A stretch of DNA of 64,000 nt from NCBI RefSeq assembly GCF_000002985.6, contig NC_003284.9, positions 15,004,001-15,068,000 of the forward strand. Reading direction: 5' to 3'. The stretch is from Caenorhabditis elegans (lineage: Eukaryota; Nematoda; Chromadorea; Rhabditida; Rhabditidae). A program made the translations under genes and the position numbers. Of this stretch, positions 1 to 64,000 are shown piece by piece (the first letter of the stretch is position 1; each line of letters starts with the position of its first letter). The notes beneath the pieces were generated by a model. It saw only the letters and a list, made by a program, of their open reading frames with translations, searched no databases and had not been told where the DNA came from.

Positions 1-390
1 ATATTTGTAAAAGATATTTACTTTCACCGAAACAAAAAAAACACACACACAAATTAAAAATATTTTTCATAAATAATAATTTATTCATCCCGTAAACACA
101 CAATATTCATAAAATTCCATAGATTACTAACCAAAGTGAAGAAACAAGAGGAAACAGCAGAAACCCATAAGAAATAAAATTGGAAAAAAGAAGGTGAACA
201 ATATTGGAATCATCGCAATTGAAATTGCAACACAGCCTGGAGAGACAAACAATGTTATCGGGAAATGATTGTTATCACAAAATTGAAAATCGCCCACTTT
301 CTTGGAACTTTCCTAAACGCGGCTAAGAAACTGTATTAAATGACCAGAAGTGCAAAAAAAAAAGTAAAGCCGAACAATAAATAAAAAATA

Positions 391-2943
391 TTAATGAACC
401 CTCATATTGGCGTCCATTACAAAAGCCGAATGTGAGTCCGTTGACACACTCGTTCGCGATTCGCGGAGATGTTGGAACTGTTCCAAGTGCGCCTTATCAG
501 TGTAGGCAAGTGATAGGCAGAATTGGAGGATGTTGTTCACAATTGTACTGGTTGCATAGACACCGCCAAGGATCGAGCAAATTCGGATGAGGTATGAGAT
601 CAAGGTTCTGAAAGTGAAAGAAAAAATCTATAGACAGTTACATTTTGGTCTTTAGCGTTGAAATCGTTAAGATGACCAATGCCAATATGTTTTCTTAGAA
701 AACCTGTTTTTATCAGATAGTTTTTTTCTTTCGAAAAATAGTTTCAAATGAAAAATGTGATCTTTGGATTTGATTATAAAAGTATATTGTGAAAGCCATT
801 TGTGCACAGTTATCTTTGAAAATATTTGAAAAAAATCTATTGCGCACTAATTCACAAACGATTTTTTCCGGCATAGCGGCAAATCGGCAAATTGCCGGAA
901 TTGAAAATTTCCGGCAAATGGGCAAACCGACAAATTGCCGAATTTGCCGGAAAATTGGCAACGTGCCGAAAATTTTCGGCAAATTGTGGTTTCGCACTTT
1001 TTCTTATTTGGAAATTTCAGAATATCAATTTCAAATGGCAAAATTAAACGCATCCTATAAATGTTTCTGCAAATTGCCGGAATTGAAAATTTCCGGCAAA
1101 TCGGCAAACTGACAATTTGCCGAATTGCCGAATTTGTCGACAAATCAATTTGCCGAACGGCAATTCTCGCCCACCCCTGCCTTCAAGTATATAAATATTT
1201 TTAACTAAAAAGATTTATCTTAAGCTTTTCATTTATCCAAACTATCATATAAATATATATGTACTTACATTGAAGTTTTGTGTACCTCGATGACATTCGC
1301 TGTAAACTCATACTCGAACAAAATTCCTCCGTGTGAATGCTCTCCTTCCTTCAACTGCTTCTTCTGCAACGCGTTTGTTTATTTTTTCACAAATTTAAAA
1401 ATTAAAAAAAAAACAAACCAAAAATGTCACTGAATACTGGTATGCCATAGTGTAGCTAAAATAGCCGTAGATCTTGGTTGGCACAATTTTGATAAAATAC
1501 CGGTAGATGTCTTGTCCTAAATTTAAGTTTTTTTTTGAAATTATCAACGGTTTTAAAAAACTTGCCTGATTCGCTAATATGTTCAGCTCCGGCCAATGGC
1601 GTTACCAACCCAGGGATTCTTGGTCCAAAATTAAACTTTTCAATTCGATGCGAAATATTTCCAGATTGTTTCTCCTGATGATCAAACATCATCATTGGGT
1701 TACTAATAGACATCACGATCTTCTCCTCTTTTCCTTTTCTAACTTTGAATTTTCCATGAAGACGACATGCTTTTCCATCATCACCATCACCACCTCCATT
1801 ATCAGCTACCAGTTGGAACATTCCCATCCCGTTGCTTACGAGGAACATCTAGAAGAATGAGAATTTTTTTTAAAGTGACCACAAAACGTATCCAAGTTTC
1901 TTGTTATTAAATTTTGAGTTTAAAATTGGTTTTGGATTTTTTGAATCTCTATAATGTGCTCACAATTAAATTTTCAAAAAAATTCATTTCGGTTTTTCCG
2001 CGTTTTTTGTTGATTGCAAACAGTGTTTTTTAAATCAATTTCCAGCCGCTACAAAAAACATAAATTTCAAAATTTGGTTTTTTATATTAACTTCAAGCCG
2101 CTATAGTATTTTTCAAGAGATTTTCGTGATGTTTTGTTCACTATGCAATTCGCCAGCGCTATTTTGATTTTTTTAAATCTATAAAACTCACGATCTGCCC
2201 GGTCCCTCTATGCTGTGTCTTTTTGTTCTTCAAGCGCAGTTCTTTGATATGAGCTGCTTCTTCGTCCTGCTTCTCATTTGCCAAGTGCTCGAGATTTGTT
2301 TCAATATCGTCATCGACATATTCCAACTGTCAAATGCATTCCATAATTTTTCTTATTCTGACTAAAATAACTAACCTCCTCAAGTGCTCGGAGCCCTTTC
2401 TTGTTGTATTGGTCGTGTGCATGTCGGAGAATGGTCCAGTACATTTGCTCTTCATCAGTGAAATCGAATCTAGTCGGATTTTTTTGAATCGTTTGGCGCA
2501 AAAGACCGTCTCCTCCGGAATACTCATCTGATGAGCTAACAACTTGAAGAATCGAGCATGGTGTGTTAATAACCATATCCAAATCTAATAAGGGCATTCT
2601 GCAATTAGGAAAAAATCGATATTTATGGTCGAAAAGACACACTCACTCATCCATCTCTGTGTCTAGTGCAAACCGATAGTCGTACTTTTTGTGGAACAAA
2701 AATGTATACGTCTCCGTGCAAAACAGACAAAAAATTATAGTGAAGCAGATAAAGGAAACTGAAATGTAATTTGCAAATTAATGTGTTTAGAAGAAATAAA
2801 AAATAAAATAAAAACTTACTCGCTCCAGCAGAAACCTTTTTCTCTTCTTTTACATTTTCCACGACCTTCTCGAAAATGTCGAAATCCTCTACAATCTTTG
2901 AGATTCCTTTCCGTTGTCGGATTTCCGACGAGCCGAGTTCCAT
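391..2943 (-). CDS. ERGIC2/Erv41-like ER-Golgi cargo receptor, 8 exons
   Basis: Coding exons: 2943-2820, 2758-2647, 2598-2376, 2326-2192, 1848-1566, 1516-1419, 1363-1269, 607-391. They sum to 429 codons including the stop (428 aa) and all phases agree. The family cycles in COPII/COPI vesicles as the Erv41-Erv46 complex. Family signatures seen: an N-terminal cytosolic helix followed by a membrane segment (ISFICFTIIFCLF); a luminal ACRLHGKF motif (family ACRIHG); SHRIEKFNFG (family SHRIDHLSFG); YFIKIVPTKIY (family QYFIxVVPT); and a second membrane segment near the C terminus, RICSILGGVYATSTIVN. The arrangement resembles ERGIC2 more than ERGIC3, because the cysteine-rich luminal insert of ERGIC3 is absent. 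Intron 5 uses a GC donor (gcaagt). I recall C. elegans C18B12.6 as this gene but cannot confirm it. The exon 5 start (acceptor ttctag) is the least certain boundary. Confidence 0.9.
866..1180. repeat. TTGCCG-rich interspersed repeat in intron 7 of the ERGIC-like gene
   Basis: Dense direct and inverted copies of ggcaaattgccg, ending in the typical edge cgcccacccctg. Related copies lie at 3746-4222, 12961-13365 and 34083-34207. It sits between exons 7 and 8 of the minus-strand gene. Confidence 0.85.
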
Positions 2944-3745
2944 TTTTCAATAGAAAAAATCCGAATAAATATAAGTTAAGTAGTAAAATGCGTGGTTTTC
3001 TCTTCGGGCACTGACAAGTCCGCAAACACCACGCAGACACATTGCGTCCTCCACATAAGTTTTTCGTCGAAGAAGAGTGAAAGAAGTGATTTGTAATAAA
3101 CTGGCAAAACTTGTCGGAGAGCAATAATCACCACAACAGATGGCAAAAAAAATTATCAGTGGGGTGATATTAATGTTACAAAGAGTAGAAGTAGAATAGA
3201 ACAGAAAATAAAAACCAAAAATGAAAAATCGATAGATTTTATTGGGCAGCCATCGGAAAGGCAGGAAACAAAGAAGAATAGTGAGCAGTGTCTGATGGCA
3301 CAGAAAAACTGGAAAAACAACATTTGTGTAAGGTTTTTGTCGAGAAAGCTAGCGAACAAGAGTTGAAGATCGAAAATTAAAAGTTAGTCAAAGATGACAT
3401 TTCTAAATTCTCTAAAGTTGGTTTGAAGATGCCCTTGAAATGTGTCTATACTTGCAATAAACCGCATATTTTCAACACAAAAACATGTTTGTTGTCTTAA
3501 GTGACGAATTTTAATTGTTAAGTAGAAGATATACCCTAAACACACACTTTCAGCGGTGATAAGCAAACAGGAAAATGCCAGGTTGTTGTGCCAGTATCAA
3601 TTTTTTGGACTCGGAACAATTTTTGAACTGCTCCAATTTTGTGTTAATCTGAAACATATTTTGTAATGTATACCTTAAAAACGAAAGTACAATGACCTTA
3701 CAATTAAAAGGAGAAAAAAAAATTATATCGACGATCTCCAGAACA
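2944..3745. other. 5' flank of the ERGIC-like gene, no gene seen
   Basis: Upstream side of the minus-strand ERGIC-like gene. Short open frames run in several phases but none has splice logic or family resemblance. Any promoter would lie here; I see no specific site. Confidence 0.5.
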
Positions 3746-4222
3746 AGGGTGGGCGGCGATTGCCGTTCGGCAAATTGATTTGTCGACAAATTCGGCAAAT
3801 CGGCAAGTTGCCGGTTTGCCGATTTCCCGGAAATTTTTATTTTCGACAAATTGTCGATTTGCCGTTTGCCGGATATCAGATTTGTCGGAAATGTTTAGAA
3901 GGATATTTTATGAGACGGAATTTTTACATTTTTTTATAGAACTTGCTTACTTTTCAAAATAGATGTAAGAACATTCATAGGATGCGTACAATTTTGCCAT
4001 TTAAACTTGAAATTTTGAAATTTTCAAAAAAATATAAATAACGAAAATTTTCGGCAAATTGTATTTTTTCCGGCAAATTCGGCAAATCGGCAATATTGTA
4101 AAATTTGCCGATTTGCCGGAAATTTCAATTCCGGCAATTTTCCGATTTGCCGGTTTGCCAGAAAATTTCAATTCAAGAAATTCGCCGATTTGCCAGAAAA
4201 AATCATTTGCCTCCCACCCCTG
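3746..4222. repeat. Complete palindromic TTGCCG-family repeat
   Basis: Opens with agggtgggcggc and closes with the inverted counterpart cctcccacccctg. The interior is built from inverted copies of cggcaaatcggcaa around an AT-rich core. It is the longest complete member here and has no coding capacity, consistent with a non-autonomous palindromic element. Confidence 0.85.
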
Positions 4223-7040
4223 CTCCAGGATATGGAAAAACTGAGGTTTTTCCAATTTTCAAAAAAATCACATAAATATAGAGAACAATTTTTTTTTTGA
4301 ATTTTTTACTATGAAGTTCGGTTATTGTGGTGTCATATGCATGTTTTACAGCAATTCCAGGTTTGCTAGCTATATTAATAATCTCTCCGTGCCTACATCA
4401 AATTTAATCTTAGCTCTGCACTAAAAACAAAGTTTATCCCATTGTTTCTAATATGCCAATCGGTTATTTTTTTTGTAAATGAATTCTTGAAAATCGGCTT
4501 AGTTTTTCTACCAATTGGTTTCACGCTCAAATCCTACTATCATCGTATTTTTGAAAACATCACATAAGATTATTGTTCGCCCACAGACTAATTCGGATTC
4601 GATCTCTGAAACTCTCTCCACTCTACAATTAGTAGTTTTAATTTCATTTGACAACAGGTAATTTGTTCACATTTCCAGATTTTCTTTCATTCGACTCTAG
4701 CCGACGCCGCCCACATCACTTTTTTTTGGCACTTCATCAAAAGCAGTCTAAAGAAATTTAAATGGGTCACTTTTTTTCATCAAGACGTACATACGTGCGA
4801 GTTTTAATTTCACTGCCTATGTGCACGTAAAATAACATCCGCTTTTTAATAAGGGTAACACATGTTAAAAAGGTCCACGGAACAACACGAAGAAGGAAAA
4901 TGAATTCTAGGAATTTGTGCGCTCACACCCGCAAACTTGTCAGAGCATTTTGCTTGATAATTACCTTTTCTAACAACTAACACTGGATTGCTTTCTTTGT
5001 AACAAGCTCGTTTTTGTTATTTTTTCGTTTTCACACTCAATTAAAATTAGTAAAGGCGCGTGTTATTGTAAATGTAAATGTGTTATTTTATGCTTCAGAC
5101 CAAATGATTTTTTTCTCCAATTTTTTGAAAATCAACTTTTTTTTATCGATACTCATAGAAGTTGCAAAGCTTTGAGTTTTACAATGCCCCAACTCCTATC
5201 TTGCGACCCCATTTCCTTGTCAACGTATCAGCCATTCTGTAAGGAACTAATTTCGTGCCCTTTGATTGTTTTATTATTCCGGAAAGCGTGTCAAACATGT
5301 TGAAATTTGTCCTTAGCCTGCTAAAATAAGGTATTGGTATCATAATTGGAATTTTCGCGTGCTTACCAAGTAATTAGAAACATGTACGTTTCAAACGAGC
5401 TTGGAGACTACGGTAGTGACGTTAGTAATTGTTCGTTTCGGCAGTGAACATTATAAAGCCTGTATTCAGCTTTCAGAATGTGGAAGTTTGGTTCTAAAGA
5501 TATTCAGATTGTTTAAAAGGTTAAAACGAACTTTTGGACACTTGTCAAACTTTCGAAAAATGTAGATTTTCCTATCTCGAACTGTTGAGCATTGCAGGCT
5601 TCAGTTATTACTCCTCCAATGTACTAATAAAATAAATACCGATTATGGCCCCCGACGTTTTTGAGAGGCGTAGAAGACATAAGATATGCAGTGTCTATCG
5701 CGGAACTTGATCGATGTCGGCCGCGCATTCACCAAAAGGCCCGGGAAATTCCAGTTGTTCAAAGATAAAAGATCAAACTATGTAGGGACATAAATTGGCG
5801 CTTTATATATAGTTAATGATATAGAACAAGTAAAAAATGTGTTTGGATAACGTTCAACCATCTAGAATATTCACCAAAAATCAAACAAAAAAAAAAGACT
5901 CCACAAGAATCTGATTTTCATGAACCCCCCCCCCCATATGTTTTCTGTCCAAATGCCACTAATTCATTCTTATTCAGAATTTTCTTTTCTCAACTTATTG
6001 CATTGTTATTGCTGTGACTCAGCACCGCCTGTTTGCAAATCTTGGACAACAAGCGATGAATAGATTAGAGAGGCTGAAATTCATAAATACCCTTTCTCCG
6101 AACAAATTGTGCATTGCTTTTTTTCCCTGAAAAACGCATCTCATTTTAGAATGTGTAGTGGTCCGTAGGAAAAAAGGTAAGAAACAATTTCTCCACATTT
6201 TTTTCTCCTTTCATTGGCCAGGAAGAAGAGAAAAAGATTTCTCGTAATTATCGCTGGTGTGGAGTGAGACTGAAAATGACTAAGCCCTCGGCTTCTCCAG
6301 CTTCTTCCTTTTTTTTCCCTCCTGTCGTCGTTTCTAACAATTGCATGGTGCCCAATGGCTGTCATCCTTCTTTTGCTTAACGAAAATACCTATTTTTCTC
6401 CTTTTCCTCTCATTTTTTTCATGCATTTCAGACCCCTTTTGAACACCTCAATTAATTGATTTTTTCCGTGAGGTTCTTATTTTCTCGACATACCCCTTTC
6501 CTAGAACGTTTTAAAATAGAACCTTAGGTATGTTCCTTGAATTTTATACTTTGGAATTTCTTTTAGTACAAGTTGGCCGTGTTTTCCTCTTTTTCTTTCT
6601 GAAACACAAGAATTTGTTGCAAAACAAAATTAATTCTCGAGTCCTTGTTGTTTGTTAAACAATGGATCAAAGTCAACCAATTACAAGGAATATTTGAAGA
6701 ATACGATGTTCGGCAAAAACTCTTGAAAAAAATTCTCTTAATGGTTTTCGAAGTTTTTTTATAAGCACAAAATCCATGAGATACGACAAAATCACTTTAA
6801 ATTTCTGATCTAGCTGAAGTTTCGGACTGAGAAAATTGTTCTGTTATGCTTTATGGATTACGCGTTTCCAAGTTACAATTTGAAGACAACTGTATTTTCC
6901 GGTTTTCGGTTAACGCATCTACAATGCGGCCAATTATGTATTATATAGGATCCCTGTTTATTTGAGAGGTTTAGGACATTTCTGAACTTTTTTATAGTAT
7001 CGGAATCAGAAAACGAAAAAACATATTTTCATACAATGTC
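4223..7040. other. Gene-free stretch with one C11 tract
   Basis: No ORF with coding character or splice structure. It contains an 11-C run at 5925-5935 preceded by an A-rich stretch. A short motif, gcgctttatat followed by agttaatgat, at about 5799 recurs near 37968. Confidence 0.5.
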
Positions 7041-7230
7041 ATTCTGGCTAGGCCTTTCATGAAAGCGAGGCGCGAAGAGGGCACACCATGCCCGCCCTAC
7101 TCCCGCACTATCACACACTGTGTACTGCGGCCTACGCTGCGCGGGACCTCGCGCCACTATAGCTGTGTGCAACGGATAAGGACGATGGTGTGGTGCGGGC
7201 GAGAGTAGAGCCCTCGTGGAAGGCCTAATT
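7041..7230. repeat. GC-rich element with imperfect terminal inverted repeats
   Basis: A GC-rich island in AT-rich DNA. The left edge ctggctaggcctttcatgaa pairs imperfectly with the right edge (reverse complement aattaggccttccacgaggg). The interior also has complementary segments around caccatgcccgcc and tggtgcgggcgaga. It resembles a MITE-like foldback; the family is unassigned. Confidence 0.55.
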
Positions 7231-10200
7231 CTGACATCTTAAAAATTTGGAGCAGAAGAGCACAAAGTTGAAAATTCCACCTCGAAGAGATTTGTAATTA
7301 GCGTTTTGTAATAAGCATTCGAAAACAAAAACAATTATGGAAAAAAATAGCCAAAATTATTTTCTGTAACCCGGCTCCTAACGATAATTCAATATTTTGA
7401 CTAAAATTTGATTTCAAATTCCACACCTTTATTTCATTTCACTTCATCAGCTAAATCTTTTTTTTCTTTATTTCCTCCTTTCTTATTTCTCCATTTTACG
7501 TATCAAACCAACAATAATACAGTAGAAATGGACTTTTTTCACGAATCCCTAGACATTTCGTATCTTCCGCCAAGTTTTTCGTTTTTTTGTGCTCCCTGGT
7601 TTTCGGCTCTTCTTTCAAAACTCTTATCTTGTGTCTTTTCAAAATCGAAATTTAGCCAAATGTCCGACACATCCCCTCAGAGAGAACAAACGTTGAGAAA
7701 AGATAGTCAAAATCTAATATGGGCCACTAATCCCATGGGAATCAACAACCCATGTTTCTGTCTCAAATTTTATGATCTAGTACTCCGCGCAACTCAAACT
7801 TTTCCCCGTTTTTGGCAATGGAGTGTTGCCTAAAATCCCATTTTTAGTTTCAACTTTCTTTCTTCCATGTATCCCACAAATTTTACTGACCCCATTCATT
7901 GGAGACCCGTCTGGGTCATTTCACGTTTTTTTTCGTGTGTTTCATTTTTTCATTTCATCTGAATTTGAAACAAGTTTATTGAATATTGTGGATCGAGTTG
8001 CTGGAGAAAAAAAAGAAGCAACAGAGAGAATTATCCAATCTATGGAGCCGGAGATCAGATTAGCCGTCGCACAGCCTTACAGCCATACGCGTCATCCCTC
8101 TTTTTTTGTGTGTCCCTAAACGTTACAATTTCTTTCTATCAAAGGTTATGTCAGCGTCTTAACTGACCGCCAAAATTGGATTGCAACCACGGTCCGACCA
8201 AGTTCGTAGAGGCGGAAAATGTGTCTTTTATCCAGGAATTCTTGTCCTTTTTTTACATCCAACTCTCGTTTCTCCTTTTGGTGTAGAAAATGTTGTTCTT
8301 ACTTATGTATGTGCAATCAAGCTCATAATAATTTTTTCTTTCCTAATATGCCCGTGCTGTCTAGATCTTGTGGACCGCCGGAACTTTACGTTAAAATTAA
8401 ATTTTCCACGAGCAACTCCGGATGTCCTCGGGCAATATCTTTAGGAACGTTTTTCCATCTTCTTCCCTAAACTAAGCCAGAATATCAAAAGTCCAACTGT
8501 TCCTTAGATTGCCTACTGAAATTTCTTGTTTTAAAGGTTTTGTAACATCCCGGAACTAAATAGGACTACTAGAAGGGATAAAAAATAAAAAATAAAAACT
8601 TTCAGATAAATAACAAAAAAATGTCATGCATTTCTTACCAGTGATGTTTTATTTATTGCTCTCTAAACATGAACACGTGAACAATGTTGACGTGTTCCAA
8701 ATGCACTTGTTCAATAACTTTCAGTTTTATAGAACTTATAAAAAACATAGTGCATATGTTTGTCACTTTAATTGCCCTTGTTGTACCATGTTCGGTTGAC
8801 TTTACTGAACAAAAGTTCAGCTGGGAAATTGAACGTTCTAGCTATTTCCTTGTTGACTTCTTGTTCGTTTTTGTTTGTTCTTGATGTTTTTTTAAAATAA
8901 TATTATAATATTTCAGCTGTTTTTAAATATTATTTATATTGTCAGCCACAATACATAAACCATATCCATAATATCTGTTCATTGATCTTTTAGCTTTTAA
9001 CTTAAAATTGAAACAATATGTACTTTTAGACAGTGCCTTAATGACAACAATTGACCTAAAATGGTTCAAACATTGTACCTGGCATGAAAACAGAAATATG
9101 TGCCCATAGAAAATACCTAACAAAAAATATATTGTGTTGTTTCCATCCCTGAAATATATAGCCTCTAACAACCGATTAACACTATGCGACCTATTTTCTG
9201 GTGTTTAGCTGTTATTGATTTTTTTTTCTTAATTTCACATATTATATTTAGGAATTTTCACATTTTTGTTATTCCGGGCTTTAAATTATAGTTTCTTCTT
9301 GATAAAGGTGGTGTAGTCGAATTTTTATTATTTTTTATTGTTTTATTAGACTTTACATTGTCCAAAAACACCAAATTTTATAATGAAACTTATTGAAAAC
9401 TTCTCAAAAAAAAAGTTATGACGGCTCAAAAACTGGTCTAAAATTAGTTAAAATTTGATATTTGACCGACTTGTCAAGCGGCTGGAAACAATTGTTTTGA
9501 AATTACCGTCAAATTTAGAATATACAATGTAATTATCTTACATTTTCAACTTTATTCAAGTATTTTAAAGTCTATGGACGGCGAGATTCTGTTTAAAAAA
9601 TGTATTTCGAATTTAACATCCTTCTCATTTGTTCCCAGAATTCTAGATTTAGAAAATTGCTTTATTATTGTATTTTAATGAGATCAAATTAATTTCATAT
9701 TCGATTTGAAAAATATCTCAATTTAGATTTTTATATTTACTATTTCCATCATCCGCCTTGTGATCCTGTCTGATGATCTCACTCTTAAACCCTTGCCATA
9801 TTCTAATACATAAACCAACTTTGAAACACTAGAAGCCATACAGCTATCACTTCCCCGCATTCTATTTTAGCTTTTTTTCATCGCAATGTCCTCTAGTTCA
9901 GCTCCTTAAAAGCTCATAAGCCGACCCATTGACCCGAAACAATGCATAACCTTTTTCCGCTGCTCACTTCACTTTTATGGGAACAAGTTGGAATGGCCAA
10001 GAGGAATGTAGCTGTTTGAAGACAAAAGAGCACTTTCTATTTTCTGTCAGTTTCTCATCATTCATCACCGGCCGGGGAGGGCACTGACGACTCAATTTAT
10101 TGTTGTGCCTCCTCCCACCAATTGGCTCGATTATTTGTGAAAATGCGCTTGTGCTGGTCCGTTTGAAATAAAGAAGCAAGTGCGGGCCTGTGTGCGGGTG

Positions 10201-10757
10201 ACTTTTGACAGCTGACAGGGGCTATGAAATTCATTGCGTCTTATATCACATTATATGAAATGTTACAAACATGTTCTCATTAATTCATGTTTTTTTTTTG
10301 GAATTTCCCCTTCTTTTTCCTTAAACTTTTCCCGCTAGCTAGAATGTCTGAAACTCATTTTTCAATTCTCAATTTCTATTTCTTCTTCTTGCCTCTAGAG
10401 TCAAACTTATCTTCTAGTGTTTTGACGTTTTCAGCAGGCATCTAGTTTTTTTTCTCCACAACAAAAGGAAACGATCACGTTTCTATTTGTAAGAACGGAA
10501 AATGCATGTTTTTTTTCTGAGTGCTACTAGACCACTTCTTGGTAATATGCATGGAAATGCGTAGGTGACAAATTGAAATTCAGCATTTCTTAAACTCAAA
10601 AGTCGGCAGCGTTCTTCAGGCTTTGTGGACGGGTTACTGAAAAACATTGAGCAATCTAATTTCTGAGTGTTTTTGATTATGAACGGAGTCAATACTAAAA
10701 ATTGGTTGAATCGGGAATCATTGTTTCAGGTAAACGTGAAAAATTTAAATTCAAACA
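7231..10757. other. Gene-free stretch
   Basis: Several ORFs up to 141 codons occur but they are pyrimidine-rich (phenylalanine/serine/leucine-heavy) and have no splice structure or recognisable domain. A near-perfect 27-bp palindrome centred on 8684 is noted separately. Confidence 0.5.
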
Positions 10758-11020
10758 TGGGCACGGGTGGCTAAGTGGTAGTGGTTAGCACTGTCACCCA
10801 CGAGGTCGCAAGTTCAATTCCACCTCACCCCAAAGGCTCACCCAGCCGACTCAGAAGTTCACAAAAAGTGAATCGGCCGTACCGCTAGTCCCGGTACGGC
10901 TTAAATTGAGACTAGAAGAAATATAAACGCCACTAGTAATCCTGATAATTATGTTGTCCGCAGGAGGTTTCATCGGCACACCCTTGAACCCAACGGACAA
11001 CTTTTACCTTTACCTTTATC
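10758..11020 (+). repeat. tRNA-derived SINE-like element, type A, copy 1
   Basis: The first about 75 bases look like a tRNA: an A-box-like tggctaagtggt and a B-box-like agttcaattcc at tRNA spacing. A unique tail follows (ctcacccagccgactcagaa, then a hairpin ggccgtaccgctagtcccggtacgg). The tail ends in cttttaccttta repeats. A second copy is at 18636-18846. The tail argues against a functional tRNA gene. Confidence 0.75.
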
Positions 11021-12285
11021 TTATGAAATATCAGTATGTCAAAAACTTATATTTGCAACCTAACCACATGTTCCTATTAAATTATTATTTCAAATTGAAC
11101 AAGTGGGAAATTCTTTTTTTCTTGGTACATCTACTGCATATACATCTACTACACAATACGTATTCTTATTGTTTTTTAAAGCTTTTTTTAACGGCAAAAA
11201 TTATGTTTGAATAAAGGCTTTTAACATTTTTCCAGCTTTCCTTAAAAACAATTTAAAAACGTTCTCTCAAACGTTTCATTATCAAACTTTATGTGAGTAC
11301 GTTTATTTTAAAATTACATAGAATTAAGCAGTTGTTTATTACTACCCAAGTTCATATTTGTGGGCTATCTTAAAAATTTCCTCAATGTCGTGGCTGTCTG
11401 CATTATCATAAGGTTTCAACTTGAGCTTGAGCCTTCTATGAATAGACAGCTTTCCTATATAAAAACTGGTTTTTGAGAATCGTTTTCCGACCGGAGATGT
11501 GAAAGGTTTCGTTTTTGTTCTTGTAAGCTTTATACCGAGTATGTCGAGCAAAACAATCAGGTTTTGCTTGCTTCGCAAAATTCATCACTTCACGTTATAC
11601 TCATTTTGATCTGTTTGTGTCTGGAACTTTCTTTTCAATGCATGCTGGGTGGGCGAGATCACAAGACTCACTTTCCGGAGTTGCTGAAAGACCCGGATGT
11701 CATGTCAGACGAAGAGTGTTGATCCCCTTGGCTTCTGTTGATTTTGTGTTCAAACTTCCCACCTTCATTGCTCATTTTAATGATCTCTAAAAAAAATTTG
11801 AGAAAAAAAGGTCATTGATGTTTTCATGTTCTCTCACGATGCCACTTCGGGTTCCAGACCGCTCATGAGAAACGCAAGTGAAACATGAGTCGGAGATAAC
11901 CTTGTCTATCGAGTCGCTGATGATGAAGCTAGACAGCGTTTGGCTCTTCCTCTTTTTACACACATGGTTTTCTGCGAGACTCGTTGAGAAGTGTGATAGT
12001 GTGATAACAACCTATCTTTGAGAAAATTCATTTCATCAGTTTAGTTCCAATTTTTTTTCCCGATCGCTGATCTTTTTTTTCTATCCATTCCCATTTCTTC
12101 AAAGCATAAGTATGGCAATTTTTCTTTTTTCCTCTGCCGAATAAAAAAAAACTTAAAACAGATTTTTGCTCCGCTACGTGATGAAAGAATCGTGCGTGTG
12201 CGTGAGGAGAAGGAGGGACCTTGTTTCTTTTTTTCTGACCAAAATTACTCTATTGCTACGCGTTTGAGCATATTCTAGGATAAGA

Positions 12286-12425
12286 AGGGTTTGGAAAAGA
12301 AGAAGAACAAGAAGAAGCAGCAGCAGTAGCTGAAGAAGAAGCCGCCTGACGGAAGAAAAGGAAAGAAGAAGGCGAAGAAGGCGAAGAAGAAGAAGAAGAA
12401 GAAGAAGAAGCAGAAGAAGGACAAC
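12286..12425 (+). repeat. GAA/GAAGAA-rich purine microsatellite
   Basis: Long imperfect run of gaagaa with interspersed cagcag. It creates a serine-rich open frame on the minus strand that is low complexity and not a gene. Just 5' lies a homopurine-like stretch; nothing else is recognisable. Confidence 0.85.
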
Positions 12426-12960
12426 AACTACACGTCCGTTGTCGCAAAATATTCAGTGAAAAAGACATGATAGAGTGAAGAAGGAAAAGAAGAAGCTTTC
12501 ACAACTATTTCTAGAGCGCCACACACACACATACATACCCCCCACTTGTAAAAACATTAGCCAAGAATAGGTTATTTTAGTACTTTGTTTTACTTTTTTT
12601 TTCTCCTTCTCCAGAGTTTCAAAATGACTTTGCTTGTCAAATCGTTTTTTATTTCTCTACTCGCCAACGTTTTTTCTCATCTTTTTTTGGACATTCTGGA
12701 GAGTGGAATTTGATTTGGACCCTGCCATGCGGTCTAACTGACCGTTGAAAAACCACCCAGCTTGTGACGTCGGAGAGGATTCTTATTTGTTGTTTTCTTC
12801 TTACTGGATGATATTTTGTGATGATATTTTGTACAACGGTGAAATTTGACACCTGGTATTGTAATTCTGAAATCCACTTAAAACTTGGGTGGAATTTTTT
12901 TTTTCAATTTTCTCAAAACAAGATCTATATTTCTAAATCTTTAATTTTAAACAACTGAAT

Positions 12961-13365
12961 CAGGGGTGTGCGGCAAATTTGCCGAATTTGCCGTTTGCCA
13001 AGTTCGGAAAATTTGCCGAATTTGCCGAGCTCGGCAAATTTTAAAAAAGTAGACTTGCCGAATTTGCCGAGCATACATCAAAAATTTTAAAATTTGACCA
13101 AAACTATTGATTTTATCCCCAAAAATTTAGTAAAATGATGAGTTATTTTGATGTTTAAGCAGACACACTACATGGAACTTATTCAGAAACCAGATGTATG
13201 CCAAGATTTTAGTAGTTTTGGTGCTCCAACAATCATTAAAAAAATACCCATTTTTTCGGCGTTTGAGTAGCACGGCAAATTTGCCGAATTTGCCAATATT
13301 GGACAAAGAGATTTGCCGAATTCGCCGAGCTCGTCAAATTTTGAAATTTGAAATTCACATCCCTG
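12961..13365. repeat. TTGCCGAATTTGCCG repeat, variant with gtgtgcggc ends
   Basis: Begins caggggtgtgcggcaaattt and ends caaattttgaaatttg followed by cacatccctg, an inverted edge. The inner arms are repeated tgccgaatttgccgagc. It is a diverged relative of the gggtgggcggc family members elsewhere in the window. Confidence 0.8.
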
Positions 13366-14677
13366 AACTGAATCAAACCAGAAGCTCGAAAAGTTTTCAA
13401 ATTACTAGATGTAGAAAATTCCAACTTACCAATCGTAATATTTGGCGTACTTTTAGTTTTGGATAACATTCAAAACACATTTTCAAATCAAAAATATTTA
13501 AACCTATTCATTAAATAAATCATATTCGTCTGTCAATTTTCTTGTCGTAGTTTGCCGTTTCATATTCACCAATTTTTCTCAAAAATGATCAAAAGTAATC
13601 ACTTTTTTCTCATTCTTTTTGAATGGCTTTGATTTTCAGCAGTTGTATAGTTTAATGATTAAATAACTTTGAAACAAATTCAAAGTGATTAAAAATTCTT
13701 GGAGCGGTTGTTCCCATATGCTTTAACTTTTGAAAACAACTTACATACTTTTTTATTCAATCTTTTTTTTTGCCATATCTCTTCCGTTCTCTCATTAATA
13801 CATCAATCCGTCAGCTCTTCCATTTTGAAGGGACAAGTTATTTGAATGGAAATGGAGTCAAAACACGATTAGACACGAACACGTTACTAGTTTATCCGAG
13901 TAGGATCCGACGGCACGTTGAAACTTCCTGATTCCACCGCCGCTTCTTTTGAAATGCGTGAATGGAACTGAAAAGTGGATTATGCAAATTTTCAATAAGC
14001 CTTCGTGCTTTTTTTTTGTTTTAGCCTACTGCGACTGCTGTTCTAGAGTTGAAGAAAAAACAGCAAAAAGAAAAAAAAACAAAGAATTGCGGAGGTTCTG
14101 GGTTCTGAACTTTTGTAGTGAATTATTTACGATGCTTGTCTCAAAGTCTCGAATTTCGAAAATAAAGACTCTTCCCGCAATTGATAATAATCTTTTTAAT
14201 TTAAATTTCTAAATGGAAAGTTTCGGAAATCAGTTAGAAGTCTTGTTTTTTGCTCTCATCACATTTGAATTTTTCATGAGCTTCACGTTTCATGTCTCAA
14301 CACCACGGAAGTCGTAAAAAGAATGAATGTACTATGCTGTATTACTCAGAAAATGAAAAGTTATGGTTTTGATTCATTTTCATGTTTGATTTGTGGAATC
14401 TATGTAAGTGTACAAGTATGTAAGTCAAGGTCTTCGTTTAATTTCCGGTGCTTCCAGAGTACTTCCATCTAGATCAAAAATAGACTATGTGAGGAAATTG
14501 TCAGAAATTTCACTAAAAAGCCAATAAGCCAATATTTGAACCTATTTCAAAAATTTACCGTTATTACACTTTTTGAAATCTCAGTTTTCTAAGTGTTGGA
14601 ATTATTGCGACATTTTTTTTACAAAAAAACCAGTTTAAACTTTTAAAAGAAGCGCATTTATGCGGAATAGGTCGAGC
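13366..14677. other. Gene-free stretch
   Basis: AT-rich sequence with short ORFs that lack codon bias, splice sites or similarity I can recognise. Nothing annotated. Confidence 0.5.
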
Positions 14678-15092
14678 CACGTGGTGTCAGGCTGTCCCAT
14701 TGCGGTTTGATCTACAAAAAATGCGGGAATTTTTTCCCTAAAAAATTGTAACGTCAGCACACTCCTAGCCATGCGAAATCAGTTGAAATGTGTCTTGCCG
14801 CGCGTTGAGTCATTATTTTCAACAGTTTCTGTGCAAAATTCGCGTAGATCGCGCGTAGATCACTGTTATTTTGTGAAAAACCAAGGCAAATACAAAATGA
14901 GAGATAAGCATATTTACGTGGTGCCAGGCTATCCGATTACGATTTGATCTACAAAAAATGCGGGATTTTTTGTCCAAAAAAATGTGACGTCAGCACGTTC
15001 TTAACCATGAAAAATCAGTTGAGAACTCTGCGTCTCTTCTCCCGCATTTTTTGTAGATCAAAGCGAAATGGGACTTTCTGACTCCACGTGAA
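14678..15092. repeat. Composite palindromic repeat with CACGTGG(T/C) ends
   Basis: Starts ccacgtggtgtcaggctgtc, carries gatctacaaaaaatgcggga and a run like acgtcagcac, restarts at about 14915 with tacgtggtgccaggct, and ends with the inverted edge tgactccacgtgaat. It therefore looks like one-and-a-half nested copies. A shorter complete copy lies at 22449-22622 inside a seb-3 intron. Confidence 0.8.
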
Positions 15093-16182
15093 TATTGTGA
15101 TCTCCGGAAGTTCAAAAACTTCAAACTTTAGGCCTGAATTATACAATAGTAATAAAGAAGTCCTCTGGGACAGTCGACATTTGCTGTTTCTGGAGATCTT
15201 GCCTCTGCTTACCGTTAGCCTCTGCCAACTATCCCCAGGCTTCACAACTGAGATTCCACGAAAATGAGCCTAAGCTTTTAACTCATCATTGCACTTAAAC
15301 GTGTCGAGACATCACACAAAGCTCCATTTTTTTCCTCGTTCACGATGCGTTTTTATTCATGTCTTCCATCACAAAGGTTGCTGCTTCGTTTTTTTTTCCT
15401 TCCTTCCACTTTCCACCTCTGCTTGCCTGTTTACGACAATAGTGTCTTTTTCGTTTCCTCCCTTTATCATCTTCCCCTTCTTCATCATTTCCTCTGCTCA
15501 CAACTGCCTCAAATACTCTTCACTCATCCTATCTCATATGTATCAAGATTATCCTGTGCACCTCTAAATTCTCGTTTCCCGCCGTGTTTCTCTCTCTCTT
15601 CCGTCTCACCGTAGATGTTTTCTCGCTTCCGGAGACATTTCTCAAAATAGATAGGCACCTTTTTATGGGTCCCAATTTTAGAATTTCAGCCACTATTTTT
15701 TTCTAGGAGTTGACTAAAAAACCGAGAACTTTAGACCTTTGTTTCCACAAAGCCAATGGCCAAAACAAGATATTCAGCCGACCGCTAAACTTCCGACCTT
15801 TCTTCGTATTTTTCACGCCTCCGTTAGTTGGTAAACTCCTTATTTCCGTCGAACCTAGAAAGTCGTATAACAGCACCATAAATAAGTGTTGTGACAGAAA
15901 CGGAAGGTGAATTATGTCCACGCCATGTCCATGAATTTTGATGTTTTCATTAATCTTTGAGAACTTGCTGCCACTATAAAGATCGGAAAGAGACGAATGG
16001 AAATTTAAAGAATTGGAACGTTTTTAAAGTGGTTTGTCGTGCTGAAAATAGAGTAAGATGATGATATTTGAGATTTTTGAAGGATAAGTCGATGTTTTTG
16101 TTATTTTCTTGAAGTTGCTGAAGGTAAGCGGTCATATCTTTTAAATGATTTTTAACTCGATATTGCACCCTCTCTGTGATAT
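15093..16182. other. Pyrimidine-rich gene-free stretch
   Basis: CT-rich sequence gives overlapping ORFs around 15289-15614 in two frames with no coding signature. Nothing supportable as a gene. Confidence 0.5.
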
Positions 16183-16476
16183 TAAAGGTGGTTTACCGAA
16201 ATTTGAAACTTTGCTTTTTTAGACCCTCCAATAAATACTTTGGTTTTGTATTAGGCGTTTATTCGTTGATTTGAATAAATTTATGGTCAGTGGGGCAAGT
16301 TCCAAGAAATTGAAAAAAGTTGTGTTTTTAGCTGAAAATTAGCTTTTTTTCCAAAACTTTGAACCTCCATAACTTTTTTTTGAGAAATTTTCAAAACTTC
16401 TCATTACAAAATTCGGTAGTTTTGGGTCATTTTGAGTTTAAAAAGCACAGTCTCAAATTCGGTACACCACCTTTAA
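16183..16476. repeat. Short inverted-repeat element (AAAGGTGGTTTACCG family)
   Basis: Left edge taaaggtggtttaccgaaat and right edge aattcggtacaccaccttta form terminal inverted repeats around a 250-bp AT-rich interior without coding capacity. The ends resemble but differ from those of the AAAGGTGGAGTAGCG family. Confidence 0.8.
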
Positions 16477-16562
16477 CAAAAAACAAAAAAAGTACCAAAA
16501 AGTCTAAGAAATCAGATGAACAGTTCCCAGATTTTTTTTTAATTTATGACGAATATGTTACC

Positions 16563-17055
16563 ATCCATATTTTACGGGTATAGTTGAATGGACCTTTTTT
16601 GTTTTTGTTTTTTTGTTAAAATTTTCTTTTACAACGTACAAGCTCGTAATTCGAAATTTTGATCCTGATATATTTGTAATTGTAATATTTGAAGCCTGTG
16701 CAGCATAGCTCAGTCGGTAGTGGTGGTCGCTAGCAAACTGGAGGTCACAAGATCAAGTCCGGCCTCATCTACTTAGGTTCACCCAGCCTCTATCGGTGAA
16801 GTGGAGCAATCTACTACTGGACTATCGGCCACAGTCCCCGGCTAGAACGTAGCTTAAATTATAGGCCAGTGGGATCACCTCCAGGCAGTGTTTTTGAATC
16901 CAAGATCCGCAGTGCAAAGCGCTTGAAGAACGGATCGTCATTTAATCTTTTAATTTTTTTAATCCATACTTGGCGGGTATAGTTGAATGGAACTTTTTTG
17001 TTTCTTTTTTAAAATTTTTTTTACAGCGTACAAGCTCGTAATTGGAAATTTTGTG
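16563..17055 (+). repeat. tRNA-derived SINE-like element, type B, copy 1, bracketed by about 90-bp direct repeats
   Basis: The core at 16697-16960 has an A-box-like tagctcagtcggtagtgg and a B-box-like agatcaagtcc, then ggttcacccagcctctat and aattataggccagtggga, closing with gaacggatcgtcatttaat. Immediately outside lie two near-identical direct copies (16563-16661 and 16971-17055) of a segment containing gggtatagttgaatgga and acaagctcgtaatt. Other type B copies are at 25796-25979 (minus) and 61753-62010. Confidence 0.75.
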
Positions 17056-18635
17056 CACTTGCTGCAATGCTCTAACTATTTCAAAAATCCATAATGTCTT
17101 GTAAACTGGCATCTTACCAGAACTGACTGAAAATGTTAAAAATCTATTTCTATCTTAATTATTTCACCATGATATTTCAAATTGTTGAATAACAAGTGTA
17201 TTTGAACAACATCTACAGATTTTATTCAGATTAAAATATTGTTCTTGGCTTAAGATGGCTATTTTTGATCTGAAAATTAGGTGGTAGTTATTTGTTGTTT
17301 TTCAACGTTTTTTTCAACATTTTTGTTTTACTGCAGCAAGACTGGTCCGTATTATCAAAAGTGTGATCTCTGGAAAAATGATCGCAAGCAGAATAAAAAA
17401 GAAACTTTTTGTTTTTTCTTCAGTTTTTTGGTAAACCCCAATATCCCAAGATGCTCATTTCCGAGCCAATTCTTATCAGATACCGCTTTATTCTTTTTTC
17501 AACACAAAAATAACGCACCGAAGGTTATAAATCAACCTTTTTCCCCCATTTCCTTTGTTTTTTGTTGTTTTTCTTTTGTTTCTGCTTCCTATTCTAGAAG
17601 TCATCGCTTGCTATCTTTCCGGTTTATCTAGTTTCTTTTTATTTTCCCCTTTACATTGTCTTTGGGAAAGTCGTCCGTAGAGTTCTGCGGATTTAGTTTT
17701 AGCCTGTCTGGCTATTTTCTGAATTACCTTTAATTTGCAGAATGCCGTTGATTGTTTTTTTTTCGAGCTTCAAATAAAGTTTAGGATGAGAAAATCCACA
17801 TTTTAGAACGTAAGGCGAATTGCTCTAAAATTAAATTAACTAGCCTTTGTGTTTTGTAACGGCGAGACAAAAAGTGCAAAACGTTAAATTTGTCAAAAAT
17901 AAGAGAGAAATATAAAAATGCATATGCGTTCCCTTCTTTCCGCCTCCCCCTCAGATCAAAACATTTCGTGTTGGAATAATTTCCAATTCTCAAGAGTACG
18001 CATTTTTGGGGGTAAGCCACATTTTGAAATAGACATTTCAGGCAAGAGGGCGAATATGTAACGACCGAAGGAAAAAAGTTCGGGTGTCTTTTCCACGTTT
18101 CTTTTTTTTTTAGTTTTCGAGGGTGCGAGGGGACTAATTAGTTTTAAAAACATTTTCGCTTGCCTCAAATTGCTTCCCTTTTTTACAATCTTGTTGACTA
18201 TTCTTATTTCGACGCACGCCGTCGCCCAATTCCAGGCTCATTCCATTTTGTTCATTTTGTTCCGCTCCGGTTCGTACTAGGAATTGTTACCGAGTTCACG
18301 AAAATTTTTCTGAACTTGCAAGTGTACATTTCGAGTTTGCGCGTGGAGAGTTTGAACGTTACCCTTTGAGAAAAATGCTGGCCGAGGTGTTTTATGAATT
18401 CCACAAAATTTGAAATTTTGGAACATATATTATTAGCTTTACCTTTAAATGTATGTTTATTTTTTATAACTAGACCATCACACTTTGTTAAATTTGTAAG
18501 CCGGCTAAAATTGATAATTTAGATTTTGCATAGTGCGAGCTAATAACGATTTAGACAAATTCACAAAATTTGAAATGATTGGAGTCTAATTATTTTCTTC
18601 CTGCGAAAAATCATTTTTAAGAAAAGGGCGGATGG
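17056..18635. other. Gene-free stretch
   Basis: ORFs near 17281-17631 and 17781-18369 lie in T-rich DNA, overlap on both strands and show no domain, signal or splice structure. Nothing annotated. Confidence 0.45.
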
Positions 18636-18846
18636 CGAGCACGGGTGGCTTAGTGGTAGTGGTGTAGCACTGTCACCCAAAAGGTCGCAAGTTCAATCCC
18701 ACCTCACCCCAAAAGCTCACCCAGTCTTAAATTGTATTTAGACTAGAAGAGATATGAACACCAGCAGTAACCCTGATAAATCTCTTGCCCGCAGGAGGCT
18801 TTTTCGACTCACTCTTGAACCAAACGGACAATTTTTATGTTTACCG
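18636..18846 (+). repeat. tRNA-derived SINE-like element, type A, copy 2
   Basis: Same organisation as 10758-11020: gcgagcacgggtggcttagt, a B-box-like agttcaatccc, ctcacccag, then cccgcaggaggc and aaacggacaa. It lacks the inner ggtacgg hairpin present in copy 1, so it is an internally deleted copy. Confidence 0.75.
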
Positions 18847-20482
18847 TTCCGTAATGGTTTAGAAACATCAAGTCTGGTTGGTTATAGATGTTTCTACAAG
18901 GTTTCATATGCTTTGCTTTGAGTTCAGTCAATATTTCCAGATTAAATCTTGTTCCTTCGTTTTAAATTTCAAGTACGCCAATTTGAACAATATTTCAGAA
19001 AAAATAGGTAGTAGGTGGATAGGTAGGCATGTGACAGCTGCACATCTCTGAACGCCTGCCAATCTTGAAGTCGCTATGCAAAACTTTAGCCAGTTATATC
19101 TTATCTATTTTTAAACATTTCTCTGGCTAGAAGATTGTCTTGTTTTCTTCAATTTAATTATCTTATGTAGTTTCAAACACCACAACGTCACTCTCGTTCT
19201 TAGAAATGTTCTTTTCTCCGAGCATTTTTTTTATTTTTCCAGTTCAAATTAACTCTACCCAACTACACATCACAAGTGCTATATAGTTATATAGAAATCG
19301 TAAGGTGTGAGAAATTAAGCAATTAAAACCAAAGTCAAGTTGATTTTTTGTTGAAATTTGAGTCAACCGGCGCTGTTTGTATACACATATACAAACAACG
19401 GTGACTCCTATTTTTTTTCGATAACCTTTGATTCTTCAAATTGTTTTGTTACGCAACAATTAAAGGATCGTATGATCGTACTCAATTGGTTGTAAAACAT
19501 GTTTAAAACTTCATTTTACTGTGTTTTGACTTCACTTTTTCCATTTTCTTTTCTTGTTTTTTTGGCAACTACCGTACTCTTTGCTATTTACTAAGAAGTT
19601 AATTATGGAGTGACGGGATATGTTTTAGGTGTTCGTGTGTTGTTTCGATTTCTCATCCATAGCTCAAAGTGTCACAAACAACGGTTAGCACATGCTAGAA
19701 TTTTCCTTTTTTTGTTGTTTTGTTCTTTCTCTCTTAAAATCATGGTCCATTGAAATAGTATGTGCAATCGAACGCCGTAAGTGAGAAGAAAACAGAAGCA
19801 AATGAGTGTTCTATAAATAGAGAAATTGAATAGATTTCTATAAAAACTAGAAGATTAAGTTCCCCCCTTCTCTCTTTCTTTTTCACTTTTTATTTCAAAA
19901 GTGGTTCAACTAATTATCTGGGAAAAAACAACTAGAAAAAGAAAAATTGGCACAAAAACAGAGGACCAATAACAAATCAAAGTGTGCATGAAATTTTGAA
20001 AATCTGCAAATGTGCACTTTATTTTAACGTAACAGGGAAGGTGACATTAAATTTGAAAAGTTAAGTTATTTAACACCTATTGAGAAAATATGGTACTTAA
20101 GTGAGAATTGAAGCGGACGCTTTTAAGGGCCTAATTCTTTTGACTACGATGCATCAACAGTACACTCAATTTCTAAAATAATGGAAATATTATCTTCAAG
20201 ATGAAAAAAAACACCCAATTTTCTTATGATTTGAATTAAAAATTGTGAGGTTTTTCCTTTTTCGTATAATTTTCAAACATGTCAACTAAGAATTCTGGCT
20301 TAAGAAACGCCAATATGGCAAAATATCGTAACAGTAATTAATTAAACACCATGAATACATTTTAACATTTCTTGTAAAATTGTTTCATTAAAGTTAAAAG
20401 TGCAATTACTTACTTTTCGCATTTCATAAGTTCATAAAAAAGAAGGCAACTAAAATTTGTTGGTTTTCTAAGACGTTCCTAT
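18847..20482. other. Gene-free stretch with a short hairpin at 19360-19410
   Basis: No coding signature. The stretch gagtcaaccgg...gtttgtat acacat atacaaac...ggtgactc can fold into an approximately 50-nt hairpin. I cannot say whether it is transcribed. Confidence 0.4.
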
Positions 20483-20829
20483 TTAAAGGTTGAGTAGCGT
20501 CAGTGGGGATTTTGTCTAAATCTAAATCTAAATCTATCGTGATTCAAAACGACCAAATATCATAATAAAACACTCCAAAAATGATTTTTCATAATTTCCG
20601 AAGTTTTTGCAAACTGCCAAAATTTTGAAAAATATGAGCTTTTGAGGAATTTCAAAGAAATGCCACATGTTCCGACCCCTACAATGTTTTAATACAAATA
20701 ATTAAAACAAAATTACAGTATAAAAAGTGTAGAAAATTTTTTTTTTCAGGTCGACTTCCAAAATTATGAGTGGCAAAAACTGAGTAACTGTCACGTTTTG
20801 ACAGTAACTGGCGCTACTCCACCTTTAAG
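20483..20829. repeat. AAAGGTGGAGTAGCG-family inverted-repeat element, copy 1
   Basis: Left edge taaaggttgagtagcgtcag and right edge ctggcgctactccaccttta are inverted repeats. The interior contains gaagtttttgcaaactgcca and the inner block aattatgagtggcaaaaact. Further members lie at 23280-23428, 27775-28211, 33624-34040, 39386-39815 and 40686-41055. Confidence 0.85.
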
Positions 20830-21270
20830 TTACATTTCAATTTTTTTAATCAACATTGTAGAGGTTCAAACATGCGATGCCCAATTTTTTTTTCAAACGG
20901 CCAGTTTTTTGTTTGAAAATTTTCCGAAACTGACTTGTTTGAAAATGTTCAAAAGTACACGTTTTTGTGATTTCCGCCCACATTTGACTATAATGAGTGT
21001 ATTCAAACAAACCCCCTTTGAAGCTACTCCTTCTTTAATGCTTTAACTTCATACAACTCCTAAACCTACGTGTAAGCTTTACCCAGCTAATCATCTATTG
21101 GTTGTCCGATCATTTGCATCTGCATTTCCAATCATTTGGTAATTACACGACATTTCTTCACTTTAATACCCGGGAATACTACAACAACAACAACTTTTTA
21201 TGCAGGCCAATCTATCTTCATTTTCCTGAGAAGCAACTTTTTAATATCTTTAAGAATAAACAATTTTTTT

Positions 21271-21287
21271 GGGGGGGGGGGGGGGGG
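21271..21287 (+). repeat. Mono-G tract (17 G)
   Basis: An uninterrupted run of 17 G preceded by T7. Long G tracts form G-quadruplexes and in C. elegans need the DOG-1/FANCJ helicase for stable replication (established knowledge). It lies about 1 kb upstream of seb-3. Confidence 0.95.
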
Positions 21288-21453
21288 CAGCCGACAGTTG
21301 GCGTGTTCTTTCTTATGCTTGGATTTTTGCTCTCAGCAAAAGTTCATTTTAATTCAAAAAGTTCGAGCTTGTTCGGTCGGCTTGTTCGCCTTCCTCTTCA
21401 TTTCTTTTCAACATTTCACCAAGCCAATTTGAGCAACTTCAACTCCTTTTTCA

Positions 21454-21475
21454 CCCCCCCCCCCCCCCCCCCCCC
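21454..21475 (-). repeat. Mono-C tract (22 C; G on the minus strand)
   Basis: An uninterrupted run of 22 C followed by tccct. It makes a polyproline stretch in an ORF that is an artefact of the tract. Only about 165 bp from the 17-G tract and in the opposite orientation. Confidence 0.95.
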
Positions 21476-22154
21476 TCCCTATTCCAATTGGTGTTTGAGC
21501 CTTTTCTATTCGAGTCTTATTTTTATTGCGAGTAAACCTAGAAGTATTATTTCCACGCCGTGAAAAGGGACTAATGAATGTAGTTTCCTCTTTTTTTTTT
21601 TGAAGAGTTCTTGGTCGCCTCTTTTTTAGTGGGTTCTTAGACCTTATATGACAAAAGGAAACCCATGAATCAGGATCTGGCAGTGAGGCGTGTAATCCTT
21701 TCTTTCCTCACCATTTCAAAATACTTTGAAGGTTCTGGCAAAAACCGGACTCTATATATTCCACATCGGTGCTCTTATTCTCGGTTTCATATTTATTTAT
21801 ATTTATTTTTGCTGCTGCTAAATCGACTTCTTACATCCGTGAAACCAACTTTAGGAATATCTAGATCTGTTATTATGTTTGTGATTTGCAAGCAGACATG
21901 TCAAGTTATAATTAATCTCAGACAATCTCTAAATTGTTGCCTAATCTCAATTGCCCTTTGCTCGGGCATCCTAGAAATCTGTAAGCCATTGGCTTTTCTG
22001 TGACTGCTCTTTGTTTTCTCACAGATCTCAATGGTGCTACTACTAACGGCTCAATTTTCATTCAGGGCGTCGGGTCGTGCCGCACCATTACTTGTTTTAT
22101 TCACTCTTTTTTCTCTTTTTTTTTCTTCATCTCACTAAAATAAAATAGTTTTGT

Positions 22155-22169
22155 CCCCCCCCCCCCCCC
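22155..22169 (-). repeat. Mono-C tract (15 C)
   Basis: Third long G/C homopolymer within 900 bp, about 150 bp before the first seb-3 exon I can place. Confidence 0.95.
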
Positions 22170-22321
22170 TCTTTTGCCTCTTTTGCCCGGAGCATCATCC
22201 CCTCCCTTTTTCACCCCTTCTTTGCCACCCACTATGAACTCGACGTGTTATTGTCATTTTCAGTCCTTTTGCGCAGATTTCTTCTTCCTACATTGTCAAC
22301 CTTTCAGAAACTTGTTGCTCA

Positions 22322-25300
22322 ATGACAAGTATTATACGAGCCGAGTATGCAGCCTGCCAAGAATTGAAAAAACTGGAAAACAGTTCGTATAATCCGGGGT
22401 GGGTCAAGTTCCAGTGTTCAGTTTTTTTAAAGGTTCTAGTTTCAAACTCACGTGGTGTCAGAGTGTCGCATATCGACTTGATCTACGTAGATCTACAAAA
22501 AGTGCGGGAGAACAGACGCAGAGTTCTCAACTGATTTAGCATGGTTAAGAATGTGGTGACGTCACATTTTTTAAGCGAAAAATTCCCGCATTTTTTGTAG
22601 ATCATACCTGGCACCACGTGAATAATTGATTTATTTATTTTAGCCTGTAGGTTTCAAAATGTTAAATTTAATCATTAGGAATTATTAAATTTATGCCATT
22701 TCAGAGGTTGTTCAGTTGACTTTGACAAATCATTATGTTGGGCAAGTGCACATATTGGACAGCAGATGACCCGAGACTGCCCATTCACATTTTGCACTGC
22801 AATTCCTGGGTGCGAAGAAATTAAAGGTTTGTTGAAATTTCTAAAAACGGAAGCGTTGAAAAATACTTCCGCAATTTGCGATTAGGTACTGATGAACGCT
22901 TCAGATACTCCATGAAGGTTAGAAAAACAAAAAAAGTAAATCGTTGATTTGTTTCTTAATTGAATGGGACGTTTTTTTTTTCATGAAGGGTTAGCAAGTG
23001 TATTATGAGTACATCAATGGTATTGGAAGAATAAAAAGTAGACTTCTGAAATTAGATTTGTTTCTGAAATAATTGTGTGGTTGAAAATAACTTTTAGCTA
23101 TGTTCTGACTGAAAATTTTTACATGACTTTGCCCAGAAAATTTGAAAAATTAAAATTTCCTGAAAGCAATTTCAGATCTACTTTTTTCTGGTTCACAGTG
23201 CCCGTATGCAGCTAAATTTCTTGTAGTGACCTATTAAGAAGATGATCTTTCAAAGTATCAGTGTAGTAATTTTCAAAAATTAAAAGCTGTAGCTCCACTA
23301 GCCCTTAACATGTGATAATGTGCACATGTTGCTATTGGGAGCTATTCAGCAAGCTATGGGTGTTCAGTAACTCATAATTTAGGAAGTCGGCCAACAAAAA
23401 ATCCCCACTGACGCTACTCCACCTTTAAGTATTCCAATATTTTACATAATCTGCTCAACTGTTAAGACATGTTTCAATTAATGTACAATTAGTTTGTCTT
23501 GGCTCCTGTTTTTAGTTGTTGTCTTTTATTAGATCCTCATCTTCCCGTTCTTTTGAGCGAGCTCACATGAACTTTCTGACCGATTGCTCTGTAGTTTGCT
23601 ATGTTTATCTAGAGCCATTTATAAAAAGCTCAACTCCTGGAACACACGTCAAACCACAAAGACACGAATGCCTTCCACTCGGTTTTAAGCCGATGGATTC
23701 CTCGAAAAAAAAAAATCGAGAAGCGTTTTTGCTCGTTTCTGGTGATACTTTTATCTTAGTCATTCATCAAACTCGACGCAACGCCGATGCTTCCGGCAGC
23801 TAGTGCGAAAAACAAAGAGAAAAAAAAAGGCAGAGCGCAACACTCAAAACTTTGCCTGCTTTTTTCTTCTAGCCGCTAGTATTTTGTAAAATTGTGTAGG
23901 GAAAATTTTCGGCTCCCGACGAGAAGGAAGGATACAAGATGAGAAGAACAAAGAAACGCGCGAACATAATTCTTGAATATATGACTAGTAAACTATGGTA
24001 ATTCCCTGAAGAAACAGACTATTGTTGCGTTACGCAATGCTGGGGCTGGAATGGGAAGGTTAGGTGTGAGTAAAAATGGGCAATCTAAGGGATTGTCGAA
24101 TTCTCGGATACTGGGTATTTTTAGGACACCAAAAATACAACAAAGACGTTAAAGTTATTTTTGTGCACAACCAAGTGCAAAAGTAGTAATTTGGAAGCGG
24201 CCGACACGTTCGGGGTTCCGCGCCGCACTATACAAGCCCGAATAGCAATGCTCCAATCCAGCTATACACACTTGAATTTCAGACAGATACATGGTTTCCC
24301 GGAATTGCAACAGTATGGGCGTATGGCAGGACTCGAATTACACAATGTGCATCAAAGTTGTTGAGGAATATGCTCAATGTCTACAAGGATTTTGCAGAGT
24401 TGTACGTCTAAACAATAGATGTTCTACTTTACAAAAATAACTTTTCAGTGTCCTGATGTTCTTCGAGACTTGGTGATATCGGTATCTTTAACGTTATCCT
24501 TTGTATCTGTCATACTTCTAGTGGCGGCAATCGTTTTGTTTTCGATATTTGACTCGATTCAGGTTTCTAACCAACTGACACCACGATTTACAAAAATTAA
24601 TCGTGTTTTTTTGTTTCAGTGCCGGAGGTTATCAATTCACAAGAACTTAGCAACTGCGTTCGTTTTTCGATTTGCTGTTTTGGCGATTTGGACGATTGTG
24701 CAAACAACGAACGTGTTTCAAGATTGTACAAGATTAACTCCGCTGCCTCTTTGGGACTACGTTAGTTTTTTTAAAGTTAAAAAAAAACAGTTGTAAGCGT
24801 TGAGCACTAGTACAAACACCGGATTTCAAAATGGCAATAGTTCCATTTTATAGTAGAAGGTCCTAGTTACTAACTTACCTTACTTTGTAAAATACTTCCC
24901 AGGTTAGAATAGGTTTTGTCTAGGTAGGAAAGTAGTGTAATAGTCATCAGTTAAAAAGTTTCCAAAATGCAAAATGTCGAAAATTGAGCGTACCTCTCGA
25001 ACAGATGCAAGTTTCTCGATATTTTAACTTATGAATGTTTCAAACAACTCTATATATCTTTCTCTTTCAGTTCTTTACAAGTAAGGCTGACGATAATGCG
25101 ACATGGACCTGGATCCTAGATCCTAGGTCCTAGGTCATATATCCAGGTCGCCTTTGAAAAACCGCGGGTTAAAAAAAATTTCCAGGCGCCCAGATTGACA
25201 TATGTCTACTTACAAGTAAATACTTACTCGCTTATAGAAATTAAAGTTTTTTTTTTCCAAATGAGGAATTTGAATATTGCATTTCTCTATACTATCATTT

Positions 25301-26795
25301 CTTCGATATACCATCATTCTTCAATTTTCAGGAATGGATTTGCAAAGCTATTCTCTGGTTCGTCATATATTTCAACGTTGCGTCCGTCATGTGGATGTTG
25401 ATCGAAGGCGCCTTCCTCTACAGTCGATTCACTGTATTCGCTATGCGTCACAGTGATGCACCATGGTCTCTTTACCTGGCGTGTGGGTGGGGCGTCCCGT
25501 TCGTGGTTGTAACGGCATGGGCATTGGTTCATCAATACATATCCAGCCAACAAACAAATTCATTTTGTTGGCTGCCTTATGCCCAGGGACTCCATTTGTG
25601 GATTCTTGCTGGAACTATGGGATCCGCATTAATTGTAAGTTGTTGTATGGCCATATCGGATTTAAATCAATATTATTTCCAGATGAATCTTATATTCTTG
25701 CTTATGATTGTGGTGATATTGGTGCAAAAGTTACGAACGGAGAATTCTGCGGAATCCAAGAAAATTTGGTTAGTGCATAGCTTTTTTAATTTTTAACGCG
25801 CTATGCATTCAAGCTTAATGCAAGCCACGTCCTAGCCGGGGACTCTGGCCGATAATCCAGTCGTGGATTGCTCCACTTTCCAGTAGAGGCTGGTTGAAAA
25901 CCTAGGGGGTGAGGCCGGTCTTGAACTCATGACCTCCAGATTTCTAGCGGCCACCACTACCGACTGAGCTATCACCCCATGTTTTTTTTTCATTCTCTTC
26001 CTAGTCTAAACATGTTCTTAACAATACAAATTCCAATGCCATAAATCAAACTTTTCCCATCACTGAACCATTTTAAAAACACATAACAAAACACTTTCCA
26101 GGAGAACAATAAAAGCAACTCTTTTGTTAGTGCCACTCCTCGGCATTTCAAACATCCCTCTTTTTTACGAGCCGGAGCACCCGAGCTCTGTCTACATGCT
26201 CGGCTCGGCTATTTTACAACATAGTCAGGTGAGATAAGAGTACACCAGGATTTTTTTCTAAGATTTCTGATTTCAGGGTATTTTTATTGCGGTCTTGTAT
26301 TGCTTCTTGAATAGTGAAATCCAGGGAGCGCTGAAGCGGCAATTGTCAAAAGTGCCATTTGAGTTCTTCAAGTGAGTTCTTTAAACAAAAAATTTGAATT
26401 AAAACATGATTTTTTTCAGAACTAGGAATCGATTCGAAACTGAAAGAACTTACGTGCCTGAAGCAAGAAATGCCACGAAAAATGGAGTTCCGATGGAGGA
26501 AATGAACAAAACTAAAAATATTGAGAGTGGTGAAAATACGGAATCTCAAGATCAGGTATGTTTTGAAAAACTTACCAATGTTAATTTTTTAATTTCATAG
26601 TTCGAAAAATTCACTAAAAAATGCTAAAAAATTCAGAAAAAAAACGCTGAAATTTGGTGAATTAGTTTTTGCAGCGGCCGGAGATTTAATTTTTCCTAAA
26701 TTGTGAAAGCTATGCACCTTTTTAGTTTTTAAAAACGTTTTACCTTGCAGGTTAGCACTGGAAAGCAAATCTACTCGGTGTCTACGAAATCTTAA
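22322..26795 (+). CDS. seb-3: Class B (secretin-type) neuropeptide GPCR, SEB-3; 5' end provisional
   Basis: Exons: 22322-22398, 22705-22826, 24283-24401, 24449-24562, 24620-24760, 25332-25634, 25683-25768, 26102-26228, 26277-26371, 26420-26555, 26751-26795; phases agree throughout. The extracellular hormone-binding domain has the family's spaced cysteines and the motif MGVWQDSNYTMC, close to the GVW...NYTMC of CRF receptors. Seven membrane segments follow from LVISVSLTLSFVSVILLVAA to IFIAVLYCFLNSEIQGALK; the last holds the class B motif FLNxEIQ. The WMLIEGAFLY segment matches TM3. The cytosolic tail is about 75 residues long. In C. elegans SEB-3 is a CRF-receptor-like protein acting in stress, arousal and ethanol responses (recalled). 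No signal peptide is visible from the ATG at 22322, so an upstream exon may be missing. A possible extra 32-nt exon at 22886-22917 does not fit the downstream phase. Confidence 0.9.
22449..22622. repeat. CACGTGG-ended palindromic repeat in seb-3 intron 1
   Basis: Edges cacgtggtgtcagagtgtcg and ctggcaccacgtg are inverted. The interior has gatctacaaaaagtgcggga and its inverted partner tcccgcattttttgtagatc. A complete compact copy of the family at 14678-15092. Confidence 0.85.
23280..23428. repeat. AAAGGTGGAGTAGCG-family element, 5'-truncated copy
   Basis: Only the right part is recognisable: cagtaactcataatttagga, then tccccactgacgctactcca and the terminal ccttta. It lies in the large seb-3 intron between 22826 and 24283. 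The left boundary is approximate. Confidence 0.65.
25796..25979 (-). repeat. tRNA-derived SINE-like element, type B, copy 2, in a seb-3 intron
   Basis: Reverse complement reads ggtgatagctcagtcggtag, then the B-box-like gagttcaagacc and gagtggagc-type tail seen in the 16697 and 61753 copies. It sits inside the intron 25769-26101. Confidence 0.75.
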
Positions 26796-26920
26796 TCACA
26801 CCGCCCCCTCTTCAAGTTATTTGAAATTTCCAATAACTTCATTGTGATTCGATTTCTTTTATTCTCGAACTGTCCTCAATTATCTTCAATCAAGATTTTA
26901 GAATATTTTATGTTTTTATT

Positions 26921-26945
26921 ATTATTATTATTATTATGATTATCA
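26921..26945 (+). repeat. TTA microsatellite downstream of seb-3
   Basis: Run of ttattattattattatt in the 3' flank between the convergent seb-3 and dsc-1 genes. Confidence 0.8.
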
Positions 26946-27463
26946 TTTTGAACCCGTCAACAGCCCAAAGCAAAATCACTTTCCCGCCCTAAACCTTATT
27001 TGCCAAACGAATGATTACGGGTTCCTACCCACCAAATTTCCAATAGTTCCACTTTGTTTGGTCAATCATCTTTCAAAAAAAAAAGAAGTTTTGAATGCTA
27101 CTTGAATTGATCTCAAAATGCCCTGCGAATTTCTGAAATTCATAATGAACACCAATGATTTAGAAACTTTCATGAATGATTCGAATGAATGGTTTTATTT
27201 ATTAATATTATCTAATTATCTGACAAAACTAACGGTTAAAAAGTGATATGAAAATCTAGAATAAGCACATAATCACATATACAAACGAAAAATATATAGA
27301 TGAAAAGTCAAAAAATAACATAGAAAATTGCAAAATACATATTTCTTGATCTGTATAACAGGTACAAACTGGCTTTTTGATTTGTTCTAAGAGGAAGAAA
27401 AAACAACCAAAATTTCAACTTAAAAAATCCAAATAAATGATATTGAGATAGTATATCGATGCC

Positions 27464-30400
27464 TTATTGATGCTCCTGTAGGCTTGGAAATTCAGGAAAA
27501 TCTTGTTCAGTGTTCATTGGGAATTGGTCAAGGGACATCTGAAATTTAAATATATATATTAATTGTGTAAACCATAAAAATTATTCACTACAATGGTTTA
27601 TAGTGATAACATGCCATTGTAAAACTTTTATAAAAACTTTCGAATAGCTTTTTTAGGGCTAATTATTTTTGACAAAAGAATAGTAGATGAACACGGTCTG
27701 TAATTCCAGCTCAGCAAAGCTTTATACATAAATAATACTTTAGAAAGTTGAATAGTTACTAGCTAATTCATTAATTAAAGGTGGAGTAGCGCCAGTGGGG
27801 AAAGTGTTAAAACTACTCCTATAATGCCAGAATAACCGAATATCATATGAAACCTTTTCAAACAATTTTTGAAATGTTTTATTTACTGTAAAAAAGTAAC
27901 AATTACTCAGTTTTTTCAACTCATAATTTTGGAAGTCGACCAAAACAAATTTTTTCTTACATTTTTTATACTACAATTTTGTTTTAATTATTTGTATTAA
28001 AACATCGTAGGTGTCGGAACATGCGACATTGCTTGGGATTTCCTCAAAAGCTCATATTTTTCGAAATTTTGGCAATTTGCCAAAATTTTGACCGGAAATT
28101 ATAAAAAAGTCTAAACATTTTTTTAAAAGTATTTTATTATCATATTTGGTCGTTTTGGATTATTATAAGTATAATTATACAAAATTCCCACTGACGCTAC
28201 TCGATCTTTAATATCAAATTTTTTGCCAAATTATTTTCATACGGAAGTTTTCAGTTGTTAATCTGTAATAGCCTTACCGGTTGATTGGGAATACCAAAAG
28301 AATTTGGATGCTTTGCATTCGGACCATCATCTGGATGTTGCGCAGAAAAACACGCAAAATCAAACGAGTTTGATCCTCCACTGAAAGATTCATTCCGAGT
28401 GCGATCCCGTTGACGGTGCTCCTTCCTTCTCCATTTTGCGCGTCGGTTTTGAAACCATACCTGAAGTTTGAATAATTGAAATATTTATTGGTTTGTGTGT
28501 GTGTGTGGTTTTCTTGGTGTTTTCGCGTTAAATCAAATCTCTCGAAGCGATTTGGCTCACTTCAATTGTGACAGATAGTTGCTCGTAAATTGCAACTCGA
28601 GAGTTGAGGCCCCCACATGTGGACAGCATACGCTACCGTAGCCTATGGTAGGGAGGGGAAGATGGGAAAACAAGTGTGATCAAGAATCGGTTTATGGCAG
28701 GTTGTAGTTTTTGAGAATGGAAGATGGAATCATGGTTTTTTTCAGTTAAGTTGAAATTACAACATGTATTGTAAACAATTATCAAAAATTAGCTTTATGA
28801 ATTTCTCATGAGTTGAGTGGAACTAAATTCTGAAAAAAAAAATTCCTCTATTATTCTTGCCCTCCTCCAATCAGAAAAAAATACCCGTTATACCTGAAAC
28901 TTATAACTTGTCTTATTTGAATAGGTCTGTCGTTTCATAAAATGTTTAGCATTTATCTTCATTTCTAATCATTTGAATCCAAAGATGCACATGATCATTT
29001 TCGTTTGAGCTCTATTTTATATTCCAAAGGATTTTGAAAGAGTGAAAATTGTGTCAGAGGGGCTAATCTTCTACAGATGACATCAAAGGAAATCCTACTA
29101 GTAATATTCTTTTTTCTTCAATTATTCATAGCATAAAAATCAAGATTTTGATCAATTTCAAAAAGATTAAACACTATGTACACTCACCGTGATACGATCC
29201 TCTGGAATTTTCAAAAAGTCAGCCATATACTTTTTGGCCTTGTGATCCGGGTAGTGTGATTCTTTGAATGAATCTTCAAGGAAGGTGGATTGAAGTTCGG
29301 TGAAGTTGGTTCTGAATCTTCGTCGGCCTCCACAACTTTGAGCATTGTCGCTTGACATCAGAGAAGGGTTCAGAGCTGGAAAGTAAGGATTTCAGATGAT
29401 GTACAATAGTTTTGGACCGTTTGGAACAGTTAATTTTGAAATGAGTAGAAAAAATGTTACAGTGTGGTGAAATAGAGCTAAATCAAGGACAATTATGTAT
29501 CACAATTCCTTTCATGTAATTAAAAAAAAGGGATACATATAAATAAAATATAAATTATTTTAGTCGGCGTAAATAGATCAATGAATTTATTTTAAATTCA
29601 TTTTAGAATATGGTTCTAGAAAAATTACGTTCGGAAAATGATATAGTAAGCATAACAAAACAGTAATCAGAAGTGTGAAACATTCAAAATGCTGATTTTT
29701 TTTTGTGAACGTGTCACTATCAAAACTTCAAGTGTTAAATTTTAAATTTAAATTTTCATAAAAAAGTTGTTTTATACTTTGATATTAATTCATTCTTCCC
29801 TATTTTTCAAGTTTTTACATGAATTTCCCACCCTCTGGATTAACTAGTACCGATCTGTTTCTAGTAATCCTTGAAAACATTGACTTTTTACTGGGATTAA
29901 ATATGGAATCAATGCAACAAGTTTTGATAATCTTTTTTAAAAAGATTAATTTTCTAAAGACAATGAAACTTTAGCGGTCAGTTTTCGATTCTTGAAAACT
30001 TTGACTTACTTGAATTGCCAACGTTTGGTGCAGAGATGGAGCGTGACGCATTTTCAAAATATGAATTGTCAGGAATCACTGGAAAAAATATTTTTGCTGA
30101 TAAACTTTCTAAATTTAACTTACTAGAGTTTCCATAAGCATGGGGAGAGAACATATGCGGATCCTGATTTCCAATATGATCATACGGACTCAATTGTGGC
30201 AATTGCCCAGTTTCATGTGCAGATGAAATCGGTGAAACCGTTGTTGGACAATCAAAATCCGATAAATAATGCTGATTCGACATTTGAAAGTGGTTATGAA
30301 GGGCGACGCCGAGGTTATGGTAGTAGGAGGCGGGCGGTTCGTCGGCATGCTGTGAATCGCCGCAGCTCCAGCGACGAGCAAGCTGTGGTCCCAGATTGCG

Positions 30401-30748
30401 CGGCGGGTGGAATTGTTGAGCTCCCTGTTGCACTGGTGGCACAGAAAAATCGGTGGTTACAGACAAAGCTTCTGATTTTGGAAGTAGCATCGGGAGATCA
30501 GGAAAGTCGAATACGTTGTTGAGGTTGGTATGAGGGTTCATATTTGGTTCAGATCTGAAAAGTTCATCGGAATATTTATTAGATAATTATCATCAATTTA
30601 CAAATAGATCGCATGTTTTATTATTCGGTTAGATTGAAAGTTAAAATCTATTTTTCCAATGTCATATCTATTTCTAACTTTGCTATGTTTTTGGATCAAA
30701 TTACAAGACAAAAACTGTGTGCAAAATTTAATTAAGCTCTTACCTCAT
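27464..30748 (-). CDS. dsc-1: Paired-like homeodomain transcription factor DSC-1
   Basis: Coding exons: 30748-30744, 30554-30124, 30078-30010, 29375-29188, 28460-28278, 27538-27464; total 951 nt, 316 aa, phases agree. Residues about 1-170 are low-complexity, rich in Asn, Pro, Ser and His. The homeodomain begins about residue 185 with RRRFRTNFTELQSTFLEDSF, continues HYPDHKAKKYMADFLKIPED, and is completed across the exon 4/5 junction by RITVWFQNRRAKWRRKEHRQ. The WFQNRRAKWR recognition helix carries Gln at position 50, typical of paired-like (not paired-box) proteins; no paired box is present. The start is set by a 5-nt coding exon (ATGAG). In C. elegans dsc-1 controls defecation rhythm and was isolated as a suppressor of clk-1 (recalled). 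It converges with seb-3, with about 670 bp between stop codons. Confidence 0.95.
27775..28211. repeat. AAAGGTGGAGTAGCG-family element in dsc-1 intron 5
   Basis: Edges taaaggtggagtagcgccag and cactgacgctactcgatctt are inverted; complete at both ends. The interior matches the 33624 and 39386 copies, including gaccggaaatt and atatttggtcgttttgga. Confidence 0.85.
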
Positions 30749-33026
30749 TGACTTGAATTTTCAGCACTTGACCAAAGTCCTGAAGATAGTTTCTGCACCA
30801 ACTCGAAAATAGTAAGAAGTGCAAATAATGTGTGAAATGAGAAAAATGAATAACTGATCTCACCTTGCTCGCTTCTTTTTATCATCCAATTAATCCCCTC
30901 TATTAATCTCTTCAATTCACTGTTACTTTCTCTGATAAAACTTCTTTGCGAATGCCATCCACATTTTTTATTTCCACCCTCACATCTGAGATTAATTGAG
31001 GGGGATTAGTTAGTCAGATCACTAAAAATGCCAACTTTTCCACAGCTCACTAATCCATTCAGAGCAAGAACTCCTAGCTGCGGTGGGGGTGGCTATTCTT
31101 CGGTGACCAAGCGAAGGGTTAATCTTCTTTAATAATCTTTTATGAAGTGACGCCAAGTGAAACACTACACTCTTTCAAACAGTTCACGAATCAAAATGTT
31201 TCAAATATACAGAGTAAACTGTAACCAAACTGTACACTTTGATTACTGCTAAAATTTAGTTTCTTGAAATACATTTTTAAGCAATTAGATGTTCTTGGCA
31301 CAACGGACGTATACTTTTATATAAAGTTTGAAACATTTTGAAATGTTTTTTTTTTCAATTGCTGAATTGATGACTTGCAATGACAACAGAGCGGTTTTTA
31401 CTACTTGGTAGCTGAGAAATATGAAGCCATTACTGAAACATCTCTGATTAGCAATATAGACCATTCTGCAACTTGACTCAAAATGATCAAAAAAGGTTCT
31501 CGAGACTTTTCAGTGAAGCCGATGTTTGAAAATATGCTCAGTTTTCTGTAATAAGAATGATCGACGTGTCTTCTCGGTAGCAAAAATCGCATTTTGTTGG
31601 AACTGTGGTAGATTGAATTATAAATTAACTTTTGTAATAAACAACAACGAAAAGCCATTGAAGCCTGAAACATATTATATTCTTAAAATTAAAAAGTCAT
31701 CAAATTTTTTTAAAATTTTTTTAGCTTGCAGCCTACATATATAGTTGTTGTTTTATAGTCAAAACAAGGACTCAAAATTGGGTAGTTGGTTTGGTTTTTT
31801 GGGTAGTTGGTTTGGTTTTAAAGGCTTAAAAATGCCACTCAAGTTTTTGTTGATTTTAATTTGACCATTGAATATTTATTTGGGCCCAGCTTCTATTTAA
31901 AATAATGATATTTTTTCAGAGCTCACTTTTTTAATATCACATGAGTTAGTAACTTCTTTTTTTTTGGAATTGCTTATTTGAGTTTTAAAGAAAATTTTTC
32001 GACTTTTTTTGTAGAAAAATTGCCCTAATTGCGCATCGCATGTGGCAAGTTCGCAGCCCTAAATCACAATATTGATGTATACAGATTTATCAAACTTTAG
32101 TGTTCAATAAGTTAACACAACTCATATTTAAGTGAAAATTGAAATTGCCTGTGAAAGTGCATGTTTTGAGATGTTATAGTCACGATTAAAAAATAAATGT
32201 TAATAAAATGTTTTTAGCATTCACTCCGCACCAATAAACATCACATTTGTTGAAGTTGGACTCATCATTTTATTGTTTGAAGATTCAAAATTTTTGTCCA
32301 AGTTTATTTAAAAAATGAAACTTTGACTCATGTTTTCAGTCAATTATACAGCGGGCAAAAAATGTTTCAGAGGTCTCAGTTGGAACTTTTATTTTGAAAC
32401 ATTTGGGTCTACTAGACTGATTCAACTGTTGTCCAAACCAAACGGACGCCCAAACCATGCTGGCAGATACTTGCATAGTTTGGGCAGCGACTTTGGTGGC
32501 GTTGATTTCCTGCCTTTTAATTTTATAAACCATCATGAATTAATGCAGTAACAGTCATTAAAGAAAAGTCGTTTCTCTTCAATATTTCAAATCGGTTGTT
32601 TATTTTTAATGTGTCGTATTTTAACTATATTTGTTGCCTTAAAATGATCGATTGAAAAATAATATTGCATACAATAATATATGATGCTTTCATACATACT
32701 ATGTATGAGTTCAATTCACAAGATTTTATTTGACATAAACCACTGGCCATGAAAGATGCAATTTTGAGAGGTGACTAGGTTGCAAGACTGATGCGTTTGA
32801 TTTACAGACATGATAGACGTGAATAGCAACATACACAAAAAAATAAGCATCGCTACAATTCCGATGAATAAGAAAAAAATACAGACAAAATAAAAAACTA
32901 TATCACGTCTATCAATAGAACCGGAGTGTACAGGAGGGGGGAAACAAGAGATTTGAGAGTGAATTGTGGGTTGACTTTGAAAGGAAAAGACAAGTATGGG
33001 ACAAGTATGCAAGAATGGAAAAGCAG
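30749..33026. other. dsc-1 upstream region and 3' flank of the RING gene
   Basis: About 30749-30860 may be dsc-1 5' UTR. A 22-bp unit, gggtagttggtttggtttt, is present twice at 31777-31821. The 3' UTR of the minus-strand RING gene probably spans 33026 to about 32710, with an AATAAA signal (tttatt on the plus strand at 32725-32730). A 106-codon ORF overlaps this UTR; see findings. No other gene seen. Confidence 0.5.
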
Positions 33027-36000
33027 TTATTGACAAGAATGTGACGGGCTGGAAGGTGTCGTTGTTGTAGCAGTGTCCAGAGAATGAGTTGAAATGGATG
33101 TTGGAACTGTGAGCTCCTCGGAAGATGGAATGTTTAATTCAGAACTAGATGTTGGGTCAGATCTGAAAAAACTCGGTCAATGCTTTTGTTTATGCTTTTG
33201 TCATTATTCAATTCTCAAATCCTTACACTTCATTTTCCAACAAATGATCATTGTCATTCGATGTCGTTTGTTGCCTCACAAGATATGAGCCACCCTCAAG
33301 TCCAGAATGAACATCCTGAAAATTAATAAATCTCATTTGCTTTCTTGCAAAAGAATTGCCTACCACATCTCTGTGTCTCGGCGAGTTTCTCAATTTGCGG
33401 AATGCGTTGCGAACAAATCCGGTGATTGATCGTCGAGTGGTATTGTGAAGCTGCAAAGATTTCGAGATTAGGAACAAGCTAGAAATTGTTTCAAACTAAA
33501 TTTAGTTTTTTCCTTGTGGATATGAAGTTTTGAAACAGTTTTTAAAAACTCAAAAGTGTCAAAAGGCAAAGAAATATTTTAGATGATATTCAGAAGTTAA
33601 AATTTGTGCATTCTGTTTGAAATTAAAGATGGAGTAGCGCCAGTGGTTTAAGTGTTAAAAACTACTCAAATGGTGTCAAAATGACAAAATATCATTTTAA
33701 AAAACTTTCCAAAAAATTTTGAAATTTTTTCACTTACTGTCAAAAAGTGGCAGTTACTCAGTTTTTGCCACTCATAATTTTGGAAGTCGATCAACAAAAA
33801 AATTTTTTCTACATTTTTATACTTTAATTTTGTTTTAATTGTATGTATTAAAACATTGTCAGAGCCGAAACATGTGTCATTGCTTTAAGTTTCCTGAAAA
33901 GCTCATATTTTTCAAAATTTTGGCAATTTGCCAAAACTTTGACCGGAAATTTTGAAAAATCTAAAAATTTTTGGAGTGTTTTATTATGATATTTGGTCGT
34001 TTTGGATTATTATAAGTGTATTCAGACAAAAAATGCTTTGCTGTTCAGGATTACCTATGAATATTACTAAATACTAAAGATACAGGGGTGGGCGGCAAAC
34101 AACTTTTCCGGCAAATCAGAAAATTGCCGGAATTGAAGACTTCCGGCAAATCGACAAACCGGCAAATTGCGGAATTTGCCGAACTGCAATTGCCGCCCAC
34201 TCCTGTATTAAATGAAAGTTATTCTGCTTACCACAATATCCTGATCGACTAGAGCCTCCTGTGAGCTCCAAAGATCGACCATTTGTCCCTGTGGAACAGG
34301 CAGCTCAAATCCCGATTGATTATCCGCATTATTATACAACGCTGTCGCATCATTGGGGCCTTGAGAAGTGCTGGCAAGATCATTGGTGGAGCATTCGCTG
34401 TCCGAATCCGTGCCAATTTTCCTCTTGCACAGAGGACAGATCTTGCGCGTTTGTGTCAGCCACACATCAATGCAGTTGCAGTGGAAAACTGAAAGGGTTT
34501 CAGATAATAAAATATATTTGAAAAATTAAAACAAATGCTTACCATGTCTGCATGGCAAATGTCGAAGTTTTTCACCAGATGCAAAGCTTTCCAAGCAGAT
34601 TGCACACGTGTCTGGATCATCTCCTAATCGGTACTTCTTTACCGGTATTTTTTTGAGGTTTCGTTTTGAAAGACGTCTTTTGTTCAGCTTCCTTCTTTCC
34701 ACGCATCCACGTACGCACTGAAAATTTGAATTTAAACAATACTTCTTCCATAATTGTTTTGAAACTTCACTTTATTGTTATGTTAACTCAAATAATTTTT
34801 ATTTGATCCACCACTATAGGTTTTTAATTTAATATTTACAAATATCCATAGGAAAAAGCTCAATAAATTGAAAAAGTCCCCTTTTTCCAAAATATCAATT
34901 AACTTAAGCAGGTGATATTTGTTATCTGCACTCTATTTTTCAGACTCAAAATAGCAATTTTATCAGCAAATTCTAGAAATTTTTAAATATTCCTATACTT
35001 GTCCTCAAACTGCACTTTATGTAGTCAAGCGACTAGCAATTGAAACTCTATCATACTTTTATTTTCTCTATCATACTTTTTTTTTCCTTCAAAGTGCACT
35101 TTTAATTTTCTAAACAATCCATGGTTATGTTCATTACTCGGTTTCTGTTTGTCAATAAATTTCATCAAAAACGTTTCTCATGATCCAATGAGCCTTGATC
35201 TAAATGACGTCAGGAAGCCCCGTCACATGGGCTTATCCTCCACATCTATTCAAACTCACCAGTGTAATGAGGAAAAGGGCGAAGCAGAACACAATCACCA
35301 CAAGGAATGGAATCAAATAACGGAACAACTCGTAATAGCCAGGATCGATGCGAACACGGAGACGGTATCTGAAGAAAAAAAAACGTATTTTAAGTACAGA
35401 AATGATTTCTAAAGTTTCTCTTACCCCGCTGTATCCGAAAACTTTTTGGCAATCTCTTCTTTACACGCGTGAGAGATCATAAGAACCGGTATGTTAACTT
35501 TATCCCGAAGTTCGGTGCCTTCCATTGAAATTGGTTCTTGTCCCGGATAATTGTAGAAGATCACTAGGCGGAATGGATATGTCGAATTTTGAACCATAAA
35601 AGCTTGATGTGAGAACTTGCAAGGATGGCTAATATTGCTACGGGAGACGAATGCGAAAAGATTGTGGCAACGTGTTGTGTGGTTTTGAGCAATCTGGAAA
35701 TTGTTTTTTATTAGTCATTATACTTTTTAAATAAGTTTCCAAAATTTCCGAAATTCTTGGTTTCAAAAACCATTCTCTAATTCTCAAATGTTCTGAACAG
35801 ACAAGTATCATAGTGAATTAGTGAATTAGTGTCTTAGTTTTTTTGGTGAACTTGTGAGAAGAGTCATTCAGAACCGGTTGTTCTCTCGTTTTCCACCTGC
35901 CAAAAAAAGAAAACACGAGTGCAGTGGTTGACCATTTCCGGCTGTTTTGATTTGAAAATCATTGTTACCGGGTTAAACAGTGCATGAAATTCAGTTCACT

Positions 36001-36597
36001 AGACGTAAACTCTGTGAAACTGCTCGAAAAGCAAAAATTCCAGCTCCAATTTTTTAAAACTTTGCTAGTCAATATATAACTGGGGTTCAGATTATTATAA
36101 ACACCTATACAATGAAAAATGGAAGCTGAAAATGAAATTTTAGATAATGCTTTTATACAAGGAATTCAATTATTTCAGAGATTATCCCTGACCTTTTATG
36201 TATATAGTAGCTTTAGAAATTTAAATGTTGGCATTCAATTTCAAAATATTTCAAAAATAAAATTTGCAAAACTCACCCTAACTGGCCCACATGCATCAAC
36301 CGGCTCCACACCAACTCCGCAACCCAGATTCTCCTCAGAAATGATAAAATCCGAAACATCCATTCCAAAATTTCCACCTTTCGCCAAACATTTATGCACT
36401 AATTCTTCTTCTCCAAATGAAGTCATTCTCATCTGACAAATATTTTTGAATTATAATATAATATATTTTGAAAAAGTGTAAAACAAAATTGAGTTTTCTC
36501 TTACCACATCAACTACGTATTGAGCATTACATTGATAAATTCCAAATAAAACCAGTAAACCGACACTTTGTACAACATTCCGTCCCTTTTTTGTCAT
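33027..36597 (-). CDS. PA-TM-RING E3 ubiquitin ligase (RNF13/RNF167/Goliath type), 9 exons
   Basis: Exons: 36597-36505, 36432-36277, 35693-35425, 35368-35260, 34717-34543, 34488-34232, 33450-33364, 33315-33227, 33162-33027; total 1371 nt, 456 aa, phases agree. Order: signal peptide (SVGLLVLFGIYQCNA); protease-associated luminal domain with VDACGPVR, PFRLVIFYNYPG and VNIPVLMISH; one membrane span (YLIPFLVVIVFCFALFLITL); RING-H2 CAICLESF...LPCRHVFHCNCIDVWL...CPLC with all eight ligands; then a Ser/Thr- and acid-rich cytosolic tail. The family sits in endosomal and lysosomal membranes and ubiquitinates trafficking clients. It is transcribed in the same direction as dsc-1, with about 2.3 kb between them. 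I recall C18B12.4 as this gene but cannot confirm it. Confidence 0.93.
33624..34040. repeat. AAAGGTGGAGTAGCG-family element, right end decayed, in an intron
   Basis: Left edge taaagatggagtagcgccag. The interior is shared with other members (atatttggtcgttttgga, attcagacaaaaaatg), but the right inverted edge is missing. It lies in the intron 33451-34231 of the RING gene. Confidence 0.8.
34083..34207. repeat. Compact complete TTGCCG-family palindrome
   Basis: Edges caggggtgggcggcaa and ttgccgcccactcctg are inverted over a 125-bp element. Same intron as the 33624 element, so two unrelated palindromic families have inserted within 500 bp. Confidence 0.85.
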
Positions 36598-39087
36598 AAC
36601 AACTGAAAAAAAAAGCTTTGTTACAAAGAAGGAAAATTGGTATTTGTTATCAGTTAATTATCGAAGAGGAATGAGGAAAAACGAAACGCAAAAGAGTGTG
36701 CGGCGAATTGAGAGGCCACAAAAAGAAAATAAGAAAATCGATATTGGTGCGGGGTGCGGCTGTGTGCGGGCAATGAGACAACAAACAGAATAACAGAACA
36801 CGAAATAGTAAGGGGAACCCGAACGTTGAATATCGTCTCGCTAACTGTGTGGTGCTATGGAACGGGACAGGAGGTCGGGTCAGCTGATTGCACCGCAACC
36901 GCGCCCTATTGCCAACTTGTGTGTTTCGAACCACATGACGTAGTGGACAAATGTTTTGGCTGCCCTCGCGCGCGCGCGCGTATTGATGTACCCGTTGAAA
37001 CAGGCAGAACAACGCTGTTATTTCTGTTTCAATGAGAGCGGAAATAAGAAAATTGAAAAGTCATAAACTGAAAAAGGCGCACGAATCTGGTGGCAAAATT
37101 GGAATAGATTGAACTTTTGGACTAGATTTTTTAACTGAAGTTTTGACATTAGAAAAACATATATTTCCGATTTGAAAAATTTTATAAAAAATAAATATAA
37201 AAATAAACGTTTTTTTATTTGCTATTTGAACATAACAGTCTATATTTGCATTGAGTAGTGCTATTTTCGACCTGCGATAAGCATGTTATGACTGTTTTTT
37301 TGTACATGTTAGAAAGAAAACATACTACCTAATAAAATAGTTCAGTAAATTTAATTTTGTTGTAAACAGGTTTTGAAAATTGTAAGAAACAACTAAAAAT
37401 ATAAGTTTTGCCAGAAAGAAATGTCAATGAGAAAAAACACAAAAAGTTAGCTGAATTCCAATAAGAGATGAAATAAAAGAATAAAACCAATTTTCATCCT
37501 CTTACTCACTAATACCACTCAGAGCCAAGCCCCCCTATTTGATTATCCTAATCCCTTCTAACTCCCATGCACTTTTTTGTGGTCTTCAGTGCAAATCAGA
37601 GAGAAAAATAACGTAGTAGTGAAAAATGAATCATTTGTGAATTGGGAGCAGGTGGGAAAAATTTAATTTGAAAAGTTCAAGCACTAAGTCTCTCGGGAGA
37701 GCGGTTTTTAAAAATGAGGCAATGATTAGAAATCAGAAGCTTCGTTTTGCACCTGAAAAATGTACTAAGAGTGTATAAAAAAAATAATTATTTTTTCTGA
37801 AACTACCGTAATCATACAGTACTCCTACCGTACCACTATTGCACCACTACAGTACCCCGACTATATCCCTACACTAACCCCAACTCACTATCCCTCCAGA
37901 AGCTAAAACTTCGCAGACTACAAAGACTACATAGACTACAAACTATGGACAAACGGAATAAGCGCTTTATATGCAGTTAATGATATTATTATTAGTATTA
38001 GTATTTATTAGTGTTTTTATAAGTGTATCAAGTGTATCAAAACGTGATACAAATGTTCCTCTTTAGCCAAAAATACTCCACGCGTTTTTGTATTTCATGA
38101 GTTAAATATTTCATAATGAAAATTAAAAAAATACGTATATAAACAAAAATATGAATATGTTATACACTGTTTCTGTTTAAAAAAATGAGAAACTGTTTGA
38201 CAAAAGCGTTCAACAAAATGCAACAACAACAAAATGAATCACCTCCACAAATTTTTCTGTAGCTTATTGTTCGCTCCATCTTGTTAGTCACAATAAAATC
38301 AGAAAAATCTAAAGTGATGACAATTGTCAAAGAGTTAGTCACTGATATTAGTAGCATAATTCGCAGGTGTCTAAATTTCGTTAGAACCCAGCTGAGAGCG
38401 CGAAATTAACAATATTCTATGCAAAACATGAAGTCTCAGAAAAAGAATCCAAAGCATTGAAAATTTGTATATGTAATATAAACATCAATATGCACTCAAG
38501 TGAACACTCTATAGTGCAAAAGTATACATATTTCATGCCATCGATGCTGTTTCATAATTGAGTGTTTCACTTGAGAAGTTTGCTGAATTATGAAGTTTTG
38601 AGGAGGAAAAATCTAAAGTTTTTTTTGTAAAAAAACTGCATGAAAACGCAGAACGAGTACTTCAAAATTAAAAATGGGAACTTTTTTTTGCACTTTTTGC
38701 CATTCAAATTAACTATTGTTGAAAATGTTACCTATCTGGCAATCTGAGATAACAATCTGGCAGTTCTTCACCCAAAAATCTTGAATAACTTTTTGTAAAC
38801 AAAAAAGTGAAATTTCACATTATACAACGTCACCTCGGTTTTTCTTTTTCGGTTGTTCAAGAAACCGTAAGTAATATGTATGCATTTCAAAATGACTTTT
38901 AATTATTGGGTGCCAAAACAAAATAATGTTTCAAAAGTTGACAAGAAAACAAACTACGTTTTAAAGTAATTTATTTTTTTGAAAAAAAAACTTCAAATAA
39001 AAAACGAAGGAATGAAACAAGAGAAGGGGAAAAAAATAATCAGGCATGAAAACAAAATTCAAATTTTGTGATGAATGCTGCTACTTA
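36598..39087. other. Intergenic, no gene seen
   Basis: Divergent side of the RING gene. It contains a (CG)6 stretch near 36967-36980 and ATT/AGT-rich low complexity near 37980-38020. A short gcgctttatatgcagttaat is shared with 5799. ORFs are short and unsupported. Confidence 0.5.
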
Positions 39088-39385
39088 TCACGAGTCGTCC
39101 GGATATTTCTTGAAAGACAATTTGAACTCAGAAAAACCATATTTATAGCCCAAATATTCCCCAGTATTGTGATCTTGAACTTCACCAATGTGGTCAAAAA
39201 TACGTGCAATATAACAAGTATCGAGAGCTGTAGAGCTTTTGAATTTTCCATTCATAATAGAGTTTGGCTCGGAGATCATCTGTAAATTGGAAGTTTGCGT
39301 TTCAAAATAGAATGAATTGTATGTATGTTTCAATATATGCATTCTTATGAAGGTCACACCTTTTTCAGATTAGATAATGATTTTT

Positions 39386-39815
39386 TAAGGTGGAGTAGCG
39401 CCAGTGGGGAAATTGTTCAAAACTACTCATGTGGTCTCAAAATGACGGTATATCATAACATAACTATTCAAAAAAATTTTGAAAATTTTTTATTTACAGT
39501 CAAAAAGTGACAATTACTCAGTTTTTGCCAGTCATAATTTTGGAAGTCGACCAAAACAATGTTTTTTCTACATATATTTTTACTGTAATTTTGTTTTAAT
39601 TATTTGTATTAAAACATTTGAACATGTGACATTGCTTTGGATTTCCTCAAAAGCTCATCTTTTTCAAAATTTTGGCAATTTGCCAAAACTTTGACCGGAA
39701 ATTATGATAAATTAAAATTTTTTGGAGTGTTTTATTATGATATTTGGTCGTTTTGGATCATTTTAAGTGTATTTAGACAAAAAAAAAACGCCACAGGTGC
39801 TACTCTACCTTTGAA
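39386..39815. repeat. AAAGGTGGAGTAGCG-family element in the F-box pseudogene intron
   Basis: Edges taaggtggagtagcgccagt and caggtgctactctaccttt are inverted. It fills most of the intron between 39942 and 39279. Confidence 0.85.
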
Positions 39816-40685
39816 TAATTCATAATGTGAAATTTTTGAAAAAATTCAAAAAAAATCGGTTGGAAAATAGTTTTGCATGTGTGTTTTGCATGTGCTATTA
39901 CATACAGAGCGTATTTCCTTTTTTATTGTTTTTGAACTAACCTTTTTTATTTTGTCAATATCTTCATTTGATATGTATTCTAGTTTAATCTCCAAATGTT
40001 TGAACTTTGAAAGATGTTGATGAAAATCGGCAGGTAAATACTTGCAATCCAGATTCAAAATACTCGCGTTTTTCCATTGGTTCATATTAACAAAATGGTC
40101 GTAATTCGCCACTTCTTCTCCTTCCAGGCTTATATCAAGTTGCCAAATACTATCAGCATTGCAAAATTTTAGAAACAAAGCCACAGCATTGCAATTCCAG
40201 GAGCGCAACTTTACTTGTCTTGGAGTGATGTTCCTGATGCTCTCCACATGTTCTCCAAAAATCCGGTAAAACTTGTCATGAACATCTGGGTTCGCTCCTT
40301 GGAAATCCAGATCGATGATGCCAAGACAATTTTTCGAACTTTTCACCATGTTGCAGAAATCGTTTATTGCAATGTCTATGTGATCGCCTCCGACGATTTC
40401 TTTCTCTTCACCATCCGTGCTCTGACACTGTACATAACAATGGTTTTCTCTGGTTTCGTAGTTGATCAGGAAACGTTCAATGTCCAGCTTTACACTACTG
40501 TCGGTAACTGTGAATTGAGCTCCATCGAATTTAAATCCAATTCGGTCAACAGCAAACTTGAAATTTCTACACATACCACGCATCTTGAAAAATGTTGGTT
40601 AAAGCAAGAACTGGAATGTTTGAGAAGATTGGCAATTCCGCTTCCAAGCTGAAACAACACAAATAAAATTTATTTTGATAGTGAG

Positions 40686-41055
40686 ATGATGTGCTCCAGC
40701 GGGGATTTTGTCCAAAAATGTCAAATGAAACACTACAAAATTGTTTACATCCTTAAAACTTTTTGGTGTTTTGATTAATTAAAAAACTTAGAAGAAGTTT
40801 TCTTGATTAATTTAGGGTAATGACGCATTGTACACTACATGTACATATATATATATATATGGCTTAACTATAACTATAGGTTTTGAGATTATAAAATTTA
40901 TATGAAAAAAAAACATGTTTTCGATAGACTTCCGAAAATGAGTAAACTTAATTACCATTACTTTAAGACAGCAAATAAAACAATTTCGTACGTTTTTTGA
41001 AATGTTTGACAGTGAAGTTGGTTTATTTGGACGCTAGCGCTGTTCCACCTTAAAA
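40686..41055. repeat. Diverged AAAGGTGGAGTAGCG-family element
   Basis: Left edge gatgtgctccagcggggatt and right edge gacgctagcgctgttccacc are degenerate relatives. It fills the intron 40649-41068 of the F-box pseudogene and contains a (TA)n run near 40847. Confidence 0.65.
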
Positions 41056-41520
41056 TATTTTTTCTAACCTTTTGCCGATCTTGTAGTACAACTTGTAGAA
41101 CTCCTGATAAGGCATTTTGTCTGATTGAAATTGTTCCCCAAACATCACATATGCTTTTTTGATCGAATACCCTTCCTCGTAAATTGTTCGTATGAACAGA
41201 TTTCTGTCAGTTGTGAAGATTTGGGGATTTACTTCTCTGAAAAAAGCGAAAACGTTTCAAGAAAAATGGAAATTTACAACTTACGATTCGTTATTATCTC
41301 GTTCATGACTTGTAGACATTATTACTGATATTATTAGTAATTGCGAAGAAAACCTGAAAAACAATTATTAATAAAAAAAATCAATGTAATATGTTGCATT
41401 TTGTAAAACATAACTTTAGAAACTGTTTTTGACATAATTTACAAAACGTTTCAAAGGGCATTTATGGAAAAACAGCTTGAAAACTAGGAAAAAAAGAGCC
41501 TCATGCCGATCAATACTACA

Positions 41521-41655
41521 GCATTATATTCGAATGTATATGTCCGCGTGGGGTACCTCGTAAATCGACAGCGGCCTTCTCTGCGTCTCCTGCTTCCATT
41601 CACCAAAGGCCTTCCAGAACCAGTATGACGAAATAGTTTGAGTTTGAATGGCATG
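41521..41655. promoter_or_regulatory. F-box-associated upstream repeat A
   Basis: About 135 bp, about 200 bp upstream of the F-box pseudogene start. It shares with 49262-49415 the blocks aatgtatatgt, gggtacc, gtaaa, ctctgcgtctc, gaaccagtatgac and tttgagtttgaat. Function is unknown; it may be a promoter segment or a repeat carried with the duplications. Confidence 0.45.
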
Positions 41656-42313
41656 GAATGACAATTGTAGATTTATTTCTTAGTTTTGTTGTTTTCTGCT
41701 CATAATATTTGAGCCTTAAACTTCAAATTTTCATAAAATTTGGGCATCGTTTAAAATATCACAAGTTACTTTAATTCCCTTATTTCATCAATAGTTTTTA
41801 TTAAACTTTGGACAAACTGTATTTGTTAAATAATGGTTAATTATGGGTTCTTAAACTCTTCCCGTCTGCCTTCTCCCATCACACATCATTTGCTCTGCGT
41901 TATAGATTCAGAGAGACGCAGACGATGTTGTTCACATTGTTTTTGTGGAATTTCCGCCCACGATTTGGGCAGAGTTTCAGAGTTGTTTTTCTTTGCGTAT
42001 TTCACAATAATTTGTCACAAAATCACAATAAAATATTAGAATTAGTATACAATCTATCACAATTTATAAAAGTATTTAGTAATAAATTCTGCATTGTTAG
42101 TGAAAATCAGTAATTATAAACAAAAATTTGTCGGGAAGTCCATATTGCGCATTCTTGTAGTCTTGACGATTTCCGATAAATACAGGTGTACCCATATTGA
42201 TAGAAGGAATAAGATTTTAAGCTTTTTAGAACACATTTCAACAACGAAAACAACTATATGACTGGAAATTTGTCCCGTAGTATTCAAAATTTAAAATGAA
42301 ACTTGGTGCTTTG
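41656..42313. other. Intergenic, no gene seen
   Basis: AT-rich sequence. Contains gagagacgcagacgatg, another occurrence of the tctgcgtctc motif in inverted orientation. No coding signal. Confidence 0.45.
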
Positions 42314-42947
42314 TTCCTTGTTTTGTTTTGAGCACATTTTCTGAATATAAATAATTTTCTCACATTTGACTGAGAATGGAATTGAACTAATCATTCAATC
42401 CAGCAGAAACTCCGTGACCTGAAAATCCTTGAGATCCTGAAAAGATTCAACCCCGAAGGCTTGGAGTATATAAAGTTATACATGGAATAAAACCCAGCTG
42501 AAAAAATGGAAAACATCACCGCACTCGAATCGCGGAAATTTCTGAAGGAATTAAAAATTAAAGTTCCAAGGGGAACGAAAAAACCAAACCTCGAACACTT
42601 CAGCCATCTCACAGACCTGAACACAAATTTCGCTATTTTGACGAATGATTTTTCCAAAAAATTGATATGAGAGTAACGTGAATGATTTTGTAGCTGCAAA
42701 TATAAGTGTGGAGTACGACGAGAACAACACACCTTATCGTTCAGCCAATGTTAAACAATACACAAATTACGAGATTTATCCCATGGAACGATGCTTGTCT
42801 GTAACACACAAAGTGTCGCGCAGGCGGTTCAGTGGTAGTGTTCGTTATTAAAACTATTGACTTATAAACGTTTTGTAAAAACTCTGTCATCAAAGGACCC
42901 AAAGAACTTTCAACAACCCCATGGAACAACCATTACGCCCTTCGCGT
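42314..42947 (+). pseudogene. F-box/FTH gene 3' fragment, copy 1
   Basis: Similar at DNA level to 50180-50650 of the truncated F-box gene: aaaacatcaccgcactcgaa, aaagttccaaggggaacgaa and aacacttcagccatctcaca match its FTH exon, and gtgtggagtacgacgagaac through cttgtctgtaacacacaaag matches its last exon. In-frame stops (for example within atggaataaaaccc) and the lack of upstream exons mark it as dead. The whole segment recurs at 45408-46041 in rearranged form. Confidence 0.8.
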
Positions 42948-44644
42948 GGAAGGTCATAAAAGATGCCTATATATGGAGAAGATTGTGGAAAAAACGGGAG
43001 CTCTAAGTTTAATTCAATGGAACTCATAGTTACGTTCTAGGGTTTCCTTTGTTGTTGTAGATGTGTGGCCATGGTGTAGTTGCTTGCAGGGTGGTTTCTC
43101 GAGCCGTGTGGCTTGGTGGAGTGTGTTGAGTGTCATAAGCCGTTGATATAGTCTTTTCATATTCTCAACAGAAGTTAGTCGAGAACATGAGAGGTTCATC
43201 CTATACGTGTTCGCGACACAACGATTAAAAGACAACTGTGAAACATTCTCTGAGAAATTCTGAAAAACAATAACATTCTAAATAAATACAACGCATTTCT
43301 AATACTGAAAAAAACGTTCATAAATAGATGCTTATTTAGAAACTGCCATGTCGGGCAAGTTCAATTTCATTCTCATTTTTTTCTCATAATTTTTTTTCTC
43401 ATTCTCTTCGTTGAACTTTGATTACAGCTTCTTATTGTTCTGAAGAATAAATGCTGATACATTTGAGTAAAGTAACATATGCTGCTGCTAGTTTGAGCAA
43501 ATTATTGATCTAGTTCTTACTGTGAGAGTGTAGAACGATGAGTCCAAAGGGCACATCGCTCTACTCTTTTGCATTCACTCTCGCTCATAGCGCCCCGCCT
43601 TCTCAGAGCGCCATCTTCTTTAGTCTAGCCCCAGCGCCCATCTTGCTCGGTCGCCTCCGGCTCCGGACTATATTTAACCAACACTATTCATCAACCACCA
43701 GGGAGGACAGTCGGTGTATTTACTCCATACCACTAGATTAGGATAGGCTAGGACGTGGACCCTAGGTCCAGGCACTCTTAGAGTAAGATAAAGGGACTAC
43801 TAAATCTCGCAGGGCATGGAGCCTTTCGCCCCTGCGACATTACAACTTAAAACTGAAACCCGTGTTGCATTTTTCTGTTTTTTTTCTTGCTCTCAAGACT
43901 TTTTCGTGGTGATTTTTTGTCGTTGGTTTGGATATTTGAATATATACATGGTTCCAGAACATTCCAATGTTAGCTCGATCTCCTCGATCACCTGACGTTA
44001 TATGATTGCAAATAAAATGGTGTGATACTTATTCCTTTTTCATTAGACGGTTTGTCAAGTTTCCTCAGTTGTTCCTTATACAATATTTAACAGCAAACAA
44101 AAATGTGGGGGCGAATAGTGAAGACTCTTATATACCACCGCTTATCAGTATTTCATATAAAACCCTACCATCTCACTAAAAACACTCGAGCCAGTTTTGT
44201 GTTGGCGTGTCTTTGAGGCACACAAAATTTAGCCGAGTCAGCCATCTGTAAGTTTTTCCACATCTACAGCACATTTTGGCGTCAATGAAAATGCTAAGTA
44301 TATTCCTTGTTAAAACTAGTCTGCAAAGAATTTTGAAATAACTATCATATATATTTGAGAAAGAATTGCTCATCCTAATTAATACTAGTTAAATATTCAA
44401 TTTCCCAAAAAGGTCCAGTTAGATCGATTTTGCTCAGTTCAACAATTTTTCGAGAGAGCATTCAAAATTGCTAATGACTCATGACTGCGAACTCGTGACT
44501 TTTGAAATTATAGAGAGGAGACGACTACACTTGTGTTTAGTTCTAAGCACATTCCTGTCACGCTAAATTTAAATAGAGAAATAAATGCAAATTTAATTTA
44601 ATTTCAAATTGAGAGCACATAATACTTAAGTACCTAGAGAAGTT
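42948..44644. other. Intergenic; possible solo LTR at about 43519-43845
   Basis: A locally GC-richer patch runs from tgtgagagtgtagaacgatg to tgcgacattaca. It contains a TATA-like ggactatatttaacc and ctaggtccaggcactcttag, as a solo LTR might. I see no clear target-site duplication. Elsewhere nothing supportable. Confidence 0.35.
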
Positions 44645-45405
44645 AAGTAATAGTATGAATTACTGTGAAACTAAAACGAAACGTGGAAAAAAGTGGTTTT
44701 ATAGTGGTCGACACTGGAAGATAATTCACGGTTTAAACAAGAATAGTTGCAAGTATCAATTTTTCTACTTTTAAGCTTTTAGGCGTTTTATGAAAATTTA
44801 GCCGAAAACTGTTTAGACATTGGGTTGAATAACTGGTAAAGACATTGAGTTAAATAACTGGTAAAGTAGGCTGTTACAGTTAAAGTCACAGTGCATAACA
44901 CTTTTTGTTGACACGCTACACTGTAGACAATCATGACAATCATGCTCCGCCCACTCTACGATAAAACTGTTGCAGGAGTCAGTTGAGGAATCACGGGCGA
45001 GGAAATGCGAATTGAGGAAGTATCCTCCTATTTTCTATTTGTATTGCTGTTTCTAATTAGATAATTTTCCATCTGTCAAGCAATTATGTTTCTATATAGT
45101 TTTGCATTCAAAAATTTATTTGATGACCACTCTTTTCTTTTTAGGAACGTTCTATTTTTATGCAGATTATAATTATAATATTTGCTTTACCAGTTATTTA
45201 ACTCAATGTCTTTACCAGTTATTCAACCCAATGTCTAAACAGTTTTCGGCTAAATTTTCATAAAACGCCTAAAAGCTTAAAAGTAGAAAAATTGATACTT
45301 GCAACTATTCTTGTTTAAACCGTGAATTATCTTCCAGTGTCGACCACTATAAAACCACTTTTTTCCACGTTTCGTTTTAGTTTCACAGTAATTCATACTA
45401 TTACT
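44645..45405. repeat. Near-perfect 222-bp inverted repeat with a 318-bp spacer
   Basis: Arms 44645-44866 and 45185-45405 are reverse complements over their whole length (agtaatagtatgaattactg versus cagtaattcatactattact at the outer ends). Each arm includes a 25-bp tandem duplication ending aataactggtaaag. The spacer is unique and shows no ORF. The right arm ends only 2 bp before the second F-box fragment begins. Confidence 0.9.
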
Positions 45406-45407
45406 TT

Positions 45408-46041
45408 TTCCTTGTTTTGTTTTGAGCACATTTTCTGAATATAAATAATTTTCTCACATTTGACTGAGAATGGAATTGAACTAATCATTCAATCCAGCAG
45501 AAACTCCGTGACCTGAAAATCCTTGAGATCCTGAAAAGATTCAACCCCGAAGGCTTGGAGTATATAAAGTTATACATGGAATAAAACCCAGCTGAAAAAA
45601 TGGAAAACATCACCGCACTCGAATCGCGGAAATTTCTGAAGGAATTAAAAATTAAAGTTCCAAGGGGAACGAAAAAACCAAACCTCGAACACTTCAGCCA
45701 TCTCACAGACCTGAACACAAATTTCGCTATTTTGACGAATGATTTTTCCAAAAAATTGATATGAGAGTAACGTGAATGATTTTGTAGCTGCAAAACGCGA
45801 AGGGCGTAATGGTTGTTCCATGGGGTTGTTGAAAGTTCTTTGGGTCCTTTGATGACAGAGTTCTTACAAAACGTTTATAAGTCAATAGTTTTAATAACGA
45901 ACACTACCACTGAACCGCCTGCGCGACACTTTGTGTGTTACAGACAAGCATCGTTCCATGGGATAAATCTCGTAATTTGTGTATTGTTTAACATTGGCTG
46001 AACGATAAGGTGTGTTGTTCTCGTCGTACTCCACACTTATA
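45408..46041 (+). pseudogene. F-box/FTH gene 3' fragment, copy 2, with inverted terminal part
   Basis: 45408-45794 is a near-identical direct copy of 42314-42700 (offset 3094). 45795-46041 is the reverse complement of 42701-42947. The junction lies at gtagctgcaaa|acgcgaaggg. I noticed one base difference across the inverted part (taagaactc versus taaaaactc), so the event looks recent. Confidence 0.88.
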
Positions 46042-46227
46042 TTTCTGACTACAGTGCTTTATTCATTTCTTACTTAATCAATCACTCGTTTTGTTTTTAT
46101 GTTATCAATTTTCTAGTATCGTTCAACAAACAACCTTTTCTACTGTACGCCCTTTTCTGAACTGTTACTTATCGACCAAATGACTATTTGACTTTGTAAG
46201 ACTGATTCACCAAAAATTTATAAACGA

Positions 46228-46280
46228 CAATCGAAGTAAACAGAAAAAAAAGACAATCGAAGTAAACAGAAAAAAAAATG
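46228..46280 (+). repeat. Two tandem 26-bp units
   Basis: acaatcgaagtaaacagaaa with an A-run occurs twice in a row. Confidence 0.8.
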
Positions 46281-46622
46281 CTAATGGAATTGATTAGATA
46301 ATTATTGGTTACTGCAAACATGTTGAAGGCAACTGGACCCAATTAGTAGTCTGAAAGTAATTAGGATGAAAACATTGTTAGTTAAATATATCACTCACGA
46401 GATGTATTGTGAGCAATAGAACTCATATTATATGCTGTATATTTGAGAATGGGATAGATCCACAAGCATCCAGAAACGTGATTAGAAATAAGTACTTGTG
46501 TCGTTTTACCAAACAAGATAAGTTATCTGTGCAATCAGTGAAAGCAAACGTGATCAAATTGAATGACAGTATCTATATATTTTACATTAAAATGGATTAT
46601 TTCTCTTTTTTGCAGCTTACTT

Positions 46623-46811
46623 TTACATGCACATGATGTAAGAGAAGATGCCGATCATAGCTGTTCCAAAAAGTACAGCCATACCGATGCAGCTGTATTT
46701 GACACACTCCCAGCATTTAGAACGCCGAATAGCTGAATCAGTGGTGTGCGTGTCCTCTTGAGAGACGACAATACGGACGATAGTTTGTTTTGGATGTTTC
46801 TGGTAGATCAT
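46623..46811 (-). CDS. Small single-pass membrane protein, 62 aa
   Basis: An open frame from ATG 46811 to TGA. The ATG lies 11 nt after a good acceptor (cattattccag), which could be a trans-splice site or the end of a 5' intron. The protein has a Lys/His/Thr-rich hydrophilic N half and a hydrophobic C half, SCIGMAVLFGTAMIGIFSYI, ending MCM. The membrane segment loosely resembles that of the 61-aa protein at 48685-48870 (cysteines before the segment, then MI.IF.Y). Function unknown. It could be the last exon of a longer gene. Confidence 0.5.
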   Translation of the reverse strand: MIYQKHPKQTIVRIVVSQEDTHTTDSAIRRSKCWECVKYSCIGMAVLFGTAMIGIFSYIMCM

Positions 46812-47001
46812 CTTAGTGAACTCTGGAATAATGAAAAATTATTCAGGAACATCTTTGGTAGAATACTAAAATTGAGTAAGATTCAGGACTCGGGTGGACT
46901 CCCATAATTCATCACAAGTCGCTAACAAAACTAAAAATTGAACAAATCCTCAGAGGGAAAAGAAATAATTAAATCTTGACAAAATATTGATAAGAAGGTT
47001 G

Positions 47002-47627
47002 CTGATAAGACATATTCGTACAGAGGTCTGTACCCCGTTTTCTTAAATAATTCTCTGGTGTCCCGCTCACTTTTCACGTCGTATAAAAGGGAACACATAA
47101 AATAGGCTCCGCCCTCAATTGTTAATGCTCCTCCCTTTTGTTGACATGGCGAAAATTGGGACCCCAATTTTTTTTAATTAGTCATCAAAAATGTGAAAAG
47201 GTATAGTTAAGGTTTGGAGAACCCGTCGTTGTAGAAGTTACTTTTATCCGAGCTAGGTATAACAATACTGAGAACTACAAAAGAGAATATACTGTTGTTT
47301 CAGTTAGCCAGATGTTTACATGGGCTTCATCACAGTTCTCACCACTTCTCGAATTATTAAAAAAAAACAAATTGCACTGACTTGTTGTCAGATCAGTCGT
47401 ACTGTTTGCGAATGTAGATATTTTCAGATTATAAAAAAAAATGAATATGTAGTACATCGCCCCGAAATAGGCTCCTGCCTCTGCTTTGGAGAATAATCAT
47501 GTGGAACGACAAAAATCGGGGCCCTAACCAATATCATCCGCCGACATCTCAGTTTGGGGTCCCAATTTTCGCCATGTCAACAAAAGGGAGGAGCATTAAC
47601 AATTGAGGGCGGAGCCTATTTTATGTA
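47002..47627. repeat. Inverted-repeat element with edges ccaattttcgccatgtc
   Basis: 47095-47165 and 47563-47625 are inverted copies: caattgttaatgctcctccc versus gggaggagcattaacaattg. A partial single unit of the 72-bp repeat (gtacagaggtctgtac) lies at 47002-47042 in inverted orientation. Two ORFs here are repeat-derived. A MITE or decayed DNA transposon is likely. Confidence 0.7.
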
Positions 47628-47678
47628 TTTAGAGTAGCTGAAATAGAAACAATGAATATCAAAAGCTGGTTGTGTTCC

Positions 47679-48038
47679 CTTCAAAAGATGGTTGTGTTCC
47701 CAAAAGTGAGAAAAGAGGGTACAGACCTCTGTACGAATATGTCTTATCAGCTTCAAAAGATGGTTGTGTTCCCAAAAGTGAGAAAAGAGGGTACAGACCT
47801 CTGTACGAATATGTCTTATCAGCTTCAAAAGATGGTTGTGTTCCCAAAAATGAGAAAAGAGGGTACAGACCTCTGTACGAATATGTCTTATCAGCTTCAA
47901 AAGATGGTTGTGTTCCCAAAAGTGAGAAAAGAGGGTACAGACCTCTGTACGAATATGTCTTATCAGCTTCAAAAGATGGTTGTGTTCCCAAAAGTGAGAA
48001 AAGAGGGTACAGACCTCTGTACGAATATGTCTTATCAG
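47679..48038 (+). repeat. Tandem array, five copies of a 72-bp unit
   Basis: Each unit begins cttcaaaagatggttgtgtt and ends tatgtcttatcag; spacing is exactly 72 bp at 47679, 47751, 47823, 47895 and 47967. Copies are nearly identical; the third has aaaatgag for aaagtgag. Because 72 is a multiple of three and the unit lacks stops in several frames, long repetitive ORFs appear on both strands. These are not evidence of a gene. Confidence 0.95.
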
Positions 48039-48684
48039 CCGACACAGTCGTACCAAGCCATACGGTAGACTAAATGTTCCCTTGTCCTGATTATGATATA
48101 TCAAATTTTGCAAGGTTTAGAATGTTTCGAAACTAATTTCAAAAGTTCTTTTTTTGGAGGTAATATTGGCCCAAACTCCCTGTGATTCCCATATGTCTCC
48201 CCTGTTGTTATTAATTCCGATTTCTTCAGCGAACCGTGTTTATCAATTTTCATAATAATTAATCATAATGTAAACAGTGGTGAAATTTGTTTCCACCTTT
48301 TAAAACTGATTAGAGAAATTTGAAATCAGAATTCTTTCAACACAATTAAAGAAACCGATTTCTATCTAAGAAACCGTTTTTCCGTTTTTTGCGAATATTT
48401 ATTACACTTTAAGATTTTTCAAGTTGTCATTACTTGCCTGAATATAGGTGGATTTTAGGAATTTCCCTCTCTGACGATTCTTCACTAAAAACAGTTTTGA
48501 AATAATGAGCACGATGTAGCACTGTCGTGTTAAATACAAAACTATATGTAGTTTTTAATAATAAAGAAACTTTTACGGTAAAAAAAGATTTCTCATAAAA
48601 AGTTATTTCTTCATACTTTTCCTGTTCCGTCTTCACTTCATTTCCAATATCTTGCGATATCGATTTTTCAATTTTTCAGCCCTC

Positions 48685-48870
48685 ATGCCAACTTCTTCCC
48701 CAACACCTGGAACATCCGCTTACACTCCAATCACTGTTCCAGAACAACAGAAGCGGGCTCCAACAAGAACTGCTAAGATCTTGAGCTGCTGCAGAATTGG
48801 CTGTATAACACTTGCTGGGATAGTTGGAATTTACATGATCGTCATTTTCATTTATAATGCAATAATATAA
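48685..48870 (+). CDS. Small single-pass membrane protein, 61 aa
   Basis: ATG 48685 lies 5 nt downstream of a strong acceptor (aatttttcag|ccctc), the spacing expected of an SL1 trans-splice site, which decides the start. The N-terminal 35 residues are Pro/Thr/Ser-rich and polar (MPTSSPTPGTSAYTPITVPE). Then come RTAKILSCCRIGC and a hydrophobic segment LAGIVGIYMIVIFIYNAII at the very C terminus, as in a tail-anchored or type III membrane protein. An AATAAA-type signal occurs near 48968. No family recognised. See 46623-46811 for a possible relative. Confidence 0.6.
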   Translation: MPTSSPTPGTSAYTPITVPEQQKRAPTRTAKILSCCRIGCITLAGIVGIYMIVIFIYNAII

Positions 48871-49261
48871 ATGAGAAGAATCTTCGCTAGAATCCGGCAT
48901 AATTAACGTTTGAACGGGCCCGTTGATTAATTTTTTGTTTAATTTCTATTTTTGTCCTTGTTTGTGGAATAAATAAATAATAAAGTTTTTTTCCGAAAAA
49001 ACATTCCTGGCTCGAAATCTGAATTTTTCAGAAAAAACCAGTTTGTTGTGATATTAAAATTATAGGTAATTACTTTTTGGGCGAATGTTGGATTCAAGTT
49101 CTGGGCGCGAAATTTAAATTTTTCGTAACAATTTTTTCCTGAAAACTCAAAATTGAATTTTCAAAGCAAATTTTTGCGTTCTAATAAGTCACAAAAAGCT
49201 ACAAAGTAAAATCCAATAAACATCTCAAAAACGAGACAAAGTGAGCTTAACAATAATCGAT

Positions 49262-49415
49262 AGGACATCATAATATTCAAATGTATATGTTCACGCCGGG
49301 TACCACGTAAAACAACATCAGCCTACTCTGCGTCTCTTGCTTCAGTTTGAACAAGAAGAACCTTCGAGAACCAGTATGACTTGTTTGAGTTTGAATATGC
49401 AGAGATATGACAAGT
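49262..49415. promoter_or_regulatory. F-box-associated upstream repeat B
   Basis: Homologous to 41521-41655 (ttcaaatgtatatgtt, gggtacc, ctctgcgtctc, gagaaccagtatgac, tttgagtttgaat). It sits just upstream of the truncated F-box gene, in the opposite orientation relative to the gene compared with copy A. Regulatory role is inferred only. Confidence 0.4.
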
Positions 49416-49466
49416 TTTATAATACTTATACTTGTTAGTTTTCAAATTTGAAATAGTCACAATCAT

Positions 49467-50652
49467 ATATTTTTGAAAGCTTGAAATTTTCGGACAGGTA
49501 AGACAAATAACTTTTTTTTAAAATCATTTTTTGAGAGCATTTTTTCAAAAATTTTATAGTTCAAAACGGACAAAACAAAATGAAATATGAGCTGTCAAAG
49601 TTGAGCAAAGGGGTGCAAAACTAATAGAGAAAATACGGTAAAAATGCTTAAATTTTTCCAACTTTGAACAAGAGATTTTTGAAAATTCTCAAACATATAA
49701 TTGTTGAAAGTTAATAATTTTTCAGGCACGCCTTGCGCAAAACTTCTCACAATTTGAGAAATGCAGTCGATCAGTCTCCCTTGAAAGTGTGGCGTTTGAG
49801 CTTTACCTATAAGAAATACTGGGCAGAATTAGCGATTGGGAATTTATTGGTTACGTATAGACATGATCCTCAGGGCTGTGTCATGGACTGGCGTAATGCC
49901 AGAGGAAATGAACATGACGATGGAGAACGTATTATCAATGGGAAACATTTTCTAGAATTAGTTTTTACTGACATGAGCATTTTCTTGAAAATGACACAAC
50001 TCGACCTAAATCGAAACAAATGGTTCGAGTTCAATAACAAGGATTACGACGGAGACCTTAAAGATTTCTGTAATCAATTCGATCGATTCGTTGATTCAGA
50101 AAACCTTTGGAAAATGAAGTTTGTTTCCCTAAACAACTGGAACGTTGGAACAGCACTCCCAAGGATCCTGAAAAAATGTGACACCGAGAGCTTGAAGTCA
50201 ATAAAACTAAAGATGAAATACGAGACAGCTGAAAGTATGGAAAATATCGCCGCACTCGAACAGTGGAATCATGTTAAGGAATTGGAAATCGAAGTTCCAA
50301 GGGGAAAGAAGAAACCAAATCTCGAATACTTCAGCCATGTCACAGATTTGAACATGACTTTCGATTTTTTCACAAATGAGTTTGTCCCAAGAATTCAAGA
50401 CATGAGTTTTTATTTGGTGTTTTTTTATTTGCGTCACATGGAAATCTATTTCAGCTTTTGTTGAAGCCAGGTAACCTGAAAAATGGACGATTTGAGTATG
50501 ACTTCATTGAGGAATACGATTTTGTTGATGCAGAATTTCGTGTGGAGAACGACAAGGACAAGAAACGTGATGTTTCAGCCAATGCTATGCAATTCGGAAA
50601 CTACGAAATTGAGCTCAACGAACGGTACATGTCTGTAACACGCAAAGATTAA
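49467..50652 (+). pseudogene. 5'-truncated F-box/FTH (fbxa-type) gene
   Basis: A remnant of the F-box exon survives at 49467-49497 (IFESLKFSDR, donor gtaag). It is preceded in frame by TAG instead of the F-box N half. It splices in phase to 49726-50416, an FTH/DUF38 domain (ALRKTSHNLRNAVDQSPLKV, FELVFTDM-type core, LKKCDTESLKSIKLKMKYET), and then 50455-50652 (LLKPGNLKNGRFEYDFIEEY to the stop). The last intron would be only 38 nt, so that donor is uncertain. No N-terminal HTH-like exon is present between upstream repeat B and the remnant. The long FTH frame has no stop over about 230 codons, so loss is recent or an alternative upstream exon exists. Confidence 0.7.
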
Positions 50653-51463
50653 AACCGAAACGTTAATCGGGAATCTTCGGTACTCGTCACTAAAAACAAT
50701 GGTATTCTAAATTGATGAAATGCATTCATATCACTGAAAACGTTTATATAAAAACTAAAAATAAAGTATCGTGAGTAGAGTAATTTTTTACCGCTTTTAT
50801 ATGTTAAAATGTGAGAATTATTCAATAAAGTTTTAAAGGTTTTTATCAACTTTTACTAACATTCATAAAAAAAGTGAAAACGCCGTTGATTGTTTTGGTA
50901 TACAGGTTGCATGATATAATAGAATTAAAAGTTTTTAATATTATAAAAATTATCAATTCTCGTTTTCATGTATTTGTTTCCCAGAATAGTTTAATCCTGT
51001 CAACCGCTTTTTCTATAAATAAATCATCATTGTAAATTACTAAATAAAAAAAATTATCGCATAGTCAGATTCGATCAGACGGAATTGAGTTTATTGAAGA
51101 AAAAAGAAGAGACGACTGCAACTCGAGCAGGTACTGACTGATTCCTTGAAAGTTCTGGAATCTTAATTTCTTTGCTATTTTATTATTTTTGACAACTTCC
51201 AGCCACCCTTCGTTAGGGAGAATCGGAGATACTTGTCTGCTGTCTGTGAAATTTGATGAAATGTACAGAAAAGTATCGAAGCAAGTATATTAGTTTGGTG
51301 TTTTCAGTTTTAGAAGTTTATTCCAGAAACGGAAGATTGTTTAGACCACAATATAACGTAAGCATAGTAGCAAAAATGATGTAGAAAATGTTGCTACCAT
51401 TTAATTGAAAAAAATCAAATTTCAAAATCCAGATTCGTTGATATCGTTTACCCAACCGGCTGC
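50653..51463. other. Intergenic, no gene seen
   Basis: 3' flanks of the truncated F-box gene (AATAAA-type sequences near 50760 and 50824) and of the minus-strand 51464-52007 gene. Nothing else recognised. Confidence 0.5.
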
Positions 51464-52007
51464 TTACTGAAACATAACAATTATTAATTGTGAAAAAAAC
51501 TAAATGGATCTTACATGTTTGGCTTTTTTGATTTCAGAACTGCTTTCAATGACTTTACGATTCAATCTGCTTGAGCGTCTAACACTGTTCATTCCAGAAT
51601 TGCCAATGTTCGGAATTGGAGCTGCTTTTGGAGTAACAACTACTTGTGTGTCACTCGATGAACTCTCTTCCGATTTATTGCCCAGATCGTTGTCTTGAGC
51701 AAATGATTTTGTCGATTCAAGCTCTTCAAAAGCTGAAAAGTCTAGTAGATAATTAAAGTATCCTTCAAAACGACTCACCTTTGTTTATAACACCTTTTTG
51801 TTCTTGAGATGTTTCGAGATCTTTTGCTGCTATCTCGAGCAAACGATGAATAAGGTTTTTATACAATTGAATTGTTTCACGTAATGTATTCTTATGATTT
51901 TGATTGTTCTCAAGCATCGCTTTGTATTTGTCGATCAATTCCTCTTTGTTCTGGATAATCAAATGCACACGTGTTCCCAAACGCAATAGATTCATTGTGT
52001 CATCCAT
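51464..52007 (-). CDS. Small coiled-coil protein with Ser/Lys-rich tail, 149 aa
   Basis: Exons 52007-51779, 51732-51515 and 51466-51464; phases agree. The last exon begins with the TAA stop directly after its acceptor, so the third exon is 3' UTR apart from the stop. Residues 1-75 are helical and charged (KEELIDKYKAMLENNQNHKN, ETIQLYKNLIHRLLEIAAKD), consistent with a coiled coil. Residues 80-149 are polar with acidic serine clusters (KSEESSSSDTQ) and basic patches (RRSSRLNRK), suggesting a nuclear protein. No named family recognised. The 52249-52822 gene lies 240 bp upstream in the same direction. Confidence 0.65.
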
Positions 52008-52248
52008 CTTGAAAACCTAAAAAGAATTTTATTGCTGTGTATATTATACTTCAATTTTTAACTTTACGACACAAAATATATAAATGTATGTAATGACGTG
52101 ATAAACGTTTTATATGAAAAAGTAAAATTTTAATTGACAAATGAATATTTATTTTTATAGAGAATTCATTAAATTTTCTTATAACAATTATTATTGAATT
52201 ATCTGTGTAGTTGAAAAAAGTTAACTGAATGATGTTCGGATTTTATGC

Positions 52249-52822
52249 TTATAGTTTGTCCTTCTCTTCATGGCCAGTGGTTACTTTGTCATCTGTAAGA
52301 GTATAGTGTTGCAAAGCTGAATTCTAGTTGAATTGCCGTATTTGTCGGTTATTTTCAGTAAAAACTTATTCAATATCAATTTTCACTAATCAATTTTTTT
52401 TTAGCTATTTGAGAGTTTGTAATATTACAGCTTTTTGGTTATAGATAATTTTATAAAACTTGCCTTCATGCAAGCATTGCACAATGTTTTCACGTCGTTG
52501 GATTGAGTTGGAAAATGCTTTGCAAGTTCTTCAACTACTGTAAAACTGTTTTTTGTGTTTCTATACCAATTGTAACCTACATATTTCAACAAAAAAACGT
52601 ACTTCTTACTTTCTTTTTTGATATTTCCTTCATATCTTCGTTTACTTTTAGTAACTTGTCAGCTATATTTTGGTGAAAATCAAGCTCTGCTCTCAATGCT
52701 GCTATTTCGGCGACGTCCGCCTCCTTTTGCTGCTCCAGATCTTCGATTTCGACATCTTTTTGACGATTTATTTCTTGTAAGTCCCCAACAAGAGCTTCGA
52801 CATAACCAACTGGTACGTTCAT
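52249..52822 (-). CDS. Small coiled-coil protein, about 113 aa
   Basis: ATG 52822 follows an acceptor (gctaattttcag) by 7 nt, as in a trans-spliced gene. Exons 52822-52603, 52537-52460 and 52292-52249 give consistent phases. Residues 5-73 form a strong heptad coiled coil (EALVGDLQEINRQKDVEIED, EIAALRAELDFHQNIADKLL); the C-terminal third includes AKHFPTQSNDVKTLCNACMK and a charged end. Exon 1 could instead stop at gtaag (52607), which would break the frame, so the gtacgt donor is preferred. Together with the 51464 gene this is a pair of small coiled-coil genes in tandem; sequence similarity between them is weak. Confidence 0.55.
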
Positions 52823-53188
52823 AGTTATCTGAAAATTAGCAAATATTGCAAGAAAAATGGTCAAAGATATTGTTAAGAAGGTTCATTTCTTAATCTTTAT
52901 GCAAAATTCATAGATAGATTGCAAAATGCGCTAAGGATCACAGTTCACAAATGAGTTCAGGATGGCTGGGGGTACATTCATTATTCTTTACACTTATTAT
53001 AAAGGATGATAATACAACATGGATTAAATATGCTACAAATGATGTTTTAAAAGCAAATAAAAAATGGATAAAAAAGTATATCGTCTCGATCAAATGTTGT
53101 GGGATAGACCAAGAGCATTTGTAATGTTATTGAATGCATGAGTCACAGTCACAAAGCAATTTTGATCTGGCATAAGACATACTGTGTT

Positions 53189-53849
53189 TCATTTTTTGAA
53201 ACTATAATATTTCCAAAAACAAAAACTATCCCAACCGAAAAATGCATAATACATGCAAGCTACAAAAAACAAACGCGCTCCGTTGAACAATTTAGACCCA
53301 ACGCGAAACTTGAATAGAAGTCCCAAAATCGTGAACACAGAAGTAAAAATTTCACATGACACTGGCAAATAAACACAATTGAAAAATATAATATACATAG
53401 TTTATCATACTTTGTGATCATTGCACAGTTCTATTCAATTGGGATTGAAAGAAGGAAAAAATCATTCAAAATTGGTTGAATAAATTATGAAATGATCCGT
53501 TCACAGATTCCAAAACAAAAAATTGGAGACCCAGAGATAAACCATTTTTAAACTGATGGAAAATGCCAATTGTGATCATACAAATTAGTAGTGTAATGAA
53601 GACACACAAATGAGCCGTCCCTTTAGTCAGTACTGTACCAACTGCACGCATCTACTCAAATGTCATCATGACAATGCAGTTGTGAATACATTTAGTAGGT
53701 ATAATGTGTATACGTAACAACAGACGAGCAACAGCTGGAAGGGTGCCAACAAAAAACTGTATTGGGTACTCAGGGTGAGCGGCAAAAAAGAAGGAAATGG
53801 CAAATGGGAGTGCAATGTAGCAATTTGTGGAAACCTTAAAACTTTTCAT
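53189..53849 (-). CDS. Multi-pass membrane protein, unrecognised
   Basis: Exon 1 is 53849-53690. A 48-nt intron (gtattc...gtgcag) removes an in-frame TAG, and exon 2 starts at 53641 in phase. Exon 2 either ends at TGA 53466 or splices from a phase-1 donor (gtttat) to a third exon at about 53378 ending at 53189. Hydrophobic segments: CYIALPFAISFFF, FFVGTLPAVARLLL, LCVFITLLICMITIGIF, and in exon 3 EIFTSVFTILGLLF and RLFFVACMYYAFFGW. This suggests 4-5 membrane spans. I do not recognise the family. The 3' structure is uncertain and it may be a decayed gene. Confidence 0.45.
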
Positions 53850-54508
53850 AGTGACACCATTTGAAAGTCAAAACTCGAAAATTAAATGTTTCTGAGATTA
53901 TTCTTAGTTATTGATTTAACAAAAAATCAAATTAAATAAACATTAATTGAGGGAAATTATTTTAACTTTTTTTGAGCATGAAAACTTTTGGAAGAAATTT
54001 TGCAATATTCTGAGTATGAAAAACATTGAAAAACTATTTTGGCTTCATACTCAAAAATATTAAAAATTTGCTATTTCGATGAATACAAAAATTATCGCAA
54101 GAAAATGCTATATCTTTCTTATCTGTTATCTGGTTATACCTGTTTTTTCTGTGGAGCACGTTGGCCATCTATCTCGTTCCTGTACCGTCTTGGCAGCCCT
54201 TAACCACGAGAAAAAAGTAATTCATTAAAGCAACTTTAGTCAGATAGTTCAGAAATCTTTGCTTAGCAGTCATATTATAAGTCATTCATTTGATAATAAA
54301 GGCATTTAATTTAAAAAAGAACAAAGAAAAATGAGTACTTATAACAAAAGACCAAGGCAAGGTGCTTTTTGTAATTTAATTATGTTTATTAAAATTAGAA
54401 ACGACAATAAGAAATGAATCTTTCAAAAAGTAAGTTTAAGCAGTCCAGAAAATAACTAAAACGAAAATCTAGAGAAATATAATAATATGACAAAAACCAG
54501 AACAAAAT
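53850..54508. other. Intergenic, no gene seen
   Basis: AT-rich sequence between the membrane-protein gene and the F-box gene; nothing recognisable. Confidence 0.45.
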
Positions 54509-56374
54509 TCAATTTGAAAAATAACAATCTAGTGAGAGGGCACTCTGCGGCAAATTCTCATGCCGAATAGTCAACTTTCTCTTTGAGAATTGTATCTCAT
54601 AGTTCAAGTACTTCACAGTATTTATTTCTTGAACTACATTTCTGTGGCCAAAAGCAGACGCAATGTAAACAGTGTCAAGAGCTGCAACACTTTGAAAAAC
54701 CATCGCTGAAAGTTGATTCGGCTCGGAGATTAGCTGAAAGTTGATGTTATTGTAGCTGGATCCTTTTTTGAATTTTTCCGCTAATTACTAACCTTTTTAA
54801 TTTGGTCAATATCTTCTACTGATGATTGATCTGGCCTTAGTGACAAAACTTTGAAATTCGAAAGATTTTGGTAAAATCTAGTGGGCAAATACTTGCAATA
54901 CAATTTTAGATATTTAGCGTTCTTCCAGTGGTTAAGATTAACAAATTCGTTATACTCCAGCAATTCTTCGTCATGAAAGTGTAAATCAATATGTTTAAGC
55001 TGGTCAGCACTGCACAACTTCAGAAATGAAGCAACTGCCTTGCATGTCCAGAATCGAAGATATATTTCTGTTGGGGAGATGTTCTCGATTTTTCCCACAA
55101 ACAGTCGGCAGAACTTGTCATGTTCATCCGGGCTGCAGTTTTGGAAGTCCAGCTCAACTTTGACAAGGTCATGTTTAGACCCTTTTATCATGTTGCAGAA
55201 ATCATTAACAGCCATCTCCAAATGATCTCCTCCAGTGACTTCTTTTTCGTCTCCCCGTGCTCCCGTGTCGCATTGCACATAACAACTGCCATCTCGGTTT
55301 TCATAGTTGACTGTGAATGGTTCGATGAACAACATCACACATCTTTCGATAACGATTAATTGTGCTTCCTTCAATTTCCATCCAACTCGATCAACCGCAA
55401 TTTTAAAGTGTCTACACATATTTCGAAGGTGAAGTCTAAAAGATTTTCAGAATTACACCAACAACATTTCAAGTTTTACTGACCTGTCTGCCAAATTCAA
55501 GTTCTCGAAAATGTGGAGGAGTGCCACAATTGGCATTTCCGAAAAAACTGGCAGTTCCACGTCAGAGCTGAAAAAAATAATTTAGAAACAATCATGGATG
55601 CATCTCAATATGGGTTGAACCTTACTAGGGAGTACTTTTTTGTGTCCAGAGAGTAATTAAATGATATGTTTTCTGAAAGCTTATAATAAATACCGTATTT
55701 CCTCTAGTCTTGCAGCCTCTAATAGTCTTGCAGTCTCTATTAGTCTTGCACCCCTATGGGTCAATCAAAAATTAGTCTTGCATGCAAGACTAATAGAGAA
55801 AATACGGTATATATTTTTAACCATAACTCTCTGGATACAAAAAAAGACACCCTCAAAGTGAAAATATTGTTTGGGGTACATTGACTACACAGGCACATAC
55901 ATTTCAAATGTTAAGATGCCCTTTTACTCGTGAGAGTTTTTGGCAGATATTTATTTGACATCTCTGCCGCAGTTTTCAATTCAAATTCTAACCGAAATCA
56001 TACTTAGATTTAAAAAAAAATCACCAAGGAATTTGAAAGCTACCAATTTCTCGAATTGTCGAACTTTTACATTTAATTTTTTTATTATTACTATCTGTTC
56101 ATATTCTTATTAATTTGACTAACCTTTTCCCGATCTTGTAGTACGCTACATAGAACTCTCGATATGTCTTCTCGCTGCTTCCAAATTCTTCGCAAAAACT
56201 CAAAAAAGCTTTCTTGACGGAATAACCTTCAGCATATATGTTTCGGATGAATTCCTTGATAAGCTTCTCGTCAGTTATGAAAATTTTTCTTTAAGAGTTG
56301 AATTTACGGGAAATGTTTACTATACTACTAAAAACTTACAACTTCGCAACATCTTCAACCAAACTTTTCGACAT
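54509..56374 (-). CDS. Intact F-box protein with HTH-like N terminus and FTH/DUF38 domain (fbxa type)
   Basis: Exons: 56374-56340, 56288-56124, 55567-55484, 55435-54793, 54733-54509; total 1152 nt, 383 aa, phases agree. Order: short N terminus (MSKSLVEDVAK); HTH-like domain found at the start of many C. elegans F-box A proteins (IKEFIRNIYAEGYSVKKAFL...YYKIGK); F-box ELPVFSEMPIVALLHIFENL followed by NLADR; FTH/DUF38 domain with MCRHFKIAVDRVGWKLKEAQ and the WTCKAVASFLKLC leucine-rich stretch; C-terminal strand-rich end. F-box proteins bind SKP1 and recruit targets to SCF ubiquitin ligases; the FTH part is the presumed substrate-binding side. This is the only intact member of the local cluster and the reference used here for the broken copies. 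Confidence 0.9.
55690..55811. repeat. AATACCGTATTTTCTC-ended palindromic repeat
   Basis: Edges ataccgtatttcctc and gagaaaatacggtat are inverted. The interior has four copies of agtcttgca. It lies in F-box gene intron 2. The same edge (aatagagaaaatacggta) occurs alone at 49617-49640. Confidence 0.85.
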
Positions 56375-56403
56375 TGCTGGATTATACAAGGGGTTCCCTA
56401 AAA

Positions 56404-57198
56404 TTAGGTTTTTCATAATAATATTTATTCATGGCACAAATAGCAACATAAAGAGAACAATTGTAGGAGGCCGAATATGAATAAATGGTAAAATGGAAGC
56501 GGCCCGACAGAGCCGTTTGCAAGTAGGGGGGGAGAAGGAATATACATTAGAAGTTAGATAATGAGTTATCTACAAGCGATATGAATTTTACGGAGGGAGA
56601 GAAAATGGGGAGAGTTGTGAACTATGGAGTTCCAAACAGAAATAGCTATAGAGAAGAAGTTGTTTATTTTGGGGAAGAGGTTGGTGAGGAGCATAGGACG
56701 ACGTTTAGAGGAAGATAAAATCACAAAGTTTTTGATACCAGGAAAATGTGTTTCACCGGTGATAAATCTACACATAATGATAAGTTGGGATTTTAACCTG
56801 AGGGAGCGGGTTGATTGTAAATTGAAAATTTGTAATCGGGTACTATAAGATTTAGAAAAAGCTGTAGAAGTTTGGTGATCGTTTTTCGATTTTTAAGGAA
56901 TGTTACAGCGTTGGAGTACTCTTTTAGAATAATATTTAAGGGTAGCTCCTAAGGTACTGAAAAGCTTAGGATTGAATGGAGGGGAGTAAACAACAGATGC
57001 ATATTCTAATATTGGGGAGATGTAGGTTTTATATAAATTGGTGTAAAATTTAGGGGAAGAGGAAGAGAAGATTTTGAGGATCTGTCTGGCCCTGAGAAGA
57101 GCAAGGGATGAGACTCGATTTATATGGGATTTGATGGTCAATTTATTATCAGTAGTTTTATTATCAGTAACATATTGAATAAAATTTTGAAAACTCAT
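56404..57198 (-). mobile_element. 5'-truncated non-LTR retrotransposon (CR1/Jockey-like reverse transcriptase end)
   Basis: The minus-strand frame from 57198 reads as the C-terminal part of a LINE reverse transcriptase: SHINRVSSLALLRARQILKI, YKTYISPILEYASVVYSPPF, KRVLQRCNIP. After a stop it continues in sequence typical of the family end: RLQIFNLQSTRSLRLKSQLI and LFPKINNFFSIAISVWNSIV. The upstream RT core is absent. It lies between the F-box start (56374) and upstream repeat C, so it appears to have inserted into the F-box promoter region. Confidence 0.8.
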
Positions 57199-57296
57199 TT
57201 CAAATTTTTAAAAAATAACTTTTCGATTTTCTAACAAAGAAATGAACGTCTTGAGAAACAAGAAAAACCGAAAGCAACGAATAGATAATTTCACAC

Positions 57297-57370
57297 ATAG
57301 TATTATATCACACCATGCATATTTATGACTCATAAACCGCCGCAGGTCTTTTCTGCGTCTCGAATTCTAA
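57297..57370. promoter_or_regulatory. F-box-associated upstream repeat C (short)
   Basis: Shares tattatat, aaccgccgcaggtc and ttctgcgtctc with upstream repeats A and B. It is now 0.9 kb from the F-box start because of the intervening retrotransposon fragment. Weak similarity; role unknown. Confidence 0.35.
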
Positions 57371-58148
57371 TTTCTACAGAGGAAACTGTATTCTTTTTTT
57401 TTGAGGAAAACATCTATTATAGTTTAGCATACAGTTTTCACATTTGAAATTTCGATTACATCATTTGATTGATTGATATATTTTTTACACGGTATTGCAC
57501 GATTTCGGTAACATGAGTTTTTGTGAAAAGATTTAATCTGTCTGACCCAACTAATTTAATGCAAAAACTGTTTCACTAGATAAATTTTTTAATCTTTTTT
57601 TTAGATCAGATTTTATTTACAACTTAGGTATATTTTGAAAACTGAAAGTTATAAGTATTATTATTTTGTTTATTTTTAAATTTTAAGAGAAAAATTATGA
57701 GTGTTTTTCTTACTTAGGCTCTCACTTCCTCCGTGCCTCTTATTTAACAAAACGCTGGTTACACTCTGGTTATTTTCGTGTTTATTCCATCTCCAAATGT
57801 TTATTTTTGTTCTGTTCATCTTGTTCATATCTTGAAGTGAAAAAAAATCAATCATTATCTTTAGAAATCTGTGAGTGAGTCGTTTTCTACTTGCCGCATA
57901 AATCCCGAGTACATTGGTACCCCCTTATTGCATATTACATTTCTAATTTATACTTATACTTAGAATTGCGCGATATTAAATTATTTTGCTCTTTCCATTT
58001 TGATTTATCACAGTTATACATGTATACATACATACTCGCATATATAAATATCCTAAATCCTCCTATTATCTCGAATTGATCCTCTTTTTTCTTTTTAAAG
58101 TGTACCAAAGCAGACTGAATCTTCTTACACCTTGTTTTTAAGCATATA
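57371..58148. other. Intergenic, no gene seen
   Basis: AT-rich; short ORFs only. Nothing recognised. Confidence 0.45.
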
Positions 58149-59742
58149 CAGTGCTCCACATAATGATACGGCCACCCCCAAATTTTGGTATAACTCAAAA
58201 CTGGGTTGAGATAGCAAAACATAGTTTCTTGTGAAAATGTTCGCTATACTAACTTGCTTTCAGATAAGTATTGGAAATATACCTGAACCGTTCGTAAAAA
58301 AGAAAACCATTTTTTCATGAAAAACCATATTAAAAAATCCACAAAATGATACGGCCACCCTTGGTTTTTGTTTTCTTTTTTCGTTTTCTTTGCAATTTTT
58401 TGCTAAACGTTAAGTTTCATGTTCGTTTGTGTTTTTACAGCTATGTGGTCGTGGAATAACTTTAACTGACTACGAAAAAGGACAAATTGTGCCAAATTAT
58501 CTCAAGGCTTCTCGAATCGTCAGATTTTTCGTGATTTGAAACTTTCGAGAGATATGATCACTCGATATGCTTCCAATCCTGCCGCTTATTGCACAAAAAA
58601 GTCTTCTGATCGCACACCTTTTCTTTCTGTCAGACCCAAGCGAAAAATCGTTCGTCGTACATCCAATTGAACAGTGACTTGCTCGAAAAGTAGGAGCGAG
58701 ATGAACCTGGCAGTGTCTGTTGAGGCCGTACGACATGTTCTTTTGAAGTCTCAGTTTAACAAAAGACGAAAATTAAGAAAGGCTCCATTCATTACCAAAA
58801 AAACCGCCAAAACCGTATTCAGTTTGCTAAAATCAGTCAGGGAACTAACTGAAGACAAGTGAGGATTACGGTATAATCATTCAAGCCCAGTTTTTGGTTT
58901 CAGTTCATCTTCAGTGACGAGAAAAAGTTTAACTGTGATGAACCAGATTACTACCGTGATTAGTGGCACGATTTGAGAAAAGAAAAGATGAACTGAAACC
59001 AAAAACTGGGCTTGAATGATTATACCGTAATCCTCACTTGTCTTCAGTTAGTTCCCTGACTGATTTTAGCAAACTGAATACGGTTTTGGCGGTTTTTTTG
59101 GTAATGAATGGAGCCTTTTTAATTTTCGTCTTTTGTTAAACGGAGACTTCAAAAGAACATGTCGTACGGCCTCAACAGACACTGCCAGGTTCATCTCGCT
59201 CCTACTTTTCGAGCAAGTCACTGTTCAATTGGATGCTCGACGAACGATTTTTCGCTTGGGTCTGACAGAAAGAAAAGGTGTGCGACCAGAAGACTTTTTT
59301 GTGCAATAGGATTGGAAGCATATCGAGTGATCATATCTCTCGAAAGTTTCAAATCACGAAAAATCTGACGATTCGAGAAGCCTTGAGATAATTTGGCACA
59401 ATTTGTCTTTTTTCGTAGTCAGTTAAAGTTATTCCACGACCACATAGCTGTAAAAACACAAACGAACATGAAACTTAACGTTTAGCAAAAAAAATTGCAA
59501 AGAAAACGAAAAAAGAAAACAAAAACCAAGGGTGGCCGTATCATTTTGTGGATTTTTTAATATGGTTTTTCATGAAAAAATGGTTTATCTTTTTTACGAA
59601 CGGTTCAGGTATATTTCCAATACTTATCTGAAAGCAAGTTAGTATAGCGAACATTTTCACAAGAAACTATGTTTTGCTATCTCAACCCAGTTTTGAGTTA
59701 TACCAAAATTTGGGGGCGGCCGTATCATTATGTGGAGCACTG
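58149..59742. mobile_element. Palindromic (fold-back) Tc1/mariner-type element, Tc3-like transposase half
   Basis: Bounded by TA on both sides with termini cagtgctccacataatgata and its inverse. Arms 58149-58911 and 58985-59742 are near-perfect reverse complements. Each arm carries the start of a transposase gene: an acceptor, then CGRGITLTDYEKGQI, a helix-turn-helix region (FSNRQI..LKLSRDMITRYA) and the basic linker. The frame is broken by small indels. The 73-bp spacer reads SDEKKFNCDEPDYYRD, a degenerate form of the motif around the second catalytic aspartate of Tc3-type transposases. The C-terminal half is absent, so the element is non-autonomous. Confidence 0.88.
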
Positions 59743-60014
59743 TATATTCTTTTATATTTTCATTCATTTTGGCGTTTTAAAGTAATCAAATAATCTTTAT
59801 TTTTAGAAAAATTCAAGAGTCTAATTTTTTTTAAATTTATATCAAAGACTATTATATCAATTATTTATATCAAAGACTTCTTCACTCAATTTTTAATTTT
59901 ATACTTCATTAACTTTTTTAAAACCTTTTTTGCCTCTTTTTTCCTTTGTTCACATGTTCACTACAATTGTTCGTAAATATCAGCGGTTTTAACAAAGTTT
60001 AACTTTATTACAGA

Positions 60015-63000
60015 ATGAGCACCAAAAATGTTGTCGAAAATGAAAATTTGCAACTGAAGGCTATGGATGAAAATATTGAAGAGGAAGACGAGCAGTTCTT
60101 GGCTGCGTCAACAGAAACTGCTAGGAAATTGGAGGATGATCGTCAAGGGAGAGAGGAAAAAGACGACATGCAAACCATGGTGGAGCCTATTGAAGAAATT
60201 TTGAAGAAAAAAGAGGCGGTCATATTGGAACTGGAAGAGAAAAATCTGCACCTGCAGAATGTCAACAATATGTTGAAAATCCGAATCCATCAACTTGAAA
60301 ACGCCGCAAGACAAGAAGAGCAAACGGAGCAGATCGAGCAACATATCCAAGTTGTGCCAGAAGACCAGGATGGTTGTTCTTCAAACAAGTGAGCTTTAAT
60401 ATTTGAAATTATTTCAATTAGGGAGCCTGCTACTTAAAAGTTGATTCGAGTCGTTTTGAAAATGTTTTCAAATTACAGAAAAAATAGACTGTACTGATCA
60501 AATGCAACTTAAAAAAATTGAAAACTTTAGAAATCTCCTATTTAACACTCGGTTTTTTTTTTAAATTTCATGTGTTGTCAAAAAAATTGTTTCCAGTCAA
60601 TTACAAAATTCGAATTTTCAGCCAACAGGACACGAGCCAAGGGAATAATCGGGAGACGCTTGGAAATATCATAAAGAGCAGAATGGAAGTTTCTCAACCC
60701 GCAATTGGAACCAGAGAATATCCCGTTCCATATTCTAATGGCAATTAGCGGATTGCCATTTCCACGGTTTTGCATGAAAACCGAAGTTTAGTATACATTC
60801 AAGGAGCACCTGGAACAGGAAAAACGTACACACTCACTCTTCTGATCAGCTGTGCCGTCAAGTTGAAAAAGCAGATTGTAGTGCTCGCGCCGACTTTTGA
60901 GACCTTGGAAAACATCAAAAATATGGCAACACGGACAATGGAAAAGCTCGGCATAAAATGTAGTGACAATGGTGAGTCAAAAAGACCTTAAAAGTTGTAA
61001 AAATCTTTTTTTTTAGTTTTCATGAGCACGTCCCAATACATAAACCTAATCGACACTGAACCATTGCAAAAAGAGGTTTTTTCAAACATAGCTGGCCTTA
61101 TCCTTGTCAGGGCCGGAGCTTGGTTACAATGAATGCTCAGAAAAGAAAAAAAACTATAATTTCCGTAAATTGGCATTTTTCAGGATATGATTGGAAATGT
61201 TCTAGTGGTGCTTGCAACGATCGGTGCTGATTTTTTGAATTTTGTGGCCAAACAAGAAGCATTAGATCCAAGCTTTTGTATCATCGATGAAGCCGGGCTC
61301 GTGATGGCATCAGAAACATGGCCGGATGTTTACAAATCGAAGGGATTTGTTATTGCCGGGGATCCGAATGAGCTTTTCCCACAAATATATAATCATGAGT
61401 AAGGGTTTTCGTTTTTTTTTTTAATTCCCGCCAAAATGTTTACTTCTCTTCAGTAACGGAAACGGATTTTTCAATCAATTTTGTTGTTTGGAGTTACTTT
61501 TCTTTCAATCATCTGTATCTAAAGATTTCATTTATTTTCCAGACAGAAAAGGCTTGAAACCCAGGTTTCTATTTTGGATTGCATCAATGAGAAAACAGAA
61601 AATTTGAGTCCGATTATTCTTGACACTCAGTACCGCAGCAATGAGACAATCATGGCATGGTCAAATGCTTGCTTTTATAATCCGAAAGTCAAAACTGATT
61701 TCAAATGTGGATCCCTCACTCTAAGGTAAAATATAGTTTCATTTGTGCAAAAAGGGGGATAGCTCAGTCAGTAGTGGTGACCGCTAGCAATCTGGAGGTC
61801 ACTTTCAAGTCCAGCCTCACCCCCTAGGTTCACCCAGCCTCTATTGAGAAGTGGAGCAATCCACGACTGGCTTATTGGCCATAGTCACCGGTTAGAACGT
61901 GGCTCAAATTATAGGCCAGTGGGAGCACCACCAGGCAGTGTACCTGTCTTCCAGATCCGCAGTGCATAGCACTTAAAGAACGAATCGTCCTTTAATCATT
62001 TAATCTTTAAATCGACATTTTCAGATCTTTCTTTAAAGGATCAAAGTTCAATCCTTTATTCCACCCGTTTGTTATTGTGGACACATCTTGCGAAAAGGAA
62101 ATGGAAAAACGGAATGAGACCTTTGAGTATTTGGTGTTTAACAACAATAATGAAAATGAAGGTTACGCTAATGTCGGTTAGTCACCTTTAAATTTATGAT
62201 CTAAAAATTTGAAGAAACAATTTAAAGCGTTTCTAGTTTACTATTAACCTTTAATTTGCTTTATTATGATCAACATAACTATATTATAAGCATTTAATAC
62301 AAATCGAAAATTGATTTCCGGCAGTTTAGGCATGCAACAGTTTAATAATATGTAGAAAAGTTTCGAAAAGTATAGGCACATTTTTCTCCAAATATTGATC
62401 CTCCATTAGTTTTTTGAAGTAAAATTCAACAGTTTTTGATCTTTAAATCCTTCTTTAACGGTTTACAACTCTTTCAGCTGAAGCAAAGATCGCCATGCAC
62501 CACTACAAACAACTTCTTAAATTGAAAGTTCAAGCTTCTGACATTGCGATCATCACTCCGTACAGAGGCCAAAGCCATGTTGTCAGACAAATGATGAGAA
62601 AATTCGCCAATGAAGAATCGCGTTCAGATTGTTTTGACACTCACGTTGGAGACGTTGATAAAATTGTAGGAAAAGAGTTTGACGTTGTCATTTTCACTAT
62701 GGTTCGATCAAACCCAAAATGTTTGTTTGATGTGTTTTTCATCAAAAAAATGTATTATTTCAGTGGACATGGGAAAAGCTGGTGACCCCCGTCGACTTCA
62801 TGTCATTATTACAAAAGCAAAGAAACATTTCATGTTCATTGGAAACGGATTTCTCCTTGCCGAAAACAACATGAATCATATTAATAAACTGTTTAAGTAT
62901 GTTCTGTTCCATTCCAAATTTCAATTATATTTTTCTTTTCAACTTTCGAGATCAGAAATTCTTGCAGCATTTTCAATAGCCCTTGTATCGGAATTCGCAC

Positions 63001-63184
63001 TAATCGTTTCAACCCGAACAAAATGTTCGGTCAAGATGAACATGTCCAAAACTCAGTTGAAATGTGCTACGGGCATAAGTTTAAGTACTTCATTGAGTAC
63101 AGTAACGATGGCAAAATGCTCGATTGGTGCAAACAGAAAAACGAAGAAAGAGATCAAGAAATTAGACAACTCAACAATTGTTGA
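60015..63184 (+). pseudogene. SF1 (UPF1-like) helicase with an amber codon at the Q motif
   Basis: Exons 60015-60388, 60622-60971, 61017-61105, 61184-61398, 61543-61725, 62025-62176, 62478-62720, 62764-62896, 62956-63184; 1968 nt with consistent phases. Residues 1-125 form an acidic coiled coil. The helicase core carries motif I GAPGTGKT, II IIDEAG, III GDPNELFPQ, IV LDTQYRSN, V VDKIVGKEFDVVIF and VI DPRRLHVIITKAKKH. A TAG at 60746-60748 interrupts YSNGN-*-RIAI just before motif I; relatives have Gln there (N..Q..A pattern). Two further deviations are Val for Gln in motif V (normally QGKE) and Lys for the Arg of motif VI (normally TRAK). A TGA near 61130 is avoided by the donor at 61106. Nothing else breaks the frame, so decay is recent or the product is two polypeptides. 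Confidence 0.78.
61753..62010 (+). repeat. tRNA-derived SINE-like element, type B, copy 3, in a helicase intron
   Basis: gggggatagctcagtcagta, B-box-like tttcaagtcc, then aggttcacccagcctctatt and gaacgaatcgtcctttaat, matching the 16697 copy along its length. It lies in the intron 61726-62024. Confidence 0.8.
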
Positions 63185-63532
63185 ATACCATTCTGAAAGT
63201 AATAGGCATCTCCGTCGTCAGAATTATCAAGTTTGTTTTTTGTGTTTTTTTTGTTTTTCAATGCGTTCTTGTTCTATCTCATGTTAACACCTCCTACCAC
63301 TTCATTTTCACATGTGTATCGTATTCAATTTTTATGCATTGAGCTATTCTTAATCCAGTATGGTGCAATTCCACCTCATAAAAACATTCATTCAAATGTT
63401 CGAACTTTCTCTCTCCCCCATCCTCCCACCCCAATCTCATTTGTCAAATTGTCATTTTTTAATGACTTTTTCAAACAAATACATATATTTATTACTTAAA
63501 ACACTTCTAATATGAAATAAACTTTAATGTTT

Positions 63533-64000
63533 CTAAAAATCGCACGCCGTCAAACTTGTCATTGGGTCGAAAAGATCGATTTGATCGAGTGCAAAGTATG
63601 AGAACTCATTTCGCAGGTTCCTTATTGAGAAGTCAATCTGAAAATTTATTTGATCACGGAATTTTGAATAATTGAAAGTTCTTCAACTCACCGTTCCATT
63701 TACTGAAAGAAATACTCGTTTGCATTGCCATTCTTGGGAGAACCGGTCAACAGAGGTTACATTGTATAATCTGAAAGTAAGCAATCATTGAAACTTTGTG
63801 ATTTTCACAAAAAAAAAAGCATACGTACACAAGTTTTTCACTCGATTCCTCCGGCCTCAAAATCACTTCAAAATCAGTTCCAATTAATTCGGAGAAGTAA
63901 CAAAACTGCAATCCATAGGTTCTTGGGATTTTCAACTTCCCAAGAGACAAACTAGCATCACCGGGTCCTTTGACATAACCATAATCTCCTTCTAAAGAAT
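63533..64000 (-). CDS. 3' end of an unrecognised gene (runs off the window)
   Basis: Exons 64000(open)-63829, 63770-63692 and 63637-63533, with consistent phases, give the last about 118 residues. Visible stretches: DYGYVKGPGDASLSLGKLKI, LQFCYFSELIGTDFEVILRP, WQCKRVFLSVNGT and NEFSYFALDQIDLFDP, ending TACDF. The alternating hydrophobic pattern suggests an all-beta fold with a potential N-glycosylation site (NGT), as in secreted or surface proteins; a MAM- or jelly-roll-like domain is possible. I do not recognise a specific family. It converges with the helicase, with about 350 bp between stop codons. Confidence 0.6.

Follow-up and report, generated by a model that had tools for sequence, protein, structure and literature searches.

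An amber codon at the Q-motif glutamine position of a diverged, probably ATPase-dead eri-7 paralogue in the Caenorhabditis elegans reference

A gene for a UPF1-like SF1 helicase in the C. elegans reference is open over nine exons except for one amber codon, which raises the question of whether an otherwise intact enzyme has recently been lost, whether the stop is bypassed in some way, or whether the gene had already decayed when the stop arose. The gene is located at positions 60015-63184 (plus strand) of the stretch of DNA analysed, hereafter the window (64,000 nucleotides; C6:15004001-15068000 in the genome), and the contig is taken to be chromosome X of C. elegans, where the gene would presumably occupy X:15,064,015-15,067,184. 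All eight introns are of the GT..AG type (8/8) and the exon phases agree. The spliced coding sequence of 1926 nt includes two stops, a TAG at codon 167 of 642 and the terminal TGA; a single internal stop in an in-phase nine-exon gene is what an earlier note on this DNA had described. The features of the gene are the following, and the paralogue mentioned in them is a chromosome I (C1) locus presented below.

60015 to 60388, plus strand: exon 1 of the gene model, the 5' exon, Glu/Lys-rich and coiled-coil-like by eye
60622 to 60971, plus strand: exon 2 of the gene model, with the TAG and then the P-loop (GAPGTGKT); its homologue in the paralogue is the exon C1:4455944-4456335, with the same acceptor phase
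60746 to 60748, plus strand: TAG codon 167, in frame, at the Q-motif Gln position
61017 to 61075, plus strand: exon 3 of the gene model
61076 to 61183, plus strand: intron 3 (108 nt), located where the paralogue codes for 49 more residues; three in-frame stops
61184 to 61398, plus strand: exon 4, with motif II (DEAGL) and motif III (GDPNEL); 215 nt, equal in the paralogue
61543 to 61725, plus strand: exon 5, with a conserved motif IV (QYRSN); 183 nt, equal in the paralogue
62025 to 62176, plus strand: exon 6 of the gene model
62478 to 62720, plus strand: exon 7, with motif V (IVGKE); 243 nt, equal in the paralogue
62764 to 62896, plus strand: exon 8, with motif VI (RRLHVIITKAK); 133 nt, equal in the paralogue
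62968 to 63184, plus strand: exon 9, with the terminal TGA, shorter than that of the paralogue

The protein encoded after the stop matched the Pfam families AAA_12 (138.3 bits) and AAA_11 (38.7 bits), both above the cut-off of 27 for each family, and it belongs to the UPF1-like SF1 helicases. The best sequence matches in the PDB were SMUBP-2, DNA2, NAM7/UPF1 and SEN1, with 22 distinct sequences at E <= 0.001; the PDB alignments shown start past the stop and are therefore silent on the Q position. The part of the protein that precedes the TAG, exon 1 included, matched only the window itself in the genome search at E <= 0.001, and exon 1 showed no Pfam family above its cut-off. A match of this exon to Imm7 (E 0.098, 13.4 bits against a cut-off of 25) was taken as chance.

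The search of the genome (100,286,401 bases, 7 contigs) with AAA_11 has revealed 17 places, which were grouped by the authors into 11 other gene loci. The window copy was absent from these 17 exon-by-exon matches, and exons of the paralogue were present at 59.8 and 42.1 bits. A Q-motif Gln was found at the position of the TAG in 6/6 other loci with a readable P-loop (pattern G.PG[TVS]GK[TS]); the motif patterns accept some forms only, and the remaining 5 of the 11 loci, with no P-loop fitting the tried patterns in the stretches examined, stand outside this count. Two chance motif matches were dropped, a QGRE-like one in exon 1 and a GDLPEL in a repeat of one locus (L034). The window copy reads PYSNGN*RIAISTVLHENRSLVYIQGAPGTGKT around the TAG, and in the alignment with the chromosome I paralogue the TAG faces the Q-motif Gln. 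Both the alignment and the six readable loci place the TAG where active UPF1-like enzymes have the Q-motif Gln, in agreement with the earlier note, and the possibility that the family does not have Gln at this position was thus checked and found not to apply to these loci. The P-loop is of the expected GxPGTGKT form, with 18 residues between it and the TAG and not about 15 as had been estimated. A C-to-T change from CAG is indeed the shortest route to TAG, but the paralogue codon is CAA, so a path to TAG by way of CAA and TAA is also possible. Because 41 of the 642 codons are one transition away from a stop, no special cause is needed for a TAG at this Gln.

The only close relative in the genome was found at C1:4451505-4456335 (minus strand), which by its position is taken to be eri-7. 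It is co-linear with the window gene, with 249 identical residues out of 512 aligned (48.6%), and the exons of equal length follow in the same order; most intron positions and the acceptor phase of the first common exon are also the same. As the closest genome match, co-linear and with a common exon structure, this locus identifies the window gene as its paralogue. The two genes differ in that the chromosome I locus has the Q-motif Gln and, in motifs II, III, V and VI, the typical residues that the window gene has lost, and in that it is longer both in mid-protein and at the C-terminus. At the site of its intron 3 the window gene lacks 49 residues that the paralogue has, in two gap blocks (34 and 15), and its C-terminus is about 40 residues shorter in the alignment. 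The length of intron 3 is a multiple of three, and when read in frame it gives 18 residues and then three stops; this intron may be a former coding stretch that turned into an intron.

The eri-7 mRNA has been reported to be made by trans-splicing with eri-6 (PMC3213143), whereas the window gene starts with a separate exon 1. A comparison of the window with the open frames of three 10-kb stretches around the chromosome I locus (L023, L024, L047) gave no eri-6-like coding match; it took in all open frames of these stretches and not a defined eri-6 sequence. Matches of these frames outside the helicase exons look like short repeats. The longest exact word common to the two coding sequences is 21 nt; it is found in exon 8 and codes for part of HFMFIGN, and elsewhere half of the third codon positions differ. 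Chance, selection or gene conversion may account for this word. An X-linked copy of eri-7 was not recognised in the literature searched without its gene name, a result which does not show that the copy is undescribed.

The comparison of the remaining helicase motifs has revealed that the stop is not the only defect. The window copy has DEAGL in motif II, GDPNEL in motif III, IVGKE in motif V and TKA in motif VI, where the paralogue and two outgroup loci have Q, Q, Q and R, respectively. Motif II is DEAAQ in the paralogue, DESTQ in the C1:1.18 Mb locus, which is smg-2-like, and DEAAQ in the C1:10.12 Mb locus; motif III is GDPKQL, GDHCQL and GDQKQL, and motif V is VQGKE, FQGRE and FQGHE, in the same order, with TRA in motif VI of all three. 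The window gene therefore has neither the motif III Gln (GDxxQL) nor the motif VI Arg (TRA) of an active enzyme. The change in motif II is the least telling, because the C2:11.78 Mb locus (DEASM) is likewise without this Gln. Residues Q665 and R865 of UPF1 are taken here to correspond to the Gln of motif III and the Arg of motif VI. Substitution of Q665 is reported to abolish the ATPase (PMC9914065), and that of R865 to remove both ATP binding and hydrolysis (PMC6888360). On the other hand, the window copy retains the P-loop Lys, the DE of motif II, QYR and, in motif V, GKE, and the Q-to-E and R-to-K changes are mild, so some nucleotide binding or activity is possible. The window gene is thus like UPF1/SMG-2, SMUBP-2, DNA2 and SEN1 in its AAA_12 and AAA_11 matches and in its best PDB matches, and differs from these SF1 helicases by the replaced catalytic residues and by the stop at the Q-motif Gln.

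The rate of change points in the same direction. In a MAFFT alignment with the outgroups C1:1.18, C1:10.12 and C2:11.78 Mb, the sites changed in the window copy alone were 38, 52 and 25, against 15, 19 and 10 changed in the paralogue alone. In the 119 columns of this alignment in which the first two outgroups agree, 54 were kept by both genes, 21 were changed only in the window copy, 2 only in the paralogue, and both genes differed in 42; the TAG column was omitted from the count. Another count, with the outgroups aligned to the paralogue and the TAG counted as one change, gave 40 against 14 and 53 against 14 changes, and 20/75 against 1/56 conserved columns. As such an alignment favours the paralogue, the count was redone with MAFFT. 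The outgroup gene models were produced with the authors' own paralogue-guided spliced aligner, so part of the contrast may still be bias, which MAFFT removes only in part. The models at C1:10.12 Mb (L025) and C2:11.78 Mb (L026) each contain an in-frame stop, most likely derived from approximate exon ends.

The description of the gene as an otherwise intact helicase is not sustained by these data, considering the residues replaced in four further motifs and the faster change at conserved sites than in the paralogue. The statement that every core motif is present holds in the sense that the motifs are recognisable, with the conserved Gln or Arg of motifs II, III, V and VI replaced, and that of few other lesions holds for the frame, which is otherwise open, but not for the missing 49 residues and the shortened C-terminus.

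Despite this decay, the reading frame bears the marks of coding constraint. Differences between the window copy and the paralogue by codon position were 174, 136 and 259 over 488 codons, and the gaps are whole codons. With 100 to 190 missense changes free of constraint, 5 to 12 stops would be expected and one was seen, this number of changes on the window branch being an assumption. The window copy thus appears to have been under selection for an open frame for a long time. As the rest of the frame is open, a nonsense change that is not ancient fits well, although the bound on its age is loose: since no second stop has appeared, as many as about 75 unconstrained substitutions (3.9%) may have accumulated in the coding sequence after the loss, which leaves the recency wide. 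The proposal of a very recent strain-specific null is consequently retained only in its first part, a null that is probably not ancient; "very recent" goes beyond what this bound supports.

The explanation considered probable is that the window gene is a diverged, ATPase-dead paralogue of eri-7 whose frame was maintained over most of its existence before a nonsense change occurred. On the X chromosome, it would descend from a duplication of eri-7, one half of the MOV10-like, UPF1-like SF1 helicase gene eri-6/7, and it has a separate 5' exon. The copy would then have retained its frame and most intron positions but lost conserved residues in four motifs (II, III, V and VI), and due to this loss the protein had probably ceased to be an ATP-driven helicase before the stop arose. 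The later nonsense change would have removed the codon of the Q-motif Gln, and translation should now stop after 166 residues, ahead of the P-loop. A long stretch after a stop generally directs an mRNA to nonsense-mediated decay, to which this mRNA should also be exposed. A restart would give an incomplete helicase core, because the first Met after the TAG (codon 226) lies beyond the P-loop.

The alternatives in which the stop is avoided were examined at the levels of splicing, decoding and assembly. Removal of the TAG by alternative splicing would be possible on paper through a 60-nt intron at 60689-60748, which is GT..AG, in frame, a multiple of three, ends in the TAG itself and spares the P-loop. 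Its donor scored 2.5 and its acceptor -5.0; the model sites used to train the scores gave 4.2 to 9.6 (16 donors) and 7.4 to 13.4 (17 acceptors). It would also delete the PYSN that matches PFSN of the paralogue. A total of 78 candidate introns removing the TAG with the frame open were found; the eight best-scored of those keeping the P-loop all had negative acceptor scores, and the best candidates overall lose the P-loop. The check for splicing past 60746-60748 that had been asked for thus gave no well-scored site pair that skips the TAG and keeps the P-loop, and this explanation is very unlikely. Still more improbable are readthrough or suppression of the TAG and its editing to CAG in the RNA, even though the codon occupies a Gln position and is followed by C, the most permissive context for readthrough. 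The 102 nt after the TAG (60749-60850) show ordinary folding (z = 0.78; 154 of 200 shuffled sequences fold as well or better) and not the stimulating structure of programmed readthrough, so that the suppressed codon formerly suggested finds no sign here. Such a rescue would not yield a normal helicase in any case, because catalytic residues are also missing further along the protein. A wrong base in the reference assembly at the TAG would be enough to explain the stop, but the C. elegans assembly is a high-quality one and the gene shows other signs of degeneration, and an error is equally hard to credit. With a frame-disabling TAG that is not spliced out by any well-scored intron keeping the P-loop, the window gene is either a pseudogene or a null allele of the reference strain.

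Which of these two it is depends on the other strains. Single-defect 'flatliner' genes of the N2 reference have been described for chemoreceptor families (PMC2576165), and the window gene could be a segregating case of this type, null in the reference and open elsewhere in wild strains, where it would encode a weak helicase or a non-hydrolysing partner. The single stop in an otherwise open frame and the coding constraint for most of the history of the gene are consistent with this view, as is the variation in structure reported among wild strains for the paralogous eri-6/7 locus (PMC12258893), and it is a possible explanation, although clearly less likely than that of a decayed paralogue, since the lost motif residues and the faster change suggest an older relaxation. 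The window gene shares with the N2 'flatliner' genes a single obvious disabling change in a frame that is otherwise open; these genes belong to chemoreceptor families, and the window gene also shows older catalytic decay. A more elaborate version, considered unlikely, is that an eri-7-derived pseudohelicase was duplicated to the X chromosome, gained a new 5' exon and was kept as a protein of the small-RNA pathway that binds RNA or a partner without hydrolysis, null in the reference and kept elsewhere, with RNAi variation mapping in part to this locus.

If wild strains have an open allele, this gene would add to the eri-6/7 RNAi helicase locus a second one, X-linked and of common descent, with natural variation, and would allow one to test whether a helicase-like protein is kept in frame once its ATPase residues are gone. 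A fixed TAG would make the gene an ordinary decaying duplicate, with its value in correcting the reading of an otherwise intact helicase.

Two repeats were observed in and around the gene. Intron 5 includes a dispersed repeat (61752-62010) with 336 first-look candidates in the genome, of which 40 were scored, the 39 others being 88 to 90% identical; its start is tRNA-like by eye, yet no tRNA was predicted anywhere in the window by ARAGORN. A large near-perfect palindrome (58140-59751) precedes exon 1 by some 260 bases, with arm pieces 97 to 99% complementary and many genome copies, at least 65 among the matches listed and up to 99% identical; it resembles the palindromic Tc6 element and may be a copy of it.
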